Source: Polytrichum commune (Eukaryota > Streptophyta > Polytrichopsida > Polytrichales > Polytrichaceae). From it: a stretch of DNA of 64,000 nt. The notes below the pieces were generated by a model, which was given only the letters and a program-made list of their open reading frames with translations, had not been told where the DNA came from and made no database searches. Below, in pieces: positions 1 through 64,000 of the stretch (positions are counted from its first letter, which is position 1; each line of letters opens with the position of its first letter). The stretch is taken from positions 44,754,796 through 44,818,795 of the forward strand of contig OX485807.1 of NCBI GenBank assembly GCA_950295325.1, written 5' to 3'. The translations under genes and the position numbers were made by a program.

Positions 1-225
1 TCCTCTTGTTGTCAGCAACTTGTGAGGAATCGTAGTCATGGATGATTGAAGTTTGGATGGAAAGTCACTCGGTAAGTGACAATCGTTGCAACACTGTGAA
101 CCTAAAACCCCCCACACCATTTAACAAGGAATGACGAATGACGTTGGGTTAACATTCATTGTTGGTGACGCTACACCACGGTTTACAATCACAATCGAGC
201 AAGATAATTAGAATTCATGACACTA
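1..225. repeat. Dispersed repeat copy A, cut by the window edge
   Basis: This segment is similar in the same orientation to 4882-5105. Both copies share the phrases 'gtcatggatgattgaa', 'acaaggaatgac', 'gttgggtta' and 'ttggtgac' in the same order and spacing. The left boundary lies outside the window. No open frame is supported, so this is probably a fragment of a non-coding transposon or an LTR-type repeat. Confidence 0.6.
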
Positions 226-247
226 AATAATCATGTTTATTGTACTT

Positions 248-317
248 ATGTTGTTTGGGTGAGAAATGATACTCTTCATAAAATGTTGTCACAATGCATA
301 ACTCCAAATGGTAACCC
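248..317. repeat. Truncated MITE end (GGGTTACC terminal-repeat family)
   Basis: The segment ends with 'aactccaaatggtaaccc', the terminal sequence also seen at 3028-3188 and 51321-52010. A matching left terminus is not seen, so the copy looks truncated. Confidence 0.4.
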
Positions 318-611
318 ACACTAATTAGACAAAAAATCAAGCATGGTTAAAGATGAACCAGTTGAGTTTCATAATATAACCAATTGAAGTTCAAGAAGAC
401 TTCAAGAAAATCACCCCCATTAGTCTTGGAATTGTGCCTCACAAAATGGGTAACCGGTTGGACTCGTGGAACACTAGGATCTTGACCAATTATGCCCAAA
501 ACTCTTCCGAGAAAGATATTGATACAAAGCATTGTTGTTGTTGTTGTTAATGATTATTGTGGACTTCCTTATTGCTTGGGAGTGTGTGCCGGTGACCATG
601 TAACTTAAGTG

Positions 612-1107
612 AGGGCCCTTTCACACACGAGATTGAGAGCCCGTGACCATTACACTTCAAGCACTCTCATTGGTGGAAAAGGCGGAGCCGGTCCAAGTTC
701 AACTTCACACTACGCTTGAGGGACCAACGGAGTATGCAAATGCAAGATGGATGTAAAGTCTACGTGGATTCCTACGTGGCATCGATTGGATCGTGTTTCA
801 TGGTCACTCGGACTATTTTCAAAAACCGCCTCTTGGAGGTAGGTCTGACACAAAACCACTAGGAGACCACGGCACTCCGAACGCTCACAACCGTTGGTTT
901 ATTCTATTTTATCATGGTTGAGAACCCACATGAATAGAAATTCATTGAAACATCATTTGGTCGAGAGCCCGGTCACATGTGACTTCACACTGGACTTGAG
1001 GGTCCGTGACCGCACTACATGAGTTTGGAACGGCCTTTGGACACTTTTTCTTTTGGGCTCTCACAATTTCATGGTCACGGCCCTTGGCTCGTGTGTGAAG
1101 TGGCCCT
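612..1107. mobile_element. MITE-like element, about 496 bp, with GGGCC..TTCACAC inverted ends
   Basis: The left end 'agggccctttcacacacgag' matches the reverse complement of the right end 'gtgtgtgaagtggccct', giving terminal inverted repeats of about 20 bp. Subterminal blocks such as 'gagagcccgtgacc' are also mirrored inside ('ggtcacggccc'). No transposase frame is present. The flanking trinucleotides (tga and taa, counted from the GGG/CCC) do not form a clean target duplication, so the insertion is old or the boundaries are off by a few bases. Confidence 0.55.
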
Positions 1108-1252
1108 AATAAGATATAGATGAACGAGGCTTTGGGCATTGAAACTCCATGGCTGTTGGCTTGGTGAACGGGCGTGCATGGGGAAATTCGGACTGCCTAC
1201 TCTTTCCATGAGCAGCCTACAATAAGTGTAAATAATAATCAGCTGACACCCA

Positions 1253-2310
1253 TGACTCACAAGCCTCACCAGTTACTCATTGGCTGGCCCAGTCAAGGTT
1301 GTAATAGTAATAATAATAATAATAATAAAGACTACCAATTTATCTAGGGCAGTAAAGGCAGCCCAGGTACATGTTTCACAACCCCTCTTAACATCTTACT
1401 TTACCTTACCTTAGCGCTTAGGAAGGCAAACACGCTGTAGGAGTCCAAAGATTACTACTATTTACCTCTTCGAGGTGAAATGAATGTCAAGCGAAAATTG
1501 GTCCCAAAATCGTTTAAAATAGTTCAGTCCAATTCACGAGCTCGTTGAAAGAACGTCGGCGCCTCTATTAGTAGATCTGATTGTACAAATGGAGCTTTGT
1601 AGAGTTAGGATTGTTCTCACACATTTTAAAGCGTTCGTGTGACTCACAAACCTCATTTGGTTACTCATTGGCTGGCCTAGCCAAAGCTGTAGTAAATACG
1701 AAAGATTGTCTAGTGCAGGGAGTCGGGACGGGTAACATGTTCACAACACTTATTAACATCTTATCTTACATGACCGCTGGTCAAGCGAAAATTGGTCCCA
1801 AAATCGTTTAAAATAGTTCAGTCCAATTCACGAGCTCGTTGAAAGGACGTCGGCACATCTGTCAGTAGATCTGACCGTACAGATGGAGCTTTGTAGAGTT
1901 AGGATTGTTCTCACACATTTTTAAACGTTCGTGTGACTCACAAGCCTCACTTGGTTACTCATTGGCTGGCCTAGCCAAAGATGTAATAAATACGAAAGAT
2001 TGTCTAGTGTAGGGAGTCGGGATGGGTAACATGTTCACAACACTTATTAACATCTTACTTACCCTACCGTTGGGGAGGGCGAACACGCTACAGGAGTCCG
2101 AAGATTACTACTATTTACGTCTTTGAGTTGAAACGTATGTCAAGCAAAATTGGTCCCAAAATCATTTAAAGCAGTTCAATCCAATTCACGAGTTGGTTGA
2201 AATAACGTCAACGCCTCTGCTAGTAGATATGACCGTACGGATGGAGCTTCGTAGAGTTAGGATTGTTCATGTGTTTCATATAATTACAAACATTTTGAAA
2301 CGTTCATGTG
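1253..2310. repeat. Three tandem copies of a 300-390 bp unit
   Basis: The phrase 'tgactcacaa' followed by 'ttactcattggctggcc' starts units at 1253, 1640 and 1934. Each unit goes on through 'attggtcccaaaatc', 'agttcag', 'ccaattcacgag' and 'gtagagttaggattgttc'. The middle unit lacks about 80 bp that the first and third have. The first unit carries an AAT/TAA microsatellite at about 1305-1328. No coding potential is supported. Confidence 0.75.
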
Positions 2311-2706
2311 TCCCATATAATATATATATTATAATGTAAATGTATATGATGGTATTGTTGGGAACTTTGCGACCTACTTGCACCTTCATGTATATAGCTT
2401 TGCGCCTACCCGCATAAGGAGGGTCAATACGACATGGTTGCCTGGGACCAAACCCTAGAACTTGCTCCCATGTTCGAACACCGCTTTACCTTTACTATTA
2501 TATTTACTTAGTTATCACTAATTTATTTATCTCGGTTGGCAATGAATGATTTTAGAACGGAACGGTTGATAGCAACTGAATAATGTTATGCAGGCATGTG
2601 AAACAATTTAAACGTTTCATCAGTTGGTCATTGTGGAAAAATTTAAACGTTTCACCGGTCGGTCATTGTGAAGGGGCGGCCCTATACAAACACGTGGCCT
2701 ATATTA

Positions 2707-2733
2707 CTCTGCCCGCCTGCCCGCCTGCCCGCC
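2707..2733. repeat. Short (CCCGCCTG)n microsatellite
   Basis: About three tandem copies of an 8-bp unit with C-rich bias, in a region with no supported gene. Confidence 0.7.
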
Positions 2734-3027
2734 CCACACACGTTGGAAGGGAGTGGTCATTACATTGCTTCAGTTACAGTTGCCCGAAACTGCCCGATCT
2801 CCCAAAAACACGGAGACCGAAGCGCTCATCCAAGTGACGAGGTTCGAGGAAGTCAAAATCTGTTACGTACCCATGTGTAGAAATTTCGAATTCGATTCAA
2901 AAGGGAAGTGGTGTCCTCTCCTTATGCTCGAGGCCACTCCTTTTACCCTCACCCACTTGGTTTGTGGTGGGTTTACATTAGGGTTCAAGTTCAAACTAAG
3001 AGTATGGTGTTTTGGTCTAACTAGTTT

Positions 3028-3188
3028 GGGTTACCGTTTGGAGTTACGCATTGCTATAACAACTTATTGAGAGTATCGTTTTATCCATATAAACATAAGT
3101 AGTTAGTATGCACACAAAAGAATATGGTATAACTTAGTTGGTTAAGAACGATAAGGTTACAACAACAAGTGATTCCGAATGGTAACCC
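3028..3188. mobile_element. MITE, about 161 bp, GGGTTACC terminal-repeat family
   Basis: The left end 'gggttaccgtttggagttac' and the right end 'gattccgaatggtaaccc' are inverted repeats of about 30 bp with a few mismatches, continuing into 'gctataacaac' and 'gttacaacaac'. The same ends bound the larger element at 51321-52010. The element is non-coding and therefore non-autonomous. Confidence 0.6.
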
Positions 3189-3246
3189 ACACTAATTAGA
3201 CAAACAAAGTGTCGAGTTGGTGTCGTCTTTTTTCAAAATAATTCAA

Positions 3247-3526
3247 AGGGCCGGTTCACATAGGGCCCTGATTCCCACTCATGTCAACAAGTCCCAACTT
3301 TTGAACCTCATGAAACCATTCAAATATGGTTTATATCCATTGAAGTCATATCACGATTGAGTCATGCCCAAAAAAACTTGGGACTTGTGTCAATAGTTGG
3401 GTCTAGCTATTTGTTCGACCCGGTTCTTAACACAAGTTATGAGTTGAGCCTTCAAAAAGTGTTGCCATGCAGGCATCCATGTCATACTTGGGACTTTGGA
3501 CTTGGGACCCCATGTGAACCAACCCT
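3247..3526. mobile_element. MITE-like element, about 280 bp, with AGGG..GGTTCACAT inverted ends
   Basis: The left end 'agggccggttcacat' pairs with the right end 'atgtgaaccaaccct'. Internal blocks are also mirrored ('caagtcccaa' against 'cttgggac'). No target duplication is clean. The motif is related to the ends of the 612-1107 element and to Tourist-like ends elsewhere in the window. Confidence 0.5.
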
Positions 3527-4199
3527 AAATACCATTTGGATATCTATGACGAAGATTTAAATAAGACCATTGGCTGAGAGGGGGGTTGGAAAGAATTATA
3601 GTTGTCAAGCTTGGCAAGCATACATGTGTCAATTGCCGGTACTCTATGGGACTAGAAGTCAAGGTATATCCGAATGGTATAATGTGGATGGTACAATAAT
3701 TTAGATACCCGCATGTAGGTTTTTTAACACTATCACTCATTGTTGATTATTCATACCATGCATTTACCTATACACCAAACCAACACTGCTTCAAAGCATC
3801 CCCTCTATGGACCTTGTGTTTGAACTCAAGGTTGGCAAAGCCAAGGTCGAAGTTTGGTTTCTCCACTTGAGTTGTTTATTTTCTTGAGTGGGCACCACCA
3901 ATATCTTGTAGAACAAGTGATGCCACATTAGCACACCACTTCATTTTCCATACCTTGGGACCCAGACCCCTACTGTAAACTCATTGACTACAAAATTGTG
4001 CTCTCAACCAACATGATCACTCACTTGTCGACTTCCCTAATCTTGGACCCTAATGTTAACCCACCCTCAACTTCAGTTACCGCCATCCCATGCCAGGGTT
4101 GAGTCAATCTCAAACGGTATGCCTTATAAGGTAGACATGTTTAATTGCAACACAACAACAATCCATACACCTATATTTGAGTGGAATACAATTAGACAC
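3527..4199. other. Gene-free stretch, nothing recognised
   Basis: There is no convincing open frame, splice-site pattern or RNA gene on either strand. Stop codons are dense in all frames. Confidence 0.5.
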
Positions 4200-4490
4200 A
4201 CCTTCAAAAGTTGACACCAAAAAGACATGTGTTTCAATCACATTGAACAACATGCTCAAACTATGCTAACCATCCTAGACTTCACAATCAACACGATCGG
4301 GGGAAGCAGGGGAGGGGGGGGGGGATCTATATGACCACTTAAACAAACACGCGAATCTTCCCTTGTATAATGACCAAGGTCTTCATACGAGCTCCGAAAA
4401 TCACGAGGCAAATGACTAGAAGCGCGATTTGCATTTGCTAATCATCTTGCACTAATCGCGTGTTTTATATCCTACACAAAGTGGATGTTA
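4200..4490. repeat. Dispersed repeat, related to 18890-19135
   Basis: Both places share 'gatctatatgacca' or 'gacctatatgacca', 'ttccgaaaat' or 'ctccgaaaat', then 'atcttg.actaatcgcgtg' and 'ttttatat.cta' in order. The copy here contains a G homopolymer at about 4311-4325 and is degenerate. No protein-coding remnant was recognised. Confidence 0.5.
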
Positions 4491-4881
4491 CCAATAAAAA
4501 GTATCCAATTAACACACTTCTACCTTGCTTGAGTTGTTTTATTCTTCCTCCCTCAAAGGGCCAATAAGTGTTCCTACCACTTTCATATACACACGGAGAA
4601 TACACACACCCCTTGGGCTCATGGATTTGTCCCTTTTGGTAGCAATGTGACTCATGCATCAAGGAGCTCATTGGCATTTTGCAGCAGCCGATGCCACATA
4701 CTACACCACCTTTTCTCCCCTAGCCTTAATAGCCACACTAAATATGGTATTTAGTATTATATGGTATTCGATGTCACTACGGTAACTATTCGGATGACAC
4801 TTGTTATGCATAAGTGACCAAATGTTGTCATGGATGAAGGATGAGTATGATGGATGAGTTCATCCATTGGCCCAAAACCCT

Positions 4882-5105
4882 ACCTTCTCCTGCCAGTAAC
4901 TTGCAATGAAATTATTGTCATGGATGATTGAAATTGGATGAAAAAACACTTGGTAGGTGACTTATAACCCTCCCCCCCAAAACAAAACAAAACAAAAAAA
5001 CAAGGAATGACAAGTAATGTTGGGTTAGCATTTAGTGTTGGTGACACTATATCGCGGATTACAACTAGTATTGAGCAAGAAAAATAGAATTGGTGACACT
5101 AGATA
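4882..5105. repeat. Dispersed repeat copy B, related to 1-225
   Basis: Same-orientation copy of the segment at the left window edge, with an A/C-rich insertion ('ccccccc' followed by repeated aaaac) at about 4972-5002. It diverges beyond 5105. Confidence 0.6.
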
Positions 5106-5800
5106 TTATATTTAGTGCTAATTTTTGCACGGTACTACTCCTCATAAATCATCCATCCGTCCATCCTTCCACATCCTCATCATTGTCATTCATCCGTGTT
5201 TGGAGCTTATTATGAACCTCTGCCAACCTTTACCTTCCCCTTCCAACCTGTTCGAGTAATGAGTGCAGGAGTCGGACTTCACTCACTTGCACAACATGCG
5301 GCCGCTAGTAAGACAAACTCAACCGCCCATGTCTCTCCCAAACCCTTCTTTCATTCAATGTTTTGGAAGGATTTTAGGGTATAGTCGGTCAAAACCCTAA
5401 TATTTCCAAGTCCAACTTTGTTATGAATATGTCATGGTCTTTTGGTTTGTTTCCTTTGTTAGCTCGACGTATTTTCCATAGACACCTCTAAAGTGATTGT
5501 TAAAATTTCCCAAAGTCTTGAGCTTTAACCGGTTGTTTCTCAAATTCAACCAGTTCATATGTAACTACACTATCAATTTAGCTAGTGACTGCCATTAGAT
5601 GTAACCAGTGTTGGTAGGAACCGTTCATTGGTGGCCCACACTAGTAAGTGTGGGTGGGCTATTAATCTCATTTAGAACTAACATCACTGTAGCTAAAGTC
5701 CCTTTTAACAAGCCCAAATCAAACTCATGTCCCAGCAAACGGATTTTAAGTATGTATTGATGATATAAGTACTTTTTCAAATGTTTGTGCAGTGAAGAGA

Positions 5801-5829
5801 TGTTTTATTTTATTTTATTTTATTTTATT
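5801..5829. repeat. (TTTTA)n microsatellite
   Basis: Five tandem pentanucleotides, about 50 bp upstream of the fold-back element. Confidence 0.8.
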
Positions 5830-5881
5830 GTAGACCATGTTTTCTTTAACGAACTGTTAAACATCTACAGCCTTTAAAACA

Positions 5882-6704
5882 AGGGGATCGCTATTTCCAC
5901 ACCTTTTTTGGCTAGATTCACACCTTTTTGCTTGTTCGGTTGGCGTTGCACTGAGGCGCTACATATAAGATTCTTCATGGTGCATCCGGACCGTTGATCC
6001 ACCAAGGCCCATCCAAGGGCGTCAATGATCCTAGGTGGCGGTGGGGTGGGGGGCGGGGGTGGTGCTTGCCACCAAGGCGGGGTGGGGCCGTGGGCCTCAT
6101 GTCTTTTTTGGGGAGGCCGGATTTAGGGTGGTGTCGGGCCCAGTGGCTAGGCCTACTTATTATATAACTAGTTGGTCACCCTTACTCTACTTACTAAATA
6201 ACTAGTTGGTTAGCCTTACTCTACTTACTAAATGACTAGTTGGTTACCCTTACTCTACTTACTAAATAACTAGTTGGTTACCCTTACTCTACTTACTAAA
6301 TATTTAGTAAGTAGAGTAAGGGTAACCAACTAGTCATTTAGTAAGTAGAGTAAGGCTAACCAACTAGTTATTTAGTAAGTAGAGTAAGGGTGACCAACTA
6401 GTTATATAATAAGTAGGCCTAGCCACTGGGCCCGCCTAGCCACTAGGCCCGACACCACCCTAAATCCGGCCTCCCCAAAAAAGACATGAGGCCCACGGCC
6501 CCACCCCGCCTTGGTGGCAAGCACCACCCCCGCCCCCCACCCCACCGCCACCTAGGATCATTGAGGCCCTTGGATGGGCCTTGGTGGATCAACGGTCCGG
6601 ATGCACCATGAAGAATCTTATATGTAGCGCCTCAGTGCAACGCCAACCGAACCAGCAAAAAGGTGTGAATCTAGCCAAAAAAGGTGTGGAAATAGCGATC
6701 CCCT
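5882..6704. mobile_element. 823-bp near-perfect fold-back (long inverted repeat) element with 6-bp target duplication
   Basis: Left arm 5882-6301 and right arm 6302-6704 are reverse complements with only a handful of mismatches and essentially no loop; the symmetry centre is the palindrome ACTAAATATTTAGT. The ends are AGGGGATCGC and GCGATCCCCT, directly flanked by the duplicated hexamer AAAACA (5876-5881 and 6705-6710). Each arm contains a 34-bp tandem repeat (key phrase 'ctagttggttacccttactc'): four copies in the left arm and three in the right. The right arm also has a 17-bp duplication near 6430. No frame encodes a transposase. The high arm identity and intact duplication suggest a recent insertion or gene conversion between the arms. 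Confidence 0.9.
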
Positions 6705-6710
6705 AAAACA

Positions 6711-9299
6711 ATTGATTTTTTTATAAAAAGAATGTAAACGCTTTTACAAGGATGTTAAACCCTTAAATAACTAACAAGGCCCCTTGGGGCTTTTTTTTGG
6801 TCAAACTTCAACTTCGGCTTGAAGATTATTTTCACCATTGACGAGCTCAATTGATGCAATGAACTTCTTGAGGTCTTCTTTGTATTTCCCCTTTACATGT
6901 GCAATGTTTCCAATATCTTAAGCTTTTGATTGTATTAGCAAGCTCTATAGACCTAAGACTTCAACTACACTACATAGGTTGTTTTTTTTCCATTAAATAT
7001 CTACATTTGAAAACTATAGCTTAATTTGATCTTAGCATGTGAAAGTTTCGTGATTTTAAGATTTGTTTCATAATTTTATGATCTAATGTCTACATAAATA
7101 TAAATCCAACTTGACAAATTTTCATTGAACCGTCAAAAGAAAAAGCAAAAGAAACTTGAAACCCATCATGCAACATATGATTTATAAGCTATTCATTTCA
7201 AACTTGTTGAGAGCCTTCATCAACTTTTGACAGTAGTGGTCGCCCCGTTGTTCTTCATTGTTCCTGAAAAGGTTGGAGGACCGCCTTAAAGTGACGTGTC
7301 ATATGCATGGGTGCAAGGGGCTGGGATGGCATGGGGCCCATACTACATTGAATTGTCTTATTAGTGTGGGCAAAAAACTAACATGTAGTTAAATAACGTG
7401 GGCCACACTAAAATTATGGTCAAGGTTAAATTAGCGTGTGTCCAAGCCCCCAAGCCTCCCCCTAAGTTTTCATGAAGACTACCGACCAACACATTCAAGA
7501 TTAGTTGCATGGAAAAGGCAACACAATTAAAATAATGACCAACATTCATTTCCTAGATAAACAATTAATGTGATCCACACTAATTTCCTACTAGAAACTA
7601 AGCATGGCTTAAAAATCAATATGGCCAACATAAATTTCCAGTATGAGCATTAGTGTGGGCTCTAGAAAATTATTGAGGTCCACAATATTATGATTATTAA
7701 GTGCAATACAATTTACAAGGTCAATGTAAAGTGAACTTGAGCGAACAAGCATGGGTAAGAAACTCCAACTTTTTCCCCCCAAATCAAATCAAATCAAATT
7801 AATTATAAAGTACATGAACCCAAAAAGCCCATCACAACGTCACAAATACCATGCCCACACTAAGACCAACAACTAACCCACACTAGTGGGAGAGTTTCCA
7901 TCTTGATAGGAGTCATTGTCTTGTATGCACTAGCAAAACTTCACTAGTGAGGATATTGTGATAGGACCCAAAAAAAACCCATACTGGTTGCAATAAAATT
8001 TGAAAAAAAAGCATTTTCCAAGTCGTAAGGGACTCCTCATGTTGCCCAGGACCAATGTCTTGCCCTATAATGTAGACATGGTACAAGAAGGCCCAAGCGA
8101 AACAACCGGTACAGTGGTTCCTTGGAGACAGGACTGCAGTCATCCAACAAGGACCCAACGTATGGGTTGGGTCGCCCTCCCCGGTATAAGGAAGGCTTAT
8201 CTCTTCATTGCTCTCAACCTCCATGTACTCTAGCCTTAGTGGAAAGTGGGGGGGCCTTATTAAGTACTTCGTCGTGTTACAGGACGCGACTTGTGACAAG
8301 CCGAGAACGAGCCATGACGTCCTTGTCCTATGCCAACTCTGCACACATGTGTTTGGGTGTCCACTTTGCTGACATGTTAACCTCATTATGTCCGGGGCCG
8401 CCTCGGTGGCCTAACGGGAACTTGTCATCTTTATAGACTCAACATTATTTTTGTTCACAAGTCAACCACTTTTCTATGATATCCCCAATAGCTCATGACG
8501 AACTTTGAGCGTCAGGTATACATACAAAAACCCATCTAGAAGCAAATGTAACCACATAACATTACACAAAAGCCCCTTGGTTGCGTTCTATATATGGACC
8601 ACGTATCACACGAGCACCAACTTTTTGACAAGCATTTAATCGCATATGTAAGTTATTATGAGAGCTTTCGAATCGTATCCACTTTCTTTGAAAAAAAGAC
8701 GATCATGTAGTTGTTTAGCAATTGTATACATTTATTGAGTAATGTCTTTGGAGATCATCATGGCACTCGTCTCCGGATGGTGTACATGTTCACAACACCT
8801 ACCATTCGGGAACGTGAAAAAATTGTTTCTTAAGTAGAGATTGGTGATTATTCTAAACCAAATTAACACTTGAATTGGGGTCAAAGACCTTGGATTCGTC
8901 TACGGGTGTCGATTTAGAATGAATCGATGATAAATCTATAGAGGTTGGAGTTTATTGCACCCCACCGGTAGATGTTGCGAAAGGAAATTGCATTGGGAAC
9001 ATGTGAAGTAGTGAACATAGGTTTTTGGGTCCACATAAAATATGATGCCCTTATGTAAGTGTTGTTTTTTTTTCTTGTTCCTCTTCTCTTGATCATATTT
9101 ACGTCTTCAATTTTGTGTTGCATGACAAATCTATAGTAACACATAAACGAAAGCAATATTGAATACATTATCTCCCCTAATCTAGTTATATTTCTCGTAA
9201 TTGCACATTTGTTGATTCCTTAACTAAATACATACATCTTCTCCATCGAGTTCACAATAGAGTGTCGAGTAGTTGATAGAATTCAAAGATGCAATGCAA
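6711..9299. other. Gene-free stretch with degenerate repeats
   Basis: Only short open frames occur, on both strands, with no recognisable domain and no consistent splice pattern. The words 'gtgtgggc' and 'cacactaat' recur between 7340 and 7880 in both orientations, which suggests several eroded MITE fragments. I see no RNA gene. Confidence 0.5.
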
Positions 9300-9302
9300 T
9301 CC

Positions 9303-9358
9303 CTTTGAAACACGTGTCTTTATGATGTTTGTTCTTTGATCCTCACCTAACCACACGC
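9303..9358. repeat. Direct repeat pair with 11137-11194
   Basis: The segments share 'acacgtgtctttatgatg', 'tttg.tctt' and 'gatcctcacc.aaccaca'. The copies are about 1.8 kb apart. Confidence 0.65.
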
Positions 9359-9366
9359 GCCCCAGC

Positions 9367-9687
9367 CTAGATCACATCTTCATTCGGCTGGGCCATGCCC
9401 CTCCCACGCCTCCTTCATAGCCCGGTCTTCCTGGCCATACTTGCGTGGGAAGTTCTCCTCGTTGGGGACCAATGTGACAACACCTGGTCAAAACTACAAA
9501 AATTCAAGTTGACATCACTTTCATTAGTTCCTTCACATGCCAAAGGAGCTTAATAACTGAAGTGACCAGGTATTGTCACATTGGTTCCCAATAGGGAAGA
9601 GTTCCCACGCACGTGCGGGCAGGAAGACCGGACAATGAAGGAGGCGTGTGAGGGGGTCAGGGCCCAACCGAATGAAGATGTGATCTA
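9367..9687. repeat. Inverted repeat of about 124-bp arms with a 72-bp loop
   Basis: Left arm 9367-9490 ('ctagatcacatcttcattcg' to 'acacctggtca') and right arm 9563-9687 ('tgaccaggt' to 'gaagatgtgatctag') are reverse complements at roughly 80-85%. Both arms keep 'ggaagaccgg' or 'cggtcttcc' and 'gtgacaa' or 'ttgtcac'. It is a fold-back remnant with no coding content. Confidence 0.75.
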
Positions 9688-9699
9688 GCCCGGGGCCAT

Positions 9700-12600
9700 A
9701 CACACCAACCAAATACATGTGCCCAATCAACGCCCCCTCCCCACCTGACTTTAACAAATAACCAAAGTTTTCCCTAAAAACCGGGTAAAGCTCCCTTGGT
9801 TATAGCGGAGGCGTCCGGCTATCCCAATGCACCTACAAGAACTTGCCCCGGAGATTGTCGAGTAGGTTTCAGTTAAGCATTTTTCACACATGGTCATTGT
9901 TTTACCTACCAAGCAATGAAATGTTGGATAGCTTTTGTCCCATCCCCAAATCCCTTACTACTCACCTATCTTACCATCGGTTTTTGTTAATGGAGCTCCT
10001 CATGCCCCCATAACTAAGACTTGAAGCAACCAATCACAAGGGCATGAGGCACTAGGCGACACTTTTAAAAGTCCTACATTCTTGCCTCATGTCCAGATAC
10101 CGATGGGAGGGTCGGTGCTTGAGGCTTAAAACCTCCACTGTTAAACCATGCCACATCATATGCCAACTAGACTGGGCACTAGATAATGTCGATGGTGTGA
10201 AGGCCGTGCTTTTAAAACCAACTTTTAGGCTTAGCTAAAGTCATGTGGGGATGGGGGGCCTAAGAAAAGTAACCGAATAAGACCCGCATGCCTTGAAGAC
10301 GACCTATCAGTTGAAGGGGGCAGCGTCACTAACTTGTGGGAAATTTGAAACTTGCTCGCATCACGTCACAACTCATGACTGACTGGCCGCCTACCGAAAC
10401 AAGTAGCATCTTCCCTTGGAATGCGTGCTTGAATAATTGTACTCCACTTTCCAAGTCCCGGCCCATGAACTTTCTTAAGGTAACTTATGTGGGTGTTATT
10501 TGGCTTGTTTTTTCATGTCCTCCAACTCCTACCAATTTAATTTACACAACGAAACTCGCGTTGCATTAGTGAATCTACAATGCAACACCAGCAAAAATCG
10601 GTTTGAAAATCATATCTATATTGAGTTAGTGGTGGTTATCGAAAGTGCACGTTTGTTGGTTGGTTGGTTTCTTCACCAGATGCATAGGTCCTCTCAATTG
10701 TGTTCACTATTGAGTGTAGTATAGTTATTATATTTAAAGAGGTGGTCTATAGTAGAGGCACCTATTCCCAATCATGACCTCATCGACAATCTACAGGGTA
10801 CTGAAGTTTCAATCATGTTGGGATTGTATTTCTATCATGCCAAAACCAATAATGCCATGACACATGTCGAAGTTTTGAGTGCTAAAGTGAGGAGGAACGA
10901 GCAATTAAAATGAGCGGTTATGTCGTATCCTATACTTTGATAATGTGTTTGGGCCAACTTTTGGCTTCAAAAATTCACAATAAATTTAGTTTAAGGAATA
11001 AAATTACCATTCTTTTTTGGCAATCCTCGTGATTTCTATCTTCCTATGCATGAAAAGTTCGCACCACCTTATACTTCTCCAGATATGGCACAAAATTTCT
11101 CAAGTGATCGGTTATGAGTGCCTCTACTCTAATCCTTTTGATACACGTGTCTTTATGATGTTTGCTCTTGATCCTCACCAAACCACATACCAATCAAATT
11201 TGGGTGTCCGGTTGAGAAAATGAGCTACTTAATTAAGACCCATCTACCTTACCATTGCGGGAGGCATAAATATCAACTTTATTTACACGTTGAAATACTT
11301 ATGAATAATATCAACAAATTATCCATTATAACATAACCTTAGTAAATAGCTAGAAGATAGTTATTTTCCAAGGAAAGAGATTGAATTAAGAAACTATACT
11401 AAAATATAGCTACTTATTGAAAACTCCACCGTACACAAAATGAGCGCTCGCCATAAACCAAGATTCCGTAATTAATGGAGAGTCGTGCTTGCTTGAAACT
11501 TGGTCCCAATCAAATAGCCAAGGAGATGAGTCATTTTATGAAATTTCAAGTGGCTCCACTACGATCAATTACTTTGCAATCTATGGATCTATACATGTAG
11601 GTTGCCATACCCCTAGGCAACTATTGCGCACAATTTTGGCATGTTGGTTTTCTTTGCACTCTTCTATTCAAAACATTCACAATAAGATTTCAATCCAAGT
11701 TTAATCCTTTTGCACACCTTGTTCAATTTTGAAACCATACCTCATGCATACACTACATCACTTAGTTGTAGGCCGTTGGATTGTGGCGCCGGGAATTTTC
11801 CAGGCATAATGTCCCTTTTATTATGGACCTTCATTCATATATGAACAATACTTAGCATAAGTTTTGTTAATTTTGTGACTTTGAACCAATTCTATGTTAT
11901 AAATTGAGCTTGCCTTACTAGAGAGGCACTGTCATGAGTTCCCTTATAGGGACGATTTCTAGAAGGGTCTTTGCAGAGGGTCTAGATGGAGTGGCGTACA
12001 TATTGGGCAAGTCACCAACAACAAACCACTTTCGTTGCATAGGAATGCATCGATGAAATCACATCATCCACATGATAAGGATACAAAACATGGGCATATT
12101 TTGTGTTTAAATTGTCCATAGGCATGGACACATTTGTTTGTCACATTGTGCAATAAATACGGGGGAAATTGTTGAATCGATCACAATCAATATGTAAGGC
12201 GTGGACTAGGCTTTGGCTTGTCATTCAAGTTGACCAAGTTCATTAATTCTAACATAGAGCTAAATCCTTTCTCCTCTTCATTTGTGCGATGAAAAATCAA
12301 AATTTGACGAGTCATATGACTCTACGACGGGTCTTTGTGCAACAAAAGCTTCGAATCCATAAAGAGGTTGCTATCATGTGGCACATTGTTCTATAGTAAG
12401 TGGGTTTTGCATGAGACTGATGTTAGTTGCATTGTGGGCACGACAATGTGGAAATTATGCCTCACATGTTCTTTTAGTGGTGTCTTATAGGGTGTGGCGG
12501 TATGGGGTGAATATCGTTTGGAGGCTTCACACTTAGCCTTCCCAAATGCCACCCATGTAAAGTGTTTTACGATTTATCAATGTATGTTCAAATAAACTAT

Positions 12601-12730
12601 AGTTGAGGACTTAATTAAGGAAGTGTGTAATGTAGTCTATATTTGTCATGCTCGTGTCCAATGAAAACATGACAAATCAATAAGAATTGAGATGGTGAGC
12701 ACTACGATAAGCTCTTTCCGTAAGTACGTC
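9700..12730. other. Gene-free stretch, nothing recognised apart from the 11137-11194 repeat copy
   Basis: No coding exon, RNA gene or complete element can be supported. Short open frames are random in composition. Confidence 0.5.
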
Positions 12731-12736
12731 GACTAT

Positions 12737-12937
12737 TGTATTTAGTGTCACCGACTATTTGAAAATTACGCAGTGCTACGACTAAAAATTGTACATATCA
12801 TTTTTTTGCGAACAAAATTCAAATTGGTTGTTTGAACATTATAGAACATTAGCATTTTTACTTGATAAGAAATTACACAAAGGGTAAAAAGATATAGCAT
12901 TGTGTAACTAAAAATACCAAGTGACACTGAATACAAG
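12737..12937. mobile_element. MITE, about 201 bp, with terminal inverted repeats of about 40 bp
   Basis: The left end 'ttgtatttagtgtcacc' followed by 'aattacgcagtgct' mirrors the right end 'agcattgtgtaact' followed by 'aagtgacactgaatacaag'. The interior 'ggttgtttgaacattataga' resembles the interior of the elements at 49155-49358 and 63781-63987, so these belong to one family. It sits just upstream of the RhoGDI leader. Confidence 0.65.
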
Positions 12938-13099
12938 ATTTAGGGTAATAAACAGGAAGGTAATTCCCCCGGGGGCAGGGCCTCAGTAAATAATGAGTGA
13001 CAGACTCGCCGGGGTAAATAAAAAGCATGTGTGTCACCCGTAACTCGTGTAACTCCTAGCACAGTGGCAGGTAAAAAGTAAATAGTAAGTAGATTTAGT

Positions 13100-15534
13100 A
13101 AGTGGTGAGTGTTTGCGAGGGGGGGAGAAGTTGAAGTAACTTAGTGGCTATGGCGGAAGTCGGGACTCGTAGCGAACAACGAGGGAGTTGAAGGGCAGGG
13201 GATGATGCTCCCACTCTTCTCCGATTCTGCAATGCTGGTGGGGGCCATATTTCTTCTTCTACTGCTGCTGTCAGATTCACAGACAGACGGACGGACAGAC
13301 GCTTCGCATCGCATCACAGCGCACCGCAGTATCGTGCTCCTGCAATATGTGAGTTGCCGCTTCCGCCGCTGTTCACGTTCGTCCACCTTCGACGACAGTG
13401 ATTTGTTTTCGTATGTTTTTTTTTGGCATTGTTTTCGGCTGTTTTTGAATCGGTGTCGTTGCGGATCGAGGAGCTTTAATGTGCGACCACCGGACGCACG
13501 GAGTTGTGGTTCATTTGCAGTGCTCCCGAGAGAGAGAGTGTGTGTGTGCGCGCGCGTGCAAGCGCAAGGGTACGGCGTGATGAGATGAGTTTCGTTAGTG
13601 ATTATTATTGCGAGGTGCGAAAAATTCGGAGGCTTGGGGCTTGTGTAAGTAGTGTGCATTTGTGGAGAGTGGATTGGAATTGGAGGCTGAGGATAGATAG
13701 GGAGAGTGGGCGTTCGAGTTGGGACAAAACGTTTACTTTGGAACAGTGTCGTTGTTTGTGCCGTTGCAAGTTTAGTGCGTCGCAATGGGAGGGAGGAAGG
13801 TTGGCTTCGCTAGCTTTGGAAACGGTTAAGGTTTGATAGCAGTTATTTGAGGTGCTTCTGTTGTGAGGCGTGTTTGGAGCTTCCAAGAGTGTCTCCTGAG
13901 AGAAAAACTCTCGAGTCTCAACCATGCCATAAATTTCGCGGAGGTGAGGCGTGGATCCTTGCTTTCCGCAAATCCGGTCTGCTTTGCGCTGTACGCGAGG
14001 GCTTTTGTTATTGTGCTTTAGGGGAATGATTGATCGTGTCGCCACTTCTTCGAGGTGATCCAACTTTCAGCAGCGACCACAGTGTTTATGTCGCGGTTGC
14101 TGCATTGCTCGAGAGAGCTTTATGCGGTCTCTAGTTGCTTGTAAGCACCAACTTCAAGCATTGGCTGGCCTCAGGTGTGGAATAATATTAGATAACAGGT
14201 TGCAATCAAGTCTCTCTCATTGAAATCAACGGCAGATCTGCTCACACCTGCAAAAATAATCTCCTATGTGCATATTTGCGAGAAACTCGCACCGGTTACT
14301 TGACACCTTAGTGAGGATAGGATCCAAGCTTGGGAGTTTTAAGGTAGACGGTTCGGTATCTTCGGCCACAAGCAAGCCATTGATTTCAAAGATTTTGGCA
14401 AAAGCTTTTGATACCGTTCGTAGTTCAAGAGCCTCGATGAATTGATATGGCTGTTTTCCTCTCTTCTATCCTGTTCTCTCTTCTATCCTGTTCCAGAAGC
14501 ATTGCATAGGTGGCGGCAGGAGGAATAGTGAAACTGTAATGACGGTGCTCTGTTTCAGGACAGAGCAAACGAGCTAGAGTTCGAAAAAGTTTACGTTACT
14601 TCACTCCGAGTCGTGAGTATGCTCTTTCCATCAAGAATTGTCCAAAAAAGCTTTGGTACTCTTGTGCACACGAGGATAACTAGAGACAACCAACATACTT
14701 GCTTTTGCTTCTTCGTCCATGAAGCGCGGAGTTCCAACTTATCTTAGTCAGATATAAGTGAAATTTATTTTGACCGAAGAAGGCGCTGCCTTAAACACAA
14801 ATCAATTCTCGTTGTCTTCTATTCATAGAAATTTTCTGTTTTGTGCCCGAGTGCACACGGCGCTTCCACTTTCCCAACAGACATGTCATATTTTGTATGT
14901 ATTGACCCTTGTATCAACTTGTGTCAAGATGCAAGCGTGAGATGTATTAGAAGGTGTTAACAGAGTTGACTGGTCTCGCAGCTATACGTAATTAAAGTTT
15001 GATTTCAGGTTTGTATTTGTACCTGTCTTTCTGACCTTTGTGACTACTCACTCCCTGGCGCTTATTTATGAAAGCAGCAATATGTGTGTATTTGGAGTTT
15101 GTGATTATGGTGATTCAGTCTCTATCTCCTGATTCTGAACTTTTGTCGTAATGACTGGGTTACTTCATATTTGTTCAGTCATGGTGATTATCACAACTTG
15201 TTTATTAGAGGGCGTTTTGCGAAGGCGATGTGAGAAATGTGATTCCTGCTTTATAGAATTTGCTATGTTCTCAACTGTTGTGTTTCCTCATGTGCTTGCC
15301 TACACTGTTGGACTTATGTTTCCTTGCCTTGTGCAGAATTGAGGAGTTCATTGTACCGATAAGAAGGAGAAATCGATCATTAGTCAGCTCTTCCGATGTA
15401 TCTTTAGGCGAGGTCTTAAACTGCCGACTCAGCTGATATGACAGTCAACAGACGAGGACAGCGACAGAAACAGGTGTCCTAGGATATATATTTAATATTG
15501 ACAAGACTAACGGAGAGCAAGTAGGGTTACAAAA
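13100..15534 (+). promoter_or_regulatory. Promoter-proximal region and spliced 5' leader of RhoGDI
   Basis: The sequence changes character at about 13140: it becomes CpG-richer with purine/pyrimidine-biased tracts, including (GA)n at 13528-13539, (TG)n at 13539-13549 and (CG)n at 13549-13557, as often seen in plant 5' leaders. A strong acceptor (pyrimidine-rich, ending 'gccttgtgcag' at 15336) suggests the coding exon starts at 15337 with about 198 nt of leader, preceded by a leader intron whose donor I could not fix (somewhere between about 14100 and 15010). The exact transcription start is not determinable from sequence. Confidence 0.5.
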
Positions 15535-16317
15535 ATGTCAAAGACGGTGTCCAACTGGTTTGGGCGTGCCCACAGCAAATCTTTATCGAAGGACCTGAAT
15601 ATGTCCAAGCAGACCACACGTGAAGCTGCAGAGGAAGCAGCGACGGAGAACAAGGAGAACAGCCCCGAAAAGGATCAGAAATCTCTCCAAAAGTGTGAAT
15701 CCCTTCCAACGAACTTGATCCAATTTGAATCTGACGATGATGAGTCCCAAGCAGAGGAAACTCCATGCCCCAAATTTGACGAAAGGGAGCTGGGTCCCTT
15801 GGTGTCGTTAAAAGAACAGATTGAGAAGGACAAGGAGGATGAGAGCTTGAGACGATGGAAGGCCCAGCTATTGGGTGCTGATGCTAGCCTAGATGCTGTA
15901 AATGATTACATTGAACCCGAAGTGAAAGTTGTTTCATTGGGTGTGGTGTCAAAGGGACGACCGGATAGTATTCTCCCATTGCCTTTGGCCACGAATTCAA
16001 GGGGCTACACATTCTCCTTGAAAGAGGGATCCACTGTGAACTTGAAGTATGTGTTCACAGTACGAAACAATATTGTTTCGGGGCTGACAATCATCAACAC
16101 TGTATGGAAAGCTGGGTTGAAAGTGGACCAGACTCGCGACATGATGGGTACATTTGCCCCGCAACAAGAGCCTTATGTTCACATGTCGGAAGAGGAGGTC
16201 ACGCCTTCGGGTCCTTTAGCCAGAGGGGCTTACACAGCCCGGAAGAGGTTCATTGATGACGATGGCAAAGTCTACCTCGATTTAGATTACTCATTTGAGA
16301 TCCGCAAGGACTGGTAA
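15535..16317 (+). CDS. RhoGDI: Rho GDP-dissociation inhibitor (plant RhoGDI)
   Basis: Single-exon 260-residue protein. RhoGDIs bind prenylated Rho/Rop GTPases in the GDP state, extract them from the plasma membrane and keep them in the cytosol, which in plants restricts polar growth sites. Residues 1-~80 are a charged, disordered arm with an acidic run (ESDDDESQ, 65-72). Residues ~80-120 fit the helical regulatory arm that contacts the GTPase switch regions. Residues ~128-260 fit the Ig-like beta-sandwich that holds the prenyl group. Visible family motifs are 'GRPDSILPL', 'LKEGS', 'GLKVDQT', 'MMGTFAPQQEPY', 'TPSGPLARGAY' and the C-terminal 'YSFEIRKDW'. Length matches plant members (about 230-260). 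Met23 is a possible alternative start. The stop codon overlaps a perfect splice-donor sequence (see findings). Family assignment is firm; the Rop partner is inferred. Confidence 0.95.
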   Translation: MSKTVSNWFGRAHSKSLSKDLNMSKQTTREAAEEAATENKENSPEKDQKSLQKCESLPTNLIQFESDDDESQAEETPCPKFDERELGPLVSLKEQIEKDKEDESLRRWKAQLLGADASLDAVNDYIEPEVKVVSLGVVSKGRPDSILPLPLATNSRGYTFSLKEGSTVNLKYVFTVRNNIVSGLTIINTVWKAGLKVDQTRDMMGTFAPQQEPYVHMSEEEVTPSGPLARGAYTARKRFIDDDGKVYLDLDYSFEIRKDW

Positions 16318-18600
16318 GTTGCAATGACATTGGAAGGCACAAACCATTCCAGGACCTTCTTTCTTTATCAGCAAGATGATGAAAGACGGACAGACAAATG
16401 TGGTAATCCTCATGTGTACGATGGTACAATAGAAGATATAAGCCTTTCTGTAAGTGAAAGTCTTGAATCATTCCATTATTTGACAAGCTGTCAAGAGAAT
16501 TGCAAGATTTGTGAGTTAACTTTGCTGCTGACATTAACTTTGGTGCCTCTTGGGCCTGGAAATCAGTGGCCTGCATGTAAAGATCTTTTGAGATGATTTT
16601 AAGAAAGCCAGGCAGTGTATTTGGCTGTGGGTTCTTTTCTCCATTTGAAGTGGGCATGGTATTCTGGGCTAGCCTTGTTGGATCATCATTTCTGCAGTGG
16701 TCATTCCTTTGCCTGCTGTTCTAGTTTTCAGTATTGAGGGTTTTGCCAATGCAACTTCCAAGCTCCAAGTTGCATTAGAGTTATCCTTTAACTTATGGGA
16801 TTAGACTCTAATTTAGTCAGGACTCAGGAGTGGGTCCCCTATGATTTTTCATTGGTTGTTTTGAATACATTTTCAATACTTAATTTTCAATTGTGGTGCA
16901 CGGTTGGAGGTATGGTTTGTATTTGAATGAAGAGCAACCTTTTCCGGTTCATTGAGGGCCAAACTCAGTTTAGCACCTCTTGGCATACCAAAATGAGTTT
17001 GACCCTCCATGACTTGAATGTTCTTTGTTCAAACCTCCACACTCCCTCCAAGCATGCAACACAAATTTACCAAACATGGAGGGTGTTGTATGCAAAACAA
17101 CCAACTCTCGATTAAAAGGCATGTTGAAGTAGAGGATATCTCTATTATGTGCTGAAGTGTAGACTTAGCCTTTTCAATCAAGCTTTCTGTTGGTTATGCT
17201 CAACTCATGTAAAGTAATCCACTCTGCCATTTCATGAAGTCGCACTATCTCCACTTTCTGGTTTGCAACTTATCCATGGACATAATGGTAATTTCTGGAT
17301 GGGCATTTGTCATCCAAAGTGGATCCATCTCGTCTCCTTTGATGATTAAAGAGTAACTACCTCAGTCATTCTTGGAAACATGTTATATATATTAACACAT
17401 GTTTTCTTCAACATTCTCAACTTCCACAAGACTCATCATTTTTATTTGATTACAGCTACAATCCCAAGTAGTTTGTTGATCTGTCGACCATTGGACATTC
17501 AGATTGATGTTTAAGGTATGGTGGTGTTATTCTGTTGTCTTAATCAGACACCAATGTTAGATCACAATTGGGAGGACATATATATTCAGTTAAGGCTTCA
17601 ACAAACATGCTCTTCTGATAATCATAACTAAATCAAGGGAAATCTGATCTTTAATATGGCTTTTGTTGATGTTCATCAAAACTTGCTAATGCAACAGACG
17701 ATCCAAGACATAATTTGATCAATAGAAGATGGAGAACAAGAAGTAAGAATAATACATGCATACCTTATAGATGTTTGTATGCAATTCATCAAAAAAATCT
17801 TCGGGACCTACATGTGATCATTTTTCAACTACAATGACCACTAAAGTAGTGGGAACCCTTAACATTGAGATCCATAATTACGACGGATTGCATCAATTTA
17901 AGTGTTGCTTGAGATTGAAGTGGACCAATCAATCCATCCACTTGTTACTAACAATTATTATCATATTTTGTAACCCTTAGACACAATTAATACCCCTTAT
18001 GTGCATAGGTCCATATTTATAACAATGAATGCAACCCCCGAGATTCTTGTGCTTCTAAATTCTAAGATTATCTATATAAATACACCCCAACACAAATTGC
18101 AATACCGAACGAGGTTTGCTCTAATACCATGTGTATCTTACCTCCAGGTTACATCCCATGTCCTATTCATAGCCACTAGCTTCTAAACAAGCCAAATCCA
18201 CAACATATCTTAGTATGCTCGTACTTCCTATGCCATCAATTTCAGTCCATGCTTTCTAGAGTCTCATGTGACTCTTCTACATGCCACCACCTCGATCGTG
18301 ACCAAACCATTGAGTGGCAATGGTTTCCCACACATTTCTACATGTTTTGAGTGATTGACCCTAGACACTTACCATGCGGTGAAGTCGGGTTGTATTATGT
18401 CCTACATATGCACCCACATATGGACATAGACCATCTTATCGCTTGCCCTGGTCCATTCGTCTAGCATGAGACTTCCAACCCACTACTGCCCCCTGCACTC
18501 AAGGGTGTAATCATACTTATACACACCCATCTTTCTTGGCATTCCTCCACAGTTGAGGATAGGCTAGCATGAGCACGCTACTTCAGTCATATAGCCCTAC
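16318..18600. other. RhoGDI 3' region and intergenic sequence
   Basis: The first several hundred bases are likely 3' untranslated sequence. A short hairpin ('aatgcaactt' against 'aagttgcatt') lies near 16749-16777. Beyond about 16900 there are only random short frames and no recognised element. Confidence 0.45.
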
Positions 18601-18623
18601 AGTCAAGTTACTACCAACTTTTG

Positions 18624-18800
18624 ATGTAGGAGGTGGATGTTCATAAGACCACCATGAGGACCCAAAATGGGTCCTACAAGTTCCTCACGATGCCATTTGG
18701 GCTATGTAACGTGTTGGTCACGTTCGTGTCGATCATAGTTTGCATTTTCCATGAAAAAATGGATGAGTATGTGATGATCTATATTAACAACATCTTGGTG
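18624..18800 (+). pseudogene. Broken Ty3/gypsy-type reverse transcriptase fragment
   Basis: One frame reads 'VHKTTMRTQNGSYKF' then 'TMPFGLCN', and ends with 'YVMIYINNILV'. This is the order found in Ty3/gypsy retrotransposon reverse transcriptase: the HKTAF.T block, the MPFGL.N block and the Y.DD catalytic block. The catalytic pair reads NN instead of DD and a stop lies just upstream, so the copy is dead. About 60 codons remain; no LTR, integrase or gag portion was found nearby. Confidence 0.75.
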
Positions 18801-18889
18801 TCTTTTTTTTGTGTCCATTATGATTTACAAGCCTTGCCATATAAGTCCTAGACACTTATATTTGAGTAGTGTGTGGTTTGGTGCGGCTC

Positions 18890-19135
18890 CATAATTGACT
18901 ACCAAAAAAAGACATGTTTTGAACAATGATTGAATGTGTGCTTAGAATATGATAATTATCCTAAGCTCAACATTCAACATAATTGGGGAGACCTATATGA
19001 CCATTGAATGAGCTTGAGAATCTTTACTTTGATAATCAATATGAATTCCGAAAATTATTAGGATAGTAACAATAACCTCAACTGGGATTTGCTAGCCATC
19101 TTGTACTAATCGCGTGTTTTATATTCTATGAGAAG
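18890..19135. repeat. Dispersed repeat, related to 4200-4490
   Basis: Second copy of the repeat described at 4200-4490, with 'gacctatatgacca' and 'actaatcgcgtgttttata' conserved. It lies directly downstream of the reverse-transcriptase remnant, so the family may be a retrotransposon flank. Confidence 0.5.
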
Positions 19136-19259
19136 AAGGCTAGTCGGTAAAGTTTAGACGCGTCTACTTTACCACTTAAATTAAGGTGTCTAATTAAGAA
19201 GAGTGACCACATAAGGTCCACATTCCGTACATACCCGGGCTCAATGCCGGTACCCGGCA

Positions 19260-20583
19260 GGCCTCAGTGTGGAGACGAGCCCGGGCCCATCCCAGCAACC
19301 GAGATCTATGTGGACCGTCGGATCTTAGACGGAGGGTTACGATGGTCCCGTGCGTAACCTCCCACCACGAGAAACATTTGAATGCCCTTGGAGTTCGCGT
19401 TCACACCGCAGAAAAATGGCGGGAATCCTTCATCAGTCTCCTTCCTCCATTCGACAATTCCCCCTTTGCATTCCCTTGCCATTCCTTCTCAAGTGAACAG
19501 AACAATCTCTGCTACCTGTCCCCGCACTCTCTAATTCCATCGAACTATTCTCCCGCATATCTGTGTGTGTGATTGCACAAGAAGAAAGAAGGAAAAAGAA
19601 TATGACGAGGTCACTCGGCTGAGTGGAAATGGCGGTTTCAATTGCCGAACTTTGCTCAATTCTCTGTTGGCTCACATGCCGGTGGTGATGTGAAGCTTGT
19701 TTTTTCGGGTGAAAGAGAAAGTCGTGATGATGTGAGGAGATTTTGGTTTCGATAATCATTCATTCGGCTGAGTGGAAATGAGGTTTGAATTTCGCAACCC
19801 CGCTTTGGTGTGGTTCTGCTCTGTTCTGCTTCTTTGAGTTTGATTGCTCTGTTTAGGGTTTTGGAATCTACAGTTAGGATGAAGTTCACATTAGCTACAG
19901 CTCTTGGGTGGTTGTTTGATAATGCTGGGAGTGCGTATATTCAACAGCATTAGGGAAGAGGATGGTTTGAGTAATAGTTTGATGTAATATTGGATGGATT
20001 TTGTGTGTTTGTTCATTCAACCTGCTGTTTGCAATTGAAAGTGGAGGTTTGTATACACTACAAAGGTGGTTGTGGTTATGGTTAATCACACTAATCAAGC
20101 ACAACTACGGGCTTTTTCCATTCACACTTGTCTTGTGTGAATTTTGGTGGTTGTGGTCGATGATGGGGTCGGTCTTCTATGTCATCACAATCTATCATTG
20201 ATTTAGGGTCTCGGACTTTAGAAGAAATTGAAGTGATTATTATCCTTGTTGGCCTTGGATTGTGGTGTTAAAGTGGTTGCCTCCTCAACTTTCTCCCTGG
20301 ACCTTGGTCTTGATGCTCTCTAATGATGCTACATGAGCATGAACACCCAACCCAAGGGTGGTTGATGGTGTAGAGCATGGTTGTGGTTGTTGTTAGCATT
20401 TATTATGCCTTTTCCATGGAATTAAAATGAAAGAAAGTAAACCACAACTGTGATCACGATCACGACCACCTGTAGTGTAAATGACCCTTGAGTGAGGGCA
20501 CACGTCTTGAGGGTTTTGAACCTCCAGCACCCATCGTGCAAGCATTGCAAGAGGAGAGAAGTGAATTTTTGAAGAGGAAAGTA
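19260..20583 (+). promoter_or_regulatory. Upstream region and probable leader exon(s) of the RECQ4 gene
   Basis: From about 19400 the sequence resembles a plant gene start, with C/T-rich tracts ('ctctctaattccatcg') and short GT repeats near 19560. No coding exon with a clear ATG was found here. A possible tiny exon (ATG at 20427, donor after 'atgaaagaaa') could splice in phase to an acceptor at 20529, extending the N-terminus, but this is speculative. Confidence 0.35.
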
Positions 20584-30260
<9,677 letters not shown>

Positions 30261-32082
30261 TGGTGCTACGCAACACATACCATAGAGGGTTCTCTATATC
30301 ATCATCACCTATTCCGAAATGTAGTTTCCACGTGACATCCCAGAGGGGTCTCAACTTGGAGGGAAATATAATCATTTCTTGTCGAAAAGAGAGAGCTCTC
30401 CACAGTATATTCATTCACACCCTAATCACATGTACATTGGTACCTGTGAAGCAGGCAGCACACATTCCATACTGACGAAGAGATACTGGAGGAGAAATGT
30501 GCGTCATCTGAAACATAGGTACAAGAAGAGCGCACACGTCATGTGCCCAATGACCACAAGAGATACTGAAGAAATTTGTGGAGAAAGTTGTGCATTATGT
30601 GAAAGTACACATTGTCACTTACTACTTCCATCATCTCTCATTGATTGAGAGGCTTCTTCACACACGCGTTTGTCTTTCTGTAAGATTCAATGGTAGCAAG
30701 CTCGTGGGAGACACAGATTATTGCTCGAGGGTGATTTATCGAAGAAAGGAGCTCGACAAGTGCCAGTCAGTCAGTTCCAAGACGATGAGGATGGTGAGTT
30801 TCTTTGGCTCCGAAACAAAGATCCCTCACTTTAGTACATGTTGATGATAGTGCTTGGCAACATGAGGCAGCTATGTACAATAGTAGATACAATCTGATGC
30901 AAATCAAAGGAACGTCTCCTGCATCTGGTGGAGGACATTATCGATCCTGCTCCCTACATTTTGTAATCATTATGTTCTTACCTTGGAAATCCCATAGGAG
31001 AGGCTTTTTCCAAATACAGACCCTGAAAGGTGTGGATTTGGGAACATGGTCTCTGCTAAATTTTTAAAGATGGCCAATTTTGGTAACACACCTCAGTGTG
31101 AACCTACTCGGTGTGTGTGTCCTTGGGTTAGAGAAGTTGAGGGCCTTCGACAGATTTGCTTTAAAATGGTTCAAATTTTGGAAACTTCCATGAATGTCAT
31201 TGATCATATATCAAGAGGGTTGATTTGTGAGTCCCTCATCTTTCTTCATTGCAATACAACATCGTCCCAAAGCAATATCATTCATAAGAATATTCACCAA
31301 GGAAACCTGCATCATGGCATCAAGTGCCTTCAGTTCCACACTAGCTCATAGGAGGCTCAGCTCTACGATTGTTGTGCTAGAGGTGAATTGGGATTACTGT
31401 CACTCTTTGCCATTGTGCAAGCCAATTGAAGAACTACTAAGTTGTTGTGGTTGCAGAATCCATGGTTTCCCAAAGGGTTTGTTTCATATTATTTCTCACT
31501 AATCTTTCTATCATCTCGAGGCATTTGTCCTACCCATCATTTGAGACTTCAAACATGATAAATAAACATAAGGAAATGTCCGATTATGCCTAAGAAGGTT
31601 AAAAAATAAGCCTACACAACTTCCACGTATTGAATTGAGACAATTGAACAATTTCACACAATTGACAAATGGGTTGATTCTACAGGGGGTCGGTTTTGAT
31701 ATTTTCAGCTTGCATTAACAAGTAACTCTAAGACACATCCTTACAACATCTTGAAGTTCACTATGGGCCTCACAACATCTTGAGGTTCACTTCAATACAT
31801 TCCTGAGTGTTGTCGACTGATAGTATTACTAAGGAGCAGTAGCCTCTCACACAGATAGCTTTTACAACCATAACCTATAGTTTGGGATAATCCCCTTGAC
31901 TAATCACAATCATTTCAAGGGAAATCATGAGCCCTGACTGGAGGTGATGCCAGAATGAAGGAATTGAGGAAAGCATGAGACTTCAATTCAAAAAGGGTCA
32001 ACCACTCCAGGATCCTAAAGTAATCTATGCATTGAAGACACTCTTGAGGGTTCAACCACTATAGTTTAGATTAGCAGGGTGC
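30261..32082. other. Convergent intergenic region between the RECQ4 and endopeptidase genes
   Basis: About 1.8 kb separates the two stop codons, which face each other. It must contain both 3' untranslated regions. Short open frames here show no family resemblance. No transposon was recognised. Confidence 0.5.
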
Positions 32083-35000
32083 TCACAGAGATGACAAGGG
32101 TCCAATGCCATGCATGAACGATTTCATGCTGCTGCTGCTTCTACTATTGACGCACTCAGGAACACTCCCACCTCCTGTAGTTGCTGCTTTTGCTTCACCA
32201 CTTTGATCTTGAGAGCTTGGAGTTGATTCACTCTTCGTCTCTGCATTTACGCAGTGCTTTTGTAGCCAACGATCCATCTCCCACAAGCAATGCATAACAC
32301 TCTCATGCCCTTCGTAGCCATGACTCTCCAATGGCAGAAGGACAAGCCTGGTGAGGACGCCATGCCCTTTCAATGCGCTGAAGAACCTCTCTGACTGATT
32401 TACCAACAAGGCAAAAGTGATTATAATACATACTGTGGGCCGCACTCTATTGAGCTTATTTCCACACTAAATAAATTGGGGATAATGCTGAGGGTGCACA
32501 TATTTACCAACCCACACAATTGAACATCAGAAATCCACGTTATAGGTTACAGTATTTCTATTCGATTGAAACATAGCGTGCATTTGAAAGACTTAAAACC
32601 TAGAGGAAGGAGGTGGGTACATCACAAGGGCACGACTAGTGTAACTAGGGTTACACTCTATTTATTGTGGGCCACATTATAGGTTGCCCAAGGTATGGGA
32701 CTATACATCTGCCTGCACTATTTACCATAATCAGTGTAATTAGAGCACTGCATTGAAAATCATGGACCTCTGTTTTGGGTAGACACCTGGACATAATCTT
32801 ATGCATTGAAGGTTTGGTTACAAACATCCAAGCCGTTACATTCATAGAGTCATTTGTACCAACCTGCATTGTCATGGTGCCAGCATTGTTATCTTCATCC
32901 CCATGGATCAGAAGAATGGGTTTCTTTATGCGATCTGCATACATGTAAGGACTCATCTCAATGTAGGTCTTCTGAGCTGCCCAAAGAGTTCTCTCCTCAG
33001 CCTGCCACCACATAAAAGGGCCACAAATTCGTCAGTGTCAAACATCAGACCTGGGTATCAAGTGTGCACAATGGACAACAGAACCGACAACTTAGAAGCA
33101 AATAAATCCTCTGCTTCACTTTTTGTGCTAGTCAAATAGAATGGTAAAGTACCTGAAAGCCAAAGGGAGTGAGGGTCCGATTGTACGCCCCAGATCGAGC
33201 AATTCCACAGCAATATAATTCTGAGGCATGGATCAAGAGATTCGCAGTCATAAAGGCTCCATATGAATGACCACCCACCGCAATCTTGCTGCGATCGGCA
33301 ACCTGTATATGCCTGATGATTAGCTATAAATCTAATTACTCAAGTGACAGGTCCAAATGCTGCAATGAAAAGAAGGTTACTCTTCTTTTGTGCATGTGTT
33401 ATCAGGACAGGTGCTCCATATTAATTACCATCCAAGAGTATAGATTTTGACTTCCAACTGTCAATCAGTTCCAACTTGAAACAGCCTAGATGGGGAGAGG
33501 ACAATAGAAGCACAGCCTAACTACCTTTATACCGAGGCTTCTTTTCTGTTCCCCTCAATTTATAGAGGTAGGCTGCTGAGTGTCTCTGACCCTCCCATCA
33601 GAAAACCTGAAAATTCGTGACGCTTGCTTTTATTTTGAGCAGTCTCTTAATTTACATTCAAAGGTCATGTGGCAGAAGGTTGTGTAGAGAAAACTGTAGC
33701 GGGTGACAACAGGGAATAATCATGAATTACTTGCACCCTCTTACACTTTATTGAACTGCGCCACTTGTGACAGAATCTCAGATTTCAATCTTAACAAATG
33801 GAGGTCCTCGGGACATCAAAGAATCAGAAATTGTCAGAAAATGGAGACGTCTAACTTATCATGTCCTGGTTCTTTCATGAGCAATTGTCACCTCAACAAG
33901 ATTTCTTAGTGAGTATTCCTCAAATTTTAATGACAGAAGCAACCTTAGTTGCATATTAGTAAAAAGAAATTGAAGACATACCCCACGCTTGACAACTTCG
34001 TCAACAGCAGCTTGTGCACTTGCAACCAGCTGCTCAACATATCTGCAAGGAACCTCAAGTTCAGGTAAAATCACATGTAGAAGTCGAGCACTCCATACTT
34101 ACAGAATGTATGTCCAATGTCCCAGTTAAAATTGAATGAAATACAATCACGTGAGACCATTTGGACACAAAAAAGCCTGAACCTCATCAAAACAATGCGG
34201 AAAGTGAGGCTCTGCTTCAGATACAGGACACATGTACCTATGAAGCCTTGGACGCCATCAATCTAAACAAGACTGCAAAGGTTGATTCCTGTGAGTTAAA
34301 CATGCTCACCAAGTGAAGAGTTCATACCTTTCATTGGGTTCTTCCTCCCCTTCACCAATGATAGGCATCGTTGGCCCTTCCAGGATTGCAAAACTGCAGA
34401 TTGGATGTACTTTAGCCACAATGTTTACCATAACTGAAGTCATTCACTTCCTTCCGGAGACATAAAAAGAGGAAAACCAAGCCAGCACTTGCCAGAAAGT
34501 TTTTATCATTTCTATTAGAATGCAGTCTCCAGGGTTCTCTACTCCACAGGTGCAAGAATTGCGTGTAAGGGAAAACATAGAGAGGAATGATCTCCTTACC
34601 CCCTGGACAGCCACAAAAGTGGAGATGTGGACCCTATCCCAGCAAAAGCAAATGGAGAGCCCCTCATTTGGCTCGCATTATCTTTGCTCTTAAACTCCCG
34701 AGGATATGCCCACATGAGCATTGGAAGTGGCCCATCCCGAGCTGAATCGTATGCAGGTGGAGTGTACAAAGTTGCAGTAAGCTGGACTCCATCAGCCCTT
34801 TCGTACCTTATAATCTCTTTCGTGAGATCCTTTAGCTGGGGATAGGGATGGGGAAAGTTGGTAATTTTTGTTTCCTGTTTGTTGGGCCAACATACCATGT
34901 AGTACTGTGGGGGCTCTGTTTGTGACTCTCTTGAAATAACCATTTTAAGGTTATCAAGAGCCAAATCTTCATCCCCTCGGGGAGCCATTAAGACTTGCAT

Positions 35001-38000
35001 ATTTTCATAGTACTTCTCTTTCACGCTTTGCCAGATCCGCTCCTTCTCTCCTGTCTCTCTGTCATTGAAAATAATACCAAGATAAATGTTTCATATCTGA
35101 GTAAACCGATTATGATTTCATGTGCCTGAATCAAAGACATCTTCCACAACGCTTTTGTAATGTTTCATGAACAAAGAACAAGAGAGAACTCACACAAGCT
35201 GGTTTAACTACTAACGATTTAAAAAGATCTGGACTCTGTAACCAAACTCATAGAAGATCAAAACACCAGAATTTTAAAAGGCTCATCAGTGGTCACTTTA
35301 AATTACTCGTTCGGTCAAAAAGAAAGGCTAGAGCTTCTTACATATCAAATAGGTCAACGAACGGGATGTTGCCTGCAGGTGTTGCACCAATGCCATCCAG
35401 AAGTAAACACTTCCTTCCAGCAGTATTTCTATATTGTGCTAATACATAGGTTCCCAATTGAGATTGGCGCCTCACAGGAGAGCCAGGGTCTCCATAGACA
35501 TCCTCAGATGATCTTTCGAATAAGACACGCTTCTCTTTCTCTGGGTTACCAGGGGTTACTAACCAAGTGCGAGTCTTGCGAGTCTTGTACCAGAAGTCAT
35601 AGAGTAGAGCAAGATTGTCATCACCCCAAGAAATTCCACTGTAACACATCATGAAACCCATCAATTATGCAGGATGCGCAAGACTTAGAATCATCAACTG
35701 TTGCAAATCAGACATCCTACAACCAAGTCAACTTCATATAAGTGAAGAATATCAGCCATTGAAACAGGTTCAATTCAAGCAAACTCTCTTCACACGATAT
35801 GTACCACATTCAATTGCTCCAAGACCATTACCAAATGGAAACATGACAGAATAGAGAAATTGCTGAAAATCAAAGCTACGAGAAATATTCATTGAATATG
35901 GTTCAGGCGTAATTACTTATATCGGAGGTCAGTCCCTGCAACCACTTGAGGTGTGCCTCCTTCAGCAGGCTCAGTGTATACAATGTCCCGTGGAGATACT
36001 TCATTCTTGGGATCTCCTCCATCCTGTGCTTCCACCCTGGTTACACCATCACTTCTGTAAGTACATTCCACAATCAAGATAAGCGTGAAGAAAAAACTTT
36101 CCTAAAAGTGAATCACGTACTACAATATAGATTGGCAATTCTTATTGACATGTCACACGATACCACACCACATCTGCTTCGGGGGGTCTCTCCCTTAATA
36201 ATAACATTCTTGAGGTATTGTAGACTTCCAAGTCTACTAAGGCACAAGATTATGTTCTCAAATTCATAGAAGTTTTCATCTTTCTTCCTCTATAAAGAGG
36301 ATACGTTTAGAAATCTCAGAAATGATATCCTGGAGATTCAACTGGCGAGTGTGCCAAAGATGTTTTTGATCATATCCTTCTTTCACTCTGTAAAGATACC
36401 TTGGCTTTTCTATGATCAGAAATCTTGAGTTGATTCTAATGTGTTCTGCATGAAAATGGATCAACGGTTACAGCTGGTAGCATCAAGTTTGAGGTTCGAG
36501 CAATACCAGTACAGTGAAGCTGACCGATCAGATCGCCAGTTGACAGAGCGGCGACCTTTCCGTGCACTATCAAAAGAAATTGGGATATCTTCAGCCACTG
36601 GCAAGTCGCACACCTCTTTTACAATGTCACCATTTAACTTCCACACTTCGACCCTTTTGGGAAACCTGCCGCTAGGTACAATGAATGAAAATGGTCGATG
36701 AATTGCTTGGACTAATAGATATTGTCCATCTGGTGATGGATTCACATCTATGTACAGGGCTGGCGACCCAATCCGCCGTGCTTGCCCATTTAAGGACACA
36801 GTGACTAGTTGTGATGTTGCATAGTACTCAAACAACTGCTCATCGTAGGAATCCTTCAACAAGTCCTGATATGTTCGATTTTGCATAAGCAACTTCTCTT
36901 CATTTGACTGGATCTTCGGACCAGCAGGAATCAAAGGCTTCTTGGGAGGTGCACCACGACCTTGTGGGATTGTGCACACCACAAGTGTATCATCATTTAC
37001 CCAAGAAAACCTGCTCAACACGACAAAGTAAAGCTCTTAGTTACAATCCTTGCTCTTTCCATCCATAAAACCCAAAGATTAATGTGGGAGGGTCTTCTAG
37101 ACATGCTTGAACACATGGGATGACAAAGCTCGGGTAGAGTCCCTAACCTTATGTAGGATTAGTCAAGCCAAGGAGGCCGGGTCATTTCTTGGGAAAGGAA
37201 TAACCAATTTGATCGTACCAGCATGACTACTTCCTGACATTAATCGTCAGGGGTCCCATAGTAACCTTCAATATGGGAATATATTTCAGGCACAATCATC
37301 TACTCAAATATCTTCCATTGAACAATATGTATATGACTGAAAATAGTGGATTCTATCATGAGCGTAGACTTCCTCTGATACCCCCAAAACAAAAATGGGA
37401 TATCACAGCTCCAAAATTTCAAAATTTATCACTTCCATGCAGACAGGAGAGAGGAGTTTTGAAGGTCAGATTATAAGTCATTATTCTTGAGTGATGAAGT
37501 TCTCGTCCTTGATATAAGCTACAGAGAGTTTCACACTTGACGTTCTTTTTCAAGCCAATCCTTTTCCCTCACCCTTGACCTTTGAGAACAAAAGAGCTGC
37601 ATCCATTGGTTCCCACAAACTCCTGCTTTAGTGCTGCTTCATCTTCAATGCAGAGAGCATGAAGTGATTGCCAAGGGACTAACTGGTCCATTAAGGGGTT
37701 CAGACCTTGTTCCCAGCTTTATGTCCTTCACGCTTTGTTGCCTAGAAGGACAAGCTGTGACAAGTTGAAGGAAAATACAGAATGAGAAGGTGAATTACTG
37801 TTCAAGAATTGTGTTGAGCGCATATTCCGGAGGACCTATAAGCTGCCTTGCTTTCCCGGTCTCCACATCTGCAACCCAGAGACTAATCAATGTCACTGGG
37901 GAGTCAACCTGAACAAAAACGACACAACCCACCCCGGCAGAGAATTTATATAAGCCCCTTCCTGAAAATAATTAGAGGAACTGCACGGGCTTAAAAGGAC

Positions 38001-41000
38001 ATACATGAAATTTCAAAAAGCAAACAAAGACAGGAGCAATAAGAGATTATCTAGTAACTACACTACATTTGGATTCTAGCGTTTCCCCACGCTAATATAC
38101 AAAGCTAAAACAGCATGCCAAGACTTTGATGACACCAAACTCAATGCCCAGTCCAATTCTCTGCCCAAACTGAATCACAAATCTGATGCCACTTTCCTTA
38201 CATAATTATTATTTTTGCAAGAATACCCTCAAAGCACAACAAATATGGAAATTATTGTGATCAACATAACTTATACTCAGTCTAAGAGGGCAACTTCAAA
38301 AAACTACAAGTTGCTGCTGCTCCTCAACTATGGCACACGTGAACATGAGCATGAACATGAAGCAAGGCTTGGACCTCCGTCTAGTCACCGTAACATTGAG
38401 TTCATAGACCAAATATTCATTACGCCCTCTTGTCTCCTTCAAGTGATATTTGGCTCTGAGAATGGTTCCTGTGTAGAACAGCATAGTGAGAGCATGGCAG
38501 GAAAGAATTTTGTACCTGATCTGCTTCTCTGATGCAGAATGCCAGATGACGGCCATCCGGTGACCTGCAGCAAACAGATTTTTAATTATTAAGAGTTAGG
38601 AGATGCCAGTATACACAGTGAACTCGTACTAAAATGTAGCCATATCCTGTGCAGGTTTCATCAAATCTTCACAGAATAAATGAAAAGGCCCTATCACAGT
38701 CGTTGCAAAAAAACACTCACCAGTTGCAATGATTAATTTTGGAACCTTCAGGAGGCCCACTCAAAATGCGCTCCTCGCCTAAAGTGTGGTCCTCAAGCAA
38801 CTTGTAGATGGTGATCCCTGTAAAAAATGACCTGTATGAGAGCTTAGTCAAAGAGAAAGATCCGCAGTGATGATAAGTACCTGTGAGAATTGACTGAAAT
38901 GCTTGAACACAGATGTACAGATTGGTTGTATGAAAGATTATGAAGTAAAAAAGCCGCAAAATACTCACATCCTGCTTTTTGTGTTGTACTCTGGATCAAT
39001 GCGCATGCCAGCCAGCTTTAGCTCTGGCCTTGCAAGATATGACAGTGGTGGTAATGCACGTCGCTGTAGAAAAAGGACTTGATCTTTGTTAGGAGAAAAT
39101 GAAATTCTAGGTGTTGGGGAGGCATCCACAATTGCCCTGATTTCTTCTGGGGGAGATTGGTACATACCGTCCGCAGCTTCTTCCACTGGAGAAACAAGGA
39201 CAATAAGCTAAACAACATACTCCAATATATCAATCAGATGAAATGAAATAACAGCTCAGAGAATGAATGTAAGCCCCTTTCTTGAAGATAATTCGAGGAG
39301 GAAATGCACAGGTTCAAAAGCCCATGTATGAAGATTCAAAAGGCAATCTAAACCAGGAGCAATAAGAGAATACCTAGTTACTCCACTACATTTGAATTTT
39401 AGCGTTTCCCGCACTAATATAAAAAGCCAAAACAACATGCCGTTACTTTCACGACACAAACCTCAATGCCCAGTCCATTGATGAACCTAGGGCACATATG
39501 AACCACGCTGTAACAAAAAAGTTTCCCCACTCCAATTCTCTACCCACACCAAATGACAAATTTGATGCCACTTTCCTTCAATGATAATCGTTTTTGCAAT
39601 AGTCCCCTCGATTGACAATAATTATCGAAGATATTGTGATCAACATAACTTATACTGTCTAAGAAAGACAGATCCTCGTATACAGGTACAGGTAAATGAG
39701 AGCTGAGAACTGGGATTAATTTACCTGTTGAAGAAGCATAAAATTTGCATTGGTCAAACTTCTAAATTTTGAGGAATACATTGTCTGGACTACAAAATGG
39801 TTGCAACTATGATGTCTAAAGATGATCGATGTGACACTAAAAGGAGTTTACCTTGTAAGGAAATCAAGAAAGAATTTAGTGACTACTCCGTCTATATTGA
39901 AGATTCTTACCATCTTTCCTTGACGATTCTGGTTTCATTCTAGCCAATGTAGAGACCAACTTTTTGACTTTACTGCTTCTGTTTTTTCTTTTCCTTTTTT
40001 GCTTCATTTTCGCCACTCACATTCATGCTGTAAAATTTCTTCAGTTGTGGAGCTTCCTTCTTCCACCATGTTAATTTGTCTGATGAGTGTATGAAGAACT
40101 TCAGTTTCTTACATTCCTTGAGTACGTCATTTCAAATTTGAAGATATCGAAGTTGTAGGAGTCAAAATAGTGCATAGCAAGTGGCTCCAACAGTCGGAGA
40201 ACAAAATGACATGTCTATACAAGGCCAAAGTCGACGATACGATTCAGACATTCATGCAAATCGCAAATAATCAGGGGATCTCACTCAATCTTATATTTTT
40301 TATACACGTGCGTTAAGTTGGTACTTTATGGGAGGTTCTTATGTAAAAATTTAGAAATTTAAGTAACCCTAATTCAATTTCTTTATAAAAAAAATCAAAA
40401 CCCTACAAGTGCTCCTTAGAAATGCAGTATACACTTTCCTATTATCAAGTGTGCTCTGAGACTATACTGATGTGCCTCTATAAAAATTGCCACAAAAATG
40501 ACGCTGCAGATACGAAATAGAGTGCATAAAGTTAATCTCCTGCTACTTCAGCTCTGTCGAAATTTACAAGTTTGAAATAAAATAAGGGCTATTCTGTTAG
40601 AGTTGCTTACAACATGTGGAGCTCAACTTTTATGAATATTGCTAAAATGTTACACTAAATAAGTTTCCTGAAATTCTGCCGAATGTTTTCATAAATGATT
40701 TCCTTGGATTCTGCTGAAAATCTGCCACACATGTTTGTTAACATATATCATGTAAGTATCTTGTGATGATCGCTTTAATGGCCATCTGATACTAAGTCAA
40801 GGTCGTGAATAACGTGAAGTACATATTGTACAGATCAATAATGTAACAGTAAACCAATGTTGATAGAGTTTTAAATATTCCAAGATATCTATTATTGTCG
40901 CTGCACATATTGCTCTTCAAGCTTATAACATAAATCAGGCAGGTCTGCCTGCTCCTTATTATAGGAAAGATTTTCTTGAATAGTACGATACAGTATAGTA

Positions 41001-41384
41001 TCAATACGAGAATATTCTTGACACAAATTTAGGCTGACTTTCAAATGGAGCGCTCACAAAGAGAATCCCGGGTTCCAGGAGTATCCAACAATGACCAGTG
41101 GTGGAACACTTTATAGCTACAGGTATCGGAGAGGCTGTAATTAGGATTTCAAGAGGGAGTAGATAGGACACTTTATAATGTAGTAATATTATGCGTTCGC
41201 CAAAGACACACGCACTGTGATTTCTTACGAATAACTATATTTGAGGAAGAGAAGAATTGATTACTAGCAAATAACAATGTACACACTCACCACTGCCATT
41301 TCCATTGCCTCCACTGGTGGCTGAAGCAATCGTAGATTCCAAATTTGTGATGGGGACCAGGCCCTGAACAGAGTGAATTCCCAT
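32083..41384 (-). CDS. CGEP: Chloroplast glutamyl endopeptidase-like serine peptidase (S9 prolyl oligopeptidase family), 14 coding exons
   Basis: Plant homologues are stromal peptidases that cleave after Glu and help clear peptides in the chloroplast. Exons, 5' to 3' on the minus strand: 41384-41291, 39185-38969, 38831-38721, 38564-38516, 37908-37799, 37010-36507, 36036-35917, 35638-35342, 35058-34600, 34393-34328, 34042-33982, 33302-33153, 33001-32864, 32394-32083. They sum to 2688 nt (895 aa) and every junction keeps frame. Residues ~45-560 show the WD-like beta-propeller blocks ('PRISFSPNKDQVLFLQRR', 'YNTKSRMSFFTG', 'WRSDRSASLYW', 'NGISWGDDNLA'). The C-terminal alpha/beta hydrolase has the nucleophile in 'GGHSYGAF' (Ser ~709), Asp ~783 in 'HGDEDNN' and His ~817 in 'ESHGYEG', so the triad is complete. 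Plant members are about 960 aa; this model is shorter at the N-terminus and lacks an obvious transit peptide, so an upstream coding exon is probably missing. The enzyme class is firm; plastid location is inferred from homology. Confidence 0.93.
37938..38290. repeat. Intronic repeat copy A inside the CGEP gene
   Basis: Lies in the intron 37909-38515 and is similar in the same orientation to 39257-39670. Shared phrases in order: 'caggagcaataagaga', 'actacattt.gaatt', 'tagcgtttccc', 'caatgcccagtcca', 'tgatgccactttcctt' and 'gtgatcaacataacttata'. Confidence 0.85.
39257..39670. repeat. Intronic repeat copy B inside the CGEP gene
   Basis: Lies in the 2.1-kb first coding intron (39186-41290) and matches copy A at 37938-38290. 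It is about 60 bp longer, because it has an extra segment around 39475-39525 ('gcacatatgaaccacgctg'). Overall identity looks like 80-85%. Confidence 0.85.
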
Positions 41385-42060
41385 GCCTCCAACCTTCAAT
41401 AGACATCAATGCCACAAAATAAATTCTTATTCTCTGCAACAGTAGTTAGCAACTATCAGTTGTTATTCACACATTCGCAGACTCTCCACACGGAGGCTTG
41501 GAATCACCAAAATTGTAGCAAAATAATCATTCAGCCAAGAACTTCTTATGTCTGAAAATCGAGCTAGCGGGGGGATCCTCAGGAGCAGGCACCGTTGCGT
41601 GTCATCAATCTCTATAAGTCGCATTGCATAGAAATTACAGCTATCTCCCGGTGTCTCCATCTCCACGGTGCAAAGCATAGCCTCGTCATCCGAACTACGT
41701 CACTAAGTTGATTAAGTACACAGGATTCGGATCGAACTGAAACTAATTAAACTTCATTGACATCGACAGAGACTCTTAACTTTCCACATCCACGGCCGGC
41801 AGCTTTGTTCAGCACAAATACTAACATCTTCAACCTCTTAACTCCCTATTCCAACAGCACAGGAGCCTAAATGCAAATATCATCTCTAAAGAATCGTATA
41901 ATCGAGGCGAAACCGATCACGAATGCGCCTGGGAGCTTCCCACATACCCGGTACTGAGGCTTTCCACGAATTTCTGTCCTTCCTCCTATACAATGCTTTG
42001 CAATACCGAGAGAACGAGAGAGAGAGAGCTCGAGCTCGGGGTTTGCTTTATAGATTCATC
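41385..42060 (-). promoter_or_regulatory. 5' leader and promoter-proximal region of CGEP
   Basis: Upstream (to the right) of the first supported coding exon. A GA/CT tract (42008-42030) next to 'gagctcgagctc' is typical of plant 5' leaders. On the minus strand a donor (GTATGTG, starting at 41947) could splice to an acceptor just before 41393 and enter the coding frame, but the exon so formed has an in-frame upstream stop and no ATG, so I could not identify a transit-peptide exon. Confidence 0.45.
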
Positions 42061-42099
42061 TGAAACACACGACCAGCGGTCCCTCTCACCGTCCTCTGG

Positions 42100-43330
42100 A
42101 GAATGTCCTGAGACGCTCTAACTTAATGGATGTACTGGATGAACCGATCGATGACCTGATCAGATAAATTGAGGCAAATATAACAATTTCCAATTATTGT
42201 AGGATTCCATGGAAAATCATTTCTGACAACGAAGTTTCAGTAATTGCTGACATGGCGCTTCATGATTGGACAAAACTGGTGATGAATTGTCACAATGTCC
42301 CATTTTATACACATTATTTGTATAACACCTATAACAAGGGGGGGCCTTTTTACAGAAATGTGCATTGAAAATTCGCCCCTTTATAAGTCTATTGTGATTC
42401 ATACTAATTTCATTTCGATGGACTAACTTGAGGACCTGACCTTCATAACACTACACAGTTCCTTGGCTACATTCCATGGGACCAAGTATCATCACATGAG
42501 CGTAATTCTCCTTTGATGACAAGATTCCTTGTTTATCTCAGGTGCACTCAAACTTTGTTGTACTATGATTTTTTTGACACACAACTGTAAGTTATCAAAG
42601 CTTCTTAATCTCAACCTCTTTCTTTGGAAAGGGATCGTCATGTAGGTGCTTAGTAATGTCATGCCGATTTAGGTATTGATTTGTCCAACATAGTAACATC
42701 CGGGTTCTACATAACATTTTCACCCTCAGGAATGGTAAGTGTTATGAACATGTACCCATCACCCTCTAGACGCTCATCATCCTTTGCATGAAGATTCTCT
42801 TTTCTGTGGCAAGAGAATGTTACCACATCCAATGTAAAAGCCATGAAATAGTATGAAACCTAGAGTTGCTTCTCTTAGTAATGTTGTCGCCCAAAACAGT
42901 CCAATTCACATCATTTGTGATGAACCAGATGCAAACTTATAGAGGGTCAAGTTTTTATGCTAGATGGATGCGAGGTCAAATTTGGCGACAATTCCCTTCT
43001 GCCAAATTTGAGGGCACCATCCACACACTTCTCTACTTTTGAGATAAATACACATAGGTGAATAGATGGATGATGTTCCTTTTGGATGAATGAAGGTGAA
43101 TAGCACTTACTTGCGGAGTATTGTAAAAATCCATGGGCAATTACTTCCGAGCTCCAAGGAATGTTAAATTCTTCCATATTTTGTTTCACACTTGTGGACA
43201 AGGCCCTTCATTATTGGACAAAAAGCATTGGTGGTAAACCTATAGATGCTCCGCCATCCGTTTAGCACATGCTCCGGAGTGGTAGCAGTTCACAAGGGTT
43301 TTGGATTATCATTATCGTTTCGAGGTATTC
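42100..43330. other. Gene-free stretch, nothing recognised
   Basis: No supported coding exon, RNA gene or bounded repeat. Stops are frequent on both strands. Confidence 0.5.
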
Positions 43331-43449
43331 GGCATCGGTGTAAAAGCCCCCTAGGGAATATCATAATCATAGTACACTTTGGGACTTTGGTCTTGTAAGA
43401 ACATTGCACCTTTTTTGCCTTTAACTACCATAGTACCTATTTTGCCTCC

Positions 43450-43653
43450 CCCATCGTAAATCCCGTTGGACCATGTCAGTGGATAAGTTAATGTAGGCCT
43501 TAGAATATCTCTTTTGGGGGAGATCTCAAACTCCATGGTCGTTGACATTTCTACCTTGATGTAAACTGAAGTGGTACCAAGATCAGTTCAACAACCATTC
43601 ACATATTTTACAAAACCTTGGGACGACTTCATGGTCTATGGTGTAAATAGCTC
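43450..43653. repeat. Truncated Tourist-like copy, inverted relative to 45730-46040
   Basis: Reverse complement of the internal and left-terminal part of the 45730-46040 element: it shares the blocks 'ccttgggacgacttcatgg', 'gttcaacaacca' and 'aaactccatggtc' in reverse order. It ends with 'ggtgtaaatagctcc' followed by TTA. The other end is not recognisable. Confidence 0.55.
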
Positions 43654-43958
43654 CTTAACTTGTCAATATCTCAAATGAAATGATACCACCCTTGCGGTGG
43701 CAAAGAAATGTTATTATAATAAAAATTTAATGAAATTTTGTTCGGGGAAAAGAAGACGAAGAGAAGAGAAGACAAAAGAATGGTCATACTTGCATTTTTT
43801 TCAAAACTGCCCTTTTTTGACATGTATTAAAAAAACCCAGCACATTCACTTTTTGGTGCATGGTCATTCCTCTTGGTCTATTCGGTTCACACCTAGTGAG
43901 GGGCCCAAAGGCTTTATAAATTGACATTTTTTTTTTGAAGAAATCGGACCATGAAAGT

Positions 43959-44034
43959 TGGACCATGAAGTCGGACCATGGAAAAATGCCATCTTCCATG
44001 GTCCAACTTCATGGTCCATGGTGTAAACTAGCCC
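43959..44034. repeat. Tourist-like terminal fragment forming a 24-bp hairpin
   Basis: Arms 43959-43982 and 43995-44018 pair over 24 bp with one mismatch and a 12-nt loop. The segment ends 'gtgtaaactagccc' followed by TAA, the same terminus as the element ending at 46040. Confidence 0.7.
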
Positions 44035-44037
44035 TAA

Positions 44038-45720
44038 CCTCAGTTATGGTTCAGTGGGTTGATAAGGTGAATGCACATGTTCTTAACTTTCTGAACATTT
44101 GAACATACGTAGGGGTTTGGTAACAAGATAAATTGGTAATGCCAGCATTAACACATATACGAAACAAAGAACATGTCGATTTTGCGTATTGTTTTTGGAT
44201 TGAAGGTGATTGAATTTTCAAATTCTTGAAGGGAAACTCATAGATAACCTAGAATGGTTTTCTTTTGTACACTTCACATGTACTTGGGTGTGTATGTACA
44301 CTTGAGAAAGCATTATAGGTCATTATCCACATGATATGTAGGTCAAGAAGTTTGTGGTGTCTACATAAACTCATCTACGTATTAGGAAGGTGAAAACACA
44401 TAGAACCATTGTACAACCTATAAATTGAGAAGTTCATATATGTTGACTCTAAAATGATACATAAAATCTTGAAATTGTCTAATGAGACATTGAGGTCCGA
44501 TTTACTTCAGCTACGCCTCATTAGAAGATATCAGAGGGCCGACACTCCCCAAAAATTAGAAACTACGTGCAAATATTTATTCAATTTAATCAATTCAAAT
44601 GTGTAAGAATACTTGTGAAAGTCAAAGGCATTACTAAAATATCATCAAATAAAATAAAACGATAATAGCACGCAAATATAAGTTTCATGTTAGAATGACA
44701 AAAGACCCTTTCAAATGGTAAGTCGCATACACTGTAACCTCAATGCTAATGAGGAGTTTGTAATATATTTTACTTATGAGTTCATTACATACTTTATTGA
44801 CATTCATTTACATGCTTTTGGTTACACTTCAGGAATGAAATCCTAGTCATTTGTTTTTTTACGAACGGGAAGTGGACATATATATATATATATTGAATTT
44901 TGGGCCTTCGAGGTGAAGTGCACTCAATATTGGATTTGTGAACACGCGACCTTGAAGAATGCGAGGGCGATTTTTTTTATTTTTTTTTTTGAATCAAGCG
45001 GGGTAAGCAACAATTGTCCATCATAATCATAATATTTAAAAATAAAAATAAAAAAGATTGGCGAGACTGCTCGGGGGTGCCAGATCGTGGGCCTTGGCCT
45101 TAACACCCCTTCCCCCCATGATGGGGTCATGGCTCGGCCAGTTAGGCTCTGCCCAAATGGCATGACCTCTAGCCCCAACCGAGAATGCACGAATACCCCT
45201 CCCAAATGGTAACCCTTCAATGCCCAAGGATCCCGATCTAATAGGCTTTTCAAATATCATTTTTGAAGTTAGAAGGTATTTGTATGTGTTTCTAGTATAT
45301 ATTTCAACTAAGGTGTCCCTTTAACTAGTCATCCTACCGATTGGCCGTATGCCTTATTGATCCATGCAATACAAATTTTTTCTTTCTCTCGTACGGGAAC
45401 AAGTATCAAAAAAGTACATACATGCGTATATCAATAAGTGTCAATTTCTCTCTATATATACATAGCGTATTTGATTATTGTTGTCAAAGAGGATTTTTTT
45501 TGGGTTAATTTGTGATGTGGTGTGCTACATTTAGTGTGGAACTTGTACACAAAGTTGTGTATTCTTTATCTACCAAATGAATATTCTATAGGTTTTTAAC
45601 CTCAAAACATGGAATGTGGTTTTTACCATATCACAAGAATTCATGAAATTTCCAACCGTGTATGGATGTCATATTTCCATCATTCCCGGTTATTTGAATT
45701 CTTGGATAGATGACTTTGAA
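44038..45720. other. Gene-free stretch with a (TA)n run
   Basis: Contains a short (TA)n tract at about 44877-44893. No gene or bounded element was recognised. A GC-richer patch at 45060-45260 has open frames on the minus strand but no family resemblance. Confidence 0.5.
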
Positions 45721-45729
45721 TTTCATTAA

Positions 45730-46040
45730 GGGGTTGTTTACACCATGGACGATGAAGTTGTCCCAAGGCCTTGTAAAATTTGTGATTGGTTGTTGAACTC
45801 GTCCCAAGACCATTTCAGTTTACACCAAGGAAAAAAAAGTCAGAGTGACCATGGAGTTTGAGGTCTCCAAAAGGCATATTTCAAGGCCTACATTGTCCAC
45901 TAACACGGTCTAATGGGTTTTGGGTGAAGTAAATTGATTTTCTAGGAATTTGGACCATGAAAGTTGGACCATGAAGTCGGACCATGGAAATGGGCCATCT
46001 TCCATGGTCCGACTTCATGGTCCATGATGTAAACTAGCCC
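45730..46040. mobile_element. Tourist-like MITE, 311 bp, flanked by TAA
   Basis: The left end 'ggggttgtttacaccatgg' is an imperfect inverted repeat of the right end 'ccatgatgtaaactagccc'. Both sides are flanked by TAA (45727-45729 and 46041-46043), the target duplication typical of PIF/Harbinger-derived Tourist MITEs. Near its right end a perfect 24-bp inverted repeat (45965-45988 and 46001-46024) with a 12-nt loop forms a strong hairpin. It is non-coding. Confidence 0.75.
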
Positions 46041-46043
46041 TAA

Positions 46044-47310
46044 GTCTTTCATATTAAACCATCTGGTTTGTGTGTTCCCAAAAGCAACTCCATCCTTTAT
46101 TGTTGATAAGTGAGTGAATGTAGAGGAAAAGTGGAGAATTAGCAACTAAGCTCGGTTAACAAGTCAATTGGTCAAAATGACGCTAAATCAACCACTTTAG
46201 ATGAATAAGAAAGATTGCATTTTTAAAAGCATGAAGAAGAAGAAGAACTCTAGTCTTCAAAGGAGGTTGGAGTGAATAAAATGTATGTTCATAAAACATC
46301 CTTGACCACATCTTAAAGGACAATGATGTTGGGTGTAGAATCACTTCACCCTTTGTAAGGAGTGCACACTATCCAAGGTCTGATGTTGAGTGGTAACCCG
46401 GATTTTGTTGTGAGAAAATCCAAATAAGTTGTCTCAATGGATATTAAGGTGGCCATTCAACATAATTATATAGTTTAAGTAAACTATGTGTTTATAAATA
46501 TTTATTATATATGTACATTAGCATGTATATGTTTTTATTTATTTTAAAATTCCATTGAAAACACTACAATAAGGTCTAAGTCTACTATACACTTTGGATC
46601 GCTGACTATGACCAAGAGAAATCCTAAAGAATAGTTTTTCTTTTCCTTTTTTTCCTTTTTTTTCTCACGGTCCTTAGTCACGTGTGAAAAATGGCCACAA
46701 GTTTGTAACTATAGTCCAGGGTCGGGTCCCTCATTCACACCAACCCTAGGTTCGAATTGTTTCTCTGCTACAAGCTATTACATTTCATAATTTAACATGA
46801 ACTCAAACATACATTAGATTATTGGATATGGACTTCTACAAGACAATGCTCACATCAAACAATGGTGGTAAAGTCATGATATGACAAACTTGAATAGTCA
46901 TAATGTGTAGAGACATTGTTCACTTTGAGAGTGGTGGCAAAACATCGATATGCCAAAACCCACATAGTGACACATGCAAGCAATAGTTAATTTAGTAAGA
47001 CACTTCGAAATCACCAAATATTCTCAATTAAGTAACCCACCCTTATTTTAACGGCTCTTTAATTATGTACCTAAACTTAAGAGAAAAAAGAGCATAGTCT
47101 TTAAATTCTCCTCTTTTGTTGGTGGGTCACATGAGCCACAACATCGGTATGGTATTCAATCGAGGAGTCACTTGGTAATTGTATTCAAAGAGCACTAAAG
47201 TAGGTGCACCAAACCCAATGTTTCTAACTTATCTCTCCATTCGGTAGCCCATTATGAAATGGGATACATTGTTTATGGTTTACATAGTGTCACGTGTGTA
47301 GTAGTGCGGA
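46044..47310. other. Gene-free stretch, nothing recognised
   Basis: A pyrimidine-rich run occurs at 46636-46664. No coding exon, RNA gene or bounded repeat was identified. Confidence 0.5.
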
Positions 47311-47743
47311 CCTTGGACAACTAACTAAGTGGGCAACTATTTAGCCAGCTAAAAGCTCCGACTAGCTAAAGCTAGGCATGGATTTGGTGCCTCAAAAGAA
47401 TAGCTAGCTATTATTAACTGCCATAATCTGAGCAAGGAAAGTTATCTAACTAAATTTAGCTAATAGTTAGCTAGAATCGAGAGCCAACCGAGAGCAATAC
47501 AATCAAATATATAATGTTTGGTTCCGTTTGAATGCATTTCTCTTCGGTTTAGAATGAATATGCATGTCACACAACTTTTTAGCTAGTCGAAGTTGAGTGA
47601 AAAAATGAGAGTTCCTGGAAAAGTTAGCTAGCTAAAGCTAAGGAAGAATCCTAGGTTCGGTGAACCTAGCTAGCTGAAGCTAAGTGACAAGTAGGGGCCC
47701 GGAAAATTTAGCTAGGTGATGCTAGTTGGCCAGTTCTCCAAGG
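47311..47743. mobile_element. Putative MITE, about 433 bp, built from repeated AGCTAGCT words
   Basis: The left end 'ccttggacaactaact' mirrors the right end 'agttggccagttctccaagg'. The inside is dense in 'gctagctaaagct' and its complement, so many alternative hairpins are possible. No target duplication was seen. It abuts the large fold-back that begins at 47748. Confidence 0.45.
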
Positions 47744-47747
47744 TTTG

Positions 47748-48908
47748 TAATAGTGTCACTTACCATATTTTGAAGCATATGCTAGGTTACACTAATGATG
47801 AACAACTACACCATTATGGTTATCTCATGACACTTGGTGTTCAAGCTCGCTTACTAATTTATGGGCATGAGTTTTTTAATTAGTGTTATGAGGTGTATGC
47901 CTATCTTGCACAATGGTCTACAAGTTGACTTAAAGTGTGCACAAATGACACTTGGGATTAGTATACTCAAGAAAATCTTCTTCATGCACACTAAAATGTA
48001 AACACATGATTAATGCCATTAGTATGCTCAATAATATCTTCCCCTTGCTTACTAAAACACATAACTACCATCTCAAGTATTAGTCCCAATGTGCTACGCT
48101 AAATGTCATAATGTAATTGAGTTTTCACTTTATAAAATACTTATGTTGATGAATAGTATCATATTGGCAATTAGTGGATGTGACACTTTGAGACCTCTAG
48201 GTATCTAGTTTAGGCTCTTTGCAAATAGTGTAGTCCCCTTTAATGTAGATGTCAATTGTCTCCTTTGTTTTGGGGCGAATGTTCTTAAACCCTACCGAAG
48301 GGGAGAGCCAAAATGCTACAACTATTGTAGGACCTAGGGATTGCTAATGCTAGTCAAATCACCCCCAAATCGTGGTCAACAACCCAAACTACTCTACACC
48401 ATTTATGGTATTCAGTGTCATGTACACTATTTGCAACGGGCCTAAAATAGATGCCTAAAGATCTCAAAGTGTGCTAATTGTCAATATGGGACTATTCGTC
48501 AACGTAAGTAATTTTTTAAAGTGGGAAGTTATTTACATTAGGACTTTTAGGACAACACATTGGGTTTCTTAGGCAATGCTCTTCTTATTATATAAAAAAT
48601 TAGTATGCAAAAGGAAAACATTACTTAGCATACTAATGGCGAATATCTTGTGTTTACATTTTAGCATGCATGAGGAAGATATTATATTGAGCATGTTAAT
48701 GCCAAGTGTCATTTTGTGTGCACTGTAGTAAACTTGTAGACCATTGTGTAACATATGCATACACCTCATTACACTATTGAACCTACTCATGCCATGATAT
48801 TAGTAAGTGCACTTGAATGGCAAGTGTCATGTGGTGACACTAACAGTGAAGTCGTTGATCATTAGTGTAACCTAGCATATGTATCAAATAGGGTAAGTGA
48901 CACTATTA
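47748..48908. mobile_element. 1.16-kb fold-back element with arms of about 485 bp
   Basis: Left arm about 47748-48233 and right arm about 48423-48908 are reverse complements at roughly 75-80%. The ends are 'taatagtgtcactta' and 'taagtgacactatta'. Matching internal blocks include 'gctaggttacactaatga', 'caatggtctacaagtt' and 'gcaaatagtgta' with their complements. The loop of about 190 bp is unrelated. The arms are clearly older than those of the 5882-6704 element. It is non-coding. Confidence 0.8.
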
Positions 48909-49154
48909 TGCGCGTGACATTGAATACCATAAATGGGTGTAGTAAATTTGAATTGGATAAATAAGCAACGAACCTATATGGGACATGATTTTATTTTTAC
49001 CCTCTCGGTAGGTGTTATATAACCAAATCCCTCTGTTTGCCTACCTATTCACCACTGAGCCCAACCATTTTCTATTATTATTTCCTTTTTTAAAATGGGG
49101 GGGGGAATAATTTGGGTAATTTACAAAAAATAGAAGGCATGAGCCTATGAGATT

Positions 49155-49358
49155 GCATTGGTTATCCTGATTAGTGTGTGTTATTGTTTAGAGTTGTTCA
49201 ATGCAATAACGTCTTGCTTGAGAGTTCAATTTTTAGTAACAAAAATTCTTGAATAGGTTGTTCATACATTATGGACATAAATGACTTTGCTTGGTAGAAT
49301 ATTAACTTCTCATTTAATAGTCATAACACTGCATAATTGGGATGATCATTGTAGTTAC
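49155..49358. mobile_element. MITE, about 204 bp, same family as 63781-63987 (inverted)
   Basis: Reads as the reverse complement of 63781-63987 over its whole length, with shared blocks 'caatgcaataac' or 'cagtgcaataac', 'gagttcaatttttagtaac', 'aataggttgtt' and 'acattat.ga.cat'. The ends are inverted repeats of about 40 bp. Confidence 0.7.
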
Positions 49359-49359
49359 A

Positions 49360-51300
49360 GATGAAGCAATTGAGTTTGACAATTAACCAGTTCAAGTTGA
49401 AAACCTCAGGAAAATAACCAATCATTTTAGACAAATATGTGGAATATACCTCATACTCTTTTAAAAAAAATTAATAAGACCACAACATGTAACCGCTTGG
49501 ACTTGAAAACACTTGGATTATGATCGATTATGCCCAAAAATCTCCCCAGACATTGCCCACGAGACTTTGCATTGTAGTTTCTAGAATCTACAAAGGCCCA
49601 CTCAATCGAGGTTTGGGTGGTAATCAAGGTCGTGCCCCGATCACACCAAACTTGCCATCTGGTTTCAGCCGTGAAATTGTTGGAGATTATGTTGAGAAAT
49701 AGATGTTGGCCCACCACTTTTCACACTACTACAGCCGGAGATGCTAACAGATGGTGACCGACATGATCAACCCCTCAAGATTACCGTATTCCCACACACG
49801 AGATTCGAGTTTTGTAGGAGTTCGCATATTCAACTTGCTATAAATGAACTTTGGAAATTGGTGCTATTGTATATGGTAATATTAAAAGTAGGTTATTTTC
49901 GAGGTGGTGCACATCGTGCCATGAATTATGACTTATAATGAATCCTAATGTATAGATACATATCTAAGTCTAAACGATACATATCCAAAAGAAAACCATT
50001 ATAAGTCATCTTTGACTTTCACTCCAAAGAATCCATTAGATGCTCATTGTTTATATCCAATCCCAATACAAACATTCTTAGAATTAGCGAGATCTCAAGA
50101 ATGTGGTTCGTCATGTCTTTTGGGGGAATGTGAACACCTTGAACTCATGTGGAGAAGCAGAGTCCGGGGAGTTCTGTAGAGAAAACGGCTAATTGCTGAG
50201 CTTTGTGGAGGTGGGTTGGATTTTTCAATTTTTACCCGGAACTAGGCCTAGAGAATGCAAAATTTATCGGTTGATAGCCCCCATTTCCTAATATATTTAG
50301 GCAATTAGCCGACATTTGTTTTTTCATTTTTGCAATTTCCAAAAGGTCTAAAGTGGGGCCGGTTTTATATTTTGGTGGTGGATGTGTCACTGTCATTTAG
50401 TCTTCTTTTTTCCAAGTGTTTAGGATTAAATAATGTGGGCATTCACTCTTCATTTTTTTTCCGTCTAAATAGTATCCTTAGCAGGAGTTGAACCTGGCAA
50501 AACCCCTACCATATTAGGGCTAAGGATTTAGCCTTCGGAAAATACAAGCACCACAAAAGGGTCCAAGTATTATCCGGAGGCTAGTTAGTATTGAAAAATC
50601 ACGAAATTTGTGTACCATTGCCGTTAGTATCAATTGCCCTAAACGAACAAGACACATCACTCACACTCACTGTATTAGGAGAATTCAAATAAGAAGAGGG
50701 ATTAGCATACAAAAAACGGTATTTACTGTCCTTCTTCCAAAGTGGGATAGTGTCACCAGTTATGTCAACAATCCAGCAATTCTAGAACTCAAAAACTCGT
50801 AATGCAAACGAAAATGCAAGCTCCACCGCTGCGGAATGGAAGTTGTGGCGGGAAGCAAGTAACCCTAAACCACAAGCCAACAAGGCATAGTTTGCAACTA
50901 TGCATAGTATTGATAAAATTACCTAAAAAATATATATTTGGTCGGCTGCCCACCGTGAAAATAAATTTTCAATCGGTGATTTGCCGTGGATACTCTAGGG
51001 CACCTTGCCTTAATGCCGGCATTTTTCTTCTTCTAATTGGCCCATTTCCGTAAACCTTGATTTTCTTCCGGAACCCCTTCCTAAACTTTCCAATTGCATT
51101 TGGAAATTCTCAAAATCAACCGGCTAGCTTGTAACTAACTGTCGGCACTACTCGTTCATTGTGGAGAAGTTAAACCCCACACCTCTTTTTAAATGCACAA
51201 GTTCCCATGTTTCAAAATGGTTGGTTGGTAGTATTCACCGGTCATTAAGATACCCCCCAAATCAAAGTCGGAGTTCTTATCGAGAGCATCTACATCAATA
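49360..51300. other. Gene-free stretch, nothing recognised
   Basis: Short random frames only. At 50480-50540 'gagttgaacctggc' superficially recalls a tRNA T-arm, but no cloverleaf can be built around it. Confidence 0.5.
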
Positions 51301-51320
51301 TCAACATACACTGCTATTTT

Positions 51321-52010
51321 GGGCTACCATTTGGAGTTACGCATTGCTATAGCTTTGTTGTGGAATATCATTATGTCACAAGCAAGTTATATTGCATCAT
51401 GTTCCTTGATGTGCACACTACACTAAATATTCCAATTAGTGAGTGTGGAACATTAGTGAAGGTGGCACTACATTTCTCTACACTTTCTGCATTAGGAAGC
51501 ATTGTTCATCTTGACATTTGGCACTAATCACTTAAAGTGCTGGCACTTGGCATGAAAGTACTAGCACTTAGCACTAATCATTAAAAGTGTTGGCACTTGG
51601 CATGAAAGTACTAGCACTTAGCATTAATCATTGAAAGTGCTGGCACTTGGCATGAAAGTACCAACACTTAGCACTAATCATTAAAAGTGTTGGCACTTGG
51701 CATGAAAGTACCAACACTTAGCACTAATCATTAAAAGTATCAGCACTTGGCACGATTCACCGACAAGCATGTGGCATGCACTAATCACAAGCACGCACTA
51801 ATTTCCTTGAAATTTATGGTAAATGAGCATAGATTCTACCATAGTCATGAATTTAGTTTCACTCATTAGCAACTTTAGCCTTAAACAACTTTGAGATTTG
51901 ACTAGATTGTGCGTGTGACTTGAATCAGTACCACCCTCACTAATTGGTGTATTTAGTGTAGCCATTTACATTATCTGGTTATAACAACATGTAGCTCCAA
52001 ATGGTATCCC
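51321..52010. mobile_element. Non-autonomous element, 690 bp, GGGNTACC terminal-repeat family, with internal tandem repeats
   Basis: The left end 'gggctaccatttggagttac' and the right end 'gtagctccaaatggtatccc' are inverted repeats of about 31 bp with about five mismatches, continuing into 'ttgctata' and 'tataacaa'. The same ends are on the 161-bp element at 3028-3188. The interior holds the 50-bp tandem array at 51521-51755. No transposase frame is present. Confidence 0.65.
51521..51755. repeat. 50-bp tandem repeat, about 4.7 copies
   Basis: Units start at 51521, 51571, 51621, 51671 and 51721 with 'gcactaatca' (one unit 'gcattaatca') and continue 'ttggcacttggcatgaaagt'. Each unit contains small internal inverted repeats such as agtgctggcact. 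Units are about 90% identical; the last is partial. Confidence 0.9.
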
Positions 52011-52019
52011 ACGCTAATA

Positions 52020-53546
52020 GGTGATGTTGGTGTATTTGACATTTGGGGTTACGGGGCACTTCATTTTAGATCATCTCATGTTTTGCGAACTGTTGTTTGG
52101 TTCTTTGAGAGTGACCTCCATATTTGTTAGGGTTGCACTAGAAATCAAGTATAGGGTTTATGGATCCTCACACTAGGTCTTCTAACTTTAGGAAGCTAAT
52201 GGATGAATTATCATAACATTCGAGTTGAGGCCTTGGGTTGAGCTAATCATAGAGGAGGTATCAAGTGAACCAAATACTTTCAACCAAGCATGTAGAAACC
52301 TAAGGGTTTCCCCTCTATCATTATATTCGTTAATTTGAGACTTTCTCTTGTCTCAAATTAATATATATATGGACCACAACAACATGGTCTAATGTTTGGG
52401 TCGTCCTACCTAACCCATCTTGATATGAGTTCTTAATTGGGTTCTTGATATGAACAGCCGCTTCAAAGTATTTGCATCTTACAACATTCTCCAAGATCTG
52501 TGTGATTTTATCCATGTCCTTATATTTGTAACTGTCTCAAAATGCCGAAAAAATCCCAAATTAACAAATATAGTGATCTCTAGCAAGGTAGGTGAAGGTG
52601 AAGTTCTTGTCTACACATGTTCAAGATGTTCACCTTCATAATATATTGTGTTCTTCGAAAAAGTTTAAATTCCCATGATATGCATTTAGTGATTTCATGT
52701 ATAAAGGTGAAGCAACACCATAATTCATCGTAACATTGCTCAACTCTTATGCCGAGCTCATGTTTCTCGAATAGCTCCATTAAATGAATGTGGGGAAAGG
52801 GGATGATGGGTTAGGGGAATAGGCACCAAATAAGATAGCCATGCCTAATTCAGTGCCTCGTCTTAAATGAACACCTACATTTGATTGGTGAATGGTTGGG
52901 TGTGGATCTAAAAACGGACATTAAAATGATGTGCATTGAAGAAAGATTGGATTGCATGCACTGGAAAAGAAAATGGGGACTTGGTAATGCACGTAAGATA
53001 AGCAGGTCTTAAATGACACTTTTCTCTCTACAACCACTTCTCGTAGGATAAGAAACACGCAGTTAGTGTGAGATGATTAGCATATCCAAGTCGTGCATGT
53101 AACCATTTTCTTCATAATGTTCGGAGCTTGTATAAATATCATATTCATTGTCAAAGTGAAAATCCTTTGAGTTATCAAAAAAATCATAAAAGTCTCACAA
53201 AATATGTTTGCTAATGCATATAGAATAGTTAACATATTTTGTGCATTTAGTCCAATCTCCTTTCAATGCATGTGTTTTTCTTTGTGTCCGTTCTTAGTTC
53301 CAAAAGCAGGGCCAAAGCAGGCCAAAAAGCAAGGGTGTACATTATGACCAATTGTTGGTGGTGTCACACATGGAGCTAAGCATCTACCGGTATTTACAAA
53401 TTTGGACCTCATCCATAATTGACTTCATCACTCAAAGACTTGTAGTATTTGCTATTCTCTTGAAATTTTGAAACAATAAACACATTGAGGCACTTATCCC
53501 TACACCCTCAAGTCCTTTGGAAAGTTTTACAAGCCCGTTCCCAATC
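52020..53546. other. Gene-free stretch, nothing recognised
   Basis: No supported coding exon, RNA gene or bounded element was found on either strand. Confidence 0.5.
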
Positions 53547-53554
53547 ATGAAGGG

Positions 53555-54179
53555 TAGGGGCGGAGCCACGATTTTGACCTAGGGGGGGGTGTTGACCTCA
53601 GAATATGGAAATAGCCAATGTATATTTGATTTTCAAATTTCAATAGGTGGTCGAATTTGATTATTTACTGGGAGATTTGGACTCATCGAGCTGACATCCC
53701 CATGAAAGAATTGATAATGCCATTATATCCAAAGCTTTGGCAATGGTCTTTTCGATATAGATGATCATCAGATCGAGCATCCAATCATCTCCAATAGACA
53801 TCGCCAATAATAAGTAGATGTCCAACTTTCCTTCAATGTTCTCGTAGAAAACATTGCGAAAAATAACCGCACTCGTTTTCCCATTGCAGTTCTTTTGACC
53901 AGCTTGCTCTGCGGTCCCTAAACGACTGCAAATTTGTTTTGGTTCTACCAACTATTTTTTTGGAATTTGGGGGCTTGCCGTATACCGTTGGAAATTAAAG
54001 GTCTTGAAAACACCTTTCCAACGGTGTACTACCCCCTCTGAATTTTCAACATTGCAGTCGCAAAAATAATTATATATATATATATATATATATAGACATA
54101 AATATTGTCGTCGTTTTGGCATAGTTTCCTACTAATGATGTCAGGGGGGGCCGAGCCCCCTCCCCTGGCTCCGCCCCTG
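53555..54179 (-). mobile_element. hAT-type (Tip100-like) element, 625 bp, with transposase remnant
   Basis: The ends read TAGGGGCGGAGCCA and TGGCTCCGCCCCTG, matching the CAGGGGCGGAGCCA terminal repeat known from Tip100-like hAT elements (recalled from knowledge of the family). They are flanked by 8-bp sequences ATGAAGGG and AATAAGGG, an imperfect 8-bp duplication as expected for hAT. A minus-strand frame inside carries a hAT C-terminal signature. A (TA)n tract lies at 54069-54095. It is internally deleted and cannot encode an active transposase. Confidence 0.75.
53661..53951 (-). pseudogene. Remnant of a hAT transposase C-terminus
   Basis: A 96-codon minus-strand frame contains 'GDDWMLDLMIIYIEKTIAKAL', the pattern of the hAT-family C-terminal dimerisation region (M.D..L.DLMI.YIEK.IA). 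The N-terminal zinc finger, the RNase H-like catalytic core and the start of the dimerisation block are missing, so this is an internal-deletion derivative. It lies entirely within the terminal repeats at 53555-54179. Confidence 0.65.
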
Positions 54180-54187
54180 AATAAGGG

Positions 54188-56210
54188 CCGCTTCACACTA
54201 TGGCCAAAGGTCAAGAGGCCGTCGATTTCCACCAATCACATTACAACAAATCAAGAATTTTGCCTCTTGACCCTTCACACTAGAGGCCAAAGTCCAAAGG
54301 CCGTCGCTCTCCAAAATGCCTACATGGTAGCACTTTTTGACCAAGTCGACGGACTTTCGACCAACTTATGCGGTGGTCATTTTGCTACCAAATGAGTACG
54401 TGGGTTCAACTAGCTGTAGTGAACTTGGACAGGTTGTAACATATGGTTGTTGGGGACAAACTGCCATGTCACTTTCTTTCTTTTTTCCAAGTAGGGTTGC
54501 ATCCACAATTTTATTAAGCAAGGACCATTTTTTGCGGGACATGTGTCCAACCCACTGGCACCAATAGCCGACTATCTCCCAAGCCTACCTGAGCCCAATG
54601 CATTTTAGGCACAATTCCCCCAAAAAAACTTGCATGTCGAAGCTATCATATAAGTCGGTTGATGACCATTGCCATGTCATTTCCTTTATCAAGGGGACAT
54701 TTTGTTTTAGTTAGTTATCGTGTCACTTAGGTGGCCAGCTATTGTTTTCCATTGTGATGTTCATGCACGAAGGTGGTTACCACCAGTGGTTCCTCAGGTG
54801 GTTTGCTACTATGCTGACTATTGGAGACTACTATTGGAGACATAGTTGGCTAATGTAGCCACGTCCACAAGCTTGGCGATTACCATCGGTATGTCATCAT
54901 TGGGCTAACAACTATGCATGCAAGGACTGTTTGGTGGGTACACCTAATGTGGACAACAACTTATAAGCTAGATGGGTTTATTTGATTACTTTTGATGTTT
55001 GTTGTCTTCTAGTACTTGAATTCAAATACAAGTGGTTTATTAAGATAAGTAATGAAATTAGACATGCTTGTCTTATTGCGTTCTATCGTGCACGTACATA
55101 TCCATGTATGAAATGTACATATCTTGTAGACAACCAATAGATGGAGTCATTTTTGGGATTCACTTCAAGAGTTTGAAAGATATTCACCTTGCACAACATT
55201 AGAACTATCCTTTAAATGTTGGGATAGAGAGTGAAACACATATATGGGTAATCGGAGGGCGAATATTTATACAAACTTTAAAATCTTTAGTTTTCATAAT
55301 TTATGTTATTGGATACATAACTTGCTTCTCATGTGTTTGGACTTGTAAATAAACATGGGGTCAAAAGAGTCTCTCCTCCTTTTCTCAACTTCACTAGAGT
55401 TTAGTTATGAGTTTGATTCATTTCTCTTAGGAAAATGTGAATCGAGCTTGAAAATTTCATAGGACCTCCGAGATTGGTGGGACTAGCATGTATATATTCA
55501 ACGTATCTATGGGAAACTTGAGAGTTTCCAGCTAACAAACTAAAGACTAAGATGCACTCCAAACACCAAATGATTGTTCCCATCCTCAAGGGTTGGACTT
55601 GAGTTATTGTATTTGTAGCACGTGAGCACACAAAAGGGGTATTAATCATGACTATGGGTTACGCAAAATATACATCAGGCTAGGGTATTTTTATTCTTGG
55701 CAATGTAGATATACTATCACCGATGGATTATTGGAAATCACAAGTAAATTTACAACAAGGTCACACATTCGTAAGAGGTTATAAAAGCTAGGTAGGGCTT
55801 AAGATGGAGATAATTATCAAACATCTTCATATTTCATCCACTTTATGGATGGTTCATCCACTATCATCACCCGTCTCCAACCCAACACTCTCGGGTTTGG
55901 AATTTGGTTTCGAGATTTAAGTGGGGGAGGTGTCTAAAGTGAGGGTTAATCATAGAGGAAAACTAGAGGGATATCTACCACTTTGGGTGTAGTATGAGAT
56001 GAAGCAATTTATATAAGACAAATATTGGAGGCCTATTGTTTTCACAAGTTTATTTTTCTCGTGTACATATGTCATGGTAATGTCTTTCAAAAACAAACAT
56101 GGTACATGTATACTTCTTGTTGTTTCTCAGCAATAACCATGTATGTATATTCCTATTCTAAGTCCACCTCAAAAAAAGTACATATATAGGGATATTAATT
56201 TGAAGACGAA
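54188..56210. other. Gene-free stretch
   Basis: 'gggccgcttcacacta' directly after a TAA at 54182-54184 looks like a solitary Tourist-like terminus, but no partner end was found. Nothing else is recognised to 56210. Confidence 0.45.
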
Positions 56211-56212
56211 GC

Positions 56213-56420
56213 ATGCATGTGATGTATGCTTTTGATAAAGGCACTCCCCCATACTACCATCTTTTTAGGAAGAACTCTATTATACTATATTTTTCCCAAA
56301 GAATATATGGAGGTTTGACTATAAGAGATATCCATACCTTAGCTATGAATAGTGTCTGGAGACTTGTTCAACAGGAAAATTGTCGTCATAGCAATTTGGG
56401 CAACATCCCAAATCAACACA
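56213..56420 (+). pseudogene. Possible LINE reverse-transcriptase C-terminal fragment
   Basis: One frame reads 'YGGLTIRDIHTLAMNSVWRL' then 'VQQEN'. Plant LINE polyproteins carry a GGLGI.D....N.ALL.KW.WRL..E block just after the reverse transcriptase, and this resembles it with a small deletion. Only about 60 codons are alignable and the rest of the element was not found, so the call is tentative. Confidence 0.4.
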
Positions 56421-56722
56421 TTCCCCAAAGATGGCACCCAATCCAATTAGAATCAATGTATGTTATATACATGACTATATATATAATAAATGAGAGCCAC
56501 CACTTGATCACCGTGACCTTTGATCCCCTTTAGAGATTAAAAATAAATAACAATCTTATCCTATTTCTGTGGTTGTCGGATCTATATATTCAATATTTTG
56601 GAAATGGAGATCTTACATTTCACACATATGTGCCATGCAATTGGCTCTTGAAACTATGTAAGGGAATTAATATCCTAACCCTCAAGGTAGGAGCAATGGG
56701 TTAGTTCAAGAGAGCAACCCAT

Positions 56723-57137
56723 AAAGTAAAGCAAATGAAACCATGGGTTTAGACCCAAACCCAGAGTTCATGAGAATTAATGCAAAGTCATCTAAGTTTT
56801 TTTTAATGATTAAATAACCATACACAAAGAGTGGTGTTGGGTATTTCAAAATTGGTTTTCTAGCTTGTCTTACTAATATGGGTGGATAAAGTTAGCCTTG
56901 CATAGGCTAATTCAAGATTTAGGATTGCAAGTCATATGCATTTACCCTATTTTAGATTCTAAGAATCTTGTAAAAAATTGAGAGGTGAAAAGAGTAGGTC
57001 CCAAAAGTTTCACCCAACTTTTAAAAGAGCTTGCGATACATGACGAGCTAACGAGCTCCTATTAGAAAGTTTTCTGAAAGAAGGATCAAACCCATGGTTT
57101 TGTCTCTCTTTGAGGGACTTTACATATAACTCTAACA
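56723..57137. repeat. Direct repeat copy 1 (with 57641-58054)
   Basis: The two segments share, in order, 'aaagtaaa', 'tgagaatta', 'ctagcttgtc.tact', 'tagccttgcatagg', 'gtcccaaaagtttcaccc', 'ggatcaaaccca' and 'ataactcta'. They are about 918 bp apart in the same orientation. There are no obvious TG..CA ends, so they are not convincingly LTRs. Confidence 0.8.
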
Positions 57138-57640
57138 TGTAAGGAAAGTCATTATGTTATCGCTTGTATTTAGCCTTGATATAATGCGTGTTCAAACAAG
57201 AAATAAGGCCATTGAGCAATGGAAGTCATTTGACCTTTAAATGCATTTGGGGTCATACATGACCCCAAGATTCATACATACTTTTGTTTTGTATACTTAA
57301 AATTTTGAAATGGCACAACTTTTGCTCAAAAGTTACACATGTAATGAAGCATCCTTTTTCCCTCCTATAGCTTTGAAAAACAATCTAATGAGGGAATGCT
57401 TCTATGTAGGATGGGGATTGCATTGTCTTGTCATGTCATGTGCTCATACTGTCACTTGTGGGCATGTCAACAAATTGTGCAACAACACCCTACCAAACCG
57501 ATGGTAGTCTAGGTTGAGCATTTAGTTATTTATTTATTTATTTGCTTCTTTGTCAAGGTTTTACATGTCAAACCATGATTTCACATAATGGAATGTTGGT
57601 CGATTGGGCTGAAATTTTGTGTGATAGTAGAGTTAGTTGT

Positions 57641-58054
57641 AAAGTAAAGGAGATGAAATCATGTATTTAGCCCCGAACCCTAAGTTTATGAGAATTACCA
57701 CAAAGGCATCCAAGTGTACTTAATACTCAAATTACCATACGTAAAGAGTGATGTTGGGCTTTATAAAGAACCATCTTCCTAGCTTGTCCTACTAGGATGG
57801 GTGGGCCAAGGTAGCCTTGCATAGGTTGATACATGATTTGGAACAATGGGTCCCATGTGCATACCTTATTGTAGATCATGAAATTCTTTCAAAGTTTTAT
57901 AAGTGGAAAGAGGAGGTCCCAAAAGTTTCACCCAACTTTCAAAATAGGGTTTGATACACAATAAGATAGCAATTATCAATAGAAATGATTCTCAACAAAG
58001 GATCAAACCCACTGTTTAGTACCTCTTTGAGGAAGTTTACAAATAACTCTAGTG
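57641..58054. repeat. Direct repeat copy 2 (with 56723-57137)
   Basis: Second copy of the block described at 56723-57137, roughly 75-80% identical. The 500 bp between the copies encode nothing recognisable. Confidence 0.8.
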
Positions 58055-58059
58055 TTAAT

Positions 58060-61000
58060 TGGCATTTGAAGAACATCCAATGTTGGAACTTTCCAAATTT
58101 GTGTTTTTGCAATGTCCATTGATTTAGTTGAATTAGAAGCGAAAATTTGGGTTAGGGCATTGCAAATATTGAAAAAAATAAAAATAAAAATACATTCATG
58201 TGAATTTTTGATTTTATAGCATGTAGTTCATGGATATTTCAGATAATGAAGAGATTTCCCATAGTTTTTTTTTGGTACATTCATTACTTTGATAAGGAAG
58301 TTGTCAAAATTTTCACTCCCAAAAAGGGTACTATTGTTGCCTATTTCATACCACATCCTATCAAATTTTGACTACATACCCAAGTATGGTAGAGCGGCCA
58401 CAAAAAATTAAGTGAATTTTATGGACTACAAACAACTCACATCCGTATAGTTAAATTCCACTAAACATGTGTCGATTATCTTCAATAATAGCCTAAATCC
58501 AAGTCATTGAGTTCACCCTTTTTAACCTCAAAATGCCAACATGCATTTAGGGGTTAAAGGCTAAGGGCTTAAGGGCTAACCACCTGAATAAATTTGAGGA
58601 CACTCCTAACAAATTCCTTGTGACAATATTATTTTAAGGAATTACATTGGTATGAGTCCTGGAAATATCAAGGGGTAGTCTAAACACAAAGACATTTTCA
58701 CATTCCCGGAATGTCACCAAAAGTTTCTGGCCAAACACTCACACAAGGTGACATATGATGATGCTATGACAAAAGTTAACATAAACTGCCAGTGAACATG
58801 GAATTCGTGGAAATGTCACAAATGCCGTTTTCTCAAATACAAGGAAAACTGACTTGAATTGATCTTTGGAGGCAACTTTGCCAACTACGTTTGGGTGTAT
58901 TTTCAAAATGCTAGTAGCATATGCAAGTGATAATGAGGGAAAAAGTCTTTTTATATCATGAGTGTTATGTTCTTCATTGTTACTTCAAACACTATTGATA
59001 GCAATCAACACATAACAATCATAATATAAAAGTATATTTTTTAAGTCGATGAAGTTGTGCCCATATAGAGTTACTTCAAAATGAAATATTTTCCAAAGTT
59101 GAAGTGCACTCCACAAGACTAGAAACTGAGTCGGCCTTGGGAAAAGAAATGTCACATGTGAATGTGATGTTTTCACAAATGCTATGTTCACTTTTGCTTT
59201 TATGGCATATTTGAAAATGAGGCACACTTTGTGTGTAGGGTGTCCCCTCTACAACTCCATCAGAGAAGTTAATATTGGGTTGCAATAGGATCTTAGTGCC
59301 CAAAGCACTAAAGTGTCTACTTAGGGCGCCTAGGTGACTACTTACCACCTTATTACATGTGAGCACTTAAGATGACTAAGTGAATAAGGCCCCTCTCTCC
59401 ACCTTAGTTTTCCTTCCCTATTTCTATTAGTAAGACTACGCAATCTCAAGGCTTTGTTCCAATTGGACCATCAAATACAATGTTAGCGTCTATCTCATGG
59501 AGGCCACCGCACTTTAATACTCTAGAGAATTTAGTCGTTCAGTCCTCCTACTAAGCCTTTTGGTTTCTAATGGGACTTTAACCCTAACTTCCCAAGCAAC
59601 CCATAATTGATTGATGGATGATTTCTTCCCTACATTAAACCCACCTAACTCATTCATTCATAATCAAAATAACTATAAGCATCAAGCCAATATGGATATC
59701 TACCCATAGACACATGAGCCGTGCAATTTAGAGATGATTAGAACGTGGAAAAATATGTCAAAGTGGGAGGTGATCATCTTTTTGTTGTGTTGATCGAAAG
59801 CTCTTGTGAGGGTGTTGACTCCAATCAATAGTTGCGACTCCAACGCAAACTTTGCATGAACATTAATGATGTTTTATTTTTTTATTTTTGATCAAAGTGA
59901 ACTATTTTATGACCTTCATGTCAAAATGACCTTTGTGCCCACATCCACCGTTCAATTTAACATGTGGACATTCTTTGGATTCTAGGGAGTCTTTTGCATA
60001 TATGTGGTTAGAGACATGATCCTGATATATTACATGCTCCAACTGCAAGGTGGCTAGCTGATTGTGGTTTGCACATTTTGGCACGAAAATTCGTGGAGGC
60101 GTTGAATTATTAAGTTACTCCCACCTAGTGAATCACATATGCATTCCGCTCATTTCCAAATGAATTTGATGGGTCAAAGTTTTTGGGTGGGGGAGATAAA
60201 ACATGACATTTTCTTGTGCATCCCTTCTTTCAAGTGCTATAATCTAAAATTCCAAAGGGTTAGTCATGGCCAGTTGCTGCCTCAAAATATTGTAGCTCAT
60301 CTCTCATGTTTCAAGATCCTAAAGAGAAATCCCATTCTAGCCTCAAAACCTCACCATGAAAATTCCTCAACCAACATGGAGTGAAATGCACTCAAAAGAA
60401 CCTTTAGATAGGCTTGGGAAAGTTAGGGGTTAACAATGGAGTATGTAAAGTGAAAAGAAGAGCATCCTCCCATCGTCTTTGCGAACTTCAAACATCGTGT
60501 CAAGGAAGAGTGCACCAGCGGCCAAGCGTGACGGCTCTCTCTCACCTTGTGACGTGGAAGAGGGCAGTTACACGCAGGGCTCTCACATGCATCAGATGAC
60601 TCAGTAATCCTCAAATGATGCGCTCCCAAACTCTGAAATAAAAAATTCAGTGCATCATTTGCACTGACAGACTCCTCCTAGTAACTTAATTCATCACGAT
60701 CACCTCATGCTTCACGCGATTCCACGGAGTAAGCTAATTCACGGAGTAAGCTTACTTGAATTGCACGCTTATCATTTGTATTTGTCATCTCGCCCCTTGG
60801 CTCATAGCTGTGATGTAAGTAAGTAAGTACGTGAGTAATTGGGCTTGCATTATCGTTTTCAGAGGTTCAATGCAAGTTCTTGGATGTGTGATTCCAAGTA
60901 GTTTAGTAGTCATCACATATTGACGGTTGGATTTCTCATCTTTGAGGGTTTGGTGTGTTTCTGGGATTCTGGGATTCACATGACCGATGATGATGATGCC

Positions 61001-61270
61001 CTTGGTTTTATGAACAGTAATCTCATGTTACATTGCTTGCATGGGTGGGATGAGTGCGGGGCTTTTTCCTCCTCCATTTTATCTGGGGAATTTTAGAGTT
61101 TGGAATCGGAGGTTTGAAATGCTTTGCAAGTAGAATCCGCGGAAGGACATGTACGATGATGATGCCCTTATTGTTACGCTTGTGTTTTGGGATAATCAGG
61201 AACGAGTGTGTTTTGCAATTTAGATTGGATTGTTCCCCTCTTTGATCTTTTCCTTCGAACTTGGGGGATG
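58060..61270. other. Gene-free stretch
   Basis: No supported coding exon or RNA gene. From about 60400 the sequence is somewhat GC-richer, approaching the next gene. 'tgatgatgatgccctt' at about 60987 recurs as 'gatgatgatgccctt' near 61153, a short repeat of unknown meaning. Confidence 0.5.
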
Positions 61271-61275
61271 TGAAT

Positions 61276-61867
61276 TGGCGTAGTTTGCCTCTGGAATTTG
61301 GAGAATCTGACCCCGAATCCGAGGCATCGGTTACTGCGTGATGAACATCACACAACACCCATCACATTTTCGATCATAGTTCACATTCATCCCTTGTTTC
61401 CGTCGATTACAAAGAACAAGCATTAGGCATGGAGTTGGATTTGCGAATTTGACGTAGTTTGCTTCTGGAATTTGGAGAATCTGACCCGAATCGGAGGATT
61501 GGTTGTTTATGTGTGACCATCAGCATCACACAACAACCTTCACATGTTTGACTTGATCATATATCACATTCATACCCTGTTCCATCATCGATTACAAAGA
61601 GAGAGCATTCTCATGTTAGGTTTGCACCTGCAATTGATTTTGAAGTAGTTTGCTTCTAAGATTAGGAGAATCGGAGGATCCCGAATCGGAGGATCGGTCG
61701 TTTATGTGTGATTATCAACATCACACAGCAACCATCACATCTTTGATTTGATCACATGTCACATTCATCCCCTTTTCCATCTTCGATTACAAAGACCAAG
61801 CATGCTCATGTTATGTATAAACTTGGATTTGTAATTTTGAAATAGTTTGCTTCTGGAATTTGCATAG
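61276..61867. repeat. Tandem repeat of 174-197 bp units, 3.2 copies, immediately upstream of HGLS
   Basis: Units start at 61276, 61450, 61641 and 61838 (partial) with 'tg..gtagtttgc.tctgg' or similar. They continue through 'gagaatc', 'cggag', 'catcacac', 'catcaca', 'tcacattcat' and 'cgattacaaag'. The array ends about 190 bp before the start codon at 62057, so it lies in the promoter or leader. Confidence 0.85.
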
Positions 61868-62056
61868 TCCGCAGACCGTGCTCACATTTCATACGGTGCA
61901 GGGGTTTGGTTGCGTATGGATCTCGCGGATCGCAGAAGAATTTTTATTGGGATTTGAGCAGCGCTGAAGAACGACTTGATTAGGATTTCAGGGCGGAGGA
62001 TGCGAGGAGGAGGAGCAGCGAGACGAATCAGCAGGGAAGAGTAGAGTAGAGAAGGC

Positions 62057-63602
62057 ATGGCATTGTCAGCAAGCGCCGCTGTTGCGAGGGGGGTAGTAGT
62101 GGGCTGTAGAAGCAGCAGCACCGGGAACAGCAGCGGCAGCATATTGGCGTGTGGTTTACGAGGCGCGAGAGGGATTCAAGTCGGTGTGCAGAGAGATTCA
62201 TTATCCTGCTTCTTGTCCAGCAATTGGCTGCGGAGTGGCCGCAGATTGGAGGCTGTGGTGAGACGGGGCGTCACCATGAATTCCTTGAAAACCCCCAAGG
62301 ATGCACATCAGCAGGTATGAAGGCTCATCTAATATTTTTGAGTAGCCTATTTAGATTCCGGTGCAAATGGAATGATTCTTAGGTAATCCAGATAACATTA
62401 GAATCATGCCATTTGGGACTTATGCATCCCTAAAATTGAATCTTGGTAGATGGAAGGAGGCTTACTGTCCAAATTTCATAGACAACAATGAGGTTCTGTC
62501 GATTTATGAGAGCTTAATGCCACTTGACTTTGCTCGATGGCATTCATGCATGTACTCAAGGACTTTGATTCTTGATGAAATCTTATTCTTGAAACTAGAA
62601 TAGAAAGAGAACGTCCTTACTCTCGCATGCTTGACAATGCTACAAACTGCCATCGCCCTGAAGATTAGGGTTTCATTTACGAATTCAAATTGTGACCATG
62701 ACCACTTGAAACTGAATTTCCTGTCATATGGCAACCAAATTCTAGGAATTTCCTTTCAACTCATAACTCTTCAGTGGAAAGAGTTTAGAGTGGAAAGACA
62801 ATGATCTGGCCAAGACTGGATTGACAAAAGAGTTTGATAGATCAGATTTTTTCCTCTGGAGCTGATGTGGTAAATGTCAGATTCACATTGAGTCCTTCAG
62901 ATGAGGTTACAATAAGCCTTGGGACTTGATGAGTACCCTGGATGTATTGACAGACATTCTCAATGGATGCTTTGGGCATCCTTTTGTGCAAATTCTCTAT
63001 TGCTGTGCCACCATGTGCTGATAATTCTTGAATTTGAGGATTTGAGAACCAAAAGTGTGCGCAATCCACCACTAATGTGAGATGGCCACTGTTTTCTATC
63101 ACAGGCACAACCGTCGGTACCATTGTTGCGTAGCATTTTGTCAGCAATGGTGAAGCCATATTTAACGAAGAACCCTACTGCGGTGGCAGCTTTGGACCTG
63201 ATTCGAAAACACGATGGGGGCCCTCTCTGCTACGACCACTTTGCATTTCGCACGTTTGGAGTAAGTCAAGGTCCTTCCTCCCTGATGTATTTTACCATCC
63301 ATACCAAGACACCATTTTCATCACATGCCAAGCAGGAGTTTAGGGTTTCGGGTTGAGTTGTTGACATCTTTATGAGCAAATTGCAGGTCAATGGATGTGG
63401 GATCGATGCTATGTCCCAAGTATTCCTTGATCTTGGTTACAGGGTTCGCGACGAGCTTCGGTTTCCCTCCAAGAAGCTGCGTGCTCTGTGGTTCTCCCCA
63501 CCGGATCATCTGCTTGACATGGAGGGCAGTGAGGCAGACGGGCCACTGCCCCGTATCTTCATATCTGAAATCAATGTGCATGAGCTCAGCAGTGAATCAC
63601 AG
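62057..63602 (+). CDS. HGLS: 2-oxoadipate dioxygenase/decarboxylase-like protein (DUF1338, HglS/FLO7 family), 5' part only
   Basis: HglS-type enzymes are non-heme iron oxygenases that convert 2-oxoadipate to D-2-hydroxyglutarate in lysine breakdown; the plant homologue acts in plastids and its loss alters starch (rice FLO7). Exons seen are 62057-62314, 63105-63260 and 63387-63602, all phase 0, encoding 210 residues; the gene continues past the right edge. Residues 1-~45 are rich in Ser, Ala, Arg and Gly with no acidic residues, as in a plastid transit peptide. Family motifs are 'YDHFAFRTFG' (His ~131, a likely metal ligand), 'FLDLGYRVRDELRFPSKKL' and 'ALWFSPP'. The start at 62057 is the first ATG after the GA-rich leader and is followed by the transit-like sequence. 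The catalytic C-terminal half is outside the window, so activity cannot be judged. Confidence 0.88.
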
Positions 63603-63780
63603 GTGGGGGTTTTACAATTTGGCTATTGGATTAAATTGGGAATTGTCTCATCCAATTACCAAACCACAAAAATTGTGATTTCAAGTTCTGAATCGGAGTT
63701 GGTGCAAAAGTTATAGGAGGTCAGAGTAAAGATTCTCTTTCCCTTTAAGTGACCACATAGGCCCTCCCAATTGTGGTGTT

Positions 63781-63987
63781 CACTACACTGATTAATATTC
63801 GGAGTTACGTAGTGCTATAACTATTTAATGAGAATGTAATAGTTCACCAAGTAACATCATTCATGTTCTATAATGTCCAACAACCTATTGAACTTTTGTT
63901 AGTAAAAATTGAACTCCTAAGTAAGATGTTATTGCACTGCATAACTTCGAATAGTAATACGCAGTAATTGGGATAATCAGTGTAGTG
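63781..63987. mobile_element. MITE, about 207 bp, inside the third intron of HGLS
   Basis: The left end 'cactacactgattaat' and the right end 'ggataatcagtgtagtg' form terminal inverted repeats that continue into 'gttacgtagtgctataac' and 'gttattgcactgcataac'. Reverse-complement copy of 49155-49358, with the interior also related to 12737-12937. It lies after the donor at 63603, so it is intronic. Confidence 0.75.
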
Positions 63988-64000
63988 ACCCTAGAATGGA

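Follow-up and report, generated by a model that had tools for sequence, protein, structure and literature searches.

A spacerless foldback element in Polytrichum commune, most likely Mutator-like, with an exact 8-bp target-site duplication

An 821-bp element at positions 5883-6703, bounded by the ends GGGGATCGC...GCGATCCCC, is best explained as a non-autonomous foldback-type DNA transposon that consists of terminal repeats only and most likely belongs to the Mutator-like elements (MULEs). We put the probability of this reading at roughly 0.77, with the superfamily judged from structure. All positions refer to the window, the whole 64,000-nucleotide stretch of Polytrichum commune DNA that was analysed. 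A sequence-only reading had flagged the locus as a fold-back element with an intact target duplication. The fold-back is real, its arms being identical in 383 of 385 aligned columns, and so is the sign of mobility, an exact 8-bp copy of TAAAACAA on both sides (Table 1).

The limits of the element deserve some attention, as the length of the duplication is a pointer to the superfamily. The earlier parse gave an extent of 823 bp and a 6-bp duplication, AAAACA. The AAAACA repeat does exist, as the middle of TAAAACAA, and the boundaries themselves are best moved one base inward on each side, which lengthens the duplication to 8 bp without mismatch. The palindrome can also be read one base longer, because the A at 5882 pairs with the T at 6704. 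At the spacing of the element the window offers 63,164 position pairs, and the only one with a shared 8-mer is that of the element itself. Under the 6-bp parse, 31 of 63,166 position pairs agree, three of them the element's own and 28 by chance. The probability that a random pair of 8-mers agrees is 2.7e-5 in the window and 1.0e-4 in the 500-bp flanks, or 4.0e-5 in the flanks once a TTTTA array is left aside. The sequence is therefore best read as carrying the 8-bp duplication, which is the more economical parse.

Beyond the duplications the symmetry ends: 19 of 60 flanking positions are complementary, so there is no mirror symmetry outside the element. The palindrome therefore most likely predates its insertion at this site and moved as a unit. 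An inverted duplication made in place is unlikely on the same count, as it would be expected to have mirrored the flanks too.

Table 1. Positions of the element, its parts and the recognised coding frames in the window
Feature	Position	Strand	Basis or remark
Left target-site duplication TAAAACAA	5875-5882	+	exact match to 6704-6711
Left arm, 419 bp, starts GGGGATCGCTATTTCC	5883-6301	+	aligned to reverse complement of right arm
Left outer domain, GC 0.589	5883-6152	+	
Left subterminal direct repeats, two of 19 bp, 21 bp start to start	5890-5908, 5911-5929 (span 5890-5929)	+	84% identical
Left inner domain, four 34-bp units + 13 bp, GC 0.322	6153-6301	+	
Palindrome centre, AAAT/ATTT, without spacer	6301-6302	.	
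Right arm, 402 bp, reverse complement of left	6302-6703	-	alignment
Right inner domain, 13 bp + three 34-bp units	6302-6416	-	identical to left units 1-3
17-bp tandem duplication, right arm only	6417-6433, 6434-6450	-	one mismatch; gap in left arm
Right subterminal repeats, two of 19 bp	6657-6675, 6678-6696 (span 6657-6696)	-	
Right target-site duplication TAAAACAA	6704-6711	+	exact match to 5875-5882
Rho GDP-dissociation inhibitor	15,511-16,314		Pfam, E 6.4e-67
Prolyl-oligopeptidase-family fragment	32,086-32,466		Pfam, below curated cut-off
Prolyl-oligopeptidase-family fragment	32,654-33,031		Pfam, above curated cut-off
2-oxoadipate dioxygenase/decarboxylase fragment	63,357-63,713		Pfam

The internal anatomy is that of a foldback. 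Long inverted repeats typically make up most of such an element, and here the two arms (419 + 402 bp) account for all 821 bp. Foldback arms are also divided into an outer domain and a run of tandem repeats, and this arrangement is found too, with 34-bp units in the inner domains. When aligned, the arms differ by two substitutions, both of them transversions, and by 51 gap columns that resolve into one 17-bp and one 34-bp gap. Much of the first description survives at this level of detail: there is no loop between the arms, the left arm has four full 34-bp units to the right arm's three, the 17-bp duplication occurs in the right arm alone and the arm identity is indeed near 99%. Next to the centre, each array closes with a partial 34-bp unit of 13 bp. 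The 19-bp repeats just inside each end are possible transposase-binding sites. Within the window the element stands alone: allowing up to 3 mismatches, its 16-bp end recurs nowhere but at its two termini, and a search with the left arm gave nothing significant outside 5801-6800 (best E 0.92).

The repeat units also carry a record of the history of the arms. Units 1-3 show no difference between the arms in 102 bp, and among the four left units pairwise differences amount to 1-4 bp in 34. As the units differ within and not between arms, the array must have diversified before the arms became mirror copies, or else the arms were corrected against each other afterwards. The 17-bp and 34-bp differences have the look of slippage at a later stage. 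How old the insertion may be is a separate question. At plant rates, two differences in 385 columns would correspond to about 0.2-0.4 million years, a figure that we discount, as palindrome arms can correct each other and their identity is a weak clock. The argument for youth that was first drawn from arm identity is thus weakened, as that identity need not measure age, while the intact duplication retains its value as a separate sign of an apparently recent insertion.

The assignment to the Mutator-like elements is likely because three features coincide, namely the 8-bp duplication, the GGGG...CCCC ends and the long arms; the foldback structure with tandem repeats inside the arms fits it as well. 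The sequence-only reading, starting from 6 bp, had named no superfamily; with the duplication corrected to 8 bp one can be proposed. Each of the three features has its limits. According to the available part of one survey, MULEs have target duplications of 8-11 bp and long inverted repeats (PMC6446971); the usual duplication length is 9 bp, so that the 8 bp seen here lies at the low end of the range and is a minority length, and long inverted repeats such as these are common and not universal among MULEs. Ends of the form 5'GGG...CCC3', matched here by GGGG...CCCC, mark some plant families and not all MULEs. The barley family Hvu_Abermu is reported to combine conserved 5'GGG...CCC3' ends with TA-rich insertion regions, and in the portion seen of that report its duplications are 8 bp long in 10 of 278 cases and 9 bp in 267 of 278 (PMC9168764). 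Grapevine MULEs, by the extract consulted, always have 9-bp duplications when they have any (PMC2528002). The Jittery group, in its dicot and monocot part, is listed with 'Not indicated/8 bp' (PMC6446971). That 9 bp and not 8 is the usual length counts against a Mutator-like reading.

Among the rivals the main one is a non-autonomous hAT foldback whose long arms grew secondarily by inverted duplication. An 8-bp duplication is exactly what a hAT element should leave. hAT ends are typically CAGGG or TAGGG, and the GGGG end of the element does not match them. Short ends would also be expected. In the accessible part of the grapevine study the high-copy hAT families do have 8-bp duplications, but their ends span 8-23 bp against arms of about 400 bp here (PMC2528002). 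Taken together, a hAT origin is unlikely. The first parse could instead be kept, with a 6-bp duplication, AGGGG...CCCCT ends and a foldback of some other superfamily. AAAACA does flank the element exactly under this parse, and foldbacks outside Mutator exist, e.g. Galileo of the P superfamily, going by a title cited in PMC4079207. It does, however, need a coincidental extra match on each side, a T on the left and an A on the right, to reach 8 bp, when chance matches of 8 bp at this spacing are absent elsewhere in the window and those of 6 bp number 28. We regard it as more doubtful than a hAT origin.

The possibility that the palindrome is a fold-back artefact of assembly or sequencing has to be weighed as well. 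Some library methods are known to produce palindromic reads. Against this, the mirror stops on both sides at a transposon-like terminus that lies inside an exact duplication, the flanks are unmirrored as described above, and two substitutions and two indels distinguish the arms. An artefact is accordingly very improbable, the least probable of the alternatives given here.

For the Mutator-like foldback that we prefer, a plausible history can be sketched. A MULE transposase encoded elsewhere in the genome would bind the long ends, cut the whole palindrome from a donor site and insert it here, duplicating TAAAACAA in the process. How the palindrome came about is inferred more weakly, from its anatomy alone. 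The centre without spacer suggests that one end of a parental element was broken inside its 34-bp array and then either copied as its own mirror image or joined to it, perhaps by way of a hairpin-capped break or a fusion of sister ends. The numbers of 34-bp and 17-bp repeats would later have been altered in one arm by slippage or unequal repair.

Comparison with described elements shows that the anatomy resembles that of known Mutator-family foldbacks, and that this is a kind of element already described. The nearest described build, as far as the parts of the literature available to us go, is MuTAnT of Medicago truncatula. It was first found as a 292-bp foldback with almost identical 144-bp arms and GGGG/CCCC ends, is non-autonomous like our element, and has a relative that codes for a Jittery-like transposase (PMC4486113). 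Two arms of 144 bp in 292 bp leave a spacer of about 4 bp, so that a near-absent spacer is not unique to the present case. In contrast, MuTAnT has 9-bp duplications and inserts into TA microsatellites, and 90% of its copies are 200-300 bp long (PMC4486113), whereas the element described here is 821 bp long, has an 8-bp duplication, lacks a TA array and carries a 34-bp tandem repeat in its arms. Compared with the search mask used for MuTAnT, its end has the same base at 9 of the first 11 positions and at 10/16 overall. A score of 10 or more is reached by 215 of the 127,970 16-mers on both strands of the window (0.17%), and this likeness, being short and noticed after the fact, is a hint only.

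The Arabidopsis foldback FARE reportedly goes back to a paper by Windsor and Waddell in 2000. It is a further plant case with long palindromic repeats, known to us here through citations, one of which classes it among the MULEs (PMC4486113). Outside plants there are two instructive parallels, each taken from part of its source. Tm1, a Mutator/Foldback element of root-knot nematodes, likewise has composite arms in which the number of tandem repeats differs between the arms of one element, and its duplications are 8-10 bp long in 45 of 53 cases, with 9 bp the commonest (PMC3169594). It differs in its host, its 13-15 bp units, the unlike 7-bp motifs at its outer ends and its arms, which are on average 93.15% identical (PMC3169594). 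Tetris, a foldback of Drosophila virilis, shares the flanking domain, the internal tandem repeats, the lack of a transposase and duplications of 8-10 bp, and has been suggested to be Mutator; its host is an insect, its arms reach 1,735 bp and its repeats have given rise to a satellite (PMC4079207). Finally, MULEs with multiple long terminal repeats, reported in the available text from tomato, Arabidopsis, rice and maize, demonstrate that MULE ends can be duplicated within mobile elements. These are mostly tandem copies around an interior, whereas here the ends meet directly as mirror images (PMC3310237).

The coding content is in keeping with this simple structure. At E up to 0.01, Pfam gave no hit to the longest open stretches in the element (80, 80, 70 and 66 aa), and on that basis we take it to be non-autonomous. 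The window holds 74 stop-free frames of 90 aa or more, and 40 of these were scanned against Pfam at the same threshold. Four of the 40 gave a match, none of them to a transposase family, and the closest of these recognised frames begins some 8.8 kb to the element's right. There are no tRNAs in the window. Exact searches with the end of the element in viral contigs (20 bases) and prokaryote genomes (21 bases), and with a 23-base piece of the 34-bp unit in viral contigs, gave no match, which is to be expected of plant sequence. From its gene types and repeats the window is taken to be plant nuclear DNA. In the literature, the only piece of the end sequence among the matches listed was the 10-mer AGGGGATCGC, in papers with unrelated titles; a search for a shared MULE end motif returned nothing relevant, the matching titles being unrelated.

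Several other repeats are scattered over the window. A 106-bp repeat is present in two copies that are 91% identical and about 2 kb apart (43932-44037 and 45938-46043), each with a short palindrome that contains GGACCATGG and CCATGGTCC; these are perhaps two members of a family of small hairpin repeats. Another inverted-repeat structure, more diverged than the element, occupies 47769-48888; its arm pairs measure 162 and 84 nt, with 80-81% complementarity, and 544 nt separate the inner pair. Tandem arrays are found at 51514-51752 (50-bp unit, 4.8 copies, 91% matches) and at 1486-2268 (294-bp unit, 2.0 copies, 94% matches, with a 123-nt part recurring at 2146-2268 at 86%), and a tandem duplication with a 195-bp period lies at 61448-61854 (2.1 copies, 82% matches).

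RNA transcribed across the element would fold into a near-perfect hairpin, about 400 bp long. The predicted RNA fold has an energy of -832.9 kcal/mol, compared with a mean of -276.3 kcal/mol for 20 shuffles, so the arms are far beyond chance and the earlier expectation that any transcript would adopt a long double-stranded fold is borne out by the prediction. Could the locus then work through a hairpin RNA and silence the family it came from, in the way that Mu killer acts on MuDR in maize? This idea is compatible with a Mutator-like foldback, and its probability is to be counted separately from those of the rivals above. Besides the predicted hairpin, it draws on the precedent of Mu killer, which carries mudrA as an inverted duplication together with two copies of a MuDR terminal repeat, and for which hairpin RNA has been proposed in the portion of the report seen (PMC3440606). 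That said, transposition alone explains the structure, Rfam gave no match anywhere in the window at the gathering threshold, and Mu killer carries transposase sequence, whereas the four longest frames of the element match no Pfam family. Nor does a read-through hairpin model simply fit Mu killer itself, because by the same partial source sense read-through transcripts were seen in the plants that failed to silence, and the plants that did silence had two short antisense transcripts (PMC3440606). A silencing role for the locus is improbable.

More speculative still is the notion that two copies of a single MULE end, joined as mirror images with no spacer, form a mobile dimer that silences its own family, through the shared ends, wherever it is transcribed. 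On the same analogy, and with similarly slim odds, such a dimer would be a mobile, small-scale equivalent of Mu killer that lacks recognisable transposase sequence.

Long palindromes without a spacer are usually unstable, and an intact and apparently recent one is for that reason a clean case for study. The element is suited to investigating how a foldback may originate from one transposon end and how the repeat numbers of its arms change. If it is transcribed, it would also readily supply double-stranded RNA directed against its own family.
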